Assembly (NCBI RefSeq): GCF_026870175.2
Contig: NZ_CP113977.2
Location: 3,286,001-3,350,000 of the forward strand
From: Flavobacterium aestivum
GTDB lineage: Bacteria; Bacteroidota; Bacteroidia; Flavobacteriales; Flavobacteriaceae
DNA length: 64,000 bases
Direction of reading: 5' to 3'
Under the pieces are notes generated by a model. The model was given only the letters and a program-made list of their open reading frames with translations, had not been told where the DNA came from and made no database searches. A program made the position numbers and the translations under genes. Positions 1-64,000 of the stretch are shown one piece after another (position 1 is the first letter of the stretch; every line of letters starts with the position of its first letter).

Positions 1-1652
1 TTTATCCATCTACTGAAACGTTGGCCAATCGCGGAATAACGAATCGTGTGGTAAACAAAATGATGCAACAATTGTTTCTGGAAACCCAAGCTCTGTTTAG
101 CGAAACCTTACCTTCTTATTTAACTAACGAACTCAAGCTGATACCCAAAAATGCAGCTTTATTCAATATTCATTTTCCAAAGAGTGCCGAAATTTTAGCG
201 AAAGCCCAATTCCGATTAAAATTTGAGGAGTTGTTCTTTATTCAACTGCAATTGATAACAAAGAATTTGATTCGGAAACATAAAATTAAGGGCTTTCCGT
301 TTACCAAAGTAGGCGAACTTTTTAATGAATTTTATCAGAATCATTTGCCATTTGAATTGACAAATGCTCAAAAAAAGGTTATTAAAGAGATTAGAACCGA
401 CATGGGCAGCAATGCTCAAATGAACCGATTACTACAGGGAGATGTAGGTTCAGGAAAAACCATTGTAGCTTTTATGAGTATGTTATTGGCACTGGATAAT
501 GGTTATCAGGCCTGCTTAATGGCTCCAACCGAAATTTTGGCCAATCAGCATTTTATCGGACTGTCTAAATTGGCCGCTTCCTTGAATATCAACATAAAAA
601 TCCTAACCGGCTCTACCAAAATTGCAGCACGAAGAATCATACATGAAGAGCTGGAAAACGGAAGTTTGCAGATACTTATTGGTACACATGCTCTATTAGA
701 AGACAAAGTAAAATTCCAAAATTTAGGCTTAGCTGTTATTGATGAGCAACACCGTTTTGGTGTTGAGCAACGCTCTAAATTATGGAAGAAGAATACTGTC
801 CCGCCACATATCTTGGTAATGACAGCTACTCCTATTCCCAGAACTTTAGCGATGAGCTTGTATGGAGATTTAGATATTTCGGTCATAGATGAATTGCCTC
901 CAGGCAGAAAACCCATTCAGACTGTACATCGTTTTGATTCTAATCGATTAAAAGTTTGGAAATTCATTCGGGATGAAATTGCTCTGGGACGTCAAATTTA
1001 CATTGTGTATCCTCTGATTCAAGAATCGGAAAAAATGGATTTTAAAGATTTAATGGACGGTTACGAGAGTATTTCTCGCGATTTTCCACTCCCAAAATAT
1101 TCAATCTCGATTCTTCACGGAAAAATGAAACCTGCCGAAAAAGATGAAGAAATGAAACGCTTCGCAGAAGGAAAAACCAATATTATGGTTGCCACAACCG
1201 TAATTGAAGTTGGTGTAAATGTTCCTAATGCCAGTGTGATGATAATAGAAAGTGCAGAGCGTTTTGGATTATCACAACTTCATCAATTACGAGGTCGCGT
1301 AGGCCGTGGTGCTGACCAAAGTTATTGTATCTTGATGACTTCCTTTAAATTATCAAGCGACAGCAAAACCCGTATGGAAACTATGGTGAGTACCAATGAT
1401 GGTTTCGAAATTGCTGAGGTAGATTTAAAACTTCGTGGCCCGGGAGATTTGATGGGTACCCAACAAAGTGGTGTTCTCAATCTTCAAATTGCCGATATTG
1501 TTCGCGATAGAGACGTTCTGATTTTAGCACGAAACTATGCCATACAAATTCTGAAGAATGATGCTCCTTTACAAAAACAGGAAAACGCCATTCTAAAAGC
1601 CGTTTTCATCGAATTGACGAAAAAGAAAAACATTTGGAATTATATTAGTTGA
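1..1652 (+). CDS. recG: ATP-dependent DNA helicase RecG (5' end outside window)
   Basis: Branch-migration helicase that remodels stalled replication forks and Holliday junctions. The reading frame is open from the first bases of the window, so the N-terminal wedge domain is missing and about 550 residues remain. Visible helicase motifs: Walker A QGDVGSGKT, the RecG-type DEQH box in VIDEQHRFG, TATPIPRT (motif III), and QLRGRVGRG (motif VI) near the C-terminus. The stop codon lies in a short inverted repeat (GAGTTGCTAAGC, with an 11/12 complement at 1760-1771) that may act as a loose terminator. Family assignment is certain; only the start is unknown. Confidence 0.97.
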   Translation, partial: YPSTETLANRGITNRVVNKMMQQLFLETQALFSETLPSYLTNELKLIPKNAALFNIHFPKSAEILAKAQFRLKFEELFFIQLQLITKNLIRKHKIKGFPFTKVGELFNEFYQNHLPFELTNAQKKVIKEIRTDMGSNAQMNRLLQGDVGSGKTIVAFMSMLLALDNGYQACLMAPTEILANQHFIGLSKLAASLNINIKILTGSTKIAARRIIHEELENGSLQILIGTHALLEDKVKFQNLGLAVIDEQHRFGVEQRSKLWKKNTVPPHILVMTATPIPRTLAMSLYGDLDISVIDELPPGRKPIQTVHRFDSNRLKVWKFIRDEIALGRQIYIVYPLIQESEKMDFKDLMDGYESISRDFPLPKYSISILHGKMKPAEKDEEMKRFAEGKTNIMVATTVIEVGVNVPNASVMIIESAERFGLSQLHQLRGRVGRGADQSYCILMTSFKLSSDSKTRMETMVSTNDGFEIAEVDLKLRGPGDLMGTQQSGVLNLQIADIVRDRDVLILARNYAIQILKNDAPLQKQENAILKAVFIELTKKKNIWNYIS

Positions 1653-1983
1653 GTTGCTAAGCTACTGAGCACCGACAAAGCAATGTTAGGACTAAAAAAC
1701 AATCATTTTTTTTCGAAACCAAAAGAAAATATTATTCTAAGATTATCGGTAACTTACAAGCTTAGCATCTCAAAAACTTAGAAACTCACCTCTCCCCTAT
1801 TAAACCTTTCAGTTTTTTGATTATCTAAGTATCTATGTACAAAGTAAATTTTTGCTTAATTTTAATATTTGTATGTACAAACGTTAAATAAAAATTAACA
1901 GCTCTATTTTTAACAATTCTAAAACCTAAATTTGTATTATCCTCATCAAAGGATTTTTTAAACTTCTTTTACACTCTTATAAT
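1651..1983. other. Intergenic region with inverted and direct repeats ahead of the RND operon
   Basis: About 330 bp without a gene. It holds the inverted repeat 1651-1662/1760-1771, and two direct copies of TATGTACAAA (1834-1843 and 1872-1881) whose TGTACA core is palindromic. A TAAATTTG box at 1927-1934 matches the Bacteroidota -7 consensus TAnnTTTG, but no clean -33 TTTG is seen at the right distance. The direct repeats are candidate operator half-sites for control of the efflux operon; no regulator gene is adjacent. I see nothing else here. Confidence 0.45.
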
Positions 1984-3054
1984 ATGAAAATAAAAAATGT
2001 TGTTTACACTTTATTGATAATCGGATTCGTTGGATTCATCGGTTATAGAATTTCTTCTAACAATGCAAAAAATAATGGTTCGAAAGATAAAGACCAAAAG
2101 GACAAACCAATTTCCGTAACAGGAATTGTAGTTCAACCAAAGACTTTTGATAACGACTTATCGCTTTCGGGTTCTATTGAAGCCAATGAACAAATCGAAA
2201 TTCATTCTGAAGTTTCCGGAATAGTTGAAGGGATTTATTTTCAAGAAGGAAGCAATGTCACTAAAGGTCAACTATTATTTAAAGTAAATGATATTGAATT
2301 AAGAGCGCAATTGGCTCAAGCCAATACTAAAGAAGGTTTAGCTGCTGAAAATGAAAGAAGAGCTAAATTATTATTACAAAAAGAAGCAATCAGTCAAGAA
2401 GAATATGATATTGCAAGAGCTGACCATAAATCTACCCAAGCACAGAGTCAATTAATTAAAGCCCAAATTGCGAAAACATCAGTTCGTGCTCCATTTTCAG
2501 GAAAAATTGGTCTACGCGCTATTTCACCGGGAACTTATATAACTCCAACAGTTTTGGTAGCCAAATTGGTTAACAGCAGTAAATTAAAAATCACTTTTTC
2601 GATTCCTGAGAAATATGCTTCACAAGTAAAAACCAATACCGCTTTAAGTTTCACTGTTGAAGGATCTACTGAGAAATTCATTGCCAAAGTATATGCAATT
2701 GAACCAGAAGTTGCCGTTGCAACACGAACACTTCAAGTAAGAGCAATTACAGAAAACAGTCAAGGAAAACTATTACCGGGAACATTTGCAAAAGTGATAT
2801 TGCCTCTAAGCACTATAAAAGATGCCATTGTAGTACCAACAGAAGCAATTATACCAGTTCAAAATGGTAAAAAAGTATACATTTCTAATAATGGAATGGC
2901 CAAAGAAGTTATGGTAGAAACTGCCACTAGAACTGATGCTACTATCTTGGTTCTTTCAGGCTTAAAAGTGGGTGATACTTTATTAACAAGTGGAGTTATG
3001 ACCCTAAAAGATTCTACTAAGGTAAAAGTGGCTTTGGATATGAAAAAGCATTAG
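1984..3054 (+). CDS. RND efflux periplasmic adaptor subunit (MFP/HlyD family)
   Basis: Periplasmic adaptor that would connect the inner-membrane RND pump to the outer-membrane channel. The protein has 356 residues: an N-terminal hydrophobic segment (about residues 5-22, an uncleaved anchor or signal), a barrel-sandwich lipoyl half from about residue 70 (EIHSEVSGIVEGIYFQEG), a short alpha-hairpin (about 105-155), the second lipoyl half (VRAPFSGKIGLRAISPGTYI) and a C-terminal beta-barrel/membrane-proximal part. First gene of a three-gene operon with permease and channel, 85 bp upstream of the permease. Substrate cannot be deduced; the MdtA/MexE-like type is only a loose comparison. Confidence 0.93.
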   Translation: MKIKNVVYTLLIIGFVGFIGYRISSNNAKNNGSKDKDQKDKPISVTGIVVQPKTFDNDLSLSGSIEANEQIEIHSEVSGIVEGIYFQEGSNVTKGQLLFKVNDIELRAQLAQANTKEGLAAENERRAKLLLQKEAISQEEYDIARADHKSTQAQSQLIKAQIAKTSVRAPFSGKIGLRAISPGTYITPTVLVAKLVNSSKLKITFSIPEKYASQVKTNTALSFTVEGSTEKFIAKVYAIEPEVAVATRTLQVRAITENSQGKLLPGTFAKVILPLSTIKDAIVVPTEAIIPVQNGKKVYISNNGMAKEVMVETATRTDATILVLSGLKVGDTLLTSGVMTLKDSTKVKVALDMKKH

Positions 3055-3139
3055 GAAAAATTCAAAGATTAAAGGATTTAAAGATTTAAAGATTAGATCA
3101 GCAGTCACAATTCATAATTTATAATTCACAATTCATAAA

Positions 3140-6100
3140 ATGAGTTTATCCACATTAAGCATCAAAAGACCAGTACTTACAATCGTCATGAATTTAACGA
3201 TTATTTTGTTTGGGGTTATAGGTTACACTTATCTGGGAGTTAGAGAATTCCCTTCTATAGATCCTGCTCAAGTTTCTATCAGAACCAATTATACTGGAGC
3301 CAATTCGGATATTATTGAATCCCAAATTACCGAACCTCTAGAAAAAGCAATCAATTCAATAGACGGAATCCGAAATGTAACCTCTTCTAGTGCTCAAGGA
3401 AGCAGCAGTATTACAGTTGAGTTCAATTTGGATAAAAATCTGGAAGAAGCGGCCAATGATGTCCGAGACAAAGTATCACAAGCAATTCGAAACTTACCAC
3501 AAGATATTGATGCACCTCCTGTTGTTTCTAAGGCTGATGCCAATAGTGATGCAATTATTTCGATGACAGTACAAAGTGATACCCGAAACGCATTAGAATT
3601 GAGTGATTATGCCGAAAATGTTATTGGGCAACGACTAGAAACCATACCAGGAGTTAGTGGAGTACAGATTTGGGGACAAAAACGATATGCCATGCGATTG
3701 TGGATTAATCCAGAAAAATTGGCCGCCTATGGTTGTACAGTTGCAGAAGTTCGTGATGCCTTAAACAGTCAAAATGTTGAATTACCTTCTGGAAAAATTA
3801 CGGGTAACAATACAGAATTGACAGTAAAAACAGTTGGAAATCTTTCAAAACCAGAAGAATTCAACAATATCATCATTCGATCAGTTGGAGAAAAAATAGT
3901 TCGTTTTAGCGATGTGGGTACAGCCGTATTGGGACCTGAAAATATCGAGACCAAAATGACTCAGTCAGGCACTCCCCTAGTTGGTGTTGCGGTTGTACCG
4001 CTTCCGGGAGCCAATTATTTGGATATTGCAAGTGAATTTTACAAACAATTTGAACGTTTAAAAAAGGATTTACCAAAAGACATTAAACTAAATATCGCTA
4101 TTGACAATACCGTTTTTGTAAAAAAATCAGTGATTGAAGTAGCCGAAACACTTGGAATTTCAATCCTATTGGTAATATTGATTATCTTTTTGTTTTTTAG
4201 GGATTGGGCAATTGCTTTCAGACCATTAATAGATATTCCTGTTTCTCTGATAGCAACATTCTTTATTATGTGGCTTTTTGGATTTTCGATAAATGTACTT
4301 ACACTACTTGCAATTGTTCTTGCCACAGGATTGGTTGTAGATGACGGTATTGTAGTTACCGAGAATATTTTCAAGAAAGTAGAAGAAGGAATGTCTCCTA
4401 TTGAAGCGGCGATTAAAGGATCGAATGAGATTTTCTTTGCAGTTATTTCAATATCCATCACTCTGGCAGCAGTATTTTTGCCAGTTATTTTCCTCGAAGG
4501 TTTTGTCGGACGATTGTTTCGGGAATTTGGTGTCGTCATTGGAGCTGCTGTATTAATCTCAGCTTTCGTGTCTTTAACATTAACCCCAATGTTGAATGCC
4601 TACTTAATGAAAGGAGGAGAACAAAAAAAATCAAAATTCTATATTCGTACCGAACCTTTTTTTATAAAACTAAATAGTACTTATGCTAACGCATTAGAGT
4701 CTTTTATGAAAAGGAAATGGTTGAGTTTCCCTATTCTGATCGTTTGTTTTGGATTGATTTATTTGTTTTTCAATATTTTGAAAAAAGAAACTGCACCTTA
4801 TGACGACCGTAGTTCTATTGTGATGTCTATTACCACACCCGAAGGATCTTCCTATGATTATACAGATCGTTTCATGCAGGAAATATCAAGACTGATTGAC
4901 GACTCCATTCCTGAGAAAAAAGTAGCATTGGTAATCACTTCTCCTGGATTTATCTCATCATCTGTAAATAGTGGTAGAGTTCGTATTGCCTTGGTAGATC
5001 CGGACAAAAGAAAATTAAACCAAAAAGAAATAGCAGATAAACTCACCAAATGGACTAGCAACTATTCCGAAGCGAAAACTTCGGTAACAGAACAGCCAAC
5101 GATTGCCGTGAATAGACGCGGTGGTTTACCAATTCAATATATTATTCAGGCTCCAAACTTCGAAAAATTAAGAGAAAAAATTCCGTTGTTTATGGATGAA
5201 GCTGCAAAAAGCGACGTTTTCTCTGTTACCGATGTGAATTTAAAATTCAATAAACCGGAAATCAACGTTTCTATTGATAGAGCTAAGGCCGAAAGTTTAG
5301 GAATTTCAGTAAAAGATGTTGCCCAAACCTTACAGCTTTCCTTGAGTGGTCAGCGCTTTGGCTATTTTATCAGAAACGGAAAACAATACCAAGTTGTGGG
5401 TCAGTTTGAGAGAGAAGATCGTTCCAAACCATTGGATTTGACATCTATGTATGTAAAAAACAATAAAGGAGAACTTATTCAGATGGACAATGTGGTCAAG
5501 ATTGAAGAAGAAAGCAATCCTCCGCAATTGTATCATAATAACAGGTACATGTCGGCAACAGTTTTTGCAGGACTCGCTCCAGGCAAAAGTCTTAGCGAAG
5601 GAATTGATGCGATGAACGAAATCAAAGCTAAAGTGCTGGATGATTCATTTACCACCGATTTAGGAGGGGAATCCAGAGACTTTGTCGAAAGTAGCTCGAA
5701 TACTTCATTCGCTTTTGGACTAGCACTATTATTGATTTTTCTAATATTGGCTGCTCAATTTGAAAGCTTTATTGATCCATTTATTATTATCCTGACAGTT
5801 CCGATGGCGGTAGCAGGAGCATTATTTTCGCTTTGGTTATTTAATCAAACCTGGAATATTTTCAGTCAGATTGGAACCATTATGCTGATTGGTTTGGTAA
5901 CCAAGAACGGTATTTTGATTGTAGAATTTGCCAATCAATTACGAGAGCAAGGAAAACCAAAATTAGAAGCTATTTTAGAAGCTTCAGAATCAAGGTTACG
6001 CCCAATTTTGATGACCAGTTTGGCCATTTCATTAGGAGCATTACCAATTGCATTGTCTCTGGGAGCTGCGGCCACCAGTAGAATTGGAATGGGAGTTGTT

Positions 6101-6238
6101 ATCGTGGGAGGTACAATTTTCTCTTTGATCCTAACTTTATTTGTAATTCCAGCTTTGTATCTAATGTGGTCCAAAGCCCGCAAACATTATCCAGAATTTG
6201 ATCATATTGATGAATATGAACATGAGATAAAAAAATAA
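3140..6238 (+). CDS. RND efflux transporter permease (AcrB/MdtB-like, HAE1 type)
   Basis: Inner-membrane proton-driven drug exporter of 1032 residues, the usual length for the family. The N-terminus LSIKRPVLTIVMNLTIILFG is the typical first transmembrane helix. The proton-relay acids are visible in TM4 as GLVVDDGIVVTENIF, and the TM10 lysine in TKNGILIVEFANQ. Two large periplasmic loops separate TM1-2 and TM7-8, as expected. It follows the adaptor and precedes the outer-membrane channel, so the three form a complete tripartite pump. Substrate range is unknown. The 85-bp spacer upstream is AT-rich with short direct repeats of the ATTCATAA and TTAAAGAT type, with no sign of a terminator. Confidence 0.96.
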   Translation: MSLSTLSIKRPVLTIVMNLTIILFGVIGYTYLGVREFPSIDPAQVSIRTNYTGANSDIIESQITEPLEKAINSIDGIRNVTSSSAQGSSSITVEFNLDKNLEEAANDVRDKVSQAIRNLPQDIDAPPVVSKADANSDAIISMTVQSDTRNALELSDYAENVIGQRLETIPGVSGVQIWGQKRYAMRLWINPEKLAAYGCTVAEVRDALNSQNVELPSGKITGNNTELTVKTVGNLSKPEEFNNIIIRSVGEKIVRFSDVGTAVLGPENIETKMTQSGTPLVGVAVVPLPGANYLDIASEFYKQFERLKKDLPKDIKLNIAIDNTVFVKKSVIEVAETLGISILLVILIIFLFFRDWAIAFRPLIDIPVSLIATFFIMWLFGFSINVLTLLAIVLATGLVVDDGIVVTENIFKKVEEGMSPIEAAIKGSNEIFFAVISISITLAAVFLPVIFLEGFVGRLFREFGVVIGAAVLISAFVSLTLTPMLNAYLMKGGEQKKSKFYIRTEPFFIKLNSTYANALESFMKRKWLSFPILIVCFGLIYLFFNILKKETAPYDDRSSIVMSITTPEGSSYDYTDRFMQEISRLIDDSIPEKKVALVITSPGFISSSVNSGRVRIALVDPDKRKLNQKEIADKLTKWTSNYSEAKTSVTEQPTIAVNRRGGLPIQYIIQAPNFEKLREKIPLFMDEAAKSDVFSVTDVNLKFNKPEINVSIDRAKAESLGISVKDVAQTLQLSLSGQRFGYFIRNGKQYQVVGQFEREDRSKPLDLTSMYVKNNKGELIQMDNVVKIEEESNPPQLYHNNRYMSATVFAGLAPGKSLSEGIDAMNEIKAKVLDDSFTTDLGGESRDFVESSSNTSFAFGLALLLIFLILAAQFESFIDPFIIILTVPMAVAGALFSLWLFNQTWNIFSQIGTIMLIGLVTKNGILIVEFANQLREQGKPKLEAILEASESRLRPILMTSLAISLGALPIALSLGAAATSRIGMGVVIVGGTIFSLILTLFVIPALYLMWSKARKHYPEFDHIDEYEHEIKK

Positions 6239-6254
6239 TCTAAGTCTCTAAGTT

Positions 6255-6386
6255 ACTAAGTCTCTAAGGTGCTAAGATTTAGGAAGTCTTTTAAGAATAT
6301 ATATCTGCAAAAGGAAATAGTAACAAACGAGTGTTTAGAAAAAAATACAAACTTAACTTAGAATCTTAGCCACTTAGTGACTTAGT
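6255..6386. repeat. Imperfect 25-bp inverted repeat built of CTAAGT units
   Basis: The spacer between the pump and channel genes contains an arm at 6255-6279 that pairs with 6362-6386 at 22 of 25 positions. Each arm is made of reiterated CTAAG/CTTAG units. Transcription across the operon would produce a long hairpin with an 82-nt loop. It might attenuate or stabilise the downstream channel message; no function is known to me. Confidence 0.6.
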
Positions 6387-6408
6387 ATCTACCTTAAAAA
6401 AAATAAAT

Positions 6409-7719
6409 ATGAATACCAAACTGTTTCTTAAAAGCTTCTTGCTGTTTTTCCTTTGCTTTTCAACAGGAAATGCACAAGAATTGCTTACTCTTGAAAATGC
6501 CGTTAAAATTGCATTAGAAAACAATTATGAAATAAAAATTGCCGACAATAATTTAAAAATCAATCAAGCTAATGTAGCCATTGGAAATGCTGGAATGTTA
6601 CCATCAATAAATGCAGTAGCTACAGATAATAACAGCATCTTGAATACTTCTCAGACCCGATCTGATGGAACTACAGTAAATTTAAAAAATGCCAAAAACA
6701 ATAATTTGAATTATGGTGTTGCTTTGGATTGGACCATTTTTGACGGAATGAAAATGTTTGCAAAATACGATCAGTTGAAGGAATTGCAAAACATGAGCGA
6801 CGCTCAATTGAAAATGACCATAATCGATAAAACGAGTAGTGTCAATTCTGTTTATTATGATTTGATACAAGAGCAACAAAAATTATCTGATTTGGATTCT
6901 ACAATTGTAATTTCCCAAAAAAGATTAGAATTCACCAAAAACAGATACACCATCGGAAAAGGATCTAAACTCGATGTGCTAAACGCTCAAGTCGATTTGA
7001 ATACGGATTTGGGTAACTTATTAAAAGAAAAGCAAACTTACGCTAATGCCAAAACGCTTTTGAACCAAATTTTAGCACGTGATCTTAAAACTGATTTTAA
7101 GGTTTCCGAAGGTATTAAGGTAGATAGAAAATTACAGTTGGCAGAACTAATTGCATTGGCAGAGAAACAAAATCCTGAATTAGAAATGCAAATTATTAAT
7201 AAGAAAGTATCTGAATTAGAATTGAAGCAAATCAAAGGAGAGCGTTATCCAACGGTTAAACTAAACACCGGTTACAATTTCAATGATACAAGATCAAGTC
7301 TTGGTTTTACAACTCAATCTTCAGCACACGGTTTAAATTATGGTTTTTCGGCCTCTTTAAATTTGTTTGATGGTGATGCCCAAAACAGAAATGAAAAAAT
7401 TGCTAAAATGCAAGTTGACAATTCTAGACTATTAATTGACCAACAATTGATTCAGCTACGAAGCAATTTGACTGTAGCCTTCCAGATTTATTTAACCAAT
7501 TTGGATTTGATTGATTTAGAAGAAAACAATACTGCTATTGCTAAACAAAATCTTGAAATAACAGCCGAAAAATTCAAAATTGGAACCATTACCTCTGTCG
7601 AATTTAGAGCAGCACAATTAAATTATATCAATTCAAAAATTCGTTTGAGCAGTGCACAGTTTCAAGCGAAGTTGTCCGAAATTACATTAAGAGAATTAGC
7701 CGGAAATCTTAATTTTTAA
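6409..7719 (+). CDS. TolC-family outer-membrane efflux channel
   Basis: 436-residue outer-membrane factor. N-terminal signal peptide, hydrophobic to about residue 23, with probable cleavage after FSTGNA. The mature part shows the two internally repeated OEP units: LTLENAVKIALENNYEIKIADNN opens the first, and a second set of long amphipathic helices begins near residue 250. This is the pattern of the trimeric beta-barrel plus alpha-helical tunnel. It completes the RND operon; the 170-bp gap to the permease carries a long inverted repeat. Length and signature agree with the TolC family. Confidence 0.93.
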   Translation: MNTKLFLKSFLLFFLCFSTGNAQELLTLENAVKIALENNYEIKIADNNLKINQANVAIGNAGMLPSINAVATDNNSILNTSQTRSDGTTVNLKNAKNNNLNYGVALDWTIFDGMKMFAKYDQLKELQNMSDAQLKMTIIDKTSSVNSVYYDLIQEQQKLSDLDSTIVISQKRLEFTKNRYTIGKGSKLDVLNAQVDLNTDLGNLLKEKQTYANAKTLLNQILARDLKTDFKVSEGIKVDRKLQLAELIALAEKQNPELEMQIINKKVSELELKQIKGERYPTVKLNTGYNFNDTRSSLGFTTQSSAHGLNYGFSASLNLFDGDAQNRNEKIAKMQVDNSRLLIDQQLIQLRSNLTVAFQIYLTNLDLIDLEENNTAIAKQNLEITAEKFKIGTITSVEFRAAQLNYINSKIRLSSAQFQAKLSEITLRELAGNLNF

Positions 7720-7745
7720 TTATTTTTGATGCCAAAAAAGACAGA

Positions 7746-8609
7746 ATGATTCCATACAATCCTAAAATTTGGTTCGCTTACATCTTTCGCCTTCACAAAT
7801 CGGATACATTTAGAAATTTATATCCATTATTACTTTTAATTGCAGTTTACTCAGGTGCAATAGCTTATCTTGAGATTGAATATTTTAAATTAAAAGATAC
7901 AAGCCAAGTCAAAAACCTTTATGTAATCCATACAACATTAGGTTTTGTAATCTCTTTGCTATTGGCTTACCGAATCAATTCGGCCTATGACCGTTGGTGG
8001 GAAGGACGTAAATTATGGGGAGCTTTGGTCAATAACAGCCGAAACCTTGCCATCAAACTTTCTGTTATGCTAAAGGATGAAAAAGATTTGGCCTATTTTA
8101 GAAAGTTAATTCCAAGTTATGCTTCAATGCTAAACAAACATTTAAAAGATGAAGAAACAAGTATGCAATTGTTTGATCATGTTGATTTAGTATTGGATCA
8201 TCACAAACACCGACCGAATCAAATCGCTAAAATGTTGTTTCAAAAAATAAATGATTTGTACATTACCCATAAAATATCGGGAGATCAGCTTATCATTTTA
8301 AACAGCGAAATTCAATCTTTTACTGATATTTGTGGAGCATGTGAGCGTATCAAAAACACACCAATACCCTACTCCTACAGTACCTTTATCAAAAAGTTTA
8401 TATTTATTTTCGTCTTAACTTTACCTTACGCTTATACATTTATTTTAGGGTATTATATAATTCCGGTAGTGTCTTTTATATTTTATGTACTAGCTAGTAT
8501 CGAATTAATTTCAGAAGAAATTGAAGAGCCTTTTGGATACGATGATAACGATTTGCCAACAACAAAAATTTCAGAAAATATTAAAAAACATATAGAAGAA
8601 ATATTATAA
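7746..8609 (+). CDS. Bestrophin-family (UPF0187) anion channel protein
   Basis: 287 residues. Typical features of the bacterial bestrophin/YneE family: N-terminal MIPYNPKIWFAYIFRLHKSDT, a first transmembrane helix LYPLLLLIAVYSGAIAYL, a second VIHTTLGFVISLLLAYRINSAYDRWWEGR (the family RxxxAYdRWWEGR motif), cytoplasmic helices, then a C-terminal hydrophobic pair and the acidic segment SEEIEEPFGYDDNDLP. Bacterial homologues form pentameric ion channels, so an ion-conducting role in the inner membrane is likely. It starts 26 bp after the tolC-like gene and may be co-transcribed with it, but nothing ties it functionally to efflux. Confidence 0.9.
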   Translation: MIPYNPKIWFAYIFRLHKSDTFRNLYPLLLLIAVYSGAIAYLEIEYFKLKDTSQVKNLYVIHTTLGFVISLLLAYRINSAYDRWWEGRKLWGALVNNSRNLAIKLSVMLKDEKDLAYFRKLIPSYASMLNKHLKDEETSMQLFDHVDLVLDHHKHRPNQIAKMLFQKINDLYITHKISGDQLIILNSEIQSFTDICGACERIKNTPIPYSYSTFIKKFIFIFVLTLPYAYTFILGYYIIPVVSFIFYVLASIELISEEIEEPFGYDDNDLPTTKISENIKKHIEEIL

Positions 8610-8661
8610 ATTTCGTACGAAAAAATTTGCATGATTGGGACAAATTTTGGGACAAACTAAC

Positions 8662-8692
8662 TTTGAACCTCACGAAACATTGATTATATTTG
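8662..8692 (+). promoter_or_regulatory. Bacteroidota-type promoter for pheT
   Basis: A -33 box TTTG (8662-8665), a 19-nt spacer and a -7 box TATATTTG (8685-8692) match the TTTG-N(17-23)-TAnnTTTG consensus exactly. The expected start is near 8698, leaving a leader of about 45 nt before the pheT ATG at 8744. Confidence 0.8.
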
Positions 8693-8743
8693 CGCCCTAG
8701 TCTGTATAGCGAACGGACGAAGTAATCTTGAAAAAAACATAAA

Positions 8744-11164
8744 ATGAAAATATCTTACAACTGGTTAAAACAGTTCATTAAAATAGATTGGAAATCCGAG
8801 GAAACATCAGCATTACTAACAGATTTGGGTCTTGAAGTAGAAGTTGTTGAAAAATACCAATCGGTAAAAGGAGGACTAGAAGGAATCGTTGTAGGACATG
8901 TGCTTACTTGTATTCCACATCCTGATGCTGACCGCTTAAAAATCACTACAGTAGATTTAGGTGATGGAGTTCCTTTGCAAATTGTGTGTGGTGCCAGTAA
9001 TGTTGATGCAGGACAAAAAGTACCTGTTGCAACAATTGGAACCGTTTTATATGATAAAGAAGGAAATACATTTACCATAAAAAAAGGAAAAATCAGAGGA
9101 CAAGAAAGCCATGGAATGATTTGTGCCGAAGACGAATTAGGTCTTGGTGAAAGTCATGACGGAATTATGGTTCTTGACCAATCTATTCCAGCAGGAACTT
9201 TGGCATCTACTGTTTTCAAAATTGAAAATGATGAAGTTTTCGAAATTGGGTTGACACCAAACCGTGCAGATGCAATGAGCCATTTAGGAACTGCACGTGA
9301 CTTAAGAGCTGGATTTTTACAAAGAGGAATCAATGTAGAGTTGATTACTCCATCAGTAAGTAATTTTAGAATTGACAAAAGAACTTTAAAGATTGATGTT
9401 GATGTCAAAGAAATTCAACTTGCACCTAGATATTGCGGAGTTACGATCTCAGGTATAACTGTAAAAGAATCTCCTGAGTGGTTAAAGAATAGATTGAAAG
9501 CAATTGGAATCAATCCAAAAAATAATATTGTAGATGTTACCAATTATGTTTTACATGATTTAGGACAACCACTACATGCTTTTGACGCATCAAAAATAAA
9601 CGGCAAAATCATTGTAAAAACACTTCCAGCAGGAACTAAATTCACAACTTTAGACGATATCGAAAGAACTTTGCATGAAGAAGATTTGATGATTTGTGAC
9701 GAGAAAGGACCACTTTGTATTGCTGGGGTATTTGGAGGAAAGAAATCTGGCGTAACAGAAACCACAAATTCAATCTTCTTAGAAAGCGCTTATTTTAATC
9801 CTGTAAGTATTAGAAAAACGGCTAAAAGACATCAACTAAACACAGATTCTTCTTTTAGATTTGAAAGAGGAATCGATCCAACCATTACTGAATATGCTTT
9901 AAAAAGAGCAGCTTTATTAATTCAAGAAGTAGCTGGTGGTGAAATCACTTCAGATGTAATCAACATTTATCAAAAGAAAATTGAGGATTTTACAGTATTC
10001 TTAAATTTTAAAAATGTTGCAAGAATCATTGGTCAGGAAATACCAAAAGATACGATCAAACAAATTTTAGCTTCATTAGAAATTAAAATAAATAGTGTTT
10101 CTGATGCTGGTTTGGGATTGGTAATTCCTTCTTATAGAGTTGATGTACAAAGAGAAATTGATGTAATCGAAGAAATTTTAAGAGTTTACGGTTACAACAA
10201 TATTATTTTTTCAAAAAAATTAAATGCAACAGTTTCTAATTCTCCACGAAATGAGGATTACAAAGTGCAAAACATTGTAGCTACACAATTGAACTCTTTA
10301 GGGTTTCATGAAATGATGGCTAATTCATTGACTACAGCTTCATATATTCAACTTTCTGAATCGTTAAAAGAAGAGTACAATGTAACAATGTTAAATCCGT
10401 TGAGTAATGACTTGGCAACGATGCGTCAGTCTTTACTGTTTTCAGGATTAGAAGCCATATCTTATAATATTAACCGTAAGAATGCTGATTTAAAGTTATT
10501 TGAATTCGGAAAATCATACCATAAATTCCTTGCTGGTTACGGAGAAATCAAACATTTGACTCTTTTTCAAACTGGTAGCAAAAACAAAGAAAATTGGACA
10601 AATGCACAAAAACCATCTGATTTCTTTTTATTCAAAGGCTACGTAGAAGGTGTTTTATCTAGATTAGGTATTTCAAAAACAAAAAGCTTACCAGTATCTA
10701 CAGATGTTTTCTCTGAAGGAATTGCTATTGGTTTAGGAAATGATACTTTGGTAGAATTTGGAGTAGTTAAGAAATCAGTTTTAAAACATTTTGGAATCAA
10801 ACAAGAAGTTTTCTTCGCTGATTTTAATTGGGGTTCTGTTTTGAAATTAATGTCAAGCAAAATAAAATTTACTGAAATTCCAAAATATCCTGAAGTTCGT
10901 AGAGACTTAGCTTTGTTATTGGATCAAAATGTAACATATGACAGTATTTACACTATTGCCAGACAAACAGAAAAATCGTTATTGAAAGATGTCAATTTAT
11001 TTGATGTATATGAAGGACAAAATTTACCAGAAGGTAAAAAATCATACGCATTGAGTTTCACTATTCAAGATGATACTAAAACTCTTGAAGATGCTCAAAT
11101 TGACAAAATCATGAACAAGCTAATTAAGAATTTCGAAACGGAGCTTGGAGCTAGTTTGAGATAA
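8744..11164 (+). CDS. pheT: Phenylalanine--tRNA ligase beta subunit
   Basis: Beta chain of the alpha2-beta2 phenylalanyl-tRNA synthetase; forms the editing site and binds tRNA-Phe. 806 residues, the normal bacterial length. Domains in order: N-terminal B1 plus tRNA-binding OB fold (EGIVVGHVLTCIPHPDADRL, about residues 40-150), B3/B4 editing domain (TPNRADAMSHLGTARDL onward; about 200-400), B5 domain (about 405-475), the catalytic-like fold (about 480-690), and the C-terminal anticodon-binding FDX-ACB domain (about 710-806, with KYPEVRRDLALLLDQNVTY). Monocistronic: own promoter upstream, strong terminator downstream. The alpha subunit gene is not in the window. Confidence 0.98.
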   Translation: MKISYNWLKQFIKIDWKSEETSALLTDLGLEVEVVEKYQSVKGGLEGIVVGHVLTCIPHPDADRLKITTVDLGDGVPLQIVCGASNVDAGQKVPVATIGTVLYDKEGNTFTIKKGKIRGQESHGMICAEDELGLGESHDGIMVLDQSIPAGTLASTVFKIENDEVFEIGLTPNRADAMSHLGTARDLRAGFLQRGINVELITPSVSNFRIDKRTLKIDVDVKEIQLAPRYCGVTISGITVKESPEWLKNRLKAIGINPKNNIVDVTNYVLHDLGQPLHAFDASKINGKIIVKTLPAGTKFTTLDDIERTLHEEDLMICDEKGPLCIAGVFGGKKSGVTETTNSIFLESAYFNPVSIRKTAKRHQLNTDSSFRFERGIDPTITEYALKRAALLIQEVAGGEITSDVINIYQKKIEDFTVFLNFKNVARIIGQEIPKDTIKQILASLEIKINSVSDAGLGLVIPSYRVDVQREIDVIEEILRVYGYNNIIFSKKLNATVSNSPRNEDYKVQNIVATQLNSLGFHEMMANSLTTASYIQLSESLKEEYNVTMLNPLSNDLATMRQSLLFSGLEAISYNINRKNADLKLFEFGKSYHKFLAGYGEIKHLTLFQTGSKNKENWTNAQKPSDFFLFKGYVEGVLSRLGISKTKSLPVSTDVFSEGIAIGLGNDTLVEFGVVKKSVLKHFGIKQEVFFADFNWGSVLKLMSSKIKFTEIPKYPEVRRDLALLLDQNVTYDSIYTIARQTEKSLLKDVNLFDVYEGQNLPEGKKSYALSFTIQDDTKTLEDAQIDKIMNKLIKNFETELGASLR

Positions 11165-11190
11165 CCTATCATATTGTTTCTATAAAATAC

Positions 11191-11230
11191 AAACTCCCAA
11201 TCCTAAAATTTTAGGATTGGGAGTTTTTTA
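11191..11230 (+). terminator. Intrinsic terminator of pheT
   Basis: Perfect 18-bp inverted repeat (11191-11208 with 11209-11226) containing CTCCCAATCC and its complement, ending in a T-run. The AT-rich centre folds as a small loop. It lies 27 bp after the pheT stop. Confidence 0.92.
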
Positions 11231-11329
11231 TTCTCTTAATTTAATTTTACATGAATTTAATTAATGTGAAATTTATTATATTTATATCCACCGGAAAGCA
11301 TTTTACTCATTGTATCTAAAATTAAGATT

Positions 11330-11854
11330 ATGGAAATTAACAGAAAAATAAAGAGTAAAAAATTAAACGTAAGAGTTGATCTAACCGCTATGGTTAGTGT
11401 TTCTTTTTTGCTGATTATATTTTTTATGCTAGTTGGCGAATTGTCAAAACCGAAAACAATGGACTTAAGCTTACCTGATAATGGAGATATAAGATGTGGA
11501 CCAATAGCTTGTTATAAAGGAGATCGTTCATATACAATTTTATTAGATGATAACAACAAAATGATTACTTATATGGGGTTGTTGTGCTGTCCTATTGAGA
11601 ATCCAAAAGAAGTTAAATACGGCAAAGAAGGAATACGTAAAGAATTATTTTACATTAATAAAAAAGTGCATGAACATTCAGCCAGCATAGGAAAACCCAA
11701 TAATGGTGTAATAGTATTTATTAAACCTAGTAAAAAATCTAATTATGGTAATTTGGTTAATATTCTAGATGAGATGAAAATAGCAAACATAGATTCTTAT
11801 ACAATTATTGATTCTTATACTCCTGAAGAAACAAAATTACTCGCATCAAAGTAA
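11330..11854 (+). CDS. ExbD/TolR-family biopolymer transport protein (stand-alone)
   Basis: 174 residues with the ExbD/TolR architecture: short cytoplasmic N-terminus, one transmembrane helix VSVSFLLIIFFMLVGEL (about residues 23-40), and a periplasmic domain. The family normally carries an aspartate in the helix (IDVxFLLLIFFM). Here the corresponding region reads VDLTAMVSVSFLL, so the acid is shifted to VD just before the helix. ExbD works with ExbB to pass proton-motive force to TonB or TolA; no exbB or tonB neighbour is present. Flanked by terminators on both sides, so it is a single-gene unit. The periplasmic part has several cysteines (RCGPIACY, LLCCPI), unusual for this family. Confidence 0.8.
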   Translation: MEINRKIKSKKLNVRVDLTAMVSVSFLLIIFFMLVGELSKPKTMDLSLPDNGDIRCGPIACYKGDRSYTILLDDNNKMITYMGLLCCPIENPKEVKYGKEGIRKELFYINKKVHEHSASIGKPNNGVIVFIKPSKKSNYGNLVNILDEMKIANIDSYTIIDSYTPEETKLLASK

Positions 11855-11881
11855 CTTGAGATAATCTTTGTTAGAAAATAT

Positions 11882-11924
11882 AAAATCCCAATACTGTTTT
11901 ATAATAGTATTGGGATTTTTTTTA
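11882..11924 (+). terminator. Intrinsic terminator after the ExbD-like gene
   Basis: Stem AAAATCCCAATACT (11882-11895) pairs perfectly with 11906-11919, loop of 10 nt, followed by a run of T. Positioned 28 bp after the stop codon. Confidence 0.9.
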
Positions 11925-12012
11925 TGCTTAAAATCAGCTTCTTCTCTCCTTTTATGAATATTCCATCTTTGGCAAATTCTTAATTAATGTTTTGAGCATA
12001 AGTAGAGCTTGT

Positions 12013-14274
12013 TTATAAATTCTTAATCACAAACTCACTTCTTCTATTTAATTCGTGTTGCTCTTCGTCACAAGAATCTTCTGGAATACATTTTACAATT
12101 GGCACAGACTCACCATATCCTTTGGCAAGAATTCTCTTTTTAGGAATTCCTTGTTCTAAAATATAATTTCTTGTAGCATCGGCTCTTTTTTGAGAAAGAT
12201 CTGCATTGAATTTATCATTACCACGATTGTCTGTATGCGAACCAATTTCAACTACCATTTCTGGATATTTGTTCATTAATTCAACAACACGATTCAATAT
12301 TTTTTTAGATTCTTTACGAATGTACCACAAATTGTAATCAAAATATATTGGATCGGTTTTAATGATTAATCGATCTCTATCTTTTACAACATCTTTTTCT
12401 GCAGCAATAATAGCAGCCATTTTTTCTTTTTTCTTGACAGCTGCAATTTCTTTTTCTTTTTTGTCAGCAGCCAGTTTGTCTTTTTTCATTTGCTCTTTGG
12501 CCTCCAAGTCTGCCAATCTTTTGGATTCAAGAGCAATAGCATCATCTTTTTTCTTTTGCTTTAACTCATTGGCTTCGGCAATCTTCTTTTCTTTAAGAGC
12601 AATCGCATCCGCTTTTTTCTTTTGCTCAAGAGCAACCAATTCGGCAGCTTTCAGTTGTTGCGCCAAAAGTAAATCGGCAGCTCTTTTTTGTTCAAGCGCT
12701 ACTTGCTCTTCCTTTTTAATAATCTCCAGAAATCTAATTTCCAAAGAACCATCATTCAATTTATTTCTTTCACTCGAAATCTTGAGAGTCTTAGAATTCT
12801 CTGTATAATTTTCTTTGGTTGCAAATATGGAATAATTTGCTTCGCATTCAACAGTAAAACTGAATTTTCCATCTATAGCCGTGATTGCTTTTTCAATTTC
12901 CTGATTCTCGCCATTCTTCAAAATTACACTAGCATTTTCTAAAGCAAGATGAGTATCTACATCGGTAATAATACCAGCTATATATTGTTTACAATCTTCT
13001 ACAAGCAAATCTTTTGTTTCCTTCAATGAATAAATATCATCTTTCCCTTTTCCTCCTGGTCTATCTGAAGAAAAGTATCCCTCTTTGCTCTCAGAATCTA
13101 CATAATAAGCAAAATCATCATAACCTGAGTTTACAGGAAGTCCAACATTCAAGACTTTAGAAAATGAATTATCTTGAATTTCTGAAACAAAAATATCCAA
13201 TGCTCCATAACCTTCATGCCCATTTGAAGAAAAATACAATTTATTATCATCTGAAACAAAAGGAAATTGTTCTCTTCTTGGAGTGTTTATTTTATCCCCA
13301 AGGTTAATTGGTTTTCCATAAACTGAACCATCTATTGATACACTAAAAATATCAAAAGAACCTAGTGTTCCAGGCATGTCAGACGCAAAATACAATGTTT
13401 TTTCATCCGGACTTAATGCAGGATGTTCTACGGAATAATCAGGACTATTGAAAGGCAATGCCACAATATTGGTCCATTTATTTTTCACATACTCAGCTCT
13501 AAAAATTTGAATGTTAGATATTTTGTCTGCATTCTTCCCTCTCCTACCATTAGTAGAATTGTTTCTGGTAAAATACATGAACTTACCATCCTTTGTAAAA
13601 ATGGCATTCGATTCATGCATAGGCGATTTCAAATCTTTTGAGAAATAAGATACAATAGAATCATTTTGATTTATGTTTTTTAATGGAATACTAACTATAT
13701 TCAGATACGATTCATTATTCCATTTATAGGTTTTATCAAAAAGATTTGGTTTCTTTTTAACTGCCGCAAAAATTAAATTATCTCCTAAAATAGTTGTTCC
13801 AAACTCTGAATTGGCAGTATTTAAAGCTAAATTGCTAATAGTATATCTTTCGCCAATAGCAGAAACATTTTTTAAGTTTTTGATTTCACTATCCATTTTT
13901 TTTAAAGCTTCATTGTTATTTGAAGCAACAAAAAAATTGCGCATGACTTTTTCTGCCTCAGTATAATTTCCTTTGGCCTTCAAAGTTTGGGCATATCGAA
14001 AATAGAATTCCTCATTGAGTTCTTTACCAGCACTATTCGCTAAAAGAGCATATTGTTCTCGAGCTTTATCATAATCATTGGTAAAATAATAACAGTCTCC
14101 TAATTTTTGAATTATTTCTGCAGTTTGATTTTTTGAACTTACTTTTTCATACAACGGAATGGCTTCGCTATAATACGTTTTCTCAAATAAACGATTCGCT
14201 CTTAGCAAATCCTGTTGCTGAGCTTGTATGAATTGGATTGAAAATATGATTAGGAGTATATATATTTTTTTCAT
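12013..14274 (-). CDS. OmpA-family protein with TPR, PD40 repeats and coiled coil (T9SS/gliding associated)
   Basis: Secreted outer-membrane-associated protein that would anchor to peptidoglycan by its C-terminal OmpA domain. I chose the start at MKKIYILLIIFSIQFIQAQ, because this gives a signal peptide; an upstream in-frame ATG at 14355 would add 27 residues ahead of it. Order in the mature protein: TPR-like helices (about 25-130), a PD40/WD40-like beta-propeller with LSPDEKTLYFASD and KLYFSSNGHEGYGALDIF units (about 190-420), a carboxypeptidase-regulatory-like beta domain (about 430-520), a long Lys/Ala/Glu coiled coil (about 525-635), then OmpA with GSHTDNRGNDKFNADLSQKRA. Last gene of a CHU_C-protein/PorP-SprF/OmpA trio, typical of flavobacterial T9SS accessory loci. 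Confidence 0.9.
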   Translation of the reverse strand: MKKIYILLIIFSIQFIQAQQQDLLRANRLFEKTYYSEAIPLYEKVSSKNQTAEIIQKLGDCYYFTNDYDKAREQYALLANSAGKELNEEFYFRYAQTLKAKGNYTEAEKVMRNFFVASNNNEALKKMDSEIKNLKNVSAIGERYTISNLALNTANSEFGTTILGDNLIFAAVKKKPNLFDKTYKWNNESYLNIVSIPLKNINQNDSIVSYFSKDLKSPMHESNAIFTKDGKFMYFTRNNSTNGRRGKNADKISNIQIFRAEYVKNKWTNIVALPFNSPDYSVEHPALSPDEKTLYFASDMPGTLGSFDIFSVSIDGSVYGKPINLGDKINTPRREQFPFVSDDNKLYFSSNGHEGYGALDIFVSEIQDNSFSKVLNVGLPVNSGYDDFAYYVDSESKEGYFSSDRPGGKGKDDIYSLKETKDLLVEDCKQYIAGIITDVDTHLALENASVILKNGENQEIEKAITAIDGKFSFTVECEANYSIFATKENYTENSKTLKISSERNKLNDGSLEIRFLEIIKKEEQVALEQKRAADLLLAQQLKAAELVALEQKKKADAIALKEKKIAEANELKQKKKDDAIALESKRLADLEAKEQMKKDKLAADKKEKEIAAVKKKEKMAAIIAAEKDVVKDRDRLIIKTDPIYFDYNLWYIRKESKKILNRVVELMNKYPEMVVEIGSHTDNRGNDKFNADLSQKRADATRNYILEQGIPKKRILAKGYGESVPIVKCIPEDSCDEEQHELNRRSEFVIKNL

Positions 14275-14365
14275 GTGGAAATAATATTTGTTTTTTAAAG
14301 GAACATGGTCGCCATCATAAATTATATTTTGAAAATTAAATTTTGGCGAATTCATTTTTTACTTT

Positions 14366-15301
14366 TTAGAAGAACCTAGGTGATTTATCGTATCCTTTAC
14401 CTAATAAATCCAAATTATAAAATAATCCAATTTCATGTGAACCTGAATCAAATTGACTAAGATTTGAAACAGTATAATCGTAAGAATAACCAATTCTTAG
14501 ATTTGGAGTTACATTGACATTCATCAATATACTTGCAGAATCATTAAATCGATAAGCAACCCCAAGCTCAAATTTTTCATTGTACAATACATTCGCCGTT
14601 AAATCAACAGATACTGGAGCACCAGTTACGAATATTGCTATGAAAGCCGGTTTTATTTTAAAAGATTCATTAATGTCAAAAACATATCCCCCTGTGAAAT
14701 AAGTATGAATCTCTTGAGGTCCGAAAGAATTAATGTCCGATCTTTCTTTTATATGTTCAGCTGAAAGTAAGTTTGGAGCCGAAAGTCCAACATAATATTT
14801 ATCCGTAAAGTAATAAGCTCCTACCCCAATGTTTGGAACTGTTTCATTTACATTTTCTGCAAATGCTTTATCTGTAGCAATATCACCACTATTCAATCTG
14901 AAACCATTAAAGTTGGTGCTTATAGAAGTAAAACCTGCTTTTACTCCAAAGGAGAAATTATGTTTTTCATTCAATTGAAGAATATAAGCAAAATCGGCAA
15001 AGAAGTTAGTTTCCTTTTTAGCACCATCACCGATATTGTCAGAAATTAAAGAAATTCCAGTTTCTATCTTTTTATTTATGGGAGTATGTGCAAAGACCGT
15101 TAGTGTTTTTGGTGCTCCTTCAATTCCTGTCCATTGAGAACGATACAAACTTCCTAAATTAAGAATTGCAGGAGTAGCTGTTGCATAAGCAGGGTTAACT
15201 ACACTCATATTGTTCATATACTGAGTGAAATGTGGATATTGCTGAGCGGTTACCTTTAGTATGGAAAGGAAAAAAAACACAAGAAGTATTATTTTTTTCA
15301 T
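14366..15301 (-). CDS. PorP/SprF family type IX secretion system membrane protein
   Basis: 311 residues, signal peptide MKKIILLVFFFLSILKVTAQ followed by the family opening QYPHFTQYMNNMSVVNPAYA and a C-terminal beta-barrel with alternating hydrophobic strands. SprF-type proteins are needed for secretion or surface attachment of their genetically linked T9SS cargo, notably cargo with type B C-terminal domains; the gene next door encodes such a protein. It starts 30 bp after that gene's stop and is followed 91 bp later by the OmpA-family gene, consistent with one operon. Which paralogue of the SprF family it is cannot be decided. Confidence 0.93.
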   Translation of the reverse strand: MKKIILLVFFFLSILKVTAQQYPHFTQYMNNMSVVNPAYATATPAILNLGSLYRSQWTGIEGAPKTLTVFAHTPINKKIETGISLISDNIGDGAKKETNFFADFAYILQLNEKHNFSFGVKAGFTSISTNFNGFRLNSGDIATDKAFAENVNETVPNIGVGAYYFTDKYYVGLSAPNLLSAEHIKERSDINSFGPQEIHTYFTGGYVFDINESFKIKPAFIAIFVTGAPVSVDLTANVLYNEKFELGVAYRFNDSASILMNVNVTPNLRIGYSYDYTVSNLSQFDSGSHEIGLFYNLDLLGKGYDKSPRFF

Positions 15302-15331
15302 TTGAGTAAAATTATAAGTAAAAAAATGGAA

Positions 15332-18300
15332 TTATCGGTTTAAATAAAGTTTACCTTGTTTTGGAGGCAAATTGTCTTTATTATAATGGATAACATAAAA
15401 ATAAACTCCTGTAGGTGTATTGCCATCAATAAAATTTGAATTAGAATTTTTTCCGTCCCAATCTGGTTTGTTGATATCTCCTTTGAATAAAACATTTCCA
15501 TATCTATTGAAAATTTCTAAGGTGTAATTCGGGAATAGAAACTCGATGTCTATAATTTGAAAGGTTTCATTAATCCCGTCTCCATTTGGTGAAAACCCAT
15601 CTGGAATAAAGAAATTCTCAGGTGTTGCAGTACAATCGGTAAGTGAAACCGTTGCTTCCAATGCATATGAACGACAATTTGTGATTGAAGAAGTATCAAT
15701 TCCGTAATAGGTAAAGCCTTCTTTAAGTAAATTGCTACTAGGCAGTAGTGTTCCGTTTGTGGCAGCATCATACCAAGCTAGATTTCCAGATGCCGTTGTA
15801 TTATTGGTTAAGTTTTGAATTGTGGGTTTGTCAACACCGCAAAAATTTTGTCCACTTGGAGTCAAAACTGGAGCAGCAACTGTATTAATAAGAACGCTAA
15901 TTGGTGTTGCATTTGATTCGCAACCTGTTGTTGCATTCCCTTCTTTTAAAGAATAATTTGCTGTTGTCAAAAGTGCAGTTGAAGCTAATGGTGTTGCATT
16001 TGTTGCAGAGTCATACCATTTGTATTGGCTACCGTTTGGAGTCAAATTAGCCACAGTTGCTAAATTGGTTTCGCAAAATTCTTGATTACTAGCTGTTGGG
16101 CTATTTGGAATCGAGTTTATTACAAAATTTTTAGGAACAGAATTTATAATCGTTGAACAACTATTTCCTGTATTGGTTAAATCGGTTATGATTAATGTAT
16201 TATTCCCAGTAGTCGAAAGGGCTGCAGCTGGAATTGAAAAACTAGTATTTCCTGCACTAACAACCAAAGGGATTGTCTGTGAACCAATTGTATTGGCACC
16301 CGATACGGCATAACTCAAAGTTATATTAGTTAAAGTTCCTAATCCAGAAAGTTGAACGTTTAAGGGTTGACCTAAACAACCATCTTTTACAGTTACAGCC
16401 ATACTACTAACATCCGGTAATGCGTTAACAACAAAAACTTTTGGCTGAGTTGAAGTATTCGAGCAATTCGTTAATAAGTTTGTAATACTGGCAATTTCAA
16501 TTGTTGTGTTTCCTGCTTTTGGGATTAAATTAGGAGCAATGCTAAAAGATGCAAATCCGCTAGTTATGTTTAAGGTTATAGGAACAGCTGTAGCAATATT
16601 ATTGTCTCTTAGATTGTAACGAATATCATAATTCCCGTCTGCAAGATTAGAATTACCGACGAAATTTACATTTACAGGATAACCTTGGCATACTGGATCA
16701 ATCATCAAAGTAGTACTGTTAATTTGTGGTGTTGCATTATTTTGCACACTAATCATTTTTAAACTTGATTCACATCCTGTTATTATATTTACTTCCTTTA
16801 CATAATAATTTCCAGTAATTAAAGGTGTTGTACTAATTAGAGGAACAGTACTAGTAGCCGAATCAAACCATTTATATTGATTTCCTTGTGGATTTAAATT
16901 GGCTACCGTTGGATTATTTGATGAGCAAAATTTTTGATCATTGGCAATAGGAATAGATGGTGTTGGATTTACTACAAACGTTGTCTGGTTTCCTGATGCT
17001 CTCGAACACCCAGTTAAAGAATTAGTAATATTAACGATAGTAAAAATAGTTGAATCCACTTTTGGAATATCAGTTGCTGGAATATCAAAAGTTGCTTCTC
17101 CCGCAACTACAGTTAGAGGTATAGTTTGAAAAGTCCCGTTATTTACTCCCGAAAGACTATAATCAATAATAATGGAAGTCAAGGTTCCTAACCCTTTTAG
17201 ATTAACAGTTGCTTTGTTACCTTGACATACAGGTTTGATGGTTGTGGCTAAACTCGAAACAACAGGCAATGGGTTTACAATAAAATCTTTAGGAGGAAGT
17301 GTTACTGAATTGGTACAGCCTGTAGTTTTATTTGTGATGCCTGTGATGGTAATAGTTGTTGTGCTACTTTTAGGAATTAAAGCAGTAGGAATAGGAAAAT
17401 CCCCTAGTCCTCCCGAAACATTCATAACTGCATGGATTGCAGTTGCAGTATTACTCCCAGTTAAATTGTAAACAATATCATAACTCCCATCAGTAAGATT
17501 TGATGTTCCTAAAAGTCTAACTATTGCATCAGAAGTTTGACAAACTGCATCTATTGTAAGCGTAGCATTATTAATCTTTGGTAACGGAAAAATGGACAAA
17601 ACAGTATTAGCGGTGGTTCCCATTATATTATTGCAAGCAACTCCTGATTCAATTTTAAAATCTACAATTTCGATAGTATAATCGCTAACCATTTGAAAAT
17701 CAATCGGTAGAATATCAAATTTTATTACCCCACTACTGCTGTTTGCAGTTGTTTGCTTTGTTACCACTGCTCCTGTAACATGATTGGTAATTTTATAAGT
17801 GATTGTGTAACTAGCATCTGCTATACTTTGTGTACCTTGTTTAAGAGTTGCTTTATAAACAATGGTGCTAGCAATTTCATTTTCACAGATATTTGGACCT
17901 ACTGTAAGAATAGCTCCAGTCAAATCAAGTTGTTTTTCTATAGTTATATCTATAGTTGAAGATTTATCATCGCAGTAAATATTTGCTGATTTTACAGTGT
18001 ATTCAAATGTATAAGTACCGGCTCCTTTGGTATTGTATATATTTTGAATATCAATAGTTGAATCTGTATCATTACTAATTTCTGAAGTTCCAGTTTTTTC
18101 TGACCAAACTCCTCCAGGGTCAGCTCCTGTTAATCGATTGTTTAAATCAAAGTTTGTGTAATTGTTAGTTTTATTAGAACACACAGCAAAATTTTCGAAT
18201 TTTCCTGGAACAGGGGCTCTAAATATATTAACAGTTACTGTCGACTCTTCAAATGCATTACATGTTGAACCAATTGGTGATAGAACTCTATAGGTATAAG

Positions 18301-18856
18301 AATAAGTTTTATTTGGAATTGGAACTTTCGTATCGAGGTTGTTTTTTGTTAATCCTCCAGAGTTATCATTATCCGTCCAAATACCATTAATTTGTGGTGA
18401 TGGTACAGTTATTCCTTTAAAAATTCCAAACAAATTTTCAATTGTATTATTACAAGTGGAACGCTCAGGACCAGGAATTCCTGCATATGCTCCAATAGTC
18501 ACTGTTATTTGTGCGGTATCAGTACATCCTAATCCATCAGAAACGGTATAGATATATTTGTAAATACCACTTTTAGTAATTAGTTGAGCATTTAGAATAC
18601 CGGTTGTACTATTTAAACCTCCCGATTTATCAACATCTGTCCAAATTCCTCCAGATGTATGAGAGCCTAATTGTAAATTCAAATCTATAGATTTGCTCGA
18701 ATTATCTGCAATATTACAAACATTTAAAGTGTTATTATCACTTCCAGCAATTCCCGCACACTGAGCATTTACATTAATGGAACAAAAAAAAAGTATAAAG
18801 ACACTTAAATAAATAGATAAAGGAGATGGGCAAGGGATAGGTAATTTTACTGCCAT
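15332..18856 (-). CDS. Large secreted protein with gliding motility-associated (CHU_C, type B) C-terminal domain
   Basis: 1174 residues. A signal peptide with a long hydrophobic core (SIYLSVFILFFCSINVNAQ) is followed by many Ig-like/PKD-like beta modules of about 70-150 residues, with recurring patterns such as KWFDSATSTVPL/KWYDSATNATPL, VCQG and ITNxxTGCS. The last ~90 residues are the CHU_C domain: FIPDGFSPNGDGINETFQI, then YTLEIFNRYGNVLFKG, WDGK and GVYFYVIHY. That domain directs export by T9SS and cell-surface retention by the SprF-linked type B route. Most likely an adhesin or matrix protein. The prophage lies 138 bp upstream, beyond its probable promoter region. Confidence 0.92.
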   Translation of the reverse strand: MAVKLPIPCPSPLSIYLSVFILFFCSINVNAQCAGIAGSDNNTLNVCNIADNSSKSIDLNLQLGSHTSGGIWTDVDKSGGLNSTTGILNAQLITKSGIYKYIYTVSDGLGCTDTAQITVTIGAYAGIPGPERSTCNNTIENLFGIFKGITVPSPQINGIWTDNDNSGGLTKNNLDTKVPIPNKTYSYTYRVLSPIGSTCNAFEESTVTVNIFRAPVPGKFENFAVCSNKTNNYTNFDLNNRLTGADPGGVWSEKTGTSEISNDTDSTIDIQNIYNTKGAGTYTFEYTVKSANIYCDDKSSTIDITIEKQLDLTGAILTVGPNICENEIASTIVYKATLKQGTQSIADASYTITYKITNHVTGAVVTKQTTANSSSGVIKFDILPIDFQMVSDYTIEIVDFKIESGVACNNIMGTTANTVLSIFPLPKINNATLTIDAVCQTSDAIVRLLGTSNLTDGSYDIVYNLTGSNTATAIHAVMNVSGGLGDFPIPTALIPKSSTTTITITGITNKTTGCTNSVTLPPKDFIVNPLPVVSSLATTIKPVCQGNKATVNLKGLGTLTSIIIDYSLSGVNNGTFQTIPLTVVAGEATFDIPATDIPKVDSTIFTIVNITNSLTGCSRASGNQTTFVVNPTPSIPIANDQKFCSSNNPTVANLNPQGNQYKWFDSATSTVPLISTTPLITGNYYVKEVNIITGCESSLKMISVQNNATPQINSTTLMIDPVCQGYPVNVNFVGNSNLADGNYDIRYNLRDNNIATAVPITLNITSGFASFSIAPNLIPKAGNTTIEIASITNLLTNCSNTSTQPKVFVVNALPDVSSMAVTVKDGCLGQPLNVQLSGLGTLTNITLSYAVSGANTIGSQTIPLVVSAGNTSFSIPAAALSTTGNNTLIITDLTNTGNSCSTIINSVPKNFVINSIPNSPTASNQEFCETNLATVANLTPNGSQYKWYDSATNATPLASTALLTTANYSLKEGNATTGCESNATPISVLINTVAAPVLTPSGQNFCGVDKPTIQNLTNNTTASGNLAWYDAATNGTLLPSSNLLKEGFTYYGIDTSSITNCRSYALEATVSLTDCTATPENFFIPDGFSPNGDGINETFQIIDIEFLFPNYTLEIFNRYGNVLFKGDINKPDWDGKNSNSNFIDGNTPTGVYFYVIHYNKDNLPPKQGKLYLNR

Positions 18857-18975
18857 AAGTTGTGTTAAATTTCTTCAAAAATAAGCTATTTCGAATAAAT
18901 TAACCTAATGACCACATGTTTTTAATGTTTAAAAGTTAAAAAAATAACAAATTATTTCTTTTTTATACCATAAAC

Positions 18976-18988
18976 AAAAAAAGCGCCG
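18976..18988 (-). terminator. Distal half of the rpsA terminator, split by the prophage
   Basis: Read on the minus strand this is the 3' arm and T-tract of an intrinsic terminator (part of GCGGCGC, then TTTTTTT). Its partner arm is 35.2 kb away at 54229-54239. Joined through one copy of CTAAT the two give a 10-bp stem, AAAGCGCCGC with GCGGCGCTTT, a loop of 5 nt and a T7 tail. See the finding on the integration site. Confidence 0.85.
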
Positions 18989-18993
18989 CTAAT
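18989..18993. repeat. Target-site duplication CTAAT, copy next to the phage right end
   Basis: 5-bp direct repeat of 54224-54228. Five bp is the duplication length made by Mu. The bases either side differ between the two copies, so the duplication is exactly 5 bp. Confidence 0.85.
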
Positions 18994-19002
18994 AATCGCG
19001 AA

Positions 19003-19039
19003 AATTCGGAATGTACATTTTTACAATTCGGAATGTTCA
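19003..19039 (+). repeat. Candidate transposase end-binding sites R1 and R2
   Basis: AATTCGGAATGTACA (19003-19017) and AATTCGGAATGTTCA (19025-19039) are direct repeats spaced 22 bp, i.e. on the same helix face, starting 10 bp inside the phage terminus. Related sites occur inverted at the other end (54199-54213, and a weaker one at 54094-54108). Mu has the same design: closely spaced R1/R2 and more widely spaced L1/L2. Confidence 0.7.
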
Positions 19040-19060
19040 CAATTTTTTTCAAAAATAATG

Positions 19061-19087
19061 AAAAACGCCCGTATATGGGCGTTTTTT
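19061..19087 (-). terminator. Bidirectional intrinsic terminator at the phage right end
   Basis: Stem AAAACGCCC/GGGCGTTTT around the loop GTATAT, with A-run and T-run on opposite sides, so it could act in both directions. It abuts the stop codon of the adenine methyltransferase gene and would stop phage transcription before the host flank. Confidence 0.88.
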
Positions 19088-19924
19088 TTATGTGGTAGTT
19101 GTATACCATTGTTTGTGTAGCATTATGTCCGTATAAGTGGCTACATTGTTGAGCTGGGCGTTTAGTTCAACCTTTGAAGCTCCTGCAAACGGATTACTTA
19201 GCGGGGTTTTGGTTTCAACCCATTCGCAAAGCTCAATAATAGACGATTTATTTGATGTAAAGTAAAAATAATTAGTGTTATCCAATACCTGTAAAACATC
19301 TAAATAATCACGCAATTTCCAGTAACTTTTATACGTTCCGGCTTCAGTCGATAAATACGGTGGGTCAGCCAAAAACACAACGTTTTCAGCATTCTTATAC
19401 TGGTCAAACAAAGTCTTATAATCTTTTTGGACAACTTCTAACCTTTCCAAATAACCGTCTGCGTTATACTCTGTTTGCCTGATGCAATTATACAAACTAG
19501 ACGTTTTTATCTGCTTTAGCGATGTGGCATACTTCATTGAAAACATAATTGAGCTTGACAAAGTGATATAATCAATATAACCGACCATTGCTTCAGCTTC
19601 AATTCGTGCGATAACTTTATCACGCGCATCACCAGTAATTTGTTTGTCCTTTGGCCAGTCTTTCAATATGATGCGCAAATCAGCAATTAAAACGTTTGTT
19701 TTGCTAATGTTTTCAAGACGTTCACGATAATTGTCGAAATCATTGTAAACAACTTTTGCATCGGGATATAACGCCTTAACCGTATGCGAAAGTAGTCCGC
19801 TACCACCAAATAAATCGACATAAATAGCGTTTTTTGGGTAATCTTTTAAAGCTGTTTTAAACTCGTTTAAAAATCTTCTTTTTTGCCCCATAAATGGCAG
19901 GGGTGCTGAGTTGTATTTTTTCAT
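19088..19924 (-). CDS. Phage N6-adenine DNA methyltransferase (D12 class, Dam-like)
   Basis: 278 residues. The SAM-binding motif I is in VDLFGGSGLLSHTVK (about residues 37-51) and the catalytic motif IV is DPPY in VVFLADPPYLST (about 184-195), the order expected for the alpha-class/D12 family of solitary adenine methylases. N-terminal PLPFMGQKRRFLNEF is the usual start of the family. Last gene at the phage right end, after a cytosine methylase and with no restriction endonuclease nearby, so protection of phage DNA against host restriction (the role of mom in Mu) is the likely job. The recognition sequence cannot be read from the protein. Confidence 0.92.
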   Translation of the reverse strand: MKKYNSAPLPFMGQKRRFLNEFKTALKDYPKNAIYVDLFGGSGLLSHTVKALYPDAKVVYNDFDNYRERLENISKTNVLIADLRIILKDWPKDKQITGDARDKVIARIEAEAMVGYIDYITLSSSIMFSMKYATSLKQIKTSSLYNCIRQTEYNADGYLERLEVVQKDYKTLFDQYKNAENVVFLADPPYLSTEAGTYKSYWKLRDYLDVLQVLDNTNYFYFTSNKSSIIELCEWVETKTPLSNPFAGASKVELNAQLNNVATYTDIMLHKQWYTTTT

Positions 19925-19971
19925 TTTTATGTTACTTTTTTGAGTTTTTAGTTTGATTAAATGATTGGTTT

Positions 19972-19991
19972 TTACTATCTTTACATAGTAA
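19972..19991 (-). other. 7-bp hairpin in the dcm-dam spacer
   Basis: TTACTAT/ATAGTAA around a 6-nt loop directly after the stop of the cytosine methyltransferase. No T-run follows on the minus strand, so it is more likely an mRNA end-stabilising or coupling element than a full terminator. Confidence 0.45.
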
Positions 19992-21080
19992 TCATGTGTT
20001 AAATATTACACTCCATTCATTGTAAATTCTGTTTGCAATATGTGCCATCATTAATGGAGGTACTGACATCCCTAATACATACTGAATCTTTGCGCATTTG
20101 TTGCTTCCAAAGTCATAATCAAGGGGGAAACTTTGTGCTAAAATCATTTCAACTGAGTTCATACGTCTTGGTTCGTCAAATAGTGTAAGCTTAGAGCCTT
20201 CACTACTAGCGATAGTAGGAATTGGTTTATGCCCATACACAAATGAGCTATTGAAATTTGAGCATCGGTTTTCTGTGCGCTCCAACACATAAGCGTAAGT
20301 TCTATCACCATAAATCCTACTATCCCATATCCTTTGGTCATGATCTGTCCAATTAGCATCATTTAAGCCTTTTGTGCGTATTTTATCGAACGGAATAGGT
20401 TCAAGTCCGTATTTCATATTTAAGGCTGGGAAATCGCCAAAAAGTAGCCCGAATGGTTTAGGTAATCGATCTGCTAAATCTTTCCTTATTGCAATAAAGA
20501 AAACACGCTCCCTTCTTTGTGGTACTTCCATTTGTGAACTGTCAAGCTCAAACTCCTGAACCAAGTACCCGGCTTTATCAAATGCTGTCAAAATTTTGCG
20601 TACATAATCCCTGGCATTACCTTTCAAAATTCCCGAAACATTTTCGGCCAATACTATTTTAGGCTGAAGCTTTTCGGCTAGTTCGATAAAATCAAAAAAC
20701 AGAGTATCTAAAACTTGTTCTGCCTGTCCTTCTTTGAATTTCTTTTCTTTACCCCAATCTTTTTCACGATTACCAGCCATTGAAAAAGAGCTACACGGTG
20801 GCGACCCGTCCAATATATCAAGCTCATAAAGTTCAGGTGGCAAGTCAGTTCGGTTTTTGAATGTTTGGATACCTTCGATAAAAGTAAACTTTGGGTTGTG
20901 ATTTCTTAGGTAGAGTTCCGCCATACGTGGGTCGATTTCATTGATACCGATAACATCGAAGCCTGCAAGCTTGTAACCCATTGTAGAACCACCTCCACAG
21001 GCAAAGCAACTAAATACTTTGCCCTTGTTTTTAGAAAATAAGGCGTCTGCCAATTTCCATCGGTAATTAAATGTTTCCAT
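19992..21080 (-). CDS. Phage C5-cytosine DNA methyltransferase (Dcm family)
   Basis: 362 residues from the chosen start METFNYRWKLADALF. A longer frame begins at 21158, but its extra 26 residues would be encoded by the hairpin/RNA element, so I reject it. Ordered motifs: I FSCFACGGGSTMGYKLAG, IV DGSPPCSSFSMAGNRE with the catalytic Cys, VI IVLAENVSGIL, VIII QRRERVFFIA, and near the C-terminus IPTIASSEGSKLT (IX) and a motif X-like end. Lies between the tail-fibre genes and the adenine methylase. Its 5' leader is antisense to the structured RNA at 21118-21228. Probably an anti-restriction modification enzyme. Confidence 0.93.
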   Translation of the reverse strand: METFNYRWKLADALFSKNKGKVFSCFACGGGSTMGYKLAGFDVIGINEIDPRMAELYLRNHNPKFTFIEGIQTFKNRTDLPPELYELDILDGSPPCSSFSMAGNREKDWGKEKKFKEGQAEQVLDTLFFDFIELAEKLQPKIVLAENVSGILKGNARDYVRKILTAFDKAGYLVQEFELDSSQMEVPQRRERVFFIAIRKDLADRLPKPFGLLFGDFPALNMKYGLEPIPFDKIRTKGLNDANWTDHDQRIWDSRIYGDRTYAYVLERTENRCSNFNSSFVYGHKPIPTIASSEGSKLTLFDEPRRMNSVEMILAQSFPLDYDFGSNKCAKIQYVLGMSVPPLMMAHIANRIYNEWSVIFNT

Positions 21081-21083
21081 TCG

Positions 21084-21114
21084 TTGTTTGATTGATGATT
21101 GATGATTATATTTG
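21084..21114 (+). promoter_or_regulatory. Plus-strand promoter driving the phage small RNA
   Basis: A -33 TTG (21084-21086, within TTGTTTG), a 20-nt spacer and a perfect -7 TATATTTG (21107-21114). The predicted start, 4-7 nt downstream, coincides with the first base of the outer stem of the RNA element. The promoter overlaps the leader of the oppositely oriented cytosine methyltransferase gene. Confidence 0.65.
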
Positions 21115-21117
21115 CAC

Positions 21118-21228
21118 CTCTCACATCTTAAAAAGTTATAAATGCAATAAAGCCACAACCAGAAGACTTATGTCCTCCGACTGTAGCTTTATTGCAACAA
21201 TTTTAATTAAGATGTGAGAGTTTTTTTT
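21118..21228 (+). ncRNA. Structured small RNA with own promoter and terminator
   Basis: A ~110-nt element folded end to end. A perfect 13-bp outer stem (CTCTCACATCTTA 21118-21130 with 21208-21220) is followed by T8 as terminator. After an internal loop that can itself partly pair (AAAA with TTTT, GTT with AAC) there is a perfect 10-bp inner stem (GCAATAAAGC 21144-21153 with 21186-21195) and a 32-nt apical region. Within that region GAAGAC and GTCCTC can form a further hairpin with a TTAT loop. There is no open reading frame of note. It stands alone on the plus strand between minus-strand genes, antisense to the leader of the cytosine methyltransferase. I do not recognise the family. Confidence 0.65.
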
Positions 21229-21308
21229 AAATGTTGGAGGACTATTTTTTACTTCCAATTGTCCTTCTGAGAAGCCAGTCTATTTAGAAATATCCAGTAA
21301 ACCTTACA

Positions 21309-22496
21309 TTACACGACTTGTTGTTTCTTATAACTAAATATTGCCGCTCCTGTATAGCTTCCGGTAGTAGTTCCTTGAAAATAAAAAGTAGCTTTTTCGT
21401 TATTAACAATTTTGACAGAGCCTACAAGCATGTTGTCCCCAAATAGAGTTATAGTTCCTACAAATGTATCAGAGAAACTACTATTGCTAAGTATAGGTAA
21501 AGTAAAATCTATATAGCCAAATCCAGCCGTTGTGATGTTTAAAGCTAGAGGTACAGTAACGGTTACAACATCTTTTACTTGAGTATAAGAACCTTGTTGA
21601 GTAGAAGATGAATCTTCTAATTGGTACGGGTTTGAAAAGGTAGGAACAAAGACATTAGAGCTAAAATCCAAGTCGCTTGTCAATGCTATAACCTTAACCC
21701 CAGTTACATCAGGGAAATTAAATGTAGCAGTACCGTTGGAAGCTTTAGCTAAATTTATCTTGTTTATCTTAGTTCCGTTGGTGTACTTCAATTCTCCTGA
21801 GTTACTTATATTAACACTACCAGTGCCATCTGAAGTCTGAAAACCTAAAGAGTTTAATGTAAAAAAATGATTACCAGAATTTAACCAAGAAATACCCTCA
21901 GACCATGTTAGTCTTAACTGCTCACTGGTACCAACTTTTTTTAATGTTATGCCGTGGCTAGACTCATCATTTACCCCTAAAACATTGTCTAAACCACTAG
22001 GAGGTGGCAAATCACTTGTGGTAGCTAACGTATGTGTTCCTACTTTAAAGGGAACTCTAATATCTGAAAAACCTACAGTACTAGGATTTAAGGTTAATCT
22101 ATTCTGACTACTTGTAGTATAGTCAGAAACTTCAAGATAGATATTACCATCATTTACTCTTATAGTAGAATGTAATTCTGATTCTGAATTATCATCAGAA
22201 GAGATTCTAACACCTTGATTTTCTATCGCCAAAACCCTCTCAAAATCTCCGTTTCTTACAGTAAAATTTGTAAAGGTAATACCTTTACCTACGCTCATAA
22301 TATCAGCGTAACTATCTCCTACCTCTGCATGAGTTCCTATATTTAGAACACCTTGAAAATCCTGAGTACCCCCAGGACTTGGAAAAGGAATTTGTTTTAC
22401 ATCACCATCTTCATTTATACACAATGCGTTGTGTGCTGGACTTCCTGACGGTACTTCCTTAAAATTTAATTCTGTTTTAAATGTTTGTTTAGCCAT
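21309..22496 (-). CDS. Phage tail fibre/receptor-binding-like protein
   Basis: 395 residues. The N-terminus FKTELNFKEVPSGSPAHNALCINEDGDVKQIPFPS resembles the opening of many Bacteroidota phage distal tail proteins. The remainder is rich in short beta-strands, Gly, Ser, Thr and Asn, with repeating phrases such as GLDNVLGVNDESSHGITLKK. The C-terminal third (about 290-395) looks like a compact beta-sandwich that could bind the host surface. Last of the tail genes, in the position of Mu fibre genes S/U, followed by a 190-nt region with the small RNA. Assignment rests on position and composition, not on a recognised domain. Confidence 0.65.
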   Translation of the reverse strand: MAKQTFKTELNFKEVPSGSPAHNALCINEDGDVKQIPFPSPGGTQDFQGVLNIGTHAEVGDSYADIMSVGKGITFTNFTVRNGDFERVLAIENQGVRISSDDNSESELHSTIRVNDGNIYLEVSDYTTSSQNRLTLNPSTVGFSDIRVPFKVGTHTLATTSDLPPPSGLDNVLGVNDESSHGITLKKVGTSEQLRLTWSEGISWLNSGNHFFTLNSLGFQTSDGTGSVNISNSGELKYTNGTKINKINLAKASNGTATFNFPDVTGVKVIALTSDLDFSSNVFVPTFSNPYQLEDSSSTQQGSYTQVKDVVTVTVPLALNITTAGFGYIDFTLPILSNSSFSDTFVGTITLFGDNMLVGSVKIVNNEKATFYFQGTTTGSYTGAAIFSYKKQQVV

Positions 22497-22501
22497 TTTA
22501 T

Positions 22502-22711
22502 TTAATTAAAAGTTACTTCTGAAATGTCTTTAGTTTCTATAATTTCAGTTTTGGTTATTTTTTTGAATGCAACTACTCCATTTACAAATGAGAGTGTAAT
22601 TTGTTCTTTATCATTCTCCGAATTAGTGATAGTTATACAATCACTTGTAATGATTTCTTCTAATTTTTCAAGCCTTTTATTTAGCTTTTTTAATTTTTTA
22701 AGTGTTTTCAT
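22502..22711 (-). CDS. Small coiled-coil phage protein
   Basis: 69 residues; MKTLKKLKKLNKRLEKLEE forms a heptad-type coiled coil, followed by a short beta-rich part (CITITNSENDKEQITLSFVNG). It lies between two tail-fibre genes with 3-5 bp spacers, so it is probably a fibre accessory or trimerisation protein. Function unknown. Confidence 0.6.
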   Translation of the reverse strand: MKTLKKLKKLNKRLEKLEEIITSDCITITNSENDKEQITLSFVNGVVAFKKITKTEIIETKDISEVTFN

Positions 22712-22714
22712 ATT

Positions 22715-23119
22715 CTAAAATTCCAGTTGATTAATTATTTTAAAACTATTTAATAATGAGGTATCGCCACCTAAATATTCGCCATTGATAAATTGACCTT
22801 CAACAATTCCCATCACAAAATCAGTACGTTCTAAAATATCAGGATTTGAACCTCGTTTGAAGATTATAAAATCGCCAATTACAACTATCCTAACTTTTGC
22901 AAACAATTCATGATGCGCATTTTTATTAATCAAATGATCGTCCAAAACCGCTTTACTGGCTTTACCATTAAGTAAAGCATCCATTCCCTCTATACTTGAA
23001 GCTGGTATTTTATCGTTCTTATGCCAAAAGGAATCCCAAGTATCCCAAAATTGTTCTTGGTTGGGCTTTAATCCCGTCCTAAACCAGTTTTTTATAACGT
23101 TTAAGCTTACTATTGCCAT
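22715..23119 (-). CDS. Tail-fibre-associated phage protein
   Basis: 134 residues. N-terminus VSLNVIKNWFRTGLKPNQEQFWDTWDSFWHKNDKIP is a Trp-rich segment I associate with Bacteroidota phage and prophage fibre regions. The middle holds an Asp/Asn/His stretch (DDHLINKNAHHELFAK), as is common in fibre repeats, and the C-terminus is a small beta domain. It lies 16 bp after the main fibre gene and likely contributes to the fibre or its attachment. No catalytic motif. Confidence 0.6.
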   Translation of the reverse strand: MAIVSLNVIKNWFRTGLKPNQEQFWDTWDSFWHKNDKIPASSIEGMDALLNGKASKAVLDDHLINKNAHHELFAKVRIVVIGDFIIFKRGSNPDILERTDFVMGIVEGQFINGEYLGGDTSLLNSFKIINQLEF

Positions 23120-23135
23120 TTTTGTATATTGATTA

Positions 23136-23975
23136 TTATTTTGACACTAAAATAAAGTTGAAGTCTAACGCTTGAACCCCTCCCATATCATCTACACCTA
23201 GTATAAAGCAATTATGCTCTCTACTGAATATAATATAGGATGTACCAATATCTATTGATCTATTCCCATTCCTACCTTCTAAAGAACCTAATACAGCATA
23301 GTTTGCCGTACCTACACTAGGAAATGTAATCAAGTATGTTGATTCTCCAATCGGGTCCCCAAGAGTAAAAAATCCTTTGTATAGTATTTCTGATTTTGGG
23401 ATTGTTGGCATTGTTGGTTTGTTTTTAACATATGCATCATTATTCACATCCGTTACATTCATATCAGCCTGTACATTTACTTCCGCACCTCGTGCAATTG
23501 TACCTAGTTTTTCCTCAATTACTCCGACCCTTTGCTCAATTACCCCAACCCTTTGTATGAGTGAGTCAACCACGGTTTTTTCGGCTTTTTTCGCCAGTTC
23601 TTCCACTATCAGCGAAGTCGGAAAAGCACGTTTGAAACTTGTCCAGGGAAAGGAAGTGGTAGCCACTCCAAAAGTGGCATAACGGGTATAATACACCTCA
23701 TTAACATTGCCGTTTTCAAACTCCTTGCTTTGAGCTTGCTGTACAATAATCACATTGGTATCTACAATACCCGAACGAAACTCGAGTACTTCGCCATTGA
23801 TATATACAACGCCATCGCTTACGGTAGAACCTGTAAGCGTACAACCTTTTATAATGACCATGTCTCCCGCCAATGCTCCCAAACCATTATACAACTTGTA
23901 AGCCGTTTGCATTTGGTCGAGTACATCAACATCCATCGGAAAACCTCCAGCTTGTATGAAATTAAATGAATTCAT
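23136..23975 (-). CDS. Phage tail fibre protein (proximal)
   Basis: 279 residues. N-terminus FNFIQAGGFPMDVDVLDQMQTAYKLYNGLGALAGDMVIIKG is typical of baseplate-proximal fibre proteins of Bacteroidota Mu-like phages. A repeated coiled-coil phrase (QRVGVIEQRVGVIEEKLGTI, about residues 140-160) is followed by the fibre-like phrase ADMNVTDVNNDAYVKNKP, which is widespread in tail fibres, and a C-terminal beta domain. It overlaps the upstream baseplate gene by 4 nt (ATGA type), so translation is coupled. Corresponds by position to Mu gpS. Confidence 0.75.
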   Translation of the reverse strand: MNSFNFIQAGGFPMDVDVLDQMQTAYKLYNGLGALAGDMVIIKGCTLTGSTVSDGVVYINGEVLEFRSGIVDTNVIIVQQAQSKEFENGNVNEVYYTRYATFGVATTSFPWTSFKRAFPTSLIVEELAKKAEKTVVDSLIQRVGVIEQRVGVIEEKLGTIARGAEVNVQADMNVTDVNNDAYVKNKPTMPTIPKSEILYKGFFTLGDPIGESTYLITFPSVGTANYAVLGSLEGRNGNRSIDIGTSYIIFSREHNCFILGVDDMGGVQALDFNFILVSK

Positions 23976-24436
23976 ATTACTTCTATTTTATATCGTTTGC
24001 CACCTGCTTTATAAAACTCAATCAAGGCTTTTAATTCATAAGGTGAAGTGTTAATTATTTCTTGTGGTGCATAAACTATAAAATCGACACCGGTGTCAGC
24101 ATAATCTGAATTTTGCCACAGGAACATAGTTCCCAAATATCTCGGTCGGTTTTCTCCTTTGGTATAGAGATATTGCCGTTTATGTCGATTACCGTCGCCT
24201 ATGTATATACGTCTTCGTGAAACGTCCAGCTTATCATTTAGTACTTTTCTTAAGTAGCATATCTGCCCTGTGTGCTGTACTTTATACAAATTGTCATTCC
24301 TGAAAATCGACCATTTGTAATACAAAGAATCAATCGGGACCAGGAGCGATTGTAAATACGCTACTAATAATGGCTTTCGCAAAAAAGTTGGAAGCATCAA
24401 TACCGCCAATCGATTAAAATCTACTTTATACCACAT
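23972..24436 (-). CDS. Baseplate protein, position of Mu gp48
   Basis: 154 residues, basic and aromatic-rich (MWYKVDFNRLAVLMLPTFLR at the start). It has no motif I can name. It sits exactly between the baseplate J-like gene and the proximal fibre gene, where Mu carries gp48 (DUF2313/gpI family), and overlaps both neighbours (11 nt and 4 nt). The internal segment YIGDGNRHKRQYLYTKGE is unusual in its charge. Probably links fibres to the baseplate. Confidence 0.6.
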   Translation of the reverse strand: MWYKVDFNRLAVLMLPTFLRKPLLVAYLQSLLVPIDSLYYKWSIFRNDNLYKVQHTGQICYLRKVLNDKLDVSRRRIYIGDGNRHKRQYLYTKGENRPRYLGTMFLWQNSDYADTGVDFIVYAPQEIINTSPYELKALIEFYKAGGKRYKIEVI

Positions 24437-25265
24437 ACGTTATATTGTCAAAATTTGCCACCTCATAGTAGCCGCTTTCTGGAATTCCTTTTACATTAAC
24501 GGGCTGTGGCGTTCCATAACCTCCAATCGTTGGGTCTATCCAACAGGATTGCACTGCTAGAATATTCGGAATTCTAACCCCTTCCACCTTTTGCAACTTA
24601 TCTATGAGATGTGCCAGAACCAACTCCCCGTTAAAGGGTAATTCTTTCATATACTCACTTATTGCCTTTTCAACTGGTCTACCACCGTTTAAAATCGAAT
24701 TCCCAGAAGCATCTATCAATAAAGGGTCTCTGTAAATTTGTAAAGTCAAATACAAGCGATCAGGTAAATAATTAATAACCGTAACCTTTACACCTGCGTA
24801 ACGCACTTCATCTATATACGTATCGAAAGCGTTGCGTTGCACATTGGTAATAGGAGCAAGAACACCGCCCTTTTCTCCTGCTATTTTAATGATGACCCGA
24901 CTATCTTTCGATCCTTCAATAACTGCTGCATATTTCACAATTTTACTTGCTTCAATTTGTTCATCGGTGGCGGTTCCGTTGTTAAACTTATCGCTGTCAG
25001 GCATTAAGTCAAACCCGTATTGAAATGCCAATGCCATAGTTCTATACCAAGGAAGCGTGCCGCTTTTTTGTTCTAATAATTCGGTTTGAAGTTCTTTTTT
25101 ATGAATATCAAAAAGGGTTTCAAGTGTCCAAATTCCAAAGGAAACCACAAACACAATCAAACGATATATAGCCACTTTACTTTGTGAAGTCAACCCTGCT
25201 AAATTTTCATTTGCTGTAATACTCCCAAAAATTTCGTTTTGTATTTCTGTTACTGTTCTTGCCAT
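24426..25265 (-). CDS. Baseplate J-like protein (Mu gp47-like)
   Basis: 279 residues. The N-terminal ARTVTEIQNEIFGSITANENLAGLTSQSKVAIYRL and the late PVEKAISEYMKELPFNGELVLAHLIDKLQKVEGV are characteristic of J-type wedge proteins. The central part carries the beta core (AGEKGGVLAPITNVQRNAFDTYIDEVRYAGVKVTV). Shorter than Mu gp47, as is usual in Bacteroidota phages. Forms the wedge of the contractile tail baseplate; overlaps its neighbours by 1 and 11 nt. Confidence 0.8.
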   Translation of the reverse strand: MARTVTEIQNEIFGSITANENLAGLTSQSKVAIYRLIVFVVSFGIWTLETLFDIHKKELQTELLEQKSGTLPWYRTMALAFQYGFDLMPDSDKFNNGTATDEQIEASKIVKYAAVIEGSKDSRVIIKIAGEKGGVLAPITNVQRNAFDTYIDEVRYAGVKVTVINYLPDRLYLTLQIYRDPLLIDASGNSILNGGRPVEKAISEYMKELPFNGELVLAHLIDKLQKVEGVRIPNILAVQSCWIDPTIGGYGTPQPVNVKGIPESGYYEVANFDNITYVV

Positions 25266-25549
25266 TATCTTACCGTAAAATTTGTTTCTATTATCATACT
25301 TCCTATACCTACTGTAGGATAAACCGTTTCATTAATCGAAACTGATGTAGCCGGAATGTTTTTTAATGCAACTAATATTCTAGCATTTTTAGGTAAATCA
25401 GGAACATCAATAAAAGTCCCTGCAGGAACATCAATAGTAAGTGAACTATTGTTTTGCAAAGCCAAAGTCAAAGCATAGTCAATTGTTCCGTAAATCCAAA
25501 CAGAAATATCAAACCAAGATTGATTATTATGTGTTTGCAGTTGTGTCAT
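25265..25549 (-). CDS. Small baseplate/tail protein, LysM- or gpX-like
   Basis: 94 residues starting at MTQLQTHNNQSWFDIS. The frame can be extended 3 codons to a TTG, but ATG is preferred. QSWFDISVWIYGTIDYALTLALQNN followed by VPAGTFIDVP resembles a LysM-like module as in tail protein X, which docks the hub to peptidoglycan or the tube. Overlaps the upstream wedge gene by 23 nt and the J-like gene by 1 nt. Annotation is by resemblance only. Confidence 0.55.
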   Translation of the reverse strand: MTQLQTHNNQSWFDISVWIYGTIDYALTLALQNNSSLTIDVPAGTFIDVPDLPKNARILVALKNIPATSVSINETVYPTVGIGSMIIETNFTVR

Positions 25550-25826
25550 AGTTTCCAATTACTTCTATACCCGTTGGGGTAATGGTTAAATCATTCAATA
25601 CAAATCCATCAGCTTCTAACTGAACACGGATGTCCCTGTTTAAAAATCTATCTATTACACCGCTTTTAGCTTTATGTAAATTCGCTCCAAGTTCAGGGTT
25701 TTCTTTCCATTGGCCTTGCTCACTTTTTAAAATCAGTTCTACGTGTTGGGCTTCGGAGCCGTCTACAACGAAATCACCGTTCATAAACATTAAATCGCCA
25801 TCCTGGTCTAATAATAAATCGTTCAT
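25527..25826 (-). CDS. Baseplate wedge protein, gp46/gpW-gp25-like
   Basis: 99 residues. The pattern LLLDQDGDLMFMNGDFVVDGSEAQHVELILKSEQGQWKENPELGANL is the classical opening of GPW/gp25-like baseplate proteins (Mu gp46), with the GEW/GQW..NP.LG signature. Role: sheath initiation and wedge assembly in the contractile tail. It follows a 75-residue gene by 1 bp and overlaps the next gene by 23 nt. Confidence 0.8.
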   Translation of the reverse strand: MNDLLLDQDGDLMFMNGDFVVDGSEAQHVELILKSEQGQWKENPELGANLHKAKSGVIDRFLNRDIRVQLEADGFVLNDLTITPTGIEVIGNYDTTANT

Positions 25827-25827
25827 A

Positions 25828-26055
25828 TCAACTTATCATTACGCTATTCAAGTTTCCTGTAACTGGTCCACCACCGCTTGGAGCTATAAGCCCACTTGTA
25901 TAGGTTATTTTCAATTCTTTTATTTCTTCAATAACTGCCTGAGCAATTTTGTCACTAATTCTTTCTAACGAAGCATTATGATCTAATTGCTCAGTTTGTT
26001 CAGCTTGAAAGGCTGCTTTTATTTTATTCTTTAATCTTACCTCGTTTAAAGCCAT
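25828..26055 (-). CDS. Small phage tail protein of unknown function
   Basis: 75 residues: an N-terminal amphipathic helix (NEVRLKNKIKAAFQAEQTEQ...IAQAVIEEIKEL) and a Gly/Pro-rich tail (IAPSGGGPVTGNLNSV). Wedged between the spike and gp46-like genes with gaps of 7 and 1 bp; it may be the tip or PAAR-like companion or an assembly factor. No known domain recognised. Confidence 0.55.
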   Translation of the reverse strand: MALNEVRLKNKIKAAFQAEQTEQLDHNASLERISDKIAQAVIEEIKELKITYTSGLIAPSGGGPVTGNLNSVMIS

Positions 26056-26062
26056 TTTAAAA

Positions 26063-26584
26063 TCATTTTAAAAATTGATTAAATCGGTTTTCTATATCTA
26101 TGAACTGCTGAAGGTTTATGAGCTGAATTGTAGGCCCATTATTCGTTGTGAATTTCATTGCCTTAATAGCTTTCAACAAATCACCCATTAGCTTTTTCAT
26201 TGTTTCATTTTCTTTCTTCAGTAAAAAACCGTCCTGGTCTATCTCGAAAATGGTATTATCTTTTTTAAGTGTTAACTTATTTTCGTCCATTTCAAAAGTG
26301 GAGTTTTGAATTTTTACAGTCAAAACTTCAATTTCACCAGTATTGGCAATTACCGCAGTTTCTTTATTAATGAAAATCACACACACCAAGCTTCCAACTT
26401 TTGGTATTTGCAAAATCCCGCCGTTATCACTATCCGCCTGAAGATATACATCGAATAATTTAGCAGAACCGTCCAAAGGGATAACATCACACGTTTTTTC
26501 TTCCGTATCTACCTTTTCGACTGTACCGACTTTGGCATATACTTCATCGTCAGTTTTCGCTAAACTTTGAATAATTTCTTTCAT
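26063..26584 (-). CDS. Baseplate spike protein (Mu gp45/P2 gpV-like)
   Basis: 173 residues. Begins with an OB-fold-type segment (AKVGTVEKVDTEEKTCDVIPLDG, then LQIPKVGSLVCVIFINKETAVI), followed by an alternating beta region (VKIQNSTFEMDENKLTLKKDNTIFEIDQDGFLLKKENE) that fits the intertwined beta-helix of membrane-piercing spikes, and a C-terminal helical end. It overlaps the hub gene by 1 nt. Role: cell-envelope puncture at the tip of the contractile tail. Confidence 0.75.
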   Translation of the reverse strand: MKEIIQSLAKTDDEVYAKVGTVEKVDTEEKTCDVIPLDGSAKLFDVYLQADSDNGGILQIPKVGSLVCVIFINKETAVIANTGEIEVLTVKIQNSTFEMDENKLTLKKDNTIFEIDQDGFLLKKENETMKKLMGDLLKAIKAMKFTTNNGPTIQLINLQQFIDIENRFNQFLK

Positions 26585-27567
26585 TACTTAACTTCTACAC
26601 TTAAAGGCTGTCCAAGCTCTATCTTTTGACGGAAACCATTCATACCAAATTCAATTTCATTTTTCTTAACTAAATAGATTCCGCTATTTCCATCGCTGGC
26701 ATAAATTTCAACATCATCGCATTTTTTTACCATTAGTTGCCCAAACGTTTCAAAGCTTCCTTTAAAACCACTTTGCTTATACCTTTCTAAAGCCTGGTTA
26801 GCATATTTTTTTAATTCAGCTTCATTTAATCCATCAATACGGATTTTAATTACATCACCGTCGCTGTCGCCTACTTCGACGTAGTTTTTTTTATGCTTTG
26901 CGCCAAAACTTGTCGCTTCTACTTTGGCTCTGATTTCTTCCTTTTCCCTATACTCAAAATTTTCGGAAACAATATTTTTCCCGTGTTTGAATAGTATTTT
27001 GTTTTTTGCATCAGTTGGATAACTCAACCCAACGTACATCACACTTTTATTATCTACGGTTCTGAAGTACGATTGAAGCATGTGCTTTTCCTTCAGTTCC
27101 TGTAATGCTTCTGCCACGGTAGGCTTAGTTACCCGATAAAGTCCTAAAGGAATGTTTTCAATCAATTTAAAATCCATTCCAGTACCGGAAAGCAAATCGC
27201 TAATCACATCTTTAAGCATAGCCTTTTTATACGATTGCGGTTTTGCTTTTTTTTGCTTCAGTATAAACATTCCATCTTCACACTTAATCTTTACCGGGTT
27301 CTTAGCGTCCACCGTTCTTATGAAGCCTGTAAAACGTATATCTAACTCATCATTATAACCTAATTTTACAGTAATTTTATCGCCTCTTTTTATGGGTGGC
27401 TTATCGGTTCCGTTGTCAGCACCTTCCCATTTTATTTTTTTTGGTAGTTCAATTTCGCAGGTATCAGTTAAGGTGGTCACATCTTCAACAATTTTGCAAG
27501 ATGCTACCGCATTAAAAGCCCAAGTTTTGTCACCCGCGATAATTATTTCACTACTTAACTTTAACAT
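26584..27567 (-). CDS. Baseplate hub protein (Mu gp44/P2 gpD-like)
   Basis: 327 residues with the gpD/gp27-type fold: early beta domain (CEIELPKKIKWEGADNG, then IKRGDKITVKLGYNDELDIRFTGFI), a middle part with PTVAEALQELKEKHMLQSYFR, and a late KNYVEVGDSDGDVIKIRIDGLNEAELKKYANQALERYKQSGFKG, the typical hub C-terminus. It would form the ring carrying the spike encoded next to it. Overlaps its upstream neighbour by 17 nt and the spike gene by 1 nt. Confidence 0.78.
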   Translation of the reverse strand: MLKLSSEIIIAGDKTWAFNAVASCKIVEDVTTLTDTCEIELPKKIKWEGADNGTDKPPIKRGDKITVKLGYNDELDIRFTGFIRTVDAKNPVKIKCEDGMFILKQKKAKPQSYKKAMLKDVISDLLSGTGMDFKLIENIPLGLYRVTKPTVAEALQELKEKHMLQSYFRTVDNKSVMYVGLSYPTDAKNKILFKHGKNIVSENFEYREKEEIRAKVEATSFGAKHKKNYVEVGDSDGDVIKIRIDGLNEAELKKYANQALERYKQSGFKGSFETFGQLMVKKCDDVEIYASDGNSGIYLVKKNEIEFGMNGFRQKIELGQPLSVEVK

Positions 27568-28105
27568 TGTCCTGTTTTAACTTAATTTCATAAGGCGTAT
27601 CTGAAAGCATCGAAATACTCACACCTTGTCTGTTACTATGCGTTTCCTGGACTAAATTGTAATTTTTGACAACTGCGGAGCGAATTCCGAAAATTTCTAA
27701 AAAATCGCTTTGAACTTCTATCGCATCTTTAAGCTTTAAATACTTGTGCAACGCCCTAATTTTGTCCGCTGGGTAATCATAACTTGCTTGCGTTTCGTCA
27801 CCTTCTCTGTAATTGTTTATCCCTGCTTCAATTGATATGGAATAATCCCCGTCACTTATATATTCCTTAATTGTACCGTCTCTTCCTTGCAAAGCTGTGG
27901 TAACTATATTTTTTTCCTGATTAATACTGATTACGCATTCGATGAACTCAAAATCTTGTAACCCTTTGTAACGGAATCCCAACGAGGTTAACCAGTAAGA
28001 ACCCATTAAATCGGGAATCTCTTCAAATGGAGCTCGTCCGTCCGTTTCAGTGGGTTTAAAAGGTTTTGCAAATTGAAATGCTAATCTGAAATCTGTGTTT
28101 TCCAT
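27551..28105 (-). CDS. Phage tail protein, DUF6046-like (position of Mu gpN)
   Basis: 184 residues. The core (YWLTSLGFRYKGLQDFEFIECVISINQEKNIVTTALQGRDGTIKEYISDGDYSISIEAGI) resembles the Bacteroidota phage family I know as DUF6046. It is located between the tape measure and the hub genes, where Mu has gpN, a hub/tube adaptor. Spacing to the tape-measure gene is 1 bp. Function inferred from position. Confidence 0.65.
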   Translation of the reverse strand: MENTDFRLAFQFAKPFKPTETDGRAPFEEIPDLMGSYWLTSLGFRYKGLQDFEFIECVISINQEKNIVTTALQGRDGTIKEYISDGDYSISIEAGINNYREGDETQASYDYPADKIRALHKYLKLKDAIEVQSDFLEIFGIRSAVVKNYNLVQETHSNRQGVSISMLSDTPYEIKLKQDNVKVK

Positions 28106-28106
28106 T

Positions 28107-30548
28107 TTAATCTTCTAATGCTAAAGTGTAATCCGCTACACCTGTTAATAATGCTTCCCTTACAGCTCTTACAATCGCTTCTTTATCCATTGACATGCCG
28201 TTTTGATTGTAAATATTAATCGTTTCAACAAGCTTTGTAATACTTAAATTCCCGACTGTTTTACCGCCTTTACCTTCGCCTTTTTCTTTTACAGATTTGG
28301 CAGCAACTCCGCCAATGGTTCCAGCTTTTGGAACTGATCCTTTTGTTACATCAAACATATTGGCGACATCCATTCCGCCCGGCTTAATTTTGCTGTCCGG
28401 TTTCGCTTTTGACTTATCGTCTTTGTCTTTCGGGTGGTCTTTATCAAAGCTTGCAGCTCCTTTTTTCTCACCTTCTTTGTACGCCGCTTTTACGTCGGTC
28501 ATTCCTTCACTTGAAAACAACGATTTCAAAAGTTTTTTAATCGGTGAGAATACTGCGGAAAGCTTGTCCATGATTTTATCAAATAACCCTACAATCCAAT
28601 CCCAAACACTACTAAAAGCGTTTTTAATTGGCTGTATCAGCCATTCATCAATGAAGCTTACAAAACCCGAAAAAACAGTGCTAAACCATTGCCACAAACC
28701 ACTAAAAAAAGAACCTATTGCCTGTAACGCAGCGCTTACTTGTTCAACTATCCAATTAAAAACCCCGACAATGAAATCTTTAATTGTTGTGAAGATTGCG
28801 ACCGCTTGTTCATAATACCACACAAATACTGATACAATACCATTGAAAACCCATTTTACAAAGTCAAATATTTTGCTCCAAACGAATTTGAATACATTCC
28901 AGTAAGCCATGAAAATTGGTTTTACAATCTGATTCCAAACACGATCTACAACGACACCGATGTTATGAAAAACTGCTTTACCAGCTTCCCAAACTCCGAA
29001 GAGTATTTCACGGAATCGTTTTGAGTGGTCCCACAGTAATTTTATAATTACTATTATGGCCGTTATTGCCGCAATTATCCACCCAATTACAGGTATATTC
29101 ATTATGGCGATTGAAAAGGCTCTTACACCACCTGAAGCGCTTAACATTGCATTACGGACTGAACCGACTGCACTTGAATAGATTCTTGACGCAATTGCTC
29201 CAATAGTCATTTGTGCATTTATGGACATAATCTTTTCACGATACCAGGAAGCAATCCTTCCACCAATTCCCATACCTACGGTATTTGTAGCAGTGGCAAC
29301 CGTATCAGCTTCAGTGGCCACAGTTTTAACAAACAAGTTCGGAAGGAATGCTTCAAGCGTGGACTTTAAAGCGATGTAACCTCTCGAAGCTTCACCAACG
29401 GCAGCCATACCCGAAAATATTTGTTGAGTAGCCGGAAGCATCGATTCAGTAAGGTTAAAAAAGCTGATTTTTACGTCTTCAAGTTTTGCCTTCCATCGGT
29501 TCATTTGTTCCTGGTAGCTACCCATTACCACATTAGCCTGGTCAACTGCTGAATTTGTGTTTGTGATTTGTTTAGCCAATTCGTCAGCGGTATCAGCTCC
29601 TTTAATCATTGCAATACCAGCGGCCATGTTTTCTTTACCGAAAACTTTAGTCATTAAAGCGGTATCGTTCATTACCGGACGAAGCAATCTTAAACGGTTT
29701 GTTAATGGGATGCTTGCATCTGCTAATTTCAAAGTGCTAATTCCGTATTGTTTTAAACCTTCAGTAGCATCTTTACTTGCGAACCTTCCTTCAGACAAAG
29801 TGGTTAAAACGTTTCGTAAAGCGACACCGCCTTCAGAACCTTTTTTACCTGCCTTATCTAAAAGCTGAATTTGGGCGTTTGTTTCCACAAAGCTTAATCC
29901 TGTTGTTTTGGCGACCATTCCGACTTGTTCCAAGGCTGACTGAATTTGTGGCAATTCTGCTGAACCGGCTTGCGCACCGGCAGCCATAACGTTCATCATG
30001 TCCGCCATAACTTTTGCGGCTGCAATTGGGTTTTCAGTACTTACACCGAATTGGTTCATCGCGGTTGTCAAAACGTTTGTAGCCGCCACAGAATCACCGC
30101 CCATCGACTTGGATAACACGTTTACGTTATTACCCATTATTTTCATAGCTTCAGCATTTTTGGCGATTGCTGGGTCAAGCTGTGAAAGGATTAATTTGTA
30201 TGATTCAACGTTAGCAGAAGCATCAGTCCCAAATGTTTTGGCTGTGCTTCGTGCTGCCATTTCAATACTTTTAAGAGCGTCACTGGTTACGTTTGTAATG
30301 GCCGATAGTTCGGACATTTGAGAATTTAGAGTAATTCCCGGTTGAATTACTTCATCTAAATTTTGTTTTAATTGATTGAACCCGTCAGCAGCTAAATTGA
30401 CTGATAAAAGCGCCTTATAACAATCACCGAAAACCTTCGTGGTTTTTTGAGTAGATTCCTGAATTTCATTAAGCCCTGTATTTATTCCACTAAAGACAGC
30501 ATTGCCGTTTGTGGTAAATTGTAGGCCAAAAGGTAAAACAGTACTCAT
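28107..30548 (-). CDS. Phage tail tape measure protein
   Basis: 813 residues. The TP901-type core lies in the N-terminal third (SEGGVALRNVLTTLSEGRF, then LRPVMNDTALMTKVFGKENMAAGIAMI). This is followed by a hydrophobic region (IPVIGWIIAAITAIIVIIKLLWDH) and an unusual series of Trp/Phe-rich amphipathic helices (FVKWVFNGIVSVFVWYY, FIVGVFNWIVEQVSAALQAIG), likely for insertion into the host membrane during DNA delivery. The end is charged and disordered (KDHPKDKDDKSKAKPDSK). It sets tail length. Preceded by a 188-bp gap holding a small opposite-strand gene. Confidence 0.92.
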   Translation of the reverse strand: MSTVLPFGLQFTTNGNAVFSGINTGLNEIQESTQKTTKVFGDCYKALLSVNLAADGFNQLKQNLDEVIQPGITLNSQMSELSAITNVTSDALKSIEMAARSTAKTFGTDASANVESYKLILSQLDPAIAKNAEAMKIMGNNVNVLSKSMGGDSVAATNVLTTAMNQFGVSTENPIAAAKVMADMMNVMAAGAQAGSAELPQIQSALEQVGMVAKTTGLSFVETNAQIQLLDKAGKKGSEGGVALRNVLTTLSEGRFASKDATEGLKQYGISTLKLADASIPLTNRLRLLRPVMNDTALMTKVFGKENMAAGIAMIKGADTADELAKQITNTNSAVDQANVVMGSYQEQMNRWKAKLEDVKISFFNLTESMLPATQQIFSGMAAVGEASRGYIALKSTLEAFLPNLFVKTVATEADTVATATNTVGMGIGGRIASWYREKIMSINAQMTIGAIASRIYSSAVGSVRNAMLSASGGVRAFSIAIMNIPVIGWIIAAITAIIVIIKLLWDHSKRFREILFGVWEAGKAVFHNIGVVVDRVWNQIVKPIFMAYWNVFKFVWSKIFDFVKWVFNGIVSVFVWYYEQAVAIFTTIKDFIVGVFNWIVEQVSAALQAIGSFFSGLWQWFSTVFSGFVSFIDEWLIQPIKNAFSSVWDWIVGLFDKIMDKLSAVFSPIKKLLKSLFSSEGMTDVKAAYKEGEKKGAASFDKDHPKDKDDKSKAKPDSKIKPGGMDVANMFDVTKGSVPKAGTIGGVAAKSVKEKGEGKGGKTVGNLSITKLVETINIYNQNGMSMDKEAIVRAVREALLTGVADYTLALED

Positions 30549-30585
30549 TTTTTGTTATCTTTGAATAATCAATTAATTATTTGAT

Positions 30586-30759
30586 ATGGTGCGTTATAAA
30601 TTATCCCGTATGGGATGGGCATTTTCTTTAAGCTTTATCGTTTCAATCATTTTACCTGTGTTACTACCTTTCACGGTGGTTTTTTGGTTTGCAGTGGCTG
30701 TATTCACGTTTGCAAACAAGTGTTACAGCAGTTCTACTAACCACCGAACATTACCTTAA
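30586..30759 (+). CDS. Small plus-strand membrane protein inside the tail operon
   Basis: 57 residues with a long hydrophobic stretch (WAFSLSFIVSIILPVLLPFT and on to about residue 43), enough for two transmembrane helices, and a short polar tail with one Cys. It runs against the surrounding minus-strand tail genes and overlaps the frameshift extension of the chaperone gene tail to tail by 23 bp. A TATCTTTG box at 30556-30563 fits TAnnTTTG, 22 bp before the ATG, but no -33 box is evident. It fills an otherwise empty 188-bp gap. Possibly a lysogeny-expressed exclusion protein; it could also be a chance frame. Confidence 0.45.
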   Translation: MVRYKLSRMGWAFSLSFIVSIILPVLLPFTVVFWFAVAVFTFANKCYSSSTNHRTLP

Positions 30760-31260
30760 ATAATTCCGCTTGGTTTTTTAACCGCCATTCTTCCAACCAT
30801 TGTGCCTGAGCACGTAGTTTTGACCATTCGCTTAATTGTAGAGTTTCAGGATTTACAGAAAAGTTTGCCCTGATAAGTGCATCACCTTTCATTTTTTCCG
30901 CATCAGGATTTTCTTCGGAAGGCTCTCCGGTAAGAGAGCCTATAAGTTTTTTACGGTAACACTAAATGAGTTCATGTGTTGTGCCAAACTTTCCACCGCT
31001 TTAAGCTTCAGGAAGTCACGTTTGTTGATGTCGTCATCAGCAACAATTACACAGTTATCATATAAGGACACAGTTCCTTTAATAGCGTTCTTTTCTCCAA
31101 TTGAGCCAGTTGCTTCCAATGTTTTGAAATCCGGTTCTTTGAAAATTGCATTATATTCCTGGTCACCTTGTTTAACCGTTCCAACGATTAAGAAACCGTG
31201 TTTTTTCTTTAAATCAACGATTTCATTATCCGTTAATCCACAAATTTTTGTATCTGACAT
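30737..31260 (-). CDS. Tail assembly chaperone with programmed -1 frameshift extension
   Basis: The zero-frame product is 106 residues (31260 down to the stop at 30940). Just before that stop is the slippery heptamer A AAA AAC (30952-30946), a 5-nt spacer and a perfect 7-bp hairpin. Slipping back one base opens a 69-codon frame ending at 30737 (EENPDAEKMKGDALIRANFS, then LSEWSKLRAQAQWLEEWR), giving a 174-residue fusion. The location between tail tube and tape measure is that of the G/GT chaperone pair, which uses such frameshifts in nearly all long-tailed phages including Mu. The extension has no credible start of its own near its beginning, which supports the fusion. Confidence 0.85.
30921..30952 (-). 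promoter_or_regulatory. Programmed -1 ribosomal frameshift signal
   Basis: Minus-strand elements: slippery A AAA AAC at 30952-30946 in the zero frame, spacer TTATA that contains the start of the zero-frame stop, and hairpin GGCTCTC-TTACCG-GAGAGCC (30940-30921), 7 perfect G/C-rich pairs. Heptamer, spacer length and stem position match the consensus for -1 frameshifting in phage tail chaperone genes. Confidence 0.85.
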
Positions 31261-31283
31261 TTTGAAAGTCTTTTAAATTAGTT

Positions 31284-31718
31284 TTAAATTGATGTGTCTT
31301 TGATTTCGGAAATGATAAGCTCTAACTCGATGTCTTTACTCATATCACCTTCTTTCCAATCAAAAGGAGTTTTCTTGAATTCGCAGTTTTTCAAAACGTG
31401 CGTTACAATCGGGCCTTCTTCAGGTTGGTAGCTTATTACAACACTAAAGGGAGCAATTCTATGAAGTTGCTTTTTAGGCGCACCCGCTTTTAAGTTCATT
31501 ACGGTACTTCCAAGCAACGTAACTGAAGCGGTCGATTTAACACGCCCGTAACCTCTGCTTACAGGATGACGACCAGCTCCGTAAATATTTTCCTTTTCTT
31601 GTTCTTCTTCGTATTTGATTGCTCGAACACCAATAACCGGAACGCCAGCAATTGTAAATCGAATATCAGCCCAGCCGTATTCAATGCCATTGATTAATGG
31701 TTCTATATCTTGTGCCAT
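31284..31718 (-). CDS. Phage tail tube protein
   Basis: 144 residues, predominantly beta. Features: VPVIGVRAIKYEEEQEKENIYGAGRHPVSRGYGR, an exposed loop region as in tube proteins of contractile-tail Bacteroidota phages, then KSTASVTLLGSTVMNLKAG and a C-terminal strand rich in acidic residues. It follows the sheath gene by 3 bp and precedes the chaperone gene, matching the Mu order gpL (sheath), gpM (tube), chaperone. Role: inner tube of the tail. Confidence 0.8.
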   Translation of the reverse strand: MAQDIEPLINGIEYGWADIRFTIAGVPVIGVRAIKYEEEQEKENIYGAGRHPVSRGYGRVKSTASVTLLGSTVMNLKAGAPKKQLHRIAPFSVVISYQPEEGPIVTHVLKNCEFKKTPFDWKEGDMSKDIELELIISEIKDTSI

Positions 31719-31721
31719 TTA

Positions 31722-32897
31722 TTACTTTTTAAGGGTTAAACCAATTTTTACAATGAGTTCACGTAGAGTACCCACAGGGATAAGCTTTACAATTACTTCT
31801 AGTTTAGAGTCGCGTAAAACTTGCTGATTTGGGTCAATTTGAAGCGTGAATCCACTTAATTCACCATCGCGAAACATTCGGTCTAATGGTTCTGAAGCAA
31901 GTGCCTCCAATGCACTTACAGTTTCAAGATTTAAGAACCCTGTATCTGCATCAACATAAGCTGGACCCGAAAGTTTAGGAAGTAATTTTTTATTGATTTG
32001 GCGGATTGCTTTATCAATGGTTCTGTTATTCTCGATATACAGGTAATCACTTTCTAAATCAGCAGCCGTTGAGCTTGCATTGAAGAAGCTTCCAGTTGTT
32101 CCAATGTGTTTAATCCCGAAGATGTAACCTTTGTCCTGAATGCTTTTTAATTGCGCTGCGGTGTAATCACTAATTAAAGTACCATCACACAATCCTAAAA
32201 CATCTAATTCACGAGCCAATACGTTGCCACCTGTTAAGGCTTTTGGATAGGTTGTTGAAACTAAATCAAACTTTTCAACCCATTCAATACTTTCGTGTAC
32301 TTTAGACAAAGCCACAGCTCCTAAAGCAGCTCCTATATTTGACAATGATGGCTGTGTAGTTTTTAAATACATACCACGTCCGCCAGCATCTTGACCCAAA
32401 ACAAATGATACCCTTTCATTGTCGAAAGAATGTAGATCAGGCAAAGCAACCATGTCAGCAGTAACAACTTTCATCGAAAGCAATACACTTAACGGAGTAT
32501 TCAAATCACCTAATTCAGTTGCAATGGTATTAAGACGTGTCATTGCGGCTTCTAATCCACTAACAGACGTTTTGTAATCACAAATAGCAATTTGTTTAAT
32601 ATTACCTTCAGCAAAGTTTTGAAGTACTTTTATTTCTGAGTAATTTCCGTCTGAAGCAGCAACACTTTGAATGTATAATTTTGCTCCTGATGCAATTCTG
32701 AAAAATTCGGAAACATGATAATGTAACACCGGGTGACTGGTTGCTGTAATGCCGTTTGTTTCCAATTCATCTTCAGAAAGCAAAAGTTTTTTTGCGAATA
32801 CAGCATCCCCATAAACGATAAGCCCTGAAATATGGTCATCACCTGCAAGTTTGCGGGATAAACCTCCATTCTGTCTGATAAACTTAATACCGCCCAT
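31722..32897 (-). CDS. Contractile tail sheath protein (DUF2586-like)
   Basis: 391 residues. N-terminal GGIKFIRQNGGLSRKLAGDDHISGLIVYG, the central FVLGQDAGGRGMYLKTTQPSLSNIGAALGAVALSKVHESIEWVEKFDLV, the segment NNRTIDKAIRQINKKLLPKLSGPAYVDADTGFLN, and a C-terminal beta strand set. These fit the sheath family found in Mu-like phages of Bacteroidota. The polymer contracts to drive the tube through the envelope. Overlaps the upstream repeat-protein gene by 1 nt. Confidence 0.85.
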   Translation of the reverse strand: MGGIKFIRQNGGLSRKLAGDDHISGLIVYGDAVFAKKLLLSEDELETNGITATSHPVLHYHVSEFFRIASGAKLYIQSVAASDGNYSEIKVLQNFAEGNIKQIAICDYKTSVSGLEAAMTRLNTIATELGDLNTPLSVLLSMKVVTADMVALPDLHSFDNERVSFVLGQDAGGRGMYLKTTQPSLSNIGAALGAVALSKVHESIEWVEKFDLVSTTYPKALTGGNVLARELDVLGLCDGTLISDYTAAQLKSIQDKGYIFGIKHIGTTGSFFNASSTAADLESDYLYIENNRTIDKAIRQINKKLLPKLSGPAYVDADTGFLNLETVSALEALASEPLDRMFRDGELSGFTLQIDPNQQVLRDSKLEVIVKLIPVGTLRELIVKIGLTLKK

Positions 32898-33526
32898 TAT
32901 TTAATATCTTTTTTATTTTTTGGTTGTTTTTCTTCAGCCGGTACTTCCATAGCTGGCTTGTCAAAAAGTGTAGGTTCTTCCGTTACTTCAGTTGTAGGAG
33001 CTTCGGCAGTTGCAGGAGTTTCTTCCTTCACTTCAGTTGCAGGAGTTTTATCTGCTTCAGTAGTTTCTTCCTTCACTTCAGATGCAGGAGTTTTATCCGC
33101 TTCAGTAGTTTCTTCCTTCACTTCAGTTGCAGGAGTTTTATCTGCTTCAGTAGTTTCTTCCTTCACTTCAGTTGCAGGAGTTTTATCCGCTTCAGTAGTT
33201 TCTTCCTTCACTTCAGTTGCAGGAGTTTTATCCGCTTCAGTAGTTTCTTCCTTCACTTCAGTTGCAGGAGTTTTATCTGCTTCAGTAGTTTCTTCCTTCA
33301 CTTCAGTTGCAGGAGTTTTATCTGCTTCAGTAGTTTCTTCTTTCACTTCAGTTACAGGATCTTCGTAAACCAAAGGGCGAAGATGTTTAGTTACTTTATC
33401 GTTTTCCAACGTTCGTGCGTGGTTCTTTGCATCGCCTTCCAAATAGAATGGATTACCGTCTGAAGTTTCAAATACTTCGTCTAATTTGCTGTTTGAATCA
33501 AAGATTCTTTTGATTGCCTCTCTCAT
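32897..33526 (-). CDS. Phage protein with seven tandem 15-residue acidic repeats
   Basis: 209 residues. A folded N-terminus (MREAIKRIFDSNSKLDEVFE, then SDGNPFYLEGDAKNHARTL) resembles small head-tail or connector-region proteins of Bacteroidota phages. Then come seven nearly identical units of TEVKEETTEADKTPA, a partial eighth, and a lysine-rich end. The repeat tract is disordered, acidic and Pro/Thr-rich, like a flexible linker or stalk. Sits between the spanin and sheath genes; overlaps the sheath by 1 nt. The number of repeats is likely to vary among relatives by slippage. Function unknown. Confidence 0.75.
   Translation of the reverse strand: MREAIKRIFDSNSKLDEVFETSDGNPFYLEGDAKNHARTLENDKVTKHLRPLVYEDPVTEVKEETTEADKTPATEVKEETTEADKTPATEVKEETTEADKTPATEVKEETTEADKTPATEVKEETTEADKTPATEVKEETTEADKTPASEVKEETTEADKTPATEVKEETPATAEAPTTEVTEEPTLFDKPAMEVPAEEKQPKNKKDIK
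33020..33355 (-). repeat. 45-bp tandem repeat array (seven units) within a CDS
   Basis: Units of 45 bp, in frame, differing mainly at one T/C position (TTATCTGC or TTATCCGC on the plus strand) and a single A for T change in one unit. The near-identity at the DNA level indicates recent expansion by slippage or recombination. Confidence 0.93.
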
Positions 33527-33532
33527 AGTTTT

Positions 33533-34024
33533 TTAAATATTTTTTTTAAATTGTAAGAACCACCCAACCAACAAAAAGAAAAGCAAAAACAGGAATACTC
33601 TACCTGACCAGATTTGAACTTTCTGCCAAAATGTCAAGGACTTTACAACCTCTACGGGGATATGTTTTACAATTTCGATTACGGTTTCTTTTTGTTGTGA
33701 TTTCCATTGTGCAAATAGTTCCTGTGCCCTGGCTTCACAATCAACTGAAAGTTTATTGTTATCAATTTTAACTTTCGGTTTCTTCAGGTGTGTTTTGCCT
33801 TCAGTATTTGTGTAAACTTCCTTAATAACTACTTTGCCGTTTTTACAATCGAGTAATGCTCTGTAAGTAGCAGTATCAGGTACGGTTACGAAAGTTGTGT
33901 CGTGGACAACTTCTTTAATGGTCGTTGTATGTTTTTCGACAGATTCTTGTGGTGTTTGCTTACTTCCGCCGCATGATAACATTAGGAGCGAAAACAGTAA
34001 GATTAAAGTTGTTTTAAATCGCAT
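33533..34024 (-). CDS. Putative unimolecular spanin lipoprotein
   Basis: 163 residues. N-terminal lipoprotein signal with lipobox LMLSC followed by GGS. The middle is extended and periplasmic: polar, Thr/Lys-rich, with a helix around LSVDCEARAQELFAQWKSQQKETVIEIVK. A single transmembrane helix near the C-terminus (GRVFLFLLFFLLVGWFLQF) is followed by KKNI. An outer-membrane lipid anchor plus an inner-membrane helix on one chain is the layout of a u-spanin, which fuses the two membranes in the last step of lysis. It follows the endolysin gene by 11 bp, which supports this. Confidence 0.75.
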   Translation of the reverse strand: MRFKTTLILLFSLLMLSCGGSKQTPQESVEKHTTTIKEVVHDTTFVTVPDTATYRALLDCKNGKVVIKEVYTNTEGKTHLKKPKVKIDNNKLSVDCEARAQELFAQWKSQQKETVIEIVKHIPVEVVKSLTFWQKVQIWSGRVFLFLLFFLLVGWFLQFKKNI

Positions 34025-34035
34025 TTGAATTAGTA

Positions 34036-34491
34036 TTAAATTTGTAAAAATCCTTTACATGCACTGATGTTTCTTGTACGCCTGCAAACTGCATAACCTT
34101 CACGGCTGCCGTCTATGTTTGTATTTCCTTCGATAGTTTGAATTTTACCATTAGGAAGAACCTTTTCGACAAAGCCAGTATGTCCTAAGCCTTTGCCGTA
34201 ATCCATTATGAACACAAACCCCGGTTCGGGTTTATTTCTTCTTAGTTCGGGTTTGCTATTCCATTGGTCAAGCACACCCCCAGTTTTCTTTAAGGGGTTT
34301 GGAAAACTTTGCTTTTTTGAAGCTTCTAAAACACACCAAAAAACGAATGCCATGCACCAGGAATACCCTTTCGTAAGTCCAACACTTTTTAGGTAGATTT
34401 CTACTTCGGGGCCGCCATTACTGCCCTTTGGAATCTCTGTTACTCCGATTTGCCTTGTGGCCACTTCTAAAGAGGATTGCGCTAGTGTCAT
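34036..34491 (-). CDS. CHAP-domain endolysin (peptidoglycan hydrolase)
   Basis: 151 residues. CHAP-type signature: the catalytic Cys in YSWCMAFVFWCVLEASK (about residue 46), a GDxFIM-like strand RRNKPEPGFVFIMDYGKGLGHTGFVEKV with the catalytic His, and EGNTNIDGSREG for the third residue. The N-terminal SLEVATRQIGVTEIPKGSNGGPEVEIYL is typical for this group of phage amidase/endopeptidases. No signal peptide, so it needs a holin or similar for release. Start overlaps the upstream gene by 4 nt (ATGA). Confidence 0.85.
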   Translation of the reverse strand: MTLAQSSLEVATRQIGVTEIPKGSNGGPEVEIYLKSVGLTKGYSWCMAFVFWCVLEASKKQSFPNPLKKTGGVLDQWNSKPELRRNKPEPGFVFIMDYGKGLGHTGFVEKVLPNGKIQTIEGNTNIDGSREGYAVCRRTRNISACKGFLQI

Positions 34492-34793
34492 GACTTTCCG
34501 TTTAGCTGTTTATATTTTTTTAGTTCGTCTGTTAGTTTTTCGATTTCGTCGATGAGTTGTTCGATTTTTTCGTCACGCTGCTTAATTCTAATATCTCGCT
34601 CTTCAATAGCTTTAATAGCGTCGTTCAATCGTTTACTTGCATCATCGAGTAAGTTTTGATAAAAGGCTGCCGATTTTACTTCGTTGTCAATATCTATTGA
34701 CTTGACTTCTACATTCTCTTTTTTCCGACCGAAAAACCAACCTATTAAGCCTGTGAAAAAGGCGGGGATAATTGTAATTAAGACTTGCTCCAT
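34488..34793 (-). CDS. Membrane-anchored coiled-coil protein of the lysis cassette (holin-like)
   Basis: 101 residues: one N-terminal transmembrane segment (VLITIIPAFFTGLIGWFFG), then a short basic RKKEN, then a long coiled coil (LLDDASKRLNDAIKAIEERDIRIKQRDEKIEQLIDEIEKLTDELKKYK). It is the first gene of the lysis set, directly ahead of the endolysin. This layout is common in Bacteroidota phages at the place of a holin, but a single N-terminal helix plus coiled coil is equally like an inner-membrane spanin. I call it lysis-associated, type uncertain. Confidence 0.6.
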   Translation of the reverse strand: MEQVLITIIPAFFTGLIGWFFGRKKENVEVKSIDIDNEVKSAAFYQNLLDDASKRLNDAIKAIEERDIRIKQRDEKIEQLIDEIEKLTDELKKYKQLNGKS

Positions 34794-34810
34794 TGCTTAT
34801 TTTTTTTAAA

Positions 34811-34841
34811 AAAAAAGCCGTGCCTATTATCACGGCTTTTT
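34811..34841 (-). terminator. Intrinsic terminator after the capsid gene
   Basis: Stem AAAAGCCGTG/CACGGCTTTT with an 8-nt loop and a T-run on both strands. It separates protease-capsid transcription from the lysis/tail genes, probably with partial read-through. Confidence 0.85.
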
Positions 34842-34864
34842 ATATATCTGATCTGATTTTGTTC

Positions 34865-35782
34865 TTAAAGGATTGCTCCGATGTTTTTAGCTCTGAAAGG
34901 AGTTACTAAGAAATAGTGACGGTAAGCCAAATCGTTTGTTTGTCCTGATGGATTGTTTTCAGCTTTAACAAAGTACTGTTTTGTTAACCCAGTCTTTTTT
35001 GCAATACCTTCTTTCCAGAATACTATTGATGCGATTTTGTCATCAGCTGTCGGAATGGCGTTATAAGGTTTTTTTGCCCCAGCAGCACTGTAACGTGGCA
35101 TAATTGAATATTGAAAAATTTCAAAACCACAGATAACCGGTGCTGGTTTCCCTTTTACATAATCAATTAACTGGTTTCCGAAATTTTTACGGTCTAACAA
35201 AAGGTCATTCCAGTGATTGTTACATAAAATTAAACGTCTGTCTTCTTCCGGCATTCCCGCTTTATCACACAAGTCTTTGAATACAACTAAATCTTCATAA
35301 GTTAATCTTTTACGACCAGTAGCGTCAGTTAACCCTTCAGTTCCTCCAGTAGCAACCATAACAGGAGTACTAACTGTGTGAGTTTGTGGGGCTACGGAGT
35401 GAACTCCTTTTGAGTACTTCGTTGAAGTGATTTTCTTAGTTCCTTTTCTTGTAACAACATCAATTTTGTCATAAGAAGCCCCCATAATTTGGTCATCCGA
35501 AACTGACAATACTTTAGTTTGGTATTTATCCAATTTAAATTGCAAAGTACCGTCGTCGTAAACCTGTACAGGGATTGGATAAGTGTTATTATTGATTAAG
35601 ATGTCTACATCAAAATCAGTAGTGGCACAGTGAATAATATTCGTTTCTGTGGCTGTACCTTCGCCCATTTCTGTAATGTCGGCATCCAATTCAGGAATAT
35701 CGGCAAAGAAAGGAGCAACATCGGAGTTATCAAGGTTTTCGATAACCCTGTCTAACCATACTTCAGGAAAGTTTGCTGGCAT
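34865..35782 (-). CDS. Major capsid protein (Mu gpT-like)
   Basis: 305 residues; follows the protease/scaffold gene by 3 bp as in Mu (I-Z-T order). The N-terminal PANFPEVWLDRVIENLDNSDVAPFFADIPELD and the later RLTYEDLVVFKDLCDKAGMPEEDRRLILCNNHWNDLLLDRKNF are diagnostic of the phage capsid family in Bacteroidota Mu-like phages. HK97-type fold expected. A strong terminator follows. Confidence 0.85.
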   Translation of the reverse strand: MPANFPEVWLDRVIENLDNSDVAPFFADIPELDADITEMGEGTATETNIIHCATTDFDVDILINNNTYPIPVQVYDDGTLQFKLDKYQTKVLSVSDDQIMGASYDKIDVVTRKGTKKITSTKYSKGVHSVAPQTHTVSTPVMVATGGTEGLTDATGRKRLTYEDLVVFKDLCDKAGMPEEDRRLILCNNHWNDLLLDRKNFGNQLIDYVKGKPAPVICGFEIFQYSIMPRYSAAGAKKPYNAIPTADDKIASIVFWKEGIAKKTGLTKQYFVKAENNPSGQTNDLAYRHYFLVTPFRAKNIGAIL

Positions 35783-35785
35783 GTT

Positions 35786-36247
35786 TTACTTAGTTTTAGT
35801 GAATAATTTTTTGTACTCTTCAGGTTTTTCAGCTTTGAACTGTAATTGCTCAGCAGTGCTAAGTTTTAAGAAGGCTTCTTTTGAAGTTACTTCAGTTGCA
35901 CCACCCGTCGGGTTTTGGATTTGAGTGGATAAGTTTACTTTAGCTGGGATTCCTTCAATTGTTGATTTTGCCAAATCGAAATTGGCTTTTGCCAAATTCA
36001 CAAAATCGTCTTTTTTAGTTGCAGGGATACGACCTTCCTTAATTGCCAACTCTACCATTGCAGTAATTTTGGTTTCTTGTTCAGCTTCAGCGGCTGATTC
36101 AAGCGTAAGGTTTTTAGCTTTTAATTGAGCATTCTCATTGCCTAATTTTAAAACTGCCGTTTCCACAGCTTCCACATCTACTTCAGGTGTAGATTTGTCA
36201 AATGATAATGCTGCCAACGCAGCTAATGACAAAGTGATTTTCTTCAT
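35786..36247 (-). CDS. Possible nested scaffold gene (Mu gpZ-like) within the protease gene
   Basis: An in-frame internal ATG (MKKITLSLAALAALSFDKS) would yield a 153-residue protein identical to the scaffold half. Mu produces its scaffold gpZ from exactly such a nested start in gene I. The ATG lies at the domain junction, but no strong ribosome-binding sequence is visible; Flavobacterium genes often lack one. Curiously the first 16 residues resemble a signal sequence. Confidence 0.5.
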   Translation of the reverse strand: MKKITLSLAALAALSFDKSTPEVDVEAVETAVLKLGNENAQLKAKNLTLESAAEAEQETKITAMVELAIKEGRIPATKKDDFVNLAKANFDLAKSTIEGIPAKVNLSTQIQNPTGGATEVTSKEAFLKLSTAEQLQFKAEKPEEYKKLFTKTK

Positions 36248-36754
36248 AGTTTCTGTTTTGATTTCTAATTCTGGGTTTTCTGAATTTTTGTTTTTAAGTG
36301 AAAGGCATAGCGACTGAATTTCAATGTCTGAAAATGGCTCGTTGTCTTTTTTGTACAGTTGTACACTTGCTTTGTTAGAAGGAACCGCTACGATTGATAC
36401 TTCGGTAAGCTCACATTTCATCAATATGAATTTTCCACCTACATAGACTAAATCTTCAGGGTCGAAAATGATACCCATTGAACAGCCTTTAATGTGGTTT
36501 CGTTCAACTTTGCCGGCAATGAGTTTGGCGTATTCGTCTTCCGTGTCAAATACCGGATAGCCTAATAATCTACTATCCTGGATAAACCAGTTTTCCCAAT
36601 GTCCAAGTACACTTTCATTGTAGTTCCAATGATTGGATAACATGACCGGGTTTTTCTCGAATCGCACCAAAGAAATACCTTCAGTAAGGATGAAAAATCC
36701 GTAGTGGTTTTCTACACTTTCGTCATTGAAAATAAAAGGTTTTGGTTTTGGCAT
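35786..36754 (-). CDS. Prohead protease fused to scaffold region (Mu gpI-like)
   Basis: 322 residues from the chosen start MPKPKPFIFNDESVENHYGF; the frame could begin 18 codons earlier. The N-terminal half is a prohead-protease-like domain with the His in HIKGCSMGIIFDPEDL and the Ser in ELTEVSIVAVPSNKAS, the usual H..S pattern of S78-type maturation proteases. The C-terminal half is Ala/Lys/Glu-rich and helical, the scaffold, with an internal Met start at 36247. Function: scaffold and cleavage during capsid maturation. Divergent from the terminase operon, with the shared promoter region 36755-36921. Confidence 0.82.
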   Translation of the reverse strand: MPKPKPFIFNDESVENHYGFFILTEGISLVRFEKNPVMLSNHWNYNESVLGHWENWFIQDSRLLGYPVFDTEDEYAKLIAGKVERNHIKGCSMGIIFDPEDLVYVGGKFILMKCELTEVSIVAVPSNKASVQLYKKDNEPFSDIEIQSLCLSLKNKNSENPELEIKTETMKKITLSLAALAALSFDKSTPEVDVEAVETAVLKLGNENAQLKAKNLTLESAAEAEQETKITAMVELAIKEGRIPATKKDDFVNLAKANFDLAKSTIEGIPAKVNLSTQIQNPTGGATEVTSKEAFLKLSTAEQLQFKAEKPEEYKKLFTKTK

Positions 36755-36851
36755 ATTGTCTGTTTTGATGCTGCAAATTTTAGGCGGATTTTGAAGTAAA
36801 AAAAACAATACGCAAACGGCTTAATACTTATAAATAAAGGCTTTTCGCTTC

Positions 36852-36868
36852 TGTAAAGTCGCTTTACA
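36852..36868. promoter_or_regulatory. Palindrome TGTAAAG-TCG-CTTTACA in the divergent late promoter region
   Basis: A perfect 7-3-7 inverted repeat in the 167-bp intergenic region between the minus-strand protease/capsid genes and the plus-strand terminase operon. A candidate operator for the phage late activator, able to control both directions. Confidence 0.55.
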
Positions 36869-36921
36869 CTTTGCCAAATTCTTTGATTTTATGTGTGAAT
36901 TTTGTCTATAAAATTGTATAA

Positions 36922-37350
36922 ATGGCACGAGCAAAAGACGCAATCAGATTAAAGGCGCAAGCTTACTACATCGAAAATTTTGAAACGACAAATGCAGAAG
37001 TAGCAGAACTTTTTGGAGTTCGCCCGGCTACGGTTAGCGATTGGTCAAAAAAGCATGAATGGGACGAACAAAGACTAAACTTCCATGCTTCACCCACAAA
37101 GATTAAACAACTACTTCAGCAAGAACTTTTACACGTGGCCAGTGGTGGAACTCCAAAGCTACCAGCGGACGGAATTTCCAAACTTATGGCTGCCCTGGAT
37201 AAATGCGAAAAAAAAGCCGACCCGATAGTAGTTCACAAAATCCTAAAAGATTTGGATTTGTTCATTTCTCAAATCGATGCCGAGTTTGCAGGTAAATGCA
37301 CAGGATTTCATAAACAATTTTTACAACACAGGATAAGTCTTGAAAGTTAA
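36922..37350 (+). CDS. Terminase small subunit (DUF1804-like, HTH)
   Basis: 142 residues. N-terminal helix-turn-helix (AYYIENFETTNAEVAELFGVRPATVSDWSKKHEWDEQR) typical of small terminase/DNA-recognition subunits, followed by a helical oligomerisation part (TPKLPADGISKLMAALDKCEKKADPIVVHKILKDLDLFI). Its last base overlaps the large subunit start (TAATG). First gene of the plus-strand head operon. It would recognise the phage left end for headful packaging. Confidence 0.82.
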   Translation: MARAKDAIRLKAQAYYIENFETTNAEVAELFGVRPATVSDWSKKHEWDEQRLNFHASPTKIKQLLQQELLHVASGGTPKLPADGISKLMAALDKCEKKADPIVVHKILKDLDLFISQIDAEFAGKCTGFHKQFLQHRISLES

Positions 37351-38939
37351 TGAGTAACGAAAACAGAAAATATTTAAAGCTCTTACAGGACTACGATAAG
37401 CATTGCCTTCGTATTGCCCAGGCTACTTCCATAAACATACATGAAACGGCAAAAGAGAAAGCAGACAGAATTAAGTATCTAGAAGCCGATTATACACGTT
37501 GGTTCGAATACTACTTTCCTAATTATGCCAAAAAGAAATCCGCTTGGTTTCACCGTAAGCTTGCGGAAATTATCATTAAAAACAAGCGATTAAGGTTATT
37601 GGCTGAAATGTTCCGATCGGCGGGAAAATCGGTTCATATTGATATGGGTATTCCATTGTTTTTATACCTGGTATTGGGTGAACTTAAATTCATGCTTTTA
37701 ATTGGTGAAACTGAACCGAAGGCAAACAAACTGTTATCCGGTATTCAGGCACAATTACAGTTTAACAACCGTCTTAAAAACGATTATGGGGAAAAGTTTA
37801 GCCAAGGCAATTGGACTGATGGTGACTTCACCACATCGGACGGGGTTCGATTCATGTCTATTGGTTTCGGACAAAATCCACGTGGAGCGCGTGAACAAGC
37901 TGACCGCCCGGATTACATCGTAGTTGATGACGTGGACAGCAAAAAGCACGTAAATAATGACCGTATGATGCGTGAATCCGTGGACTTCATTACGGAAGAT
38001 ATTTGGGGTTGTTTCGATAGTGATGAAGATTCTACCGAACGTTTTGTTTATGCAAATAACAACTTCAACAAAAACAGTATTACAAACCGTCTGAAGCTTT
38101 ATTTCAAAGAAATTATAAACGCTCCAAAAGATGAAGACGACGAAGACGACGAAGATTTTGAAGGCGATACGACCTTTGAGGTTCTGACAGTTTGCGCGGT
38201 GAAAAACCTAAAAGATTTTACACCTGAATGGCCTGAAAAAACATCGGCTTTATATTGGAAAAAGAAGTTTAAAAAAATGCCGTATCGTTCCTTCATGCGT
38301 GAGTATATGCACGTACACATCGAAGACGGTGCAATTTTCAAATATGAAAATATCCAACGTAAAAAAGCACTCCCTTTAAAAGAGTATGATGCTTTATGTT
38401 TTTATGGTGACTTATCATATAAAGCAAATGCCGATTACAAAGCTTTGATATTAGTAGGTAAAAAAGGAAAAGAATATCACATATTACTGGCATACCTACA
38501 ACAAAAGAGCCGTGCGCATGCTGCTAAATGGCTATATGATGTTTATGAGCGATTTGGTCTTGAAGATGTAAATATTAGGTATTTGATTGAAGGGCTTTTT
38601 GCAATGGATGAATTTGTTTCGGACTTCGATGCTGAAGGCGAAAAAAGAGGTTATACAATTCCAGTTGTAGCAGACAAAAGAACTAAAGATAACAAATTCG
38701 ATAGGATTGAAGGAATGACCGGGAACTTTGAACGTGATGAAGTCTTTTTCAATTCCGATGAAATTCCCGAAAGTGACCTTCAAACATTAATCGACCAGTT
38801 TTTAGCATTTGAAAAAGGAAGTCAGGCGCATGACGATGGTCCCGATGCAACTCAAGGAGCATTTTCCTATTTATCAAGAAGAACCCGTAAGGCTACCAGT
38901 AATTATGCCTTTGGAGCACGTGTAAGTAACAGATATTAA
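37350..38939 (+). CDS. Terminase large subunit (Mu gp28-like)
   Basis: 529 residues. ATPase N-terminal domain: Walker-A-like LAEMFRSAGKSVHIDMG (about residues 85-101), a Walker B region PDYIVVDDVDSKKHV with the DD pair, and motif III-like FVYANNNFNKNS. C-terminal RNase H-like nuclease with acids in YGDLSYKANADYKALILVG, IEGLFAMDEFVSDFD and SQAHDDGPDATQGAF (the DDxxDA end). An acidic run DEDDEDDEDFEGD lies between the domains. It packages DNA into the prohead and makes the headful cut. Confidence 0.9.
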   Translation: MSNENRKYLKLLQDYDKHCLRIAQATSINIHETAKEKADRIKYLEADYTRWFEYYFPNYAKKKSAWFHRKLAEIIIKNKRLRLLAEMFRSAGKSVHIDMGIPLFLYLVLGELKFMLLIGETEPKANKLLSGIQAQLQFNNRLKNDYGEKFSQGNWTDGDFTTSDGVRFMSIGFGQNPRGAREQADRPDYIVVDDVDSKKHVNNDRMMRESVDFITEDIWGCFDSDEDSTERFVYANNNFNKNSITNRLKLYFKEIINAPKDEDDEDDEDFEGDTTFEVLTVCAVKNLKDFTPEWPEKTSALYWKKKFKKMPYRSFMREYMHVHIEDGAIFKYENIQRKKALPLKEYDALCFYGDLSYKANADYKALILVGKKGKEYHILLAYLQQKSRAHAAKWLYDVYERFGLEDVNIRYLIEGLFAMDEFVSDFDAEGEKRGYTIPVVADKRTKDNKFDRIEGMTGNFERDEVFFNSDEIPESDLQTLIDQFLAFEKGSQAHDDGPDATQGAFSYLSRRTRKATSNYAFGARVSNRY

Positions 38940-38940
38940 T

Positions 38941-39393
38941 ATGTATTTAGTAAAAGAAGAATTAGGAAGCGTAATGTATGGTTATCAGATTGACCAAATT
39001 ACAGAAGGTAACAATTTAATCGTAACACAAGCTATTTCAGCGGCCATAGGTGAAGTAAAAAGTTATTTAACCGGGAATAATAAAAAAGAATGGATTGACG
39101 GCCGTTACCGCTACGATGTAGCTGCTATTTTTTCGGCTGAAGGCGATACCAGGAACGCAACTATTTTAGAAATAACCAAAACAGTTGCAAAATGGTGGAT
39201 TTGTCAGCTCTGTAATGCAGATATGATTTATGAGCAATGTAAAGAACGTTATGACCGGGCAATAGACTGGCTTACAAAGTTAGCAAAAGGAACTGTCAAT
39301 TTAGACGAATTGCCACAAATAGATATGGAAGTTACACAACCAGACAAACAGCCTTTTAGTTACGGTTCCCGCGCTAAATTCAATCACGAATAG
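38941..39393 (+). CDS. Phage protein of the gp36/DUF1320 type
   Basis: 150 residues, helical: ALSAAIGEVKSYL-like segment (TQAISAAIGEVKSYLTGN), then EITKTVAKWWICQLCNADMIYEQCKERYDRAIDWLTKLAKGTVNL, the hallmark of DUF1320/gp36 (a head completion or adaptor protein). In Mu the gene lies near the head-tail connector; here it lies between terminase and portal. Spacing of 1-2 bp to its neighbours indicates one operon. Confidence 0.78.
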   Translation: MYLVKEELGSVMYGYQIDQITEGNNLIVTQAISAAIGEVKSYLTGNNKKEWIDGRYRYDVAAIFSAEGDTRNATILEITKTVAKWWICQLCNADMIYEQCKERYDRAIDWLTKLAKGTVNLDELPQIDMEVTQPDKQPFSYGSRAKFNHE

Positions 39394-39395
39394 TT

Positions 39396-40610
39396 ATGAG
39401 TAGAAATAGAAAAAAACAAACTGCCAATTTGGCAAAACAAAATAGTAATCCTGTCAGTAATGCAAATGCGCCCCGTTATTCAGGGTCAATTGCGCCAAAG
39501 TCGATTTCACGTACCCGTCAGGATATTGGGAGCTGGAACAAGGCACTTACATTGGCAAGGAAAGCAGATAAACCAAAAAGATGGCAATTGTACAACCTGT
39601 ACGATGAAATTATTTTGGATGCGCTTTTGAAGTCCCAAATTGAAAACCGTATGCTTAAATCATTGTCCCAGTCATTTACTTTAACAGATGAATCTGGGAA
39701 CATTGACCAGGAGCTAACAGCACTTTTGCAAAATCAAATTTGGGTGAACGAGCTGAATAAGCAAATTTTAAATACTCGTTACTACGGACATTCACTTGTT
39801 GAGTTCAACTACAACGAGAAAGGCGAAATACAAGTTACGCTTATACCACGACAAAACGTTGACCCTGTAGGCGGGTTTTTATACTTTGATTATACGGATG
39901 AAAAAGGCGTTAATTACCGTGAAATCCCTGAATACGGCACGTGGTTAATGGAGTTTGGCGATAAGAACGAATTGGGGCTTTTAAACAATGCTGTCCCGCA
40001 CGTATTATTCAAAAGGTTCGCCCAATCGTGTTGGAGTGAATTATGCGAAATATACGGTATTCCGCCCCGATATATGAAAACTAACACCAACGACCCCGGT
40101 ATGCTTAAACGTGCAGAACGTATGATGCGTGACATGGGTTCGGCGGCTTGGTTTATTATTGACGAAAGCGAACAATTTGAATTTGCTCAAACAACTGCAA
40201 CAAATGGCGATGTATTTAACAATCTAATCAGATTATGTAACAATGAAAATTCATTGCTTATATCCGGTGCAATTATCGGACAAGATACAAAGAACGGTTC
40301 TCGCTCTAAAGATGAAAGTTCGCAAGATATGTTACAAACGTTGGTAGATAGTGATTTATCTTTAATAGAACAAGTTTGGAATACCGTTATCATTCCTGGA
40401 CTTTTAAACATCGGGGTTATCAGCAAGCTACGAACTTACAGTTACCCTAAATCTGAAAACTTAGACCAACTTTGGACAAGAACCAAAGAAGCTGCAACAT
40501 TTTTAGAAGTTAATCCAGAGTGGGTAAAAAGCACTTTCGGAATTGATGTCTTGGGAGCAAAAAAAGAAGCTAATACAGCCCAAAAATTGCATTTAGATTT
40601 TTTCGACTAA
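39396..40610 (+). CDS. Portal protein (Mu gp29-like, DUF935)
   Basis: 404 residues. Typical DUF935 segments: RKADKPKRWQLYNLYDEIILDALLKSQIENR, TRYYGHSLVEFNYNEKGEIQVTLIPRQNVDP, FAQSCWSELCEIYGIPPRYMKTNTNDPGML and LISGAIIGQDTKNGSRSKDESSQDMLQTLVDSDLSLIEQVWN. Forms the dodecameric DNA gate and packaging motor base. Followed at once by a hairpin that covers the start region of the next gene. Confidence 0.9.
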   Translation: MSRNRKKQTANLAKQNSNPVSNANAPRYSGSIAPKSISRTRQDIGSWNKALTLARKADKPKRWQLYNLYDEIILDALLKSQIENRMLKSLSQSFTLTDESGNIDQELTALLQNQIWVNELNKQILNTRYYGHSLVEFNYNEKGEIQVTLIPRQNVDPVGGFLYFDYTDEKGVNYREIPEYGTWLMEFGDKNELGLLNNAVPHVLFKRFAQSCWSELCEIYGIPPRYMKTNTNDPGMLKRAERMMRDMGSAAWFIIDESEQFEFAQTTATNGDVFNNLIRLCNNENSLLISGAIIGQDTKNGSRSKDESSQDMLQTLVDSDLSLIEQVWNTVIIPGLLNIGVISKLRTYSYPKSENLDQLWTRTKEAATFLEVNPEWVKSTFGIDVLGAKKEANTAQKLHLDFFD

Positions 40611-40632
40611 GCCCCAAAGATTATTTTGGGGC
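40611..40632 (+). promoter_or_regulatory. RBS-occluding hairpin before the gp30-like gene
   Basis: Perfect 8-bp stem GCCCCAAA (40611-40618) with TTTGGGGC (40625-40632), beginning at the first base after the portal stop codon and ending 1 nt before the TTG start at 40634. The GGGG that could act as ribosome-binding sequence lies in the 3' arm. No T-run follows, so it is unlikely to be a terminator; translational control or coupling is more plausible. Confidence 0.65.
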
Positions 40633-40633
40633 A

Positions 40634-41479
40634 TTGCATCAAAAGTTATCATTGCAATATGAGCCGTGCGGGTGCAATCAGTGTAAAACACTCACTTTAT
40701 CCATTCAAAAGGACAATGATTTTAAAAGGGTTTTAAAAGTCGCTGAAAGAGCCTTTAAAAAGCTTCACAGTCGCGGAACCTATAAACCTGAAGATTTATC
40801 TGAAGTACAAGAATATAAACTTTTAGCAAAAGCAACCGCCAAAGTTTTAAGGAAGGGAATACCGCACGAAGTCCCGCAGGAAATGAAAGACTATTTAGAA
40901 AAAGATATTTTCATTTTTAGCGGTCTAAAAACACACGCACAATTAGCTGAAGCCCGAAGCTTATTAAAAGATGCTGAAGGGAATATTCGCAGTTATGAAG
41001 ACTTTGAACAAAAGGTCCTGAAGCTGAATGAAAGCTACAACCGTAATTATTTGGAAGCTGAACACAACTTTGCTATACAATCTGGGCAAAGCGCTGCGGA
41101 CTGGTTAAATTTCAGCGATGATACTTCCCGCTATTATTTACAGTACAGAACCGCAGGTGATGACAAGGTAAGGGATTCTCATAAAGCATTGCATAACATT
41201 ACGCTTCCAAAAGATGATCCGTTTTGGGATTACTATTATACACCAAATGGCTGGCGTTGTAGATGTCGAATAATTGAAGTTTTAGCTACTGACAATGACA
41301 AAAGCAATAGCAAAGAAGCAATGGAAAAAGGAGAAAAAGCCACCGCATTAGTTGATAAAAAAGGGAATAGCTCAAACCTATTCAAGTTTAATCCAGGAAA
41401 GGACAAAAAGCTAATGCCACCGAATAACACTTATACAAAAGTAGCAGGGTCAAAAAAAGCAATTAAAGCCTTTGAATAG
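40634..41479 (+). CDS. Phage head morphogenesis protein (Mu gp30/SPP1 gp7-like)
   Basis: 281 residues. The C-terminal minor-head domain is clear: YYLQYRTAGDDKVRDSHKALHNITLPKDDPFWDYYYTPNGWRCRCRI, the DxxvRxxH...P..GWRCRC signature of Phage_Mu_F. The N-terminus has a CxCNQC cluster (EPCGCNQCKTL). No ATG is available in frame near the beginning; TTG at 40634 is the first sensible start, directly behind a hairpin. Acts in head assembly, a few copies per virion. Ends 1 bp before the next start. Confidence 0.85.
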   Translation: MHQKLSLQYEPCGCNQCKTLTLSIQKDNDFKRVLKVAERAFKKLHSRGTYKPEDLSEVQEYKLLAKATAKVLRKGIPHEVPQEMKDYLEKDIFIFSGLKTHAQLAEARSLLKDAEGNIRSYEDFEQKVLKLNESYNRNYLEAEHNFAIQSGQSAADWLNFSDDTSRYYLQYRTAGDDKVRDSHKALHNITLPKDDPFWDYYYTPNGWRCRCRIIEVLATDNDKSNSKEAMEKGEKATALVDKKGNSSNLFKFNPGKDKKLMPPNNTYTKVAGSKKAIKAFE

Positions 41480-42037
41480 ATGAACATAAACGATATTATA
41501 AATAAGTTCCTTCAGGATGTAAAAGTAGATTTACATCAGAACTTCGACCGGAACTTCGAGCGCAAAGCGTTCTTTAATCAAAAGTGGCCAACAAATCAAT
41601 TACCGAATCGAAGAGGTTCATTAATGATGCGTTCCGGTACATTACGCCGTTCGATAAATTCCAAAGTTCAGGGAATGAATGTCGTTTTCACAAGTAGCGT
41701 TCCTTATGCTGATATTCACAATGACGGTGGCGAAATTATAGTAACGGAAAAGATGAAAAAATTCTTCTGGGCGATGTATTATAAAAATGCCGGTGCAGTA
41801 ACTTTTAACGTAAGAAAAAAGGCAATGGCCAATACAGAAAGAAACCGAAGGTTATCAGGTGAAGCGGAAAAATGGAAGGCGCTCGCATTACAGCCGACAG
41901 GAAAAATAATGAAAGTTGAAAAAAGGCAGTTCATCGGTGACCACCCAATAACAAGAGGAATTATAAAACGAAATTTTTACAGAAACGCTGAAGAGTTTAA
42001 TAAGCTAATTATTAACATGGCAAGACCAAGAATATGA
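41480..42037 (+). CDS. Phage virion morphogenesis protein (Mu gpG/tail completion-like)
   Basis: 185 residues. Contains the segment FFNQKWPTNQLPNRRGSLMMRSGTLRRSINSKVQGMNVVFTSSVPYADIHNDGGEI, the LxxTGxLrrSI...v.Y...hn.G signature of the phage virion morphogenesis family, and a basic C-terminal half (RQFIGDHPITRGIIKRNF). Likely a head-tail joining/tail completion protein. Overlaps the next gene by 4 nt (ATGA). Confidence 0.8.
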   Translation: MNINDIINKFLQDVKVDLHQNFDRNFERKAFFNQKWPTNQLPNRRGSLMMRSGTLRRSINSKVQGMNVVFTSSVPYADIHNDGGEIIVTEKMKKFFWAMYYKNAGAVTFNVRKKAMANTERNRRLSGEAEKWKALALQPTGKIMKVEKRQFIGDHPITRGIIKRNFYRNAEEFNKLIINMARPRI

Positions 42038-42486
42038 AAACTATTATACAAAACATTCAAAATAATTTAGCCACTATTAAGGGCTTAAACTATGTAGATG
42101 AAAATTGGGGGCAATTAGACTATTATAGTGCAAATATGCCCGTTAAATGGCCATGCTGTTTGATTGACGTAAATAATGCAGGATTTTCAAATATGGGAGT
42201 TGACCAAGCGAAACAACCAGTTAACCGTCAGAACGCAGAAGCATCAGTTAAAATTACGGTTGCAAATATGAAGCTCACAAATACAAGCTTTCAAGCTCCA
42301 CAAGGGCAAAAGGACGCAGCTTGGTCAATTTGGGATTTGATTGAAGATGTACACGTAAAGCTTCACGGCTTTTGCCCGGAACGCAATTGCGGTAAAATGA
42401 TACGCAAAACCCTTCAGCGAACTTTACGTGATGACGGTGTACAGGAATATGAAATTATATATCATTTTGAAGCCCGAAATGTTTAA
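42034..42486 (+). CDS. Phage tail terminator-like protein (Mu gp37-type position)
   Basis: 150 residues, mixed alpha/beta (IIQNIQNNLATIKGLNYVDENWGQLDYYSANMPVKWPCCLIDV, then VKITVANMKL and YEIIYHFEARNV at the end). Size, final position in the head/connector operon and beta pattern suggest the tail terminator or neck protein (gp37 family). Last gene of the plus-strand operon; overlaps the convergent regulator gene by 4 bp. Moderate confidence. Confidence 0.6.
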   Translation: MKTIIQNIQNNLATIKGLNYVDENWGQLDYYSANMPVKWPCCLIDVNNAGFSNMGVDQAKQPVNRQNAEASVKITVANMKLTNTSFQAPQGQKDAAWSIWDLIEDVHVKLHGFCPERNCGKMIRKTLQRTLRDDGVQEYEIIYHFEARNV

Positions 42487-42728
42487 TCAAATAATAACAT
42501 TTGGCTTTGTTGAGCTTGTTCCACTTTTTCAAGTTCCTTTTTTACAGGAGTTCCCAAAATGGTGTAAAGTGTAGTTTTGCTGATTCCGAACTTTGGGTAA
42601 ATGTGGTTTTTCCAAATTCGTGTAAGTGGAATATCCTGTGTATTGTGGCTTTGATACTCTTCCAGTACTAACTGATAACGAAAAAGCTTATTTCGTTGAG
42701 CCCCTAATTTTCTGTTAACTGCTGACAT
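42483..42728 (-). CDS. Small HTH-like phage protein, candidate late regulator
   Basis: 81 residues from MSAVNRKLGAQRNKLFRYQ (a longer frame adds 10 hydrophobic residues that look untranslated). The second half, TRIWKNHIYPKFGISKTTLYTILGTPVKKELEK, looks like a winged or simple helix-turn-helix. Located at the junction of early and late regions, as is the late activator C of Mu. Convergent with and overlapping the head operon by 4 bp. The regulator role is inference. Confidence 0.55.
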   Translation of the reverse strand: MSAVNRKLGAQRNKLFRYQLVLEEYQSHNTQDIPLTRIWKNHIYPKFGISKTTLYTILGTPVKKELEKVEQAQQSQMLLFD

Positions 42729-42776
42729 ATAAGACAAAAATATAAAAAAATATGACACAATGACATATTTGTAAAT

Positions 42777-42807
42777 AAAAAAATCCGTTTTTTAGACGGA
42801 TTTTTTT
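42777..42807 (-). terminator. Intrinsic terminator of the secreted moron gene
   Basis: Stem AAATCCGT/ACGGATTT with a 7-nt loop, A-run and T-run on opposite sides, so it can act in both directions. It touches the stop codon of the gene at 42809. Confidence 0.85.
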
Positions 42808-42808
42808 A

Positions 42809-43276
42809 TTAATATGTTTTTTCAATTGTCCAATTGTCAGGCTCTAACTCTGAAATTTTATATCTTAAATCTTTATTAACCCGGTATTCCTGAAGCTTGA
42901 AATTATTAAACACAATATCCTGTGAAGATGTAGGGTAAAACGTTGAAACATAAAAACCAGCTAAATCTGAATATTTGCCAAAAGCGTTTTTAAAGTAGTA
43001 AGCGCCTTCAGCTTCATTAGCTGCGAACATGATAGTTAAATCGTTATTTTTTCCATCGGCCGTATATTGGAATACGATCAGCTTTTCGGTAGGGCTTTTT
43101 TCATTCTCAATATTTAGAAAGTTAAGCTTTGTATTTGCTGACTTTGAGATTTTATCAGATAAGGCTCGCATTTCATCAATAGTATAACTTTTTTCCAGTT
43201 TATTGATTGTGGTCAAATCCTGAGCTTTAATAGCAAAGGACAAAAAGAATGATAACAGTAATAATATTTTTCTCAT
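42809..43276 (-). CDS. Secreted protein carried as a moron
   Basis: 155 residues with a signal peptide (RKILLLLSFFLSFAIKA, probable cleavage before QDL) and a periplasmic or secreted domain of about 137 residues (LNIENEKSPTEKLIVFQYTADGKNNDLTIMFAANEAEGAYYF). No recognised catalytic motif. The gene has its own TATATTTG promoter (43299-43306) and is enclosed by terminators on both sides, so it can be expressed in the lysogen independently of phage operons. Such units often alter the host surface or exclude other phages; here the function is unknown. Confidence 0.75.
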   Translation of the reverse strand: MRKILLLLSFFLSFAIKAQDLTTINKLEKSYTIDEMRALSDKISKSANTKLNFLNIENEKSPTEKLIVFQYTADGKNNDLTIMFAANEAEGAYYFKNAFGKYSDLAGFYVSTFYPTSSQDIVFNNFKLQEYRVNKDLRYKISELEPDNWTIEKTY

Positions 43277-43298
43277 GATACTTGTGTTTTACTTATTA

Positions 43299-43306
43299 CA
43301 AATATA
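43299..43306 (-). promoter_or_regulatory. -7 box of the moron promoter
   Basis: TATATTTG on the minus strand, 23 nt before the ATG of the secreted-protein gene. No canonical TTTG is seen at 17-23 nt upstream, only T-rich sequence. Confidence 0.5.
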
Positions 43307-43324
43307 GAAAATGCTTATAAATAA

Positions 43325-43350
43325 AAAAATACGCTCAAAGGCGTATTTAT
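43325..43350 (-). terminator. Intrinsic terminator upstream of the moron
   Basis: Stem AAATACGC/GCGTATTT, loop of 6, followed on the minus strand by a T7 run. It ends transcription of the two small genes 43354-43816. Confidence 0.85.
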
Positions 43351-43353
43351 AAA

Positions 43354-43602
43354 TTATCTTTCTATAATTATCGGCTTAGGAGGTAAGTGCATACACAAAT
43401 CTTTTAACTTTTCTATAAGTTCATCTTGATTTTTTACAAGTTGTTCAATAATGTTGTATGGATTTTCACCCCTTATCAAAGATTCAATTATTGTAATTGT
43501 CATTGCGTGACCTCGTTCACCTTTCTTATGAAACTCTTTAGTAAAATTATCAATAATTTCAATTCTCTTTTTTTCGTATTCTTCTTTTGTAAACTCAGAC
43601 AT
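43354..43602 (-). CDS. Small helical phage protein
   Basis: 82 residues from MSEFTKEEYEKKRIEI (an upstream in-frame ATG would add 10 residues and overlap the previous gene). Entirely helical and charged: NFTKEFHKKGERGHAMTITIIESLIRGENPYNIIEQLVKNQDELIEKLKDL, then LPPKPIIIER. No membrane segment and no known domain. Second gene of a two-gene unit closed by a terminator. Confidence 0.55.
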   Translation of the reverse strand: MSEFTKEEYEKKRIEIIDNFTKEFHKKGERGHAMTITIIESLIRGENPYNIIEQLVKNQDELIEKLKDLCMHLPPKPIIIER

Positions 43603-43615
43603 AATATTAATTTCC

Positions 43616-43816
43616 CTATTTAAATTCATCAATTTGTCTTTTTAATTTCGCACATAATTCGTATTGCTCATTTTCTTTAGCAATTAATAATTCACTTTCT
43701 AAATCAGATACTTTTATTAGTTCGCTATATTGGACTTGTGTAATTTCTTTTATTTCTACACCGCCAAGAAATACCGTAATATCTTTCCAGCCGTATTTAT
43801 TTTCTTTACTTCCCAT
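43616..43816 (-). CDS. Small protein with a UVR-like C-terminal motif, apparently leaderless
   Basis: 66 residues. The second half, SDLESELLIAKENEQYELCAKLKRQIDEFK, resembles the UvrB/UvrC interaction (UVR) motif with its YExAAxLRDxI core. The first half is a short beta-rich part (GWKDITVFLGGVEIKEITQVQY). A TATATTTG box ends only 4 nt before the ATG, so the mRNA would start at or very near the start codon. The UVR comparison is a resemblance only. Confidence 0.55.
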   Translation of the reverse strand: MGSKENKYGWKDITVFLGGVEIKEITQVQYSELIKVSDLESELLIAKENEQYELCAKLKRQIDEFK

Positions 43817-43820
43817 AGTT

Positions 43821-43828
43821 CAAATATA
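43821..43828 (-). promoter_or_regulatory. -7 box of a leaderless promoter
   Basis: TATATTTG on the minus strand immediately after the T-run of the early-operon terminator and 4 nt before an ATG. The expected start site falls on the ATG itself. Confidence 0.5.
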
Positions 43829-43831
43829 AGC

Positions 43832-43869
43832 AAAAAAAAAAGCGAACGGTGTACAAATCCGTTCGCTTT
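43832..43869 (-). terminator. Terminator of the phage early operon
   Basis: Perfect 11-bp stem AAAGCGAACGG/CCGTTCGCTTT with a 9-nt loop; on the minus strand it is followed by a run of ten T. The first strong terminator downstream of the early promoter, 9.3 kb away. Confidence 0.9.
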
Positions 43870-43900
43870 CGTCCAACTAAAAAAATAAAAAAATGAAAAA

Positions 43901-44119
43901 CTATAATTCTTCTATAAGTTTGTCAATTCCTTCGATAGCAGCTTCCAAATTTGAAAAACATTCTACTTCTTCCCATTCTTCCCATTTAGATATTATACCC
44001 TTTTTCTTTTCGATGCTACCTTCAATAAGATTTGGTTTAATCTCTTCTTTAGCGGCATTAAGCTTTGTTCTTGTTTCGTATAAGAAAGACTTTAAAAGTG
44101 CAGTTTTCATCTTAGTCAT
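43901..44119 (-). CDS. Small acidic/helical early phage protein
   Basis: 72 residues (or 69 from the second Met). TALLKSFLYETRTKLNAAKEEIKPNLIEGSIEKKKGII, then WEEWEEVECFSNLEAAIEGIDKLIEEL: two helices around a Trp/Glu-rich turn. Last gene of the early operon, directly before its terminator. Overlaps the stop of the preceding small gene. Function unknown. Confidence 0.55.
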   Translation of the reverse strand: MTKMKTALLKSFLYETRTKLNAAKEEIKPNLIEGSIEKKKGIISKWEEWEEVECFSNLEAAIEGIDKLIEEL

Positions 44120-44273
44120 AATAACATATTAAAGCCTTGTGTTTTTCATCGTGGCGGTCAAAAAAAGTGGCATGATGCACAACTGATCCAATCTTAGTGA
44201 TTCGTTCAAATTCTTTCGCGAACTCTTTATTCAATTGTTCCTGATCTATGTTTTCAATTGTTCGTGTTTTCAT
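44112..44273 (-). CDS. 53-residue early phage protein
   Basis: 53 residues (TRTIENIDQEQLNKEFAKEF, then SVVHHATFFDRHDEKHKALICYYD). It overlaps the genes on both sides (20 nt and 8 nt), the close packing expected for a translated early gene. Phage-size, His/Asp-rich, no recognised domain. Confidence 0.5.
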   Translation of the reverse strand: MKTRTIENIDQEQLNKEFAKEFERITKIGSVVHHATFFDRHDEKHKALICYYD

Positions 44274-44469
44274 TGTTGATTAATTCTGTTATTACTTTTA
44301 GTTTGTATGGTCCAGGACAAAATAGACAATTGTAATCTTCCAATCCCATGCTTTTGGCAATTTCGTATTCGTCTATTACTTCAGCCATTTTATGTGGTTG
44401 GCTATATATCATTTGAGTAATTTTTTCCAGTTCCTGAAACGCCTGACTTTTTAATATATTTTCTTCCAT
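44254..44469 (-). CDS. Small early phage protein with a CxxC pair
   Basis: 71 residues. A helical N-terminus (LKSQAFQELEKITQMIYSQPHKMAEVIDEYEIAKSMG) is followed by NCLFCPGPYKL, a single CxxC motif that could bind a metal as a dimer. Overlaps the next gene by 20 nt. Unknown function. Confidence 0.55.
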   Translation of the reverse strand: MEENILKSQAFQELEKITQMIYSQPHKMAEVIDEYEIAKSMGLEDYNCLFCPGPYKLKVITELINNENTNN

Positions 44470-44518
44470 AACGCTAATTTAAAATTTGATATTTTGACCT
44501 TATTACGGTTTCCCACAA

Positions 44519-45049
44519 TCAGTATTTTAAGTTTGTCCAATGGATCAATTTACCTTTATAGAACTTTTGCTTTGATGCTGTTATTTTTGGGTAGAAGTAT
44601 TTAAAAAAGTCTTCCCAGGAATCAAAGCCATCGTTTAACGCAAATTCCAATCTTTCATTATAACTAAACAATTGCCTGTCGTCGATTGATATTTCAATTA
44701 AGTCAGAATGTGCATAAGTCATAAAGACTTCTTGTGTGCTAACCACTGGCAGAACCGGCGCAAACTGAAACATGTCCGACTTTTGATTGTTGATGAAAAA
44801 ATGAATAAGCTTTCCAGACTTCCATCTGTCTTTTTCATCGTCCCGCAATGTGTGAATTTTGGGGTTTGTAATCCTTTTGTATTCATCAGGAATCCAATCC
44901 CAATACCCCAAAAATTTTATTTTATGAAGCCTTAAATATTGCTGATATTCTGTGTCGCTTTCATAAACATCTCGCAAAAGTCCTTCCCAAATCTTTTCAA
45001 TAAAGTAGGTGGGTTTGTCACCAATTTTTGTACTAAATGGCAGTATCAT
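44519..45049 (-). CDS. ASCH/PUA-like early phage protein
   Basis: 176 residues. The pattern MILPFSTKIGDKPTYFIEKI, then ITNPKIHTLRDDEKDRWKSGKLIHFFINN fits the ASCH fold (K.hTiR...RWk.G..ihf), a PUA-like RNA- or nucleotide-binding domain common in phages. The remainder (IEISIDDRQLFSYNERLEFALNDGFDSWEDFFKYFYP) carries the typical late acidic/aromatic stretch. Start overlaps the preceding gene by 4 nt. Could be an RNA-binding host-takeover factor. Confidence 0.65.
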   Translation of the reverse strand: MILPFSTKIGDKPTYFIEKIWEGLLRDVYESDTEYQQYLRLHKIKFLGYWDWIPDEYKRITNPKIHTLRDDEKDRWKSGKLIHFFINNQKSDMFQFAPVLPVVSTQEVFMTYAHSDLIEISIDDRQLFSYNERLEFALNDGFDSWEDFFKYFYPKITASKQKFYKGKLIHWTNLKY

Positions 45050-45399
45050 TTTTTTTGTTTTAAGAGCTTATGGATTATTTCACCAACTGTCATATCATCG
45101 TCCAAATCAAAACTTGTAGTTTCAAAGTTTATACTTCTATAATTAAATGGGTTATGACCACTTGTTAAATTATACTTTGCAACAATTTTTATAGCTTCAG
45201 CATCGTCAGTTACTAATTTGATTTCCTTTTTTTCGATAGCTCTGTATATTTCACTATGCTTTCCTAAAACTTCACCAAAATAGACTTCTATTTTACTGCT
45301 AATTAGTTTATCTACTTCTTGTTTAGCAGCAATAAAGATGCCCTCTAAATCTCCACTTCTGCCGTAATTGGCACTAAATTTGTAAATTGCTTTTTTCAT
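45046..45399 (-). CDS. Early phage protein of unknown function
   Basis: 117 residues: IYKFSANYGRSGDLEGIFIAAKQEVDKLISSKIEVYFGEVLGKHSEIYRAIEKKEIKLVTDDAEAIKIV and an acidic end (SFDLDDDMTVGEIIHKLLKQ). Soluble alpha/beta, without signal or membrane segment. 2 bp after the preceding gene and overlapping the following by 4 nt. Confidence 0.6.
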   Translation of the reverse strand: MKKAIYKFSANYGRSGDLEGIFIAAKQEVDKLISSKIEVYFGEVLGKHSEIYRAIEKKEIKLVTDDAEAIKIVAKYNLTSGHNPFNYRSINFETTSFDLDDDMTVGEIIHKLLKQKK

Positions 45400-45401
45400 A
45401 A

Positions 45402-45776
45402 TTATAAAACTAAATTAAGTTGCTTTTCTTCTTTTAATGGTTTAAAATCAATTATTGGATTAATCAGTACAAATTTTTGAAAACCTAATTTCAATAATCG
45501 TGCATGATAACCCCTTTCACGTTTTCCAGCTAAGACTAAACTATAATGCTGATTATTGTATTTGGGTTCTACATCATCGATATATTTTTCTAAGGGAATT
45601 ACTTCATGACATGAAACTGAAATAATTCCCTTTGCTCCACTAGAACATGAACCAACTGGCACATAGCACTTATTTTGATATTTAAATGTTTCGGGAACCT
45701 GATTGCTATTTAGCTTGTCAAAATCAACTTTTTTGGACAGCTTCTCTAATAGTTGCTTCGTTATATGATACTCCAT
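45402..45776 (-). CDS. Early phage protein of unknown function
   Basis: 124 residues: helical start (ITKQLLEKLSKKVDFDKLNSNQVPETFKYQNKCYVPVG), a Cys/Ser/Gly segment (SCSSGAKGIISVSCHEVIPLEKY) and a C-terminal HYSLVLAGKRERGYHARLLKLGF. Three cysteines and one His in the middle might bind metal. No family recognised; the conserved operon position is the only context. Confidence 0.6.
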   Translation of the reverse strand: MEYHITKQLLEKLSKKVDFDKLNSNQVPETFKYQNKCYVPVGSCSSGAKGIISVSCHEVIPLEKYIDDVEPKYNNQHYSLVLAGKRERGYHARLLKLGFQKFVLINPIIDFKPLKEEKQLNLVL

Positions 45777-45782
45777 ATTTTT

Positions 45783-46226
45783 TTAATTATCCCACCATCT
45801 TTGATTAATGAATACTTCAGCATAAGGAATCGCAGTACCTTCTTTTGTCTTCAGCTTTTTAAATTCGGGTATCTTCATGAGGAGTTTAATTTTTTCAGCA
45901 TCTTTTAGCTTTTCCCAACGCTCCTTAGCAATTTTCTTTTTGCTTAGTGGATTGAAAGGATATGTTTTCCAAAATGATGTATCAAAATCAAGATTAGGTT
46001 CCGCTTTGATAATCTCAAAATTTTCTTTTAGCTTTTCTTTCCAGGCATCAATCATTAATTGCTTACCAGGAAAATGACCCGAACAAAAAAGCCATTGATA
46101 TTGCTTTGGTGAAAGTTCGCCATCCAATATTTCAAAGCTTTTAAAAATGCCTTTTAAATCATATTTAAAACGCCATATAAAGCCGTCGGATTTACTTTTT
46201 ACCGTGTAAATTATTAATTGTTCCAT
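45783..46226 (-). CDS. Early phage protein of unknown function
   Basis: 147 residues from MEQLIIYTVKSKSDGFIWRF; a longer frame adds 36 residues that overlap the previous gene and is rejected because the ATG at 46226 forms a TAATG junction with that gene's stop. Notable segments: SPKQYQWLFCSGHFPGKQLMIDAW, LSKKKIAKERWEKLKDAEKIKLLMKIPEFKKLKTKEGTAIPYAEVFINQRWWDN. Basic, Trp-rich and soluble; possibly nucleic-acid binding. Confidence 0.6.
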   Translation of the reverse strand: MEQLIIYTVKSKSDGFIWRFKYDLKGIFKSFEILDGELSPKQYQWLFCSGHFPGKQLMIDAWKEKLKENFEIIKAEPNLDFDTSFWKTYPFNPLSKKKIAKERWEKLKDAEKIKLLMKIPEFKKLKTKEGTAIPYAEVFINQRWWDN

Positions 46227-46561
46227 TATGCTAATTTTTGGTTTAAACAATCTATCACAATGTTTACCTTCAATCTTACATAGTGATTTTCGGTATAGGT
46301 AAAAAGTTCTCTTAGAATTATTTCTAATGCCCAAGCTTCATGAAACTTCAGACTGAACTTATGTTTTTTATTTACATCAAACAACGTGGACTTTTTAACC
46401 AACTCTTTTGCTTTGCTATCAAACTTATCAGCTAAATCGAAGCCGATAGAACGATAAACATTTGTTTTTTTATCATTTGATTTTCCCATGTCGTAAATGT
46501 GCTGTAATAGCTCGTTTACGGCTAAAATGGAATCATTGTTTAACTTTATTTCTACTTTCAT
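46226..46561 (-). CDS. Early phage protein of unknown function
   Basis: 111 residues, mostly helical (LAVNELLQHIYDMGKSNDKKTNVYRSIGFDLADKFDSKAKELVKKSTLFDV, then KFHEAWALEIILRELFTYTENHY). Coupled to both neighbours by start/stop overlaps (ATGA upstream, TAATG downstream). No family recognised. Confidence 0.6.
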   Translation of the reverse strand: MKVEIKLNNDSILAVNELLQHIYDMGKSNDKKTNVYRSIGFDLADKFDSKAKELVKKSTLFDVNKKHKFSLKFHEAWALEIILRELFTYTENHYVRLKVNIVIDCLNQKLA

Positions 46562-46731
46562 CTACAATTCGTTTTAAGTTTTGATAATTCAGATTTGCAA
46601 TTTGAGCAAATAAGAACCGTCGTTTCACAGGTTAAAGTTGATTCAACTACTTTTATTAAAATGCCGTAGCGGTGGTGCTGACATTCCTTTTTCATCTGTG
46701 AAAACAAACCTTCGTTTTTATTAACTTCCAT
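46558..46731 (-). CDS. 57-residue zinc-ribbon-like microprotein
   Basis: 57 residues. Cys/His ligands in KKECQHHRYG and CSNC, the latter in VLICSNCKSELSKL, suggest a small zinc ribbon. Joined by a TAATG overlap to the upstream gene and by an ATGA overlap to the downstream gene, strong support for translation. Similar small Cys-rich proteins in early phage operons often bind host RNA polymerase or nucleases; no specific function is claimed. Confidence 0.7.
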   Translation of the reverse strand: MEVNKNEGLFSQMKKECQHHRYGILIKVVESTLTCETTVLICSNCKSELSKLKTNCR

Positions 46732-47027
46732 TACTTACTGTGATATTTTTCAATCATGCTTTCTAAGGCGAAAATTATTTTGCTAGTTTCAGTAGGTGTC
46801 ATGTCCTTCAACGGCTTTTTAACTGGAGATAAGTCACTTTTAAGCCAATTACTTAACCTTTGCAAATCTGCTATTTCGCCCCATTTATCACTATCAATAC
46901 TCCAACCGTATTGAATACACAACGAAAGTATATATTTATGAGCTTTGCTTTTCGGCTTGAAAACTGCCCAATTATCTTTGTAATCAGGTTTTGTCTGTAT
47001 CTGTTTTTGTTTCGCTGTCTGTGTCAT
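46731..47027 (-). CDS. Early phage protein, weakly GemA-like
   Basis: 98 residues. DSDKWGEIADLQRLSNWLKSDLSPVKKPLKDMTPTETSKIIFALESMIEKYH recalls the C-terminus of GemA/gp16 (DUF1018) proteins of Mu-like phages, which alter host DNA supercoiling gene expression, but the match is short. The N-terminus is Gln/Lys/Thr-rich. Overlaps the upstream gene by 44 nt. Confidence 0.5.
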   Translation of the reverse strand: MTQTAKQKQIQTKPDYKDNWAVFKPKSKAHKYILSLCIQYGWSIDSDKWGEIADLQRLSNWLKSDLSPVKKPLKDMTPTETSKIIFALESMIEKYHSK

Positions 47028-47220
47028 TTTTTACCAATTTATCAACGTTTTCAATTTTTTCATTTAAACCATCTTCATAGCCTTTTAGGTAGATTTTATG
47101 AAGATATTCGCCTGTCAATTGAGCGTGTTTTAAAGTGTCCGTAGGTAATAAGCCAGGGGGGTTATGATGGAAGTAGTCAAATAGTTTGAAGCCTTCCTTT
47201 AATTTGTCAAACTTTGCCAT
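46984..47220 (-). CDS. Small early phage protein
   Basis: 78 residues: FDKLKEGFKLFDYFHHNPPGLLPTDTLKHAQLTGEYLHKIYLKGYEDGL with a polar Asp/Thr-rich tail (NDTDSETKTDTDKT). The tail is encoded in the stretch that also encodes the N-terminus of the next gene in another frame. Function unknown. Confidence 0.55.
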   Translation of the reverse strand: MAKFDKLKEGFKLFDYFHHNPPGLLPTDTLKHAQLTGEYLHKIYLKGYEDGLNEKIENVDKLVKNDTDSETKTDTDKT

Positions 47221-47223
47221 TCT

Positions 47224-47412
47224 TTAAGGAATTAATTTAATTGTGTGAGCATTTATCCTGATGATTTTTGCTCCTGAAGCAAGCTTTTGAGCTTCGAGCT
47301 GTTTGGCTTTTTCGAGAACTGAATTTGCTTTGCTTTTTTCATGCTTCAGTTCATCGTGAATTGATAAATGTTTTGTCATAATTCCGTTTGGTTTTAATTT
47401 TGTTGTTGTCAT
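47224..47412 (-). CDS. Small early phage protein
   Basis: 62 residues, basic: IHDELKHEKSKANSVLEKAKQLEAQKLASGAKIIRINAHTIKLIP. A helical middle with a beta-like end. Three bp after its stop the next gene starts. Could start at the second Met (residue 12). Unknown function. Confidence 0.5.
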   Translation of the reverse strand: MTTTKLKPNGIMTKHLSIHDELKHEKSKANSVLEKAKQLEAQKLASGAKIIRINAHTIKLIP

Positions 47413-47430
47413 ATTTAATTAAGTTAGGTT

Positions 47431-47607
47431 TTACAAAAGCCCGTAAAATTCATTGTTCCCGCATTTAGGGCATACCATTTCTTTATATCCTTTTTCAATT
47501 TCTTTAAGTTCTTTTTCGTTATCAGTTCCAGCCCATTTGCAATTTTTCTTTGAGCATTCATAAGCTTTCGGGTTTTCACCCCGTTTTGTATATTTCCTTT
47601 TTGCCAT
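47431..47607 (-). CDS. 58-residue zinc-ribbon microprotein
   Basis: 58 residues with two Cys pairs: ECSKKNCKWAG (C-x4-C) and VCPKCGNNEF (C-x2-C), separated by a charged helix (NEKELKEIEKGYKEM). This is a complete treble-clef or zinc-ribbon layout. It starts 17 bp downstream of the tRNA-like element. A 75-codon frame in another phase of the same DNA is a shadow whose start is made of the T-arm sequence. Probably a DNA/RNA- or protein-binding early regulator. Confidence 0.7.
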   Translation of the reverse strand: MAKRKYTKRGENPKAYECSKKNCKWAGTDNEKELKEIEKGYKEMVCPKCGNNEFYGLL

Positions 47608-47624
47608 TTTTTTTGTTTTATTTG

Positions 47625-47698
47625 TTCCCTGGGCGGGATTCGAACCCGCATTCCAGTCCTTATATTTCTGATGCTATTACCAATTATACGCCCAGGGC
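47625..47698 (-). tRNA. Degenerate tRNA-like element
   Basis: On the minus strand a perfect T-arm (GCGGG-TTCGAAT-CCCGC), a 6-bp acceptor pairing (CCCTGG/CCAGGG), a discriminator region followed by ACA, and a D-loop AATTGGTA are all present in a 74-nt frame. The anticodon arm, however, does not pair: TCAGA faces GGACT around AATATAA (TAT in anticodon position). G8 replaces U8 and the D-stem needs a bulge. It looks like a decayed or modified tRNA, or a tRNA mimic. I cannot assign an amino acid with confidence. Confidence 0.5.
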
Positions 47699-47704
47699 AA
47701 CCAA

Positions 47705-47896
47705 CTAATTTTTAGTATAGAATGCTATTCCAAGAACTAATAGCAGGATTATACATAAGCCAATAGGAATTAAAAGAGGGGATAATACCCACCACCAACT
47801 CCAATCAATGTATTTTGTTAGTTTCAAGACTATGAAAACAATTGTTAGTAATCCTAAAAATCCGATTTCGCCTGATTTTGCGTTTTCTTTACTCAT
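47705..47896 (-). CDS. Small two-helix membrane protein
   Basis: 63 residues: polar N-terminus, then two transmembrane segments (IGFLGLLTIVFIVLKLTKYI and WWWVLSPLLIPIGLCIILLLVLGIAFY). Overlaps the DUF3164 gene by 8 nt. An early-expressed inner-membrane protein; superinfection control or immunity functions are possible, not shown. Confidence 0.65.
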   Translation of the reverse strand: MSKENAKSGEIGFLGLLTIVFIVLKLTKYIDWSWWWVLSPLLIPIGLCIILLLVLGIAFYTKN

Positions 47897-48530
47897 GATA
47901 TTTAATGTTTGAAAATTGTAAATTGATTAAGTTCCATTGTCCGTTTTCGTCGCGTTTCTCGAAAGTGATATAATCCTTTGAATGCGAATAGTGATAACTT
48001 TCTTTTAGTAGCTCAATGCCACGTTTCCAATTATTGTCATCGAACCGGTTTTCCATAGCATATAATTTTTGTACCAGTTGAATGTCCAGTTCATCCTTTT
48101 TACGTTCCAAAAGCGACATTATTAAATCTCGTGTGTCTGGGTCATCTGAAAATTTTGAATTTACGAAGTCAATAATATGCTTTTCGGCTTGGTGTGAACG
48201 TTCATCGAAAGTTGCTTTTCCCTGACGTTTGTAATTAACTCGCATATTTTCATGCTCAATCCTGAAGTTACCTTTTCCGTCAGCATGTCGGGAACTGTAT
48301 TCCTGAAGCAGTGAATAAATGGTTTGCATATTGTTAAAGGAATCCTTTTTAAATCCCGCTAGCATTAAATTAATTCGATCGGCTTTTGATACTAATTGGA
48401 TAACGGTTTCGGCTTTTAAACTTTCATAAGCTATCCTTTGGCCTTCTTTTTCAATTCTTTCAGACTCGCGGGCTACTTTTAATTCCGCTTCTAATTCTGA
48501 AACCGTTTTCTTTGGTTTTTGTTCACTCAT
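47889..48530 (-). CDS. DUF3164 family protein of Mu-like phages
   Basis: 213 residues. The FDERSHQAEKHIIDFVNSKF, then the long helix and DNNWKRGIELLKESYHYSHSKDYITFEKRDENGQW match the conserved end of DUF3164 (FDERLQ.Ak..I......W..ai.a...s....GSK.Yi.fy.R). The N-terminus is a coiled coil (SELEAELKVARESERIEKEGQRIAYESL). Found next to transposition genes in many Mu-like phages. Its biochemical function is not established. Confidence 0.82.
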   Translation of the reverse strand: MSEQKPKKTVSELEAELKVARESERIEKEGQRIAYESLKAETVIQLVSKADRINLMLAGFKKDSFNNMQTIYSLLQEYSSRHADGKGNFRIEHENMRVNYKRQGKATFDERSHQAEKHIIDFVNSKFSDDPDTRDLIMSLLERKKDELDIQLVQKLYAMENRFDDNNWKRGIELLKESYHYSHSKDYITFEKRDENGQWNLINLQFSNIKYHE

Positions 48531-48573
48531 ATTTATTTAAATTTTTTGGGTCTATTACTTCAATGTTATTTAC

Positions 48574-48789
48574 TTACTGCTGTTTTTCAGGTTCATTTTT
48601 AGCGAGTTGTGTGGTTACTTTAGCTTCATATTTTTCTGCAATGTCAATAGATGCTTTAAATAGTTTTTTTACTTCAGGATTCGAGTGAAAAAAGCTCGAT
48701 AGCGAAGCACATACCCTAAGTGCATTTCCGTTAATTTCTGCGAAACCTTTTTCGCTTGTGATTTCTAAAAAGATTCTTGTTTCTGCCAT
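48574..48789 (-). CDS. Small early phage protein
   Basis: 71 residues: TRIFLEITSEKGFAEINGNALRVCASLSSFFHSNPEVKKLFKASIDIAEKYEAKVTTQLAKNEPEKQQ. Soluble alpha/beta. 43 bp after it DUF3164 begins. No family recognised. Confidence 0.55.
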   Translation of the reverse strand: MAETRIFLEITSEKGFAEINGNALRVCASLSSFFHSNPEVKKLFKASIDIAEKYEAKVTTQLAKNEPEKQQ

Positions 48790-48801
48790 TTTTATAAGTG
48801 T

Positions 48802-48975
48802 TTAAATTTTGATTTTTTCTATTCCAGTTTCGTCCATTTCGACCAGCTTGTTCACGTAATAATTTCGGTTCTGAATCTTTTCGTTAAGCTGCGGATGTTT
48901 TATGTTTTCGTGGGTTATTATCCACTCGTTTAGCTCTTGTACTTTTGTTTCGAGCCAATCTTTTGTAGCTATCAT
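48802..48975 (-). CDS. Small early phage protein
   Basis: 57 residues from MIATKDWLETKVQELNEWII (an ATG 8 codons upstream would overlap the previous gene; the chosen one sits 5 nt after its stop). Helical: LNEKIQNRNYYVNKLVEMDETGIEKIKI. Unknown function. Confidence 0.5.
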   Translation of the reverse strand: MIATKDWLETKVQELNEWIITHENIKHPQLNEKIQNRNYYVNKLVEMDETGIEKIKI

Positions 48976-48980
48976 ATATT

Positions 48981-49322
48981 TTAGTTTGATGTTATACATG
49001 CTTTTTTTGCTTTGGCTAATAGTGGTTTTGGAAACCTACCAAAAATTAAGGCGGTGCATTTTGCATAAAAGTTCCTGTAATCGTCAGACGTAATGCTGTC
49101 ATAACCTTTGTACATATCGACACGTTTTAGGAACTCTTTTTCAACCTTTACGTATTCCTGTCTGAAGTAGCTGTTTAGAGCTTTGTTTGCTAATACGCTT
49201 TGAAGTTCCTTTTCATAATCGGTTACAAAGTTCATACACCACTCAAAGTATGTGTCCCAGATCATATCTTCATACATTTCGGGGGTAAAGTCTAAAAGTT
49301 TATTAATTAGTGACATTTTCAA
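48981..49322 (-). CDS. Early phage protein of unknown function
   Basis: 113 residues, helical (SLINKLLDFTPEMYEDMIWDTYFEWCMNFVTDYEKELQSVLANKALNSYFRQEYVKVEKEFLKRVDMYKGY). Overlaps the RecA-fold ATPase gene by 20 nt, so it may be functionally linked to it. No family recognised. Confidence 0.6.
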   Translation of the reverse strand: MKMSLINKLLDFTPEMYEDMIWDTYFEWCMNFVTDYEKELQSVLANKALNSYFRQEYVKVEKEFLKRVDMYKGYDSITSDDYRNFYAKCTALIFGRFPKPLLAKAKKACITSN

Positions 49323-49953
49323 TATTATTTTTTAAAATTTCTGTTCCGTGATATAAAACAGCTTTTTCTTCATTAATCGGGATGATTCCGCCGGGACATC
49401 GACCGCCAACAATTCCTGCATTTCCTACTACTCGTATGTAGATGTCCGAAAGCTTTTTAATAAATCTACCGATTGCCCCTTCAGGTTCTTTTCGCTCTTC
49501 ATGTGATAAGAAAATGATAAGCTTATCCTTATGCTTTGCCCTGAAGGCTAAAAATTTCGCCTTTGTAAGCTCGTCTGCATAAGCTGAAATATTGTCTATA
49601 AAAACAGTCTTAGGGCATTTACGTGTACTTAGTTTTTTGTCCAATGCTTCAAAATCTAAGTATGGGATAGGCTTTAGTTTTTTGTTTGTATGTTGTATTC
49701 CGGCTCTACGACAAGCAGAAACAAAAGATTTCCGAACGCCCTCTTCAGCACTTACATATAATACGTCTTTGAACTTGCTTAAATAGTCGGCCAGTTGAAG
49801 TGATAAGGTTGTTTTTCCTTGCTTTTCATTACCATACACAATCCATAAGCCTGTTGTTTCCGGTGCACCTAATGTTTCTAACCAAATACCGTCAAATTTG
49901 AATTCGTCAAAAACTTGGTCATAAACATTTTTCATATTTAATACTCGTGCCAT
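49303..49953 (-). CDS. RecA-fold ATPase of the early operon
   Basis: 216 residues. Walker A GNEKQGKTT (about residues 41-49) in WIVYGNEKQGKTTLSLQLADYL, Walker B-like TVFIDNISAY (about 112), and LIIFLSHEE (about 145) as the sensor strand, the layout of small RecA/RadA/DnaB-type P-loop ATPases found in phages. 1 bp after MuB. It could process or load proteins on phage DNA during replicative transposition. A distinct third component beside A and B; the biological role is inferred from position. Confidence 0.75.
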   Translation of the reverse strand: MARVLNMKNVYDQVFDEFKFDGIWLETLGAPETTGLWIVYGNEKQGKTTLSLQLADYLSKFKDVLYVSAEEGVRKSFVSACRRAGIQHTNKKLKPIPYLDFEALDKKLSTRKCPKTVFIDNISAYADELTKAKFLAFRAKHKDKLIIFLSHEERKEPEGAIGRFIKKLSDIYIRVVGNAGIVGGRCPGGIIPINEEKAVLYHGTEILKNNIENVTN

Positions 49954-49954
49954 A

Positions 49955-50857
49955 TTACTGCTGACTTATAATCAATAAACTTTCGGCTCTTCTTAAACCT
50001 CCGATTCTTTCAGTATCATCGCTTGTTAAGCATCTTTTTGTAATTGCAGGGATTAACGATTTATCTTCTACGTTCACATTTAATACATCGTTTATAAGCT
50101 GTTTAAAGAACTGAAGTTTTTGTTGTCTGTCCGTTGGTACTACATTTGAATATTTTCCACTAAAACGGCTGAAAATTTCTTCATATCCAACTTTTTTACT
50201 TGTGATACCTCTTCTTACTTTGGTTCTTAAACCATCTGCGCCTATTAAATACCACGCACAACAATTTTCGGTAGCGTTCCAAAGCTCTTTAAGTTCCAAA
50301 AAAGCTTCATAAACTAAATCACCGGCTTCGTCAATAATTACGATTGGTGGGTGTGGTAGTGATTTTAAGTAATACTTTACATTGGCAATAACATCGGCGT
50401 ATTTTCCTGTGCTGTCCAAGCCAATTGTTTTAGCAATTAACCTAATGAATAGCTGCTTTGTTTTTGCTTGGGAAGCATCTACATAAAAACAGTTTTTTAA
50501 AGTTCTTGACAAGTGTTTAGCGGCTGTAGTTTTGCCTATTTCGCATTCATCAACAAAGATTTTACTTTTTGAATTTGCCTGACAGAAAAGAATATCTTCT
50601 TCAATTATTTTGTAAACTTCTGTGCGGGCAATATTCCAAGTTCTTTCGTGCATGTTAATGTTTAACTCTCTACCGATTGTTAGCCATTGTGTGTCTTTTA
50701 AAAGACTGTCACGCTTTCCGCTTTTTAATTGGCTCCATACGGACCCGTTTATATTCCATTGTTTCGCAAACTGTGCATCAGTGCTGTCATAATTTTGGCG
50801 TAAGTTCAGTAATTCGCTAACTACTTTGTCTTTAAATTCAGGGGTAATTTGTATCAT
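49955..50857 (-). CDS. MuB-like AAA+ ATPase, transposition target-selection protein
   Basis: 300 residues. N-terminal HTH (SELLNLRQNYDSTDAQFAKQWNINGSVWSQLKSGKRDSL, as in MuB), Walker A FVDECEIGKTTAA (residues 101-113), Walker B IVIIDEAGDL (172-181), and a C-terminal lid part. MuB coats target DNA in an ATP-dependent way, brings it to the transpososome and gives target immunity. Follows the transposase gene by 15 bp. Confidence 0.9.
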   Translation of the reverse strand: MIQITPEFKDKVVSELLNLRQNYDSTDAQFAKQWNINGSVWSQLKSGKRDSLLKDTQWLTIGRELNINMHERTWNIARTEVYKIIEEDILFCQANSKSKIFVDECEIGKTTAAKHLSRTLKNCFYVDASQAKTKQLFIRLIAKTIGLDSTGKYADVIANVKYYLKSLPHPPIVIIDEAGDLVYEAFLELKELWNATENCCAWYLIGADGLRTKVRRGITSKKVGYEEIFSRFSGKYSNVVPTDRQQKLQFFKQLINDVLNVNVEDKSLIPAITKRCLTSDDTERIGGLRRAESLLIISQQ

Positions 50858-50872
50858 AACTTTATTTTTTGA

Positions 50873-52906
50873 TTAAAATCTGTCGATTAATGCTTTTCTC
50901 TGGGTGATTACAGGAATGTTGTCCGATTCGTCTTCAATTGTTCCTACAGATTCCGCAGGTTCGTTGTTCATTCTGAAGACCGATGTATTTAAACCAGGTA
51001 TTTGAAACTTGTTATTTAAAGTGAATTGTCTGTTATCAATAACTGTTACTTTGTCGATTGCTCTAAGTTGATGACGTTGGAAAGCTTCGATTGTGGCAAC
51101 GTAGGCGCTCATTATTTCGCGGGCGTTTATATCGTCTTCCGTTTGTTCGATTTTAGCACGGTTGTAAGTTGGTTTTGGACGTGCTTCGCAAATATATTTA
51201 CCGTTTCGGTATATAAGAGCTTTGAAGACTTTCCCTTGGTTATCGTCTAACCAATAGATGTCAATGTTTTTCCCTTCAACTTCGTTCATCAATCTGATCA
51301 GATTATCGCCTAAAAAGATTTTTCCGTTATCGCCTAAAAGGTATTGCCCGTATTGTAGGTCAATTATTCCTGCATTACACGAAGTTTCAGTTCTATAACC
51401 TAAGTGCAGCATGAAAGCCCTGTAATTGGTTGCTTTCACGTTTTGGTTTTGATTCTCTAAAAAGTATTCCCATCGAGTTTTTGTTTTGTCTTTGCTGTGT
51501 GGCATATTGTTCCAGGTCACAATATCATTTAAACAGCCGTTAACAATTTGCTCATATGGCAATATGATTTTTTCCTGACTGCTTTTTTGATTACTTTCAC
51601 TTATTGCGAATGGACGGGCTAGCCAACCTTCACGTTTTTTCTCCAGTTGATATCGCAATGGTCTGTAATATGCTTCTATTCGCTTACCCCTTGCGTTATT
51701 AGCTTCGATTCTGACATTTTGGAACATTGACCCTTCACGCAAAAAAGAATCCTTAAAAGAGCTGTTTAAAGAGCTTTCGCATTCTAACCCATCAGGAAGG
51801 TTTAAACCCCAATCGTGGTAATTCCTAACTAACTGGCGGTAAAACTCTAAAATAATACCGTCTTTGCTTTTTCCATAAACCCAGCATGTAAAGGCTTCGC
51901 TGGCTAAATCAATCGCATTGTAAAACCACATTCTTTTTCCTTTTAGATATTCAAAAGGTGGTTGACGGTCATCAATTGAAAGTAAGGAACCGGCAAATTT
52001 TGGTTGTTCCAATGAATGTGCAGGTTTAAATTTCTGCATAAGCTTTTGACGGTCACCGCTTCGCTTCGCATGGGTTCCAATGCTGTTTTTCCATTGCGAT
52101 AAATAATTAATTACAGTTCCTTTACTTAGTTTTTTAAAGTCTTTCGGGTTGTAAACCTCACCGGTTTTATTATTAATTACTTCAACGTAACCCGCCAAAA
52201 ATCCTTCGTATTGTTCTGCCACTTCGGTTGCAGTTGGTTTGTGGCTTTGAGTCGCAAACAAATCATTTAAAAACTTCACCATTTCATCAGTTACGATACG
52301 ACGATTTTGTTTGGAAGCACCTCTAACGTCTTTAACAAGGCTTATGTATCCAATCTCGTTGAATTTTTTAAGAGTTTCATTAAATCTGCGTGGGTGAGCA
52401 GGAAGGTTGTGTGTAGCTTTGTACTTCTTTGTTAAAACTTCGTTAAAGCTTTGAGCATCATAGCAAAGAGTTTGGTTAATATCCGTTTTGCGACCACCCA
52501 TTTTTGTGCGTTCTAACTCTCGAGCTGCTTTCAGTTGCAAAACTGCTTTTACAACACTTGCATTAACGATATACTTTTCTTGTACATCGAGGTGCAAATA
52601 ACTTCCATCCAGTCTTTCAAAGTTTGAGTAAAAATCTACGGCTCCGCCGTCAACTTTGTAATAAAGTTCTAAAGGATGGTCGCATTTTGTTGGGTCGCCA
52701 AGAGTATTTTGTGTTTCTTTTGGAAGACTCTCAAAAAATATTAACATCTTTCTACAATTACCTCCTGACTGGGCTTTTTTAATACCGTAGGGTTTATCTT
52801 TATAACGCGCTATATCCTTTTGTAAAGCGGCTAATGATGGGTAGAAATCCGGTACTAATTCTTCCCATTCTACAACTACCATGTTATTAATCCAAATTTG
52901 TGGCAT
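50873..52906 (-). CDS. MuA-like transposase
   Basis: 677 residues, near the MuA length. Catalytic core: D312/D313 in LLSIDDRQPPFEYLKGKRMWFYNAIDLAS, an acidic position E375/E377 in GLECESSLNSSF, and E411 in KRIEAYYRPL. The usual middle Asp is therefore a Glu. The N-terminal part (about 1-290) should hold the end-binding domains; the C-terminal tail (about 570-677) would contact MuB. It carries out excision-free strand transfer for integration and replication. It follows the ner-like gene by 21 bp. Confidence 0.92.
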   Translation of the reverse strand: MPQIWINNMVVVEWEELVPDFYPSLAALQKDIARYKDKPYGIKKAQSGGNCRKMLIFFESLPKETQNTLGDPTKCDHPLELYYKVDGGAVDFYSNFERLDGSYLHLDVQEKYIVNASVVKAVLQLKAARELERTKMGGRKTDINQTLCYDAQSFNEVLTKKYKATHNLPAHPRRFNETLKKFNEIGYISLVKDVRGASKQNRRIVTDEMVKFLNDLFATQSHKPTATEVAEQYEGFLAGYVEVINNKTGEVYNPKDFKKLSKGTVINYLSQWKNSIGTHAKRSGDRQKLMQKFKPAHSLEQPKFAGSLLSIDDRQPPFEYLKGKRMWFYNAIDLASEAFTCWVYGKSKDGIILEFYRQLVRNYHDWGLNLPDGLECESSLNSSFKDSFLREGSMFQNVRIEANNARGKRIEAYYRPLRYQLEKKREGWLARPFAISESNQKSSQEKIILPYEQIVNGCLNDIVTWNNMPHSKDKTKTRWEYFLENQNQNVKATNYRAFMLHLGYRTETSCNAGIIDLQYGQYLLGDNGKIFLGDNLIRLMNEVEGKNIDIYWLDDNQGKVFKALIYRNGKYICEARPKPTYNRAKIEQTEDDINAREIMSAYVATIEAFQRHQLRAIDKVTVIDNRQFTLNNKFQIPGLNTSVFRMNNEPAESVGTIEDESDNIPVITQRKALIDRF

Positions 52907-52927
52907 TTTGTTCTTTGATAAGTGTTG

Positions 52928-53128
52928 TTACTTTTCTTGATTTGGTTCGTCTGAAATAACTACGTCTTCAGCTTCTTTTAAAAGTTTAGCTTTTGCACCT
53001 GCCCTAATCTTCTTACCAAGCTCGCTATTATTGAAATAGCATAAAGCTGCGTAAACTGTTTGACGGGTTGTTTTAAACTCTTCAGCTAATTCCTTCGCCA
53101 TGTCCGGGTGAATTCTGATTTTCTTCAT
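52928..53128 (-). CDS. Ner-like small regulator, first early gene
   Basis: 66 residues from MKKIRIHPDMAKELAEEF; a longer frame would begin inside the promoter. A helix-turn-helix of the type AKELAEEFKTTRQTVYAALCYFNNSELGKKIRAGAKAKLL. First gene after the early promoter, in the position of ner in Mu, which represses both the early and the repressor promoters. Acidic C-terminal tail (EDVVISDEPNQEK). Confidence 0.7.
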   Translation of the reverse strand: MKKIRIHPDMAKELAEEFKTTRQTVYAALCYFNNSELGKKIRAGAKAKLLKEAEDVVISDEPNQEK

Positions 53129-53167
53129 ATCTTTACACCTGTAAATATTATTTGTAATTGTGTACGG

Positions 53168-53220
53168 CAAATTTATGGAAAAATATTCCTTATTTACAAA
53201 TAAAAAAGGAACAATGTTCC
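53168..53220 (-). promoter_or_regulatory. Phage early promoter with two repressor operators
   Basis: Minus strand: -33 TTTG (53200-53197), spacer of 21 nt, -7 TAAATTTG (53175-53168), start near 53162, 34 nt before the ner-like ATG. Operator O1, GGAAAAATATTCC (53177-53189), lies exactly between the two boxes. O2, GGAACAATGTTCC (53208-53220), lies just upstream of the -33 box inside a 9-1-9 palindrome. Both have the form GGAA-N5-TTCC with centres 31 bp apart (three helical turns). This is the lysis/lysogeny switch, between the divergent repressor and early genes. Confidence 0.8.
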
Positions 53221-53243
53221 TTTATAGGTAATAATATGTAAAT

Positions 53244-53597
53244 ATGTATTTAAGAATCAAGCAATTAAGAGAGTCGAAAAATATGTCTTCGAAGGAATTT
53301 TCTACCTCGATCGGGGTAGATAGTAGCCAATATAGTAAGATAGAGCAAGGCAAATTAATGCCTACAATCGCGCACTTAATGGAGATATGTACTATTTATG
53401 GTACTTCAATGGATTATTTATGCTTTGGAAAAATTCAGGAAACCGTCAATTCCACTAATAACGATCTAATAAATATTCAAAAAGAGTTAATTGCTATGCA
53501 AAAAGAAAAAATTGCATCACTAGAAGCTCAAAATATAGAGCTTAAAGCTCAATTAGAAGGTGACAACAAATCCACTGACAGGAGAGCGGCAGGTTAA
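53244..53597 (+). CDS. XRE-family phage repressor (c-like)
   Basis: 117 residues. N-terminal HTH_3 domain (RIKQLRESKNMSSKEFSTSIGVDSSQYSKIEQGKLMPTIAHLMEICTIYGTSMDYLCFG), then a coiled coil (LINIQKELIAMQKEKIASLEAQNIELKAQLEG) for oligomerisation. No peptidase domain, so RecA-triggered self-cleavage is not expected. Divergent from the early operon, 115 bp from the ner-like start, with two operators between; transcribed toward the phage left end as in Mu. Start ATG at 53244. Confidence 0.88.
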   Translation: MYLRIKQLRESKNMSSKEFSTSIGVDSSQYSKIEQGKLMPTIAHLMEICTIYGTSMDYLCFGKIQETVNSTNNDLINIQKELIAMQKEKIASLEAQNIELKAQLEGDNKSTDRRAAG

Positions 53598-53868
53598 AGT
53601 TCCCGCACACTGGGTTGTGCTTAAAAATGATTAGGAATTAAGTATTTGTGCACGTTTTTAGTTTTTATAGCCACTTTATACAGATGTATATCATTGATTT
53701 ATAATAAATACGATAATTGTACGCACGTGTGTATATTGTTCATAAAGGGGGTTGAAAATATTACAAAAAGTTCTTTTGTATATCCTTTTAGCTTTTAAAG
53801 GGGGTAGTATATTGTTGCTTTTGTATTGCTTTTGTCCATGCAACTGTCCACCCAACTGGTTATGCAAA

Positions 53869-53881
53869 GGAAAAATATTCC
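53869..53881. promoter_or_regulatory. Remote third repressor operator
   Basis: GGAAAAATATTCC, identical to O1, extended to AAAGGAAAAATATTCCTTT. It lies 270 bp downstream of the repressor gene, about 0.69 kb from O1. It may support DNA looping or repress a promoter in the left end. Confidence 0.7.
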
Positions 53882-54093
53882 TTTTTTATCGAATATAAGT
53901 TTTAAAAATTTCAGTTTAAAACGGTTGATTTTAAACTAGATTTAAATATGGTTTAAAAAGAGATTAAATCGTCTTAAATGGCTGTTTTTAGCTATTTTAA
54001 GGGGTTGTTTCTGCTAAATGTTTCGGTATAGTTTTACTTAGGGTTTAATTCTTGAGTTTTTATTACGGTATTATTACGGTATTTTACGTTTTA

Positions 54094-54213
54094 TGCACAT
54101 TCCATTACATAACAAAAAAAGCCCTCGTTTTTAACTGAGAGCCTTGTTTTACAGGGTTTTTAAGGGTTTTTTAAGGGGGATTTTATACTACTGTATTTTG
54201 TACATTCTTATTT
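54094..54213 (-). repeat. Candidate transposase end-binding sites L1 and L2
   Basis: L1 at 54199-54213 reads AAATAAGAATGTACA on the minus strand (12 of 15 identical to R1), beginning 10 bp inside the phage terminus. L2 at 54094-54108 carries the core GGAATGTGCA. Their spacing of 105 bp, against 22 bp at the right end, repeats the asymmetry of Mu. Confidence 0.6.
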
Positions 54214-54223
54214 AGTGCCCATA

Positions 54224-54228
54224 CTAAT
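54224..54228. repeat. Target-site duplication CTAAT, copy next to the phage left end
   Basis: Direct repeat of 18989-18993. Confidence 0.85.
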
Positions 54229-54239
54229 TGCGGCGCTTT
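54229..54239 (-). terminator. Proximal half of the rpsA terminator, split by the prophage
   Basis: Minus strand GAAAGCGCCGCA, 22 bp after the rpsA stop. Its complementary arm and T-tract are now on the other side of the prophage (18976-18988), so rpsA lacks its native terminator. Confidence 0.85.
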
Positions 54240-54261
54240 CTATATTCAAAAAATCTAGAAA

Positions 54262-56040
54262 TTATTTTTTCTCAGATTTTTCCATTTTAGCTTTTAATGC
54301 AGCTAATACATCATTGTTATCTCCTAAAGTTGCAGCTGGTGCATTTGTAGTAGATGCAGATGAAGTATTTTCAGTTGCAGCTTTCACGTTTTTCTCTTCT
54401 TCTTCGCGGAAGATAGCAGTGTGAGAAGCAACTACTCTTTTGAATTCTTTGTTGAATTCAATTACTTTGAAATCTGCAGTATCACCTTTTTTCAATTTTT
54501 TACCGTCTTCTTTTTCAAGGTGACGAGTTGGAATGAAAGCAACGATATCTTCTCCAAATTCTACAGTAGCTCCTTTGTCAACGATTTCAGAAATTTCACC
54601 TGTGTGGATAGTTCCAACTGCGAAAGAATCTTCATACTGATCCCAAGGATTAGCAGTAGTTTGTTTGTGACCTAAAGATAATTTACGTCCTTCAACATCT
54701 AATTCTAATACAACTACGTCTAATTTTTCACCAACATTTACAAATTCAGATGGGTGTTTGATTTTCTTAGTCCAAGAAAGATCAGAGATGTAAATTAATC
54801 CATCGATACCTTCTTCTAATTCTACGAAAATTCCAAAGTTTGTAAAGTTTCTAACGATACCTGTATGTTTAGAACCTACTGGGTATTTAGCAGTGATATC
54901 AGTCCAAGGATCTTGAGTCAATTGCTTGATACCTAATGACATTTTACGGTCATCTCTATCTAAAGTTAAGATAACAGCTTCAACAACATCTCCAACTTTT
55001 ACGAAATCTTGAGCAGAACGTAAATGAGTAGACCAAGACATTTCAGAAACGTGGATTAAACCTTCTACACCTTCAGCAACTTCGATGAAAGCACCGTAAT
55101 CAGCGATTACAACTACTTTACCACTTACTTTATCACCAATTTTCAAATCAGCATTTAAAGCATCCCATGGGTGAGCGTTTAATTGTTTCAATCCTAATTG
55201 AATTCTTGTTTTCTCATCATCGAAATCAAGGATTACAACGTTTAATTTTTGGTCTAATTCAAGAACTTCACTTGGGTGGTTGATTCTACTCCAAGAAAGG
55301 TCAGTAATGTGAATTAATCCATCAACACCACCTAAGTCAATGAACACACCATAAGAAGTAATGTTTTTAACAACACCTTCTAATACTTGTCCTTTTTGTA
55401 ATTGACCGATGATTTCTTTTTTCTGTACTTCAATATCCGCTTCAATAAGCGCTTTGTGAGAAACAACAACATTTTTGAATTCGTGATTAATTTTTACCAC
55501 TTTGAATTCCATCATTTTGTTTACATATACATCGTAGTCTCTAATTGGCTTAACATCAATTTGAGATCCTGGTAAGAAAGCTTCAATTCCGAAAACGTCA
55601 ACAATCATACCTCCTTTAGTTCTGCATTTTACAAAACCATTAACGATTTCTCCTGTTTCGTTAGCAGAAATAACTCTATCCCATGATTTGATAGTACGTG
55701 CTTTTCTGTGTGATAATACTAATTGACCTGTTTTGTCCTCACGGATGTCGATTAATACTTCAACTTTATCACCTACTTTTAAGTTTGGGTTGTAACGGAA
55801 TTCGTTTAATGAAATAACACCTTCCGATTTTGCGTTGATATCAACGATAACGTCTCTATCTGTAATTCTAACAACTACACCTTCTACTACTTCTTCTTGA
55901 TCTGTAGCGATGAAAGTTTTTGATACTAGTTCTTCGAATTCCAATAAGTTTTTCTCATCTACTGCATCGATACCTTCTTCGAAGTTATGCCAGTTAAAAT
56001 TTGCTAAAAACTCTTCTTGTGATTTTAATTGTTCAGACAT
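54262..56040 (-). CDS. rpsA: 30S ribosomal protein S1
   Basis: 592 residues with six S1 (OB-fold) domains; motifs such as GVFIDLGGVDGLIHITDLSW, GAFIEVAEGVEGLIHVSEMSW and GIFVELEEGIDGLIYISDLSW recur at about 85-residue intervals. The C-terminus is Ala/Ser/Thr-rich and charged. S1 binds mRNA on the 30S subunit; Flavobacteria rely on it although they use few Shine-Dalgarno sequences. Codon use is that of a highly expressed gene. The prophage is inserted 34 bp after the stop, in the terminator loop. Confidence 0.98.
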   Translation of the reverse strand: MSEQLKSQEEFLANFNWHNFEEGIDAVDEKNLLEFEELVSKTFIATDQEEVVEGVVVRITDRDVIVDINAKSEGVISLNEFRYNPNLKVGDKVEVLIDIREDKTGQLVLSHRKARTIKSWDRVISANETGEIVNGFVKCRTKGGMIVDVFGIEAFLPGSQIDVKPIRDYDVYVNKMMEFKVVKINHEFKNVVVSHKALIEADIEVQKKEIIGQLQKGQVLEGVVKNITSYGVFIDLGGVDGLIHITDLSWSRINHPSEVLELDQKLNVVILDFDDEKTRIQLGLKQLNAHPWDALNADLKIGDKVSGKVVVIADYGAFIEVAEGVEGLIHVSEMSWSTHLRSAQDFVKVGDVVEAVILTLDRDDRKMSLGIKQLTQDPWTDITAKYPVGSKHTGIVRNFTNFGIFVELEEGIDGLIYISDLSWTKKIKHPSEFVNVGEKLDVVVLELDVEGRKLSLGHKQTTANPWDQYEDSFAVGTIHTGEISEIVDKGATVEFGEDIVAFIPTRHLEKEDGKKLKKGDTADFKVIEFNKEFKRVVASHTAIFREEEEKNVKAATENTSSASTTNAPAATLGDNNDVLAALKAKMEKSEKK

Positions 56041-56254
56041 GCTGATTAAAAATTTGTATTCTGTGTTCTCTCGAGTTTCTCAAAGTGATAGAAAAAACAG
56101 AAGCTGTTTTACATAAATAGTTGATACCTAAAGGAAACTCTTATTCACCAAAAGGTGTGCAAAAGTAATTCTTTTATTTAAGATAACAAAATATTTATAC
56201 TAAGATGTTGATTAGTAATTAAAAAAGAGGCTCAGAAGCGAAAAAACAAGCATT

Positions 56255-56345
56255 CTTGGAGGTATTCTTCCCGCTGTCATTCCAATCTTTTAGCCTCGTC
56301 CCAAAAGACGGTACTAAAAGGATTTTCCCTTCCATCGGGGCTAAT
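56255..56345 (-). ncRNA. Structured intergenic RNA, Flavo-1-like
   Basis: Minus-strand sequence beginning AGCCCCGATGGAAGGGAAAA, containing CTTTTAG/CTAAAAG pairing, a CGTC-TTTTGG-GACG hairpin and an ending ACAGCGGGAA that can pair with GCCCCG. I recognise the framework (GCCCCGAT ... ATCCTTTT ... AAAAGAT ... AGCGGGA) from frequent intergenic elements in Flavobacteriaceae and believe it belongs to the Flavo-1 motif; that name is from memory and should be tested. Lies between the MFS-gene terminator and rpsA. Confidence 0.6.
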
Positions 56346-56375
56346 TGGTTTTTATAGTGATTTATCAACAATAAA

Positions 56376-56410
56376 AAACCCGACAGTTTTCATGAACCTG
56401 TCGGGTTTAA
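56376..56410 (-). terminator. Intrinsic terminator of the MFS gene
   Basis: Perfect 11-bp stem AAACCCGACAG/CTGTCGGGTTT with an 11-nt loop and a T6 run on the minus strand, 13 bp after the stop. Confidence 0.92.
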
Positions 56411-56422
56411 TTCTTCTATTAC

Positions 56423-57799
56423 TTAATGTTTTAACACTTCAACTTCTTTAGGATTGTGTTCGTGTTTAAACAAAATTGCAAACGCTACGGCAATAATCAA
56501 TGCATAAGTTGCGAAAGCCAACCAAATGGTATGCCAATCTTTCATCAAGATTACTTTATCAAATAACCCATCGGCACCAATTGTATTTCCTTGATTTTTT
56601 ATAAACTCCAACATTTTTGAATTAGTCGTTCCTGTTTGTAAAAAATTTGCTAAGTCTGCAGTACTATGAAATGATTTTGTAAAAAAACGATCAATAGCCC
56701 ATCCTGATGTAAAACTTCCCAGAATAGCTCCTATCCCATTGGTCATCATCATAAACAATCCTTGTGCTGAAGATCTATTTTTAGGATCTGTATGTGTTTC
56801 AACAAATAATGATCCCGATATATTAAAGAAATCAAAAGCCATTCCGTACACAATACAAGACAAAATAATCATCCATAATCCCTGAACAGGATCTCCAAAC
56901 GAGAAAAGTCCAAAACGCAATACCCAAGCCAACATACTAATCAGCATAACTTGCTTGATACCAAATCTTTTCAAGAAAAACGGTATAGCAAGTATAAATA
57001 AGGTTTCAGAAATTTGAGAAATAGACATAATAATAGTAGAATATTTCACAACGAATGAATCTGTATATTTTGGGAAATGTTTGAATTCATCTAGAAAAAC
57101 ATCTCCATACGCATTAGTAAGCTGCAAAGCTCCTCCCAAAAACATAGAAAATATAAAGAAAAGAGCCATTTTGTAATCTGCAAATAACTTAAAAGACTCT
57201 AATCCTAGAGTTTCCATCAAGGAAGCATTCTCTTTAATTAATCTTTGTGGCTTACATGCAGGCAAAGTAAAAGAATAAATTCCCAACAATGCGGCAGCAA
57301 CTCCAGCAATATAGAATTGATACTCCGTAGCTTTATTCCCTGACAAATTGGTAATCCACATAGCAACAATAAAACCAATTGTTCCAAAAACACGAATTGG
57401 TGGAAAATCCTTAACTACATCTTTATTGCTATTCTTTAAGGCATTATAAGATATCGAATTACTCAAAGCAATCGTTGGCATATAAAAACACATTGCCAAA
57501 AGCATTACATATATAAAGTTTGTTGGATTATCAACCATAGGAATGTAAAACAAAACTCCTCCATACAAAATATGAAGAGTTCCATATAATTTCTCAGCAT
57601 TTATCCATCTATCAGCAATGATTCCTGTAAGAGTAGGCATAAAAAGGGAAGCTATTCCCATTGTACTAAAAACCAAACCAAATTGAGTTCCTTCCCATGC
57701 TTTGGTTCCAAACCAATAATTTGCAATTGTAATCAACCAAGCTCCCCAAACAAAAAACTGCAGAAAACTCATTAATGTTAACCTATTCTTAATTCCCAT
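56423..57799 (-). CDS. MFS transporter, nucleoside:H+ symporter type (NupG-like)
   Basis: 458 residues with 12 hydrophobic segments. The start LTLMSFLQFFVWGAWLITIANYWF and the segment GIASLFMPTLTGIIADRWINAEKLYGTLHILYGG are characteristic of the nucleoside permease (NHS) group. Later FGTIGFIVAMWI and FNISGSLFVETHTDPKNRSSAQGLFMMMTNGIGAILGSFTSGWAIDRFF agree. Inner-membrane uptake of nucleosides is the likely role. 68 bp after cmk's stop codon, which would fit a nucleotide-salvage link. Confidence 0.85.
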   Translation of the reverse strand: MGIKNRLTLMSFLQFFVWGAWLITIANYWFGTKAWEGTQFGLVFSTMGIASLFMPTLTGIIADRWINAEKLYGTLHILYGGVLFYIPMVDNPTNFIYVMLLAMCFYMPTIALSNSISYNALKNSNKDVVKDFPPIRVFGTIGFIVAMWITNLSGNKATEYQFYIAGVAAALLGIYSFTLPACKPQRLIKENASLMETLGLESFKLFADYKMALFFIFSMFLGGALQLTNAYGDVFLDEFKHFPKYTDSFVVKYSTIIMSISQISETLFILAIPFFLKRFGIKQVMLISMLAWVLRFGLFSFGDPVQGLWMIILSCIVYGMAFDFFNISGSLFVETHTDPKNRSSAQGLFMMMTNGIGAILGSFTSGWAIDRFFTKSFHSTADLANFLQTGTTNSKMLEFIKNQGNTIGADGLFDKVILMKDWHTIWLAFATYALIIAVAFAILFKHEHNPKEVEVLKH

Positions 57800-57867
57800 G
57801 AATTGTATTTTTATAAAAAAGTATATCAGCCTGTAAAACTAATATTAAAATTGAAATTAGCAACTAT

Positions 57868-58560
57868 TTATTCAGCTTCTATAACATCATTTATTAATTC
57901 TAAAACAACATCAAATTGTTCTTTACGATCTAGGAAAGAATTATCAACTTCTATAGCATCATCTGCCATTACCAAAGGAGAATCAACTCTATGAGTATCA
58001 ACATAATCGCGATCTACTACATTTTTCAAAACTTCTTCATAAGTAACAGAATCTCCTTTGGCCTGCAATTCGTCAAAACGTCTTTGTGCGCGGGTGTCTG
58101 CTCCTGCGGTCATAAATATTTTGAGTTCGGCATTCGGAAAAACAACCGTTCCTATATCTCTACCATCCATAATAATCCCTTTTTCTTTACCCATTTCCTG
58201 CTGTTGTTCTACTAATTTAGAACGCACTTCCGAAATAGCAGCTACTGCGCTTACAAAACTGGAAACTTCCAAGGTTCTGATTTCTGTTTCAACATTGACA
58301 TCATTCAAATACATTTCCGCAAACCCCAGCTCAGGATTGAATTTAAAATGTAGCTTTATAGAAGGCAAGCTATTAACCAATTTTTCTTTATCTAAAAAAT
58401 CAACTCCAATATAATTGTTTTGCATAGCAAATAACGCCACTGCTCGATACATAGCACCAGTATCTACATATACATATCCTAATTGTTTAGCGAGTTGTTT
58501 GGCTAAAGTGCTTTTTCCTGTGGATGAAAACCCATCTATTGCTACAATTATTTTTTTCAT
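57868..58560 (-). CDS. cmk: Cytidylate kinase
   Basis: 230 residues. P-loop IAIDG-type start KKIIVAIDGFSSTGKSTLAKQLAKQLGYVYVDTGAMYRAVALFA, the later MDGRDIGTVVFPNAELKIFMTA and ADTRAQRRFDELQAKGDSVTYEEVLKNVVDRDYVDTHR (LID), all diagnostic of CMP kinase. Catalyses ATP + (d)CMP to ADP + (d)CDP in the cytoplasm. Together with rpsA in the neighbourhood this is the classical cmk-rpsA association, here with one transporter gene between them. Confidence 0.97.
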   Translation of the reverse strand: MKKIIVAIDGFSSTGKSTLAKQLAKQLGYVYVDTGAMYRAVALFAMQNNYIGVDFLDKEKLVNSLPSIKLHFKFNPELGFAEMYLNDVNVETEIRTLEVSSFVSAVAAISEVRSKLVEQQQEMGKEKGIIMDGRDIGTVVFPNAELKIFMTAGADTRAQRRFDELQAKGDSVTYEEVLKNVVDRDYVDTHRVDSPLVMADDAIEVDNSFLDRKEQFDVVLELINDVIEAE

Positions 58561-58621
58561 TCTTTATTTTAATATATAAGATTTAAAATCATTTTTTTCT
58601 ATTCTTCCCAAAAAAGCATTC

Positions 58622-59698
58622 TTATTTGGAGTACTTTTTATTTAGCTTCTCAAATAACAAAGCCAGACCTTCACGCGCTTTATCTGATTGAACATTCGCA
58701 AAAAACACAAATGCTTTATCGGTATCTTTACAAATATACACTTGAGTTAGAAAAGACCCCGGAGTACCTTCATGCCACGAATATTTTAAATGGGTAGTTT
58801 CATCAGTTTCAGAATTCCAACCAAAAGAAAATTCAGGCAATCCATAATGCATAAAATTAAAATCTTCTGCTGATGCAACTTTAGATTTCCCTAATAAACC
58901 TTGAAGTTGCAACTGAACAAATTTAGTATAATCAGCCAAACTAACATTAATATTCCCCGCAGATGACAACCAATTCAATTTATAGTTATCAGAAGGATTT
59001 TCAGGTTCTAATTTTTCATTATGTCCCCATGTCTGTTTTATATCTTTGAAATTAGGTTGTCCAAAATCAAATTTTATTTTTAGTTTTTTTCCAAGTTCAT
59101 TTACCAAAACAGCATACTGTTTCCCACTAGCTTTTTCAAGCATTAAACTAGCAATCACATAGCTTGGATTCGACCAATAAACTGAATATTTTTCTTTTGG
59201 AGGGTTTTGTTGCAAAATCCATGAGACAAATTCATAACGCTGCTGTTGTTCATCTCCATGTATTTCATTTTGACTTGGTTTTTCATTTGTATATGACCAA
59301 CCTATAATTTTTGCTCGAAAGGTTAAAAGATCCTGTAATGTAACATTATAATAAGCTGGATTACTTTTCTTTTTTAACTCAGGATACAAATCAAAAAATT
59401 TAGTATTCCAATTGATTTTACCTTCTTTTACCAGCAATAAAGCGATATAACTAGTAACAGTCTTGGTATTTGAACCTATTCTGAATCTATCTGTTAATGC
59501 TGCCTTCGAATCTGAACCCTCTTTTTTATAGCCAAGAGCTTTCATTTCGATAATTTTATCCGAAGAGAGAACTGCATAATTCAGTTCAGGAATGCTGTAT
59601 TTTTTTCTTATACTGTCGGCAAATTTTTCAATAGATTGTGCTTTAGAAAAATTAAAAATCAAACTAAAAAGTAAAGATAAAAGAATTGTTTTTTTCAT
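58622..59698 (-). CDS. Secreted serine hydrolase (beta-lactamase class C/PBP4*-like)
   Basis: 358 residues. Signal peptide KKTILLSLLFSLIFNFSKAQ. The SxxK catalytic motif is SNTK (S76-K79) in RFRIGSNTKTVTSY, and the third motif HEG is in WHEGTPGSFLTQ. The second motif, normally YxN or YSN, reads Y-W-S-N at 174-177, so Trp175 occupies the place of the general-base Tyr. May be a peptidase/esterase with altered activity. Monocistronic or paired with the L,D-transpeptidase-like gene upstream (36 bp). Confidence 0.85.
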   Translation of the reverse strand: MKKTILLSLLFSLIFNFSKAQSIEKFADSIRKKYSIPELNYAVLSSDKIIEMKALGYKKEGSDSKAALTDRFRIGSNTKTVTSYIALLLVKEGKINWNTKFFDLYPELKKKSNPAYYNVTLQDLLTFRAKIIGWSYTNEKPSQNEIHGDEQQQRYEFVSWILQQNPPKEKYSVYWSNPSYVIASLMLEKASGKQYAVLVNELGKKLKIKFDFGQPNFKDIKQTWGHNEKLEPENPSDNYKLNWLSSAGNINVSLADYTKFVQLQLQGLLGKSKVASAEDFNFMHYGLPEFSFGWNSETDETTHLKYSWHEGTPGSFLTQVYICKDTDKAFVFFANVQSDKAREGLALLFEKLNKKYSK

Positions 59699-59734
59699 AG
59701 GTTAAAATCACTGCACCGTATTTACTACATCCAT

Positions 59735-60334
59735 TTAATAGTAAATACTTAAAATAATGTTTGTTTTAGAGTTGTCTATTATTTTTTCTATTCTTTCAAA
59801 GTATTTTTCATTAACCATCGGACAGCCATAACTATTGCATATATTTCTATCTTGCTCTTCATAAGGAACAGCCCAAAATTCATGCAGAACTATACTTCTA
59901 CCAAAGGCATTGCTATTTGTTTTATCCAATCCATACAGTCTATATGATTTCCCATATTGCCCATAATAATGATTGCCTATGGAATATTTCCCCAATGATG
60001 TACAGCGAGAATTATTTATATTGCTGAATTTTAGCTTTCCCGGAATTCCGGTTTCTGATCCTGAACCGTGAGCAACTAATCCTTCATCAATAATTTTATC
60101 ATTCTTCAAATCATAAACAAAAAAACGATTTTTACCCGATTGAATTTCCATATCAATAAAAAAAGCAATTTCTTTATTGTATTTCGAATTACTATTAATA
60201 AGTCCTTTTACTTCTTCTATTTGATTATTCAGTTTTATATCGGTTGAACCACCTCTATAATTCTTATTAAAACTAGAAAAAACAAACCCTATAAAAATTA
60301 AGCCAAAAAATATTTTTCTCATCACCATCTTCAT
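59735..60334 (-). CDS. Murein L,D-transpeptidase catalytic domain protein
   Basis: 199 residues. N-terminal signal or anchor (RKIFFGLIFIGFVFSSF). Catalytic features of the YkuD-related PF13645 family: VAHGSGSETGIPGKLKFSNI, SLGKYSIG, RSIVLHEFWAV (His) and NSYGCPMVNEKYF (Cys). Members act on or near peptidoglycan in the periplasm; the real substrate is not well established. Start could be MRKIFF at residue 5. Upstream gene is porQ. Confidence 0.85.
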   Translation of the reverse strand: MKMVMRKIFFGLIFIGFVFSSFNKNYRGGSTDIKLNNQIEEVKGLINSNSKYNKEIAFFIDMEIQSGKNRFFVYDLKNDKIIDEGLVAHGSGSETGIPGKLKFSNINNSRCTSLGKYSIGNHYYGQYGKSYRLYGLDKTNSNAFGRSIVLHEFWAVPYEEQDRNICNSYGCPMVNEKYFERIEKIIDNSKTNIILSIYY

Positions 60335-60399
60335 TTTTAAATTATACTTTTTTTATGCATTTCTGTTAGCGTCAATCAACTCCTCTACCGTTTTTTAAA

Positions 60400-61422
60400 T
60401 CATTCCAGAAAGTTAATTGTCAGTCCAAACAGACTTGTATTCCCTGCTAAAGTATATTTAGAATAGGAATAATTGAATTTTAATTTATTTAATTTAAGAC
60501 CAAACCCCAATGAAAGCCCTGAAAAATTGCGCTGATCTTGAATTTGCAATTCTGTTCCTCTTCTAAAATTATAACCCAGTCTAAGATTAAAAGCTCTTTT
60601 AGGAAAAAGCTCGATACCAAAAATCATATGCCGCAAGGCGTTGTTAAAAACGGAAACTTTTTCTTCAGTTACACTCCCGTCTATTGACGTTTCTGAATTA
60701 ACTGGATTCGAAAAAGCCAAATTCCATTGTTGTAAATTCTCTAATGTAAAATGCCAGCGAATAGACACATTTTCTAATTCTTGAGATACTCCTGCTATTA
60801 TTTCTAAAGGCAAGTTTTCTCTCGTACCATCATAAGACGTAAATTGCGTTCCTATGTTCATTATAGTCAAACCCCAATTTATATCATTTTTTTCATCTAT
60901 ATATAAAAAACCTAAATCTATTGCACCTCCAAATGAATTGTAACTCTCTAAAGTAGATTCGATAAATTTAGCATTGGCTCCAACATGTATATCAGTATAA
61001 GGAATATTGTAAGCATAACCAAAAGAAAGAGCTATTTCGCTACCTTTAAATTCAGATGTAGGCAACCCATTTTCATCATATCCATCAAACTTTCCATAAT
61101 TTATATAATTTACTCCCGCCTGAAATGTCTGCAAATGTTGATCATATGTATAAGCATATGAAGCCGTACCGTAAGTAACCTCTTTATAGTAATTCCCGTA
61201 ATTTAATGCCAAATGATTGTTCATTTCTTCATTTATAGTTGCCGGATTAAATAAGGCTTCATTGACATCTTCATCATAAATAGTAACCGTCTTCCCTCCC
61301 AAGGCAGCTTGCCTGGGTGATGTAACCAAATTTAAGAACCCATAAGTATGCTTCCCTCCTATTTGACCGTATGACACGGTAAAAACAAAAAACAAATAAA
61401 ATAACAAAAGTTTTTGGGACAT
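60400..61422 (-). CDS. porQ: Type IX secretion system protein PorQ
   Basis: 340 residues with signal peptide (LLLFYLFFVFTVSYGQ) and an outer-membrane beta-barrel (PorV/PorQ type). Characteristic: GKHTYGFLNLVTSPRQAALGGKTVTIYDEDVNEALFNPATIN at the N-terminus and YSYSKYTLAGNTSLFGLTINFLE at the end. PorQ is part of the attachment complex (PorU/V/Q/Z) that processes T9SS cargo such as that encoded at 15-19 kb. Monocistronic-looking. Confidence 0.92.
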   Translation of the reverse strand: MSQKLLLFYLFFVFTVSYGQIGGKHTYGFLNLVTSPRQAALGGKTVTIYDEDVNEALFNPATINEEMNNHLALNYGNYYKEVTYGTASYAYTYDQHLQTFQAGVNYINYGKFDGYDENGLPTSEFKGSEIALSFGYAYNIPYTDIHVGANAKFIESTLESYNSFGGAIDLGFLYIDEKNDINWGLTIMNIGTQFTSYDGTRENLPLEIIAGVSQELENVSIRWHFTLENLQQWNLAFSNPVNSETSIDGSVTEEKVSVFNNALRHMIFGIELFPKRAFNLRLGYNFRRGTELQIQDQRNFSGLSLGFGLKLNKLKFNYSYSKYTLAGNTSLFGLTINFLE

Positions 61423-61510
61423 GCTTAAAACGCTATTTCTAATATATAAAACGCAGTTGCGAAGATAAAATTATAAAACAATAAATTACTTAATTAAATT
61501 ATAAAACAAT

Positions 61511-61552
61511 AAATTCCAAACTCCAATTAATACAATTGGGGCTTGGAATTTT
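61511..61552 (-). terminator. Terminator of lon
   Basis: Imperfect hairpin: AATTCCAA and CCAATT pair with their complements across a 3x3 internal loop, loop of about 5 nt, then T-rich sequence on the minus strand, 50-90 bp after the lon stop. Confidence 0.65.
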
Positions 61553-61600
61553 ATAAATCATCCAAAATAATCCATTTCGGGATTGAAATTTTAGTTTTTG

Positions 61601-64000
61601 TTATTTCAAATCTTTGGCATTTTTGACTTTGTCTTTAGTTATCGCTAACTCTAAAACTTCGCCCATTTCTTTTACATAATGAAATGTAAGACCTTCTAAA
61701 TATTCAGGTTTGATTTCATCAACATCACTTTTATTTTCATGACATAAAATGATTTCTTTAATATTAGCTCTTTTTGCTGCCAATATTTTTTCTTTTATCC
61801 CTCCTACTGGCAATACTTTTCCGCGTAAAGTAATCTCACCTGTCATGGCCAAGTTTTTCTTCACTCGTTTTTGAGTAAATAATGATACTAAAGAAGTCAA
61901 CATTGCAATTCCTGCACTAGGTCCATCTTTTGGAGTAGCTCCTTCCGGAACGTGTAGATGAATGTTGTATTTAGAAACCATTTCAGGATTCAATCCCAAG
62001 ATTTCAGCATTCGCTTTAATGTATTCTAAAGCAATTGTTGCTGACTCTTTCATTACTGTTCCTAAATTCCCTGTAATAGTCATTATTCCTTTACCTGGAG
62101 AAATCAGTGATTCTATAAAAAGAATGTCACCACCAACACTTGTCCAAGCTAATCCTGTAACTACACCGGCAACATCATTACTTTCGTATTTATCTCTTTC
62201 TAATCGAGGTACACCAAGTACTTTTACAATATCTTCATCAGTTACTTTATTGTTATAAGGTTCATCCATGGCAACTGATTTTGCAGCATTTCTAATGATT
62301 TGTGCAATCTTGTTTTCTAATCCACGAACGCCAGATTCACGAGTATATCCTTCTACAATTTTTTCCAATTGTTTTTTTCCAATTGTCAAATCTTTAGCTT
62401 TCAGACCGTGTGCCTCAAGTTGTTTTGCGAACAAATGTTTACGGGCAATTTCTACTTTCTCTTCAATAGTATACCCTGACATTTTTATAACCTCCATACG
62501 ATCTATTAATGCTGGCTGAATAGCTGACATATTATTAGACGTTGCAATAAACATTACTTTAGATAAGTCATATCCCATTTCCAGAAAATTATCATAAAAA
62601 GAATTGTTTTGCTCTGGATCTAAAACCTCTAATAAAGCCGATGAAGGATCTCCGTTATGACTAGATGACAATTTATCAATTTCGTCTAAAACAAACACTG
62701 GATTAGATGTTCCCGCTTTCTTTAAACTTTGAATAATTCTACCTGGCATTGCTCCTATATAGGTTTTTCTATGTCCACGAATCTCTGCTTCATCACGCAA
62801 TCCTCCTAATGAAATACGAACATATTCCCTTCCCAATGCTTTTGCAACAGACTTACCAATTGAAGTTTTACCAACACCCGGAGGTCCTGTTAAACAAATA
62901 ATTGGTGACTTCATGTCATTTCTTAATTTAAGCACAGCAAGATGTTCGATCATTCTCTTTTTAACCTCTTCTAATCCAAAATGGTCTTTATCTAAAACTT
63001 TTTGAGCATGCTTCAAATCAAAATTATCTTTAGAAAATTCACCCCAAGGCAACTCTAAAAACAATTCTAAATAATTTCTTTGAATACCAAAATCCGGAGC
63101 TTGTGGATTCATGCGACGCATTTTTGACAATTCCTTATCAAAATGTTTTTTTGTCGTTTCATCCCATTTTTTGGTTTGGGCTTTCAGACTCATTTCGTCC
63201 ATTTCTTCCTCCTGCGAAACGCCTCCCAATTCTTCTTGGATGGTTTTCATTTGCTGATGCAAGAAATACTCTCTTTGTTGCTGATCTAAATCAAAACGAA
63301 CTTTAGATTGAATATCATTCTTTAATTCCAATTTTTGCAACTCTACATTCATAAAGCGCAAAGCTTCCAAAGCTCTATCTTTCAAGCTATTAATCGATAA
63401 TAAATCTTGTTTTTCTTTAACAGACAAATTCATGTTAGAAGAAACAAAACTGATTAAAAATGAAGGGCTTTCAATGTTTTTTATAGCAAAAGTAGCCTCT
63501 GATGGAATATTAGGACTTTCAGTTATAATCTGAACTGCTAGTTCTTTTATCGAATCAAGAATTGCACTAAATTCAGAATCTTTTTTTGCAGGTCTTTTTT
63601 CAGGAACGTCTTTAATTTTAGCTGTAAGATATGGCTCCTCAGCAACTACTTCGGTTATTTCAAAACGTTTTTTTCCTTGCAGGATTACTGTAACATTACC
63701 ATCTGGCATTTTTAAAACCCTCAAGATTCGGGCTACAGTTCCTACTTTATTAATATCGTCTTTTGTAGGATCTTCATCTTCTTCATTGATTTGTGAAACT
63801 ACCCCAATTACTTTTCCTGCAGCATTGGCATCATTAATCAATTTTATCGATTTATCTCTTCCAGCCGAAATAGGAATAACCACTCCTGGGAATAAAACAG
63901 TATTTCGTAATGGCAATATAGGCAAAGAATCCGGCAATTCTTCATTATTCATTTCCTCCTCATCTTCAGGAGTCAATAACGGAATTAATTCGGCTTCAGA
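61601..64000 (-). CDS. lon: ATP-dependent protease Lon (N-terminus outside window)
   Basis: Frame open to the end of the window; about 799 residues visible, with the first residues (before [17 protein letters not shown]) cut off. N-terminal LON substrate domain ([20 protein letters not shown]), AAA+ module with Walker [14 protein letters not shown] and Walker [11 protein letters not shown], and the Ser-Lys protease domain with [11 protein letters not shown] (Ser) and [13 protein letters not shown] (Lys). Degrades misfolded and regulatory proteins in the cytoplasm. In some phage systems Lon removes unstable regulators; no direct link here. Confidence 0.97.

Follow-up and report, generated by a model that had tools for sequence, protein, structure and literature searches.

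The window analysed here is a 64,000-nt stretch of Flavobacterium aestivum DNA (GCF_026870175.2, contig NZ_CP113977.2, positions 3,286,001–3,350,000 of the forward strand), and it contains a prophage that encodes a MuA-like transposase (50873–52906) and a MuB-like ATPase (49955–50857), both recognised by eye, as well as a tape-measure protein. A C5-cytosine DNA methylase gene (19992–21080, minus strand; PF00145, E 2.2e-48, scanned with one extra 5' codon) and a D12-class adenine DNA methylase gene (19088–19924, minus strand; PF02086, E 3.4e-9), the second gene of the modification unit, lie next to the last late gene (21309–22496, minus strand, stop at 21309), for which no Pfam or PHROGs match was found. 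Between the cytosine methylase and the end of the late gene, a small RNA is predicted on the plus strand. It is convergent with the late genes and divergent from the methylase, whose start codon (21080) lies some 37 nt away from the predicted start of the RNA. The preliminary description was right to place it on the strand opposite to its neighbours. That description had also compared the site to the com/mom slot at the right end of phage Mu. The likeness holds, but the constant partner of the element is a modification gene and not the phage right end: four loci (L016, L038, L053, and L060) carry the element in the middle of a contig, surrounded by gene clusters of other kinds. Elsewhere in the window, the only Rfam match at the gathering threshold is a Flavo-1 RNA (RF01705; 56263–56346, minus strand, 54.3 bits) before a host gene, and a short late-region ORF (32897–33526, minus strand) contains many repeats of the unit ATEVKEETTEADKTP.

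The predicted promoter (21084–21114, plus strand) comprises a TTG and the -7 box TATATTTG (21107–21114), with two candidate TTGs at 21084–21086 and 21088–21090 (20 and 16 nt before the box, respectively). The transcript is predicted to start at or just before 21118, where helix P1 begins (5' strand CTCTCACATCTTAA, 21118–21131; 3' strand TTAAGATGTGAGAG, 21207–21220; 14 bp). P1 encloses helix P2 (5' strand TGCAATAAAGC, 21143–21153; 3' strand GCTTTATTGCA, 21186–21196; 11 bp); both had been described as perfect stems, which they are, although each is one pair longer than the 13 and 10 bp first given. The apical region between the P2 strands, also noticed earlier, holds the 5' side of a weak stem (GAAGAC, 21162–21167, with an A.C mismatch on the plus strand) and a loop strand, GUCCUCCGAC / GTCCTCCGAC (21172–21181), that is complementary, with one G.U pair, to a 3' tail strand, GUUGGAGGAC / GTTGGAGGAC (21233–21242). 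This pairing, with which the weak apical stem competes, had been missed. The T8 run is where it was reported (21221–21228), but the conserved tail and a T6 run (21245–21250) lie beyond it, and the conserved element extends to about 21250 rather than 21228. The earlier picture of a single interrupted hairpin of about 110 nt is therefore replaced by a predicted RNA of about 130 nt with a pseudoknot and a tail. A third segment (21252–21274, no strand assigned) contains GTCCTTC (21261–21267), a partial complement of the tail, between CTTC and GAAG; it is weak in the window copy (four of five pairs plus a G.U). The minimum free energy of 21118–21229 is -41.7 kcal/mol, against -13.59 (s.d. 2.78) in 200 shuffled sequences (z -10.11), none of which was as low. 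The sequence features of the predicted structured plus-strand RNA, and the promoter box with its upstream TTG, are present as first reported.

A repeat, ATCATCAATCATCAATC, overlaps the promoter (21085–21106) and recurs in L007, L009, and L013 (about 1501–1527 in each). It stands directly before start codons, both that of the modification gene here and, in other Flavobacterium genomes, those of genes unrelated to one another, and is perhaps a translation leader.

Relatives of the element were collected in several ways. When 100 related genomes were searched with BLAST, the window's own genome yielded two more copies and five further genomes (G025, G030, G044, G045, and G057) matched the element, the remaining hits being the promoter repeat or chance. 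The two additional copies (G000 C1:511165–511310, L014; and 1094678–1094823, L012) are identical and each precedes a D12 methylase, which suggests a duplicated second prophage. Alignment of the elements with their flanks revealed a constant apical core and a complementary GGAGGAC beyond the coordinates first noted, and a pattern built from core and tail matched 48 viral contigs and 52 genome contigs. From 107 pattern sites, 19 with a GC content of at least 0.47 were dropped as chance matches, together with L041 and L049 (coding, by eye), L074 (5' half replaced), and L014 (duplicate). The genome records kept belonged to Flavobacteriia or, once, to a 'Bacteroidetes bacterium'. A first covariance model, R1, was discarded after RNAalifold retained the pseudoknot helix alone, and models R2 and R3 took its place. 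The filtered sites and the members found with R2 make up 83 distinct elements. A second, very different set was obtained by searching for modification genes first and for the RNA second; it has the gut hankyphage among its members and is called Bacteroidales-type for that reason. A stricter selection, of 149 non-identical elements, replaces an earlier one of 174 that included contig repeats (171 with at least eight loop-tail pairs). R2 and R3 themselves favour similar loop and tail letters.

The element occurs in at least 12 of 397 genomes at the family level (R2) and at least 2 of 395 at the phylum level (R3), the window's own genome included in each; these are lower bounds, because only the best 7–8 first-look candidates per genome were scored and stricter filters were used. 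BLAST against a phage collection gave short matches alone. One of them was to the apical core (21 nt) in Elizabethkingia phage TCUEAP3, in which R2 confirmed an element between genes for a 'tail protein' and a 'DNA modification protein Mom'. The hankyphage (Bacteroides phage p00, BK010646) carries an element on the complement of 40536–40696, with TATCTTTGCA just ahead of the predicted RNA start; its R3 score of 149 bits is not independent, as R3 was trained on close relatives. Flavobacterium columnare ATCC 23463 (L088) also carries the element, and we infer that this locus is prophage fF4, an inducible transposable prophage with a modification gene near its end, for which the portion of the published description drawn on here gives no RNA (PMC7761591). 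The size of the family, which spans phages of Flavobacteriia and Bacteroides, had been missed in the preliminary description.

Comparison of these relatives supports a common fold. The sequences of P1 and P2 vary while their pairing is kept, and the compensatory changes that the preliminary description had named as a test are abundant in P1, P2, and the pseudoknot alike. In alignment A3 (25 Flavobacteriia-type sequences, with a structure specified by hand), pairing holds in 94.4% of cells and both sides have changed in 11 of 26 pairs, values that none of 500 shuffles reached, while the number of pair types was reached by one of the 500; sliding the partners lowered pairing to 34–49%. The corresponding values in alignment A7 (22 Bacteroidales-type sequences) are 90.0% of cells and 19 of 23 pairs (0/500 shuffles), with pair types reached by 2/500 shuffles and pairing of 40–49% after sliding. 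The loop-tail helix has at least nine contiguous pairs in 147 of the 149 non-identical elements (median 11), compared to 8% of shuffled tails, and is built from 82 sequence combinations (e.g., GUCCUCCAAC/GUUGGAGGAC, GCCCCCGGUC/GGCCGGGGGC, and GUCCUCGGAACAU/AUGUUCCGGGGGC); L258, in which it is broken, is a clear exception. Because the invariant core of the first 71 sequences is partly owed to the search pattern, a separate count was made of the members reached by way of modification genes: 87 of these 89 non-identical elements have at least nine pairs, in 53 different helices. Since P1 closes ahead of the tail, the pairing makes a pseudoknot or, conceivably, a contact between molecules. Taken together, the comparison supports a non-coding RNA of about 130 nt with P1, a hinge, P2, a loop, a 3' tail pseudoknotted to the loop, and a U-run at its end.

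Two U-runs could mark that end. A T-run of at least four lies directly before the tail, in the place of T8, in 66 of the 83 distinct elements, and within 12 nt after the tail, in the place of T6, in 79 of 83, which makes a 3' end near 21250 more likely than one at 21228. After the second U-run, the third segment is complementary to the tail with at least five Watson-Crick pairs in 118 of 148 elements (22.7 expected) and lies in a hairpin loop in 74 of those 118 (33.4 expected). Its strand test (plus 69, minus 35, equal 69) is confounded by composition.

The strand of the RNA was judged from the promoter and from wobble pairs. A box of the type TANNTTTG, which is a host-type -7 box, lies 43–55 nt ahead of the core on the plus strand in 80 of 83 elements, with a TTG 15–24 nt further upstream in 54 of 83 (27.8 expected in shuffles). 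On the minus strand, the same type of box was found in 2 of 83 elements, fewer than the 8.3 expected, and in none of them with a TTG; the modification genes seem to lack a promoter of the common type in the stretch scanned. Any helix has a complement on the other strand, where G.U pairs become A.C mismatches, and this difference tells the strands apart. Each of the two pairs beyond the core is made in all of the first 71 sequences (71/71 and 71/71), with 13 G.U pairs on the plus strand and no A.C. The longer pseudoknot was obtained with G.U pairs, hence on the plus strand, in 125 of 149 elements (84%) and with A.C in three (2%), 21 being equal. Shuffled tails already favour G.U (62%, against 16% for A.C and 22% equal), so that composition accounts for part of this signal; when the Watson-Crick core is used to set the register, G.U outnumbers A.C by 144 to 20 in 119 distinct contexts. 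P1 and P2 are neutral (12 vs. 12 distinct contexts; raw counts, 32 A.C and 12 G.U), and an apparent minus-strand preference of these helices (97 A.C vs. 20 G.U) was rejected because the count took in loop positions. The apical stem shows the reverse bias, with 84 A.C against 18 G.U in 70 distinct apical sequences. It is firmer on the minus strand in 144 of 149 elements (median -7.4 kcal/mol, vs. -3.3 on the plus strand), and the pseudoknot helix reaches -18.3 kcal/mol. Taken with the plus-strand promoter and U-run, the simplest reading of the wobbles and the apical stem is that selection on the plus-strand RNA favours the pseudoknot and disfavours the competing stem. The strand assignment also rests on the promoter and the U-run and stands despite the weaker wobble argument, and the firmer apical stem leaves a possible role of its own for the minus-strand leader.

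In 80 of 82 loci a DNA-modification gene lies divergent from the RNA, without an exception among the testable ones, the other two being L098, which ends at a contig end, and L074, which lacks the 5' half of the element. In the window and in 80 of 82 loci, a modification gene likewise closes the late region, its position varying. The nearest divergent match, always on the opposite strand, was a D12 methylase in 29, a thymidylate-synthase-like gene in 27, an ABC-type gene in 14, and a Dcm methylase in seven of the 77 loci (out of 82) that gave one. Beyond these, L046 has a Mom gene (PF25680, E 6.8e-62) to which an ORF in L064/L031 is closely similar by eye, and L126 has an N6/N4 DNA methylase (PF01555, E 7.8e-24). 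The kinds of modification gene (TS-like, D12, Dcm, N6/N4, Mom, and ABC-type) come from at least six unrelated families; the survey of divergent genes leaves out L121 and L129, which were found through R2 only. Other neighbours in most loci are late-region tail-gene clusters, and the linkage to modification genes is kept in the mid-contig loci as well.

Converse searches that started from the modification genes found the RNA at 76 of 80 TS-like loci (the best 80 of 194), at 62 of 71 D12 loci, and at just 10 of 28 ABC-type loci, in every case on the opposite strand and upstream of the gene. The three lists overlap, with some contigs present in two of them, and related phages do not count as independent events; more weight is carried by the number of unrelated gene families. 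The distance between the RNA and the searched gene ranges from 6 to 1319 nt (at most 120 nt in 57, 121–400 nt in 36, and over 400 nt in 55 of 148 loci), and above 400 nt there is room for another gene between them, as is the case in the hankyphage. The order in the hankyphage, counted from the RNA, is a small ORF, thymidylate synthase, and DNA methylase; the small ORF (BK010646 40709–40951) resembles a Mor/C-type activator by eye.

No Rfam 15 family reaches its gathering score over the element in the window and 14 loci, in keeping with the preliminary description, to which no such RNA was known from Mu-like phages of Bacteroidota. Relaxed matches (miRNA precursors and AniS) were rejected as long-hairpin noise far below the gathering scores, a relaxed scan of the hankyphage element likewise gave only matches far below them, and neither 6S-Flavo nor another 6S RNA is among the 26 Rfam matches up to E 10 over 21060–21260. 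A literature search over titles and the openings of abstracts gave no description of such an RNA. The family is undescribed so far as Rfam 15 and these literature searches reach, and we would class it as a putative antisense leader RNA. Plasmid copy-number RNAs are cis-encoded antisense RNAs with structured leaders, and the element resembles them in being short and structured, with its own promoter, and fully complementary to the leader of a putative target; it differs in being phage-borne, in its loop-to-tail pseudoknot within the antisense RNA, and in its linkage to modification genes. Position and orientation fit a cis-antisense RNA, which lies opposite to and overlaps its target transcript, and no other promoter was recognised for the presumed target. 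Like intrinsic terminators, the element ends in a GC-rich helix followed by a U-run, but the helix beside the final U-run is formed with a loop about 60 nt upstream, and conservation extends beyond hairpin and U-run to its own promoter, P2, the loop, and the pseudoknot, with covariation in P1 and P2.

Two published comparisons remain. In Mu, com/mom is controlled by the Com protein and a translation-inhibition structure (PMC6483171). As in Mu, a late DNA-modification gene ends the late region of a transposable phage, control at the RNA level is proposed, and some loci carry a Mom-family gene (PF25680); unlike in Mu, the proposed control lies in an RNA gene of its own, encoded on the opposite strand, the modification genes are of many other types, and no Com-like zinc finger was seen by eye in about 18–19 leader intervals. 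Palindromic candidate structured RNAs of 80–132 bp (3,161 in the full list) have been reported from Bacteroidetes of human microbiomes (PMC8040213). The element shares the palindromic form, the size range, and the phylum with them, and proximity to phage genes with HMP_4078; the four named candidates adjoin D5/integrase, TPR, RuvA, and TonB genes, which sets the element apart from those four, although it could be among the other entries of the list.

What the RNA does is proposed from its arrangement. The reading that we prefer, and to which we give about an even chance, is that it acts as an antisense RNA and silences the modification operon for as long as late transcription is not strong enough to read through. 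Host polymerase would make the RNA from its host-type promoter in the lysogen and in early infection. The modification mRNA probably arises by late read-through and runs antisense across the RNA gene, given that no promoter of the common type was found in the stretch scanned. The RNA would meet this read-through head-on, complementary to the mRNA over its whole length, and would in our view gate the modification genes: pairing and cleavage of the duplex, together with convergent transcription, would keep them silent, and the block would yield to strong late transcription. Modification would then come late and leave host DNA alone. The RNA would take the part played for Mu mom by regulated transcription and the Com protein, and the pseudoknot may hold the RNA terminated and stable and govern when it can pair. 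This gate is favoured by the covariation of P1, P2, and the pseudoknot, by the near-constant loop-tail helix and plus-strand box (147/149 and 80/83), and by the one-sided linkage to modification genes, also in mid-contig loci, the hankyphage, and TCUEAP3. Comparison supports the family, its fold, strand, and orientation, and the near-constant linkage. Against the gate stand the low frequency of the RNA at ABC-type loci (10/28), the 55 of 148 loci more than 400 nt from the searched gene, the partly compositional strand signal to which P1 and P2 add nothing, the apical stem that is firmer on the minus strand, the broken helix of L258, and a conserved pseudoknot that exceeds the needs of a plain antisense RNA.

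Mainly on account of that pseudoknot we keep in view a trans-acting RNA in an anti-restriction island, a counter-defence or host take-over factor that would bind a host protein or RNA. Its compact conserved fold, its own promoter, and the anti-restriction genes around it agree with such a role, which we nevertheless consider unlikely, as it would not need the fixed side and orientation beside the modification gene (80/82 loci) and has no Rfam relative hinting at a target. The convergence with the late genes and the U-runs after the pseudoknot tail (79/83) and after P1 (66/83) could also mean that only convergent transcription and termination matter, the RNA being inert and the pseudoknot an unusual terminator; a terminator would need less than two stems and a pseudoknot that persist while the sequence changes completely, and such an insulator is distinctly improbable.

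The functional RNA might instead be the leader of the modification mRNA on the minus strand, a switch among pairings that exclude one another (the tail complement with the third segment, or with the loop complement, or the apical hairpin). The firmer apical stem on that strand (144/149) and the frequency of the third segment and of its hairpin-loop position (118/148 and 74/118, vs. 22.7 and 33.4 expected) speak for it, whereas the promoter and the U-run are plus-strand features and the pseudoknot wobbles favour the plus strand, and we regard a leader switch as very doubtful. A DNA-level inverted repeat for recombination or exchange of modification cassettes, with the RNA incidental, would suit the varying cassettes on one side of a constant element and the break inside the element in L074; strand-specific wobbles, a promoter, and a pseudoknot pairing that is meaningless in duplex DNA leave it highly improbable. 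The phi29 pRNA is a packaging or structural RNA, and the loop and tail of the element could pair between molecules too; a role of this kind is hardly to be expected of an RNA linked to modification genes in phages with differing gene orders.

The antisense gate would gain in scope if the element were a Bacteroidota-wide class of phage RNA with a loop-to-3'-end pseudoknot terminator, serving as a general timing device of DNA modification in which the RNAs of the two strands hold opposite folds, a tentative extension that we think rather doubtful as a whole. One RNA module before any modification enzyme would protect host DNA from modification until the late genes are switched on; the pseudoknot would form on one strand and a closed hairpin on the other, and the tail complement in the late mRNA would act as the off-switch. 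DNA modification is a main route by which phages pass restriction, and to our knowledge the means by which they spare the host from their own modification enzymes before lysis are known for few systems. If true, Bacteroidota phages would have a general solution in one RNA module that accompanies many modification genes of unrelated families. Published reads allow a look at expression, as the hankyphage carries the element and its stranded RNA-seq, with and without induction, has been reported (B. thetaiotaomicron jmh43, 0–22 h, repressor silenced or not; PMC12135933).

The element may also serve as a marker for unknown modification operons, e.g., the ABC-type set. GNAT and formyltransferase genes come after the ABC-type gene in most loci that have it, and the operon (a 42-aa ORF without a Pfam match, the ABC-type ATPase, GNAT, and formyltransferase) is divergent from the RNA in L022:1–2000, L058, L063, L114, and others. 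PHROG 11143 spans the ATPase and GNAT as one family of unknown function. We infer that this set modifies DNA; it is a candidate new modification system. Two further observations concern single loci. In L074 (Flavobacterium sp. TAB 87, about 1100–1235, minus strand), the 5' half of the element is other DNA, and the loop, the 3' strands, and the tail are kept. An RT-3 RNA (RF03068, 101 bits) occupies L265:1–163 on a viral contig that also bears the element.
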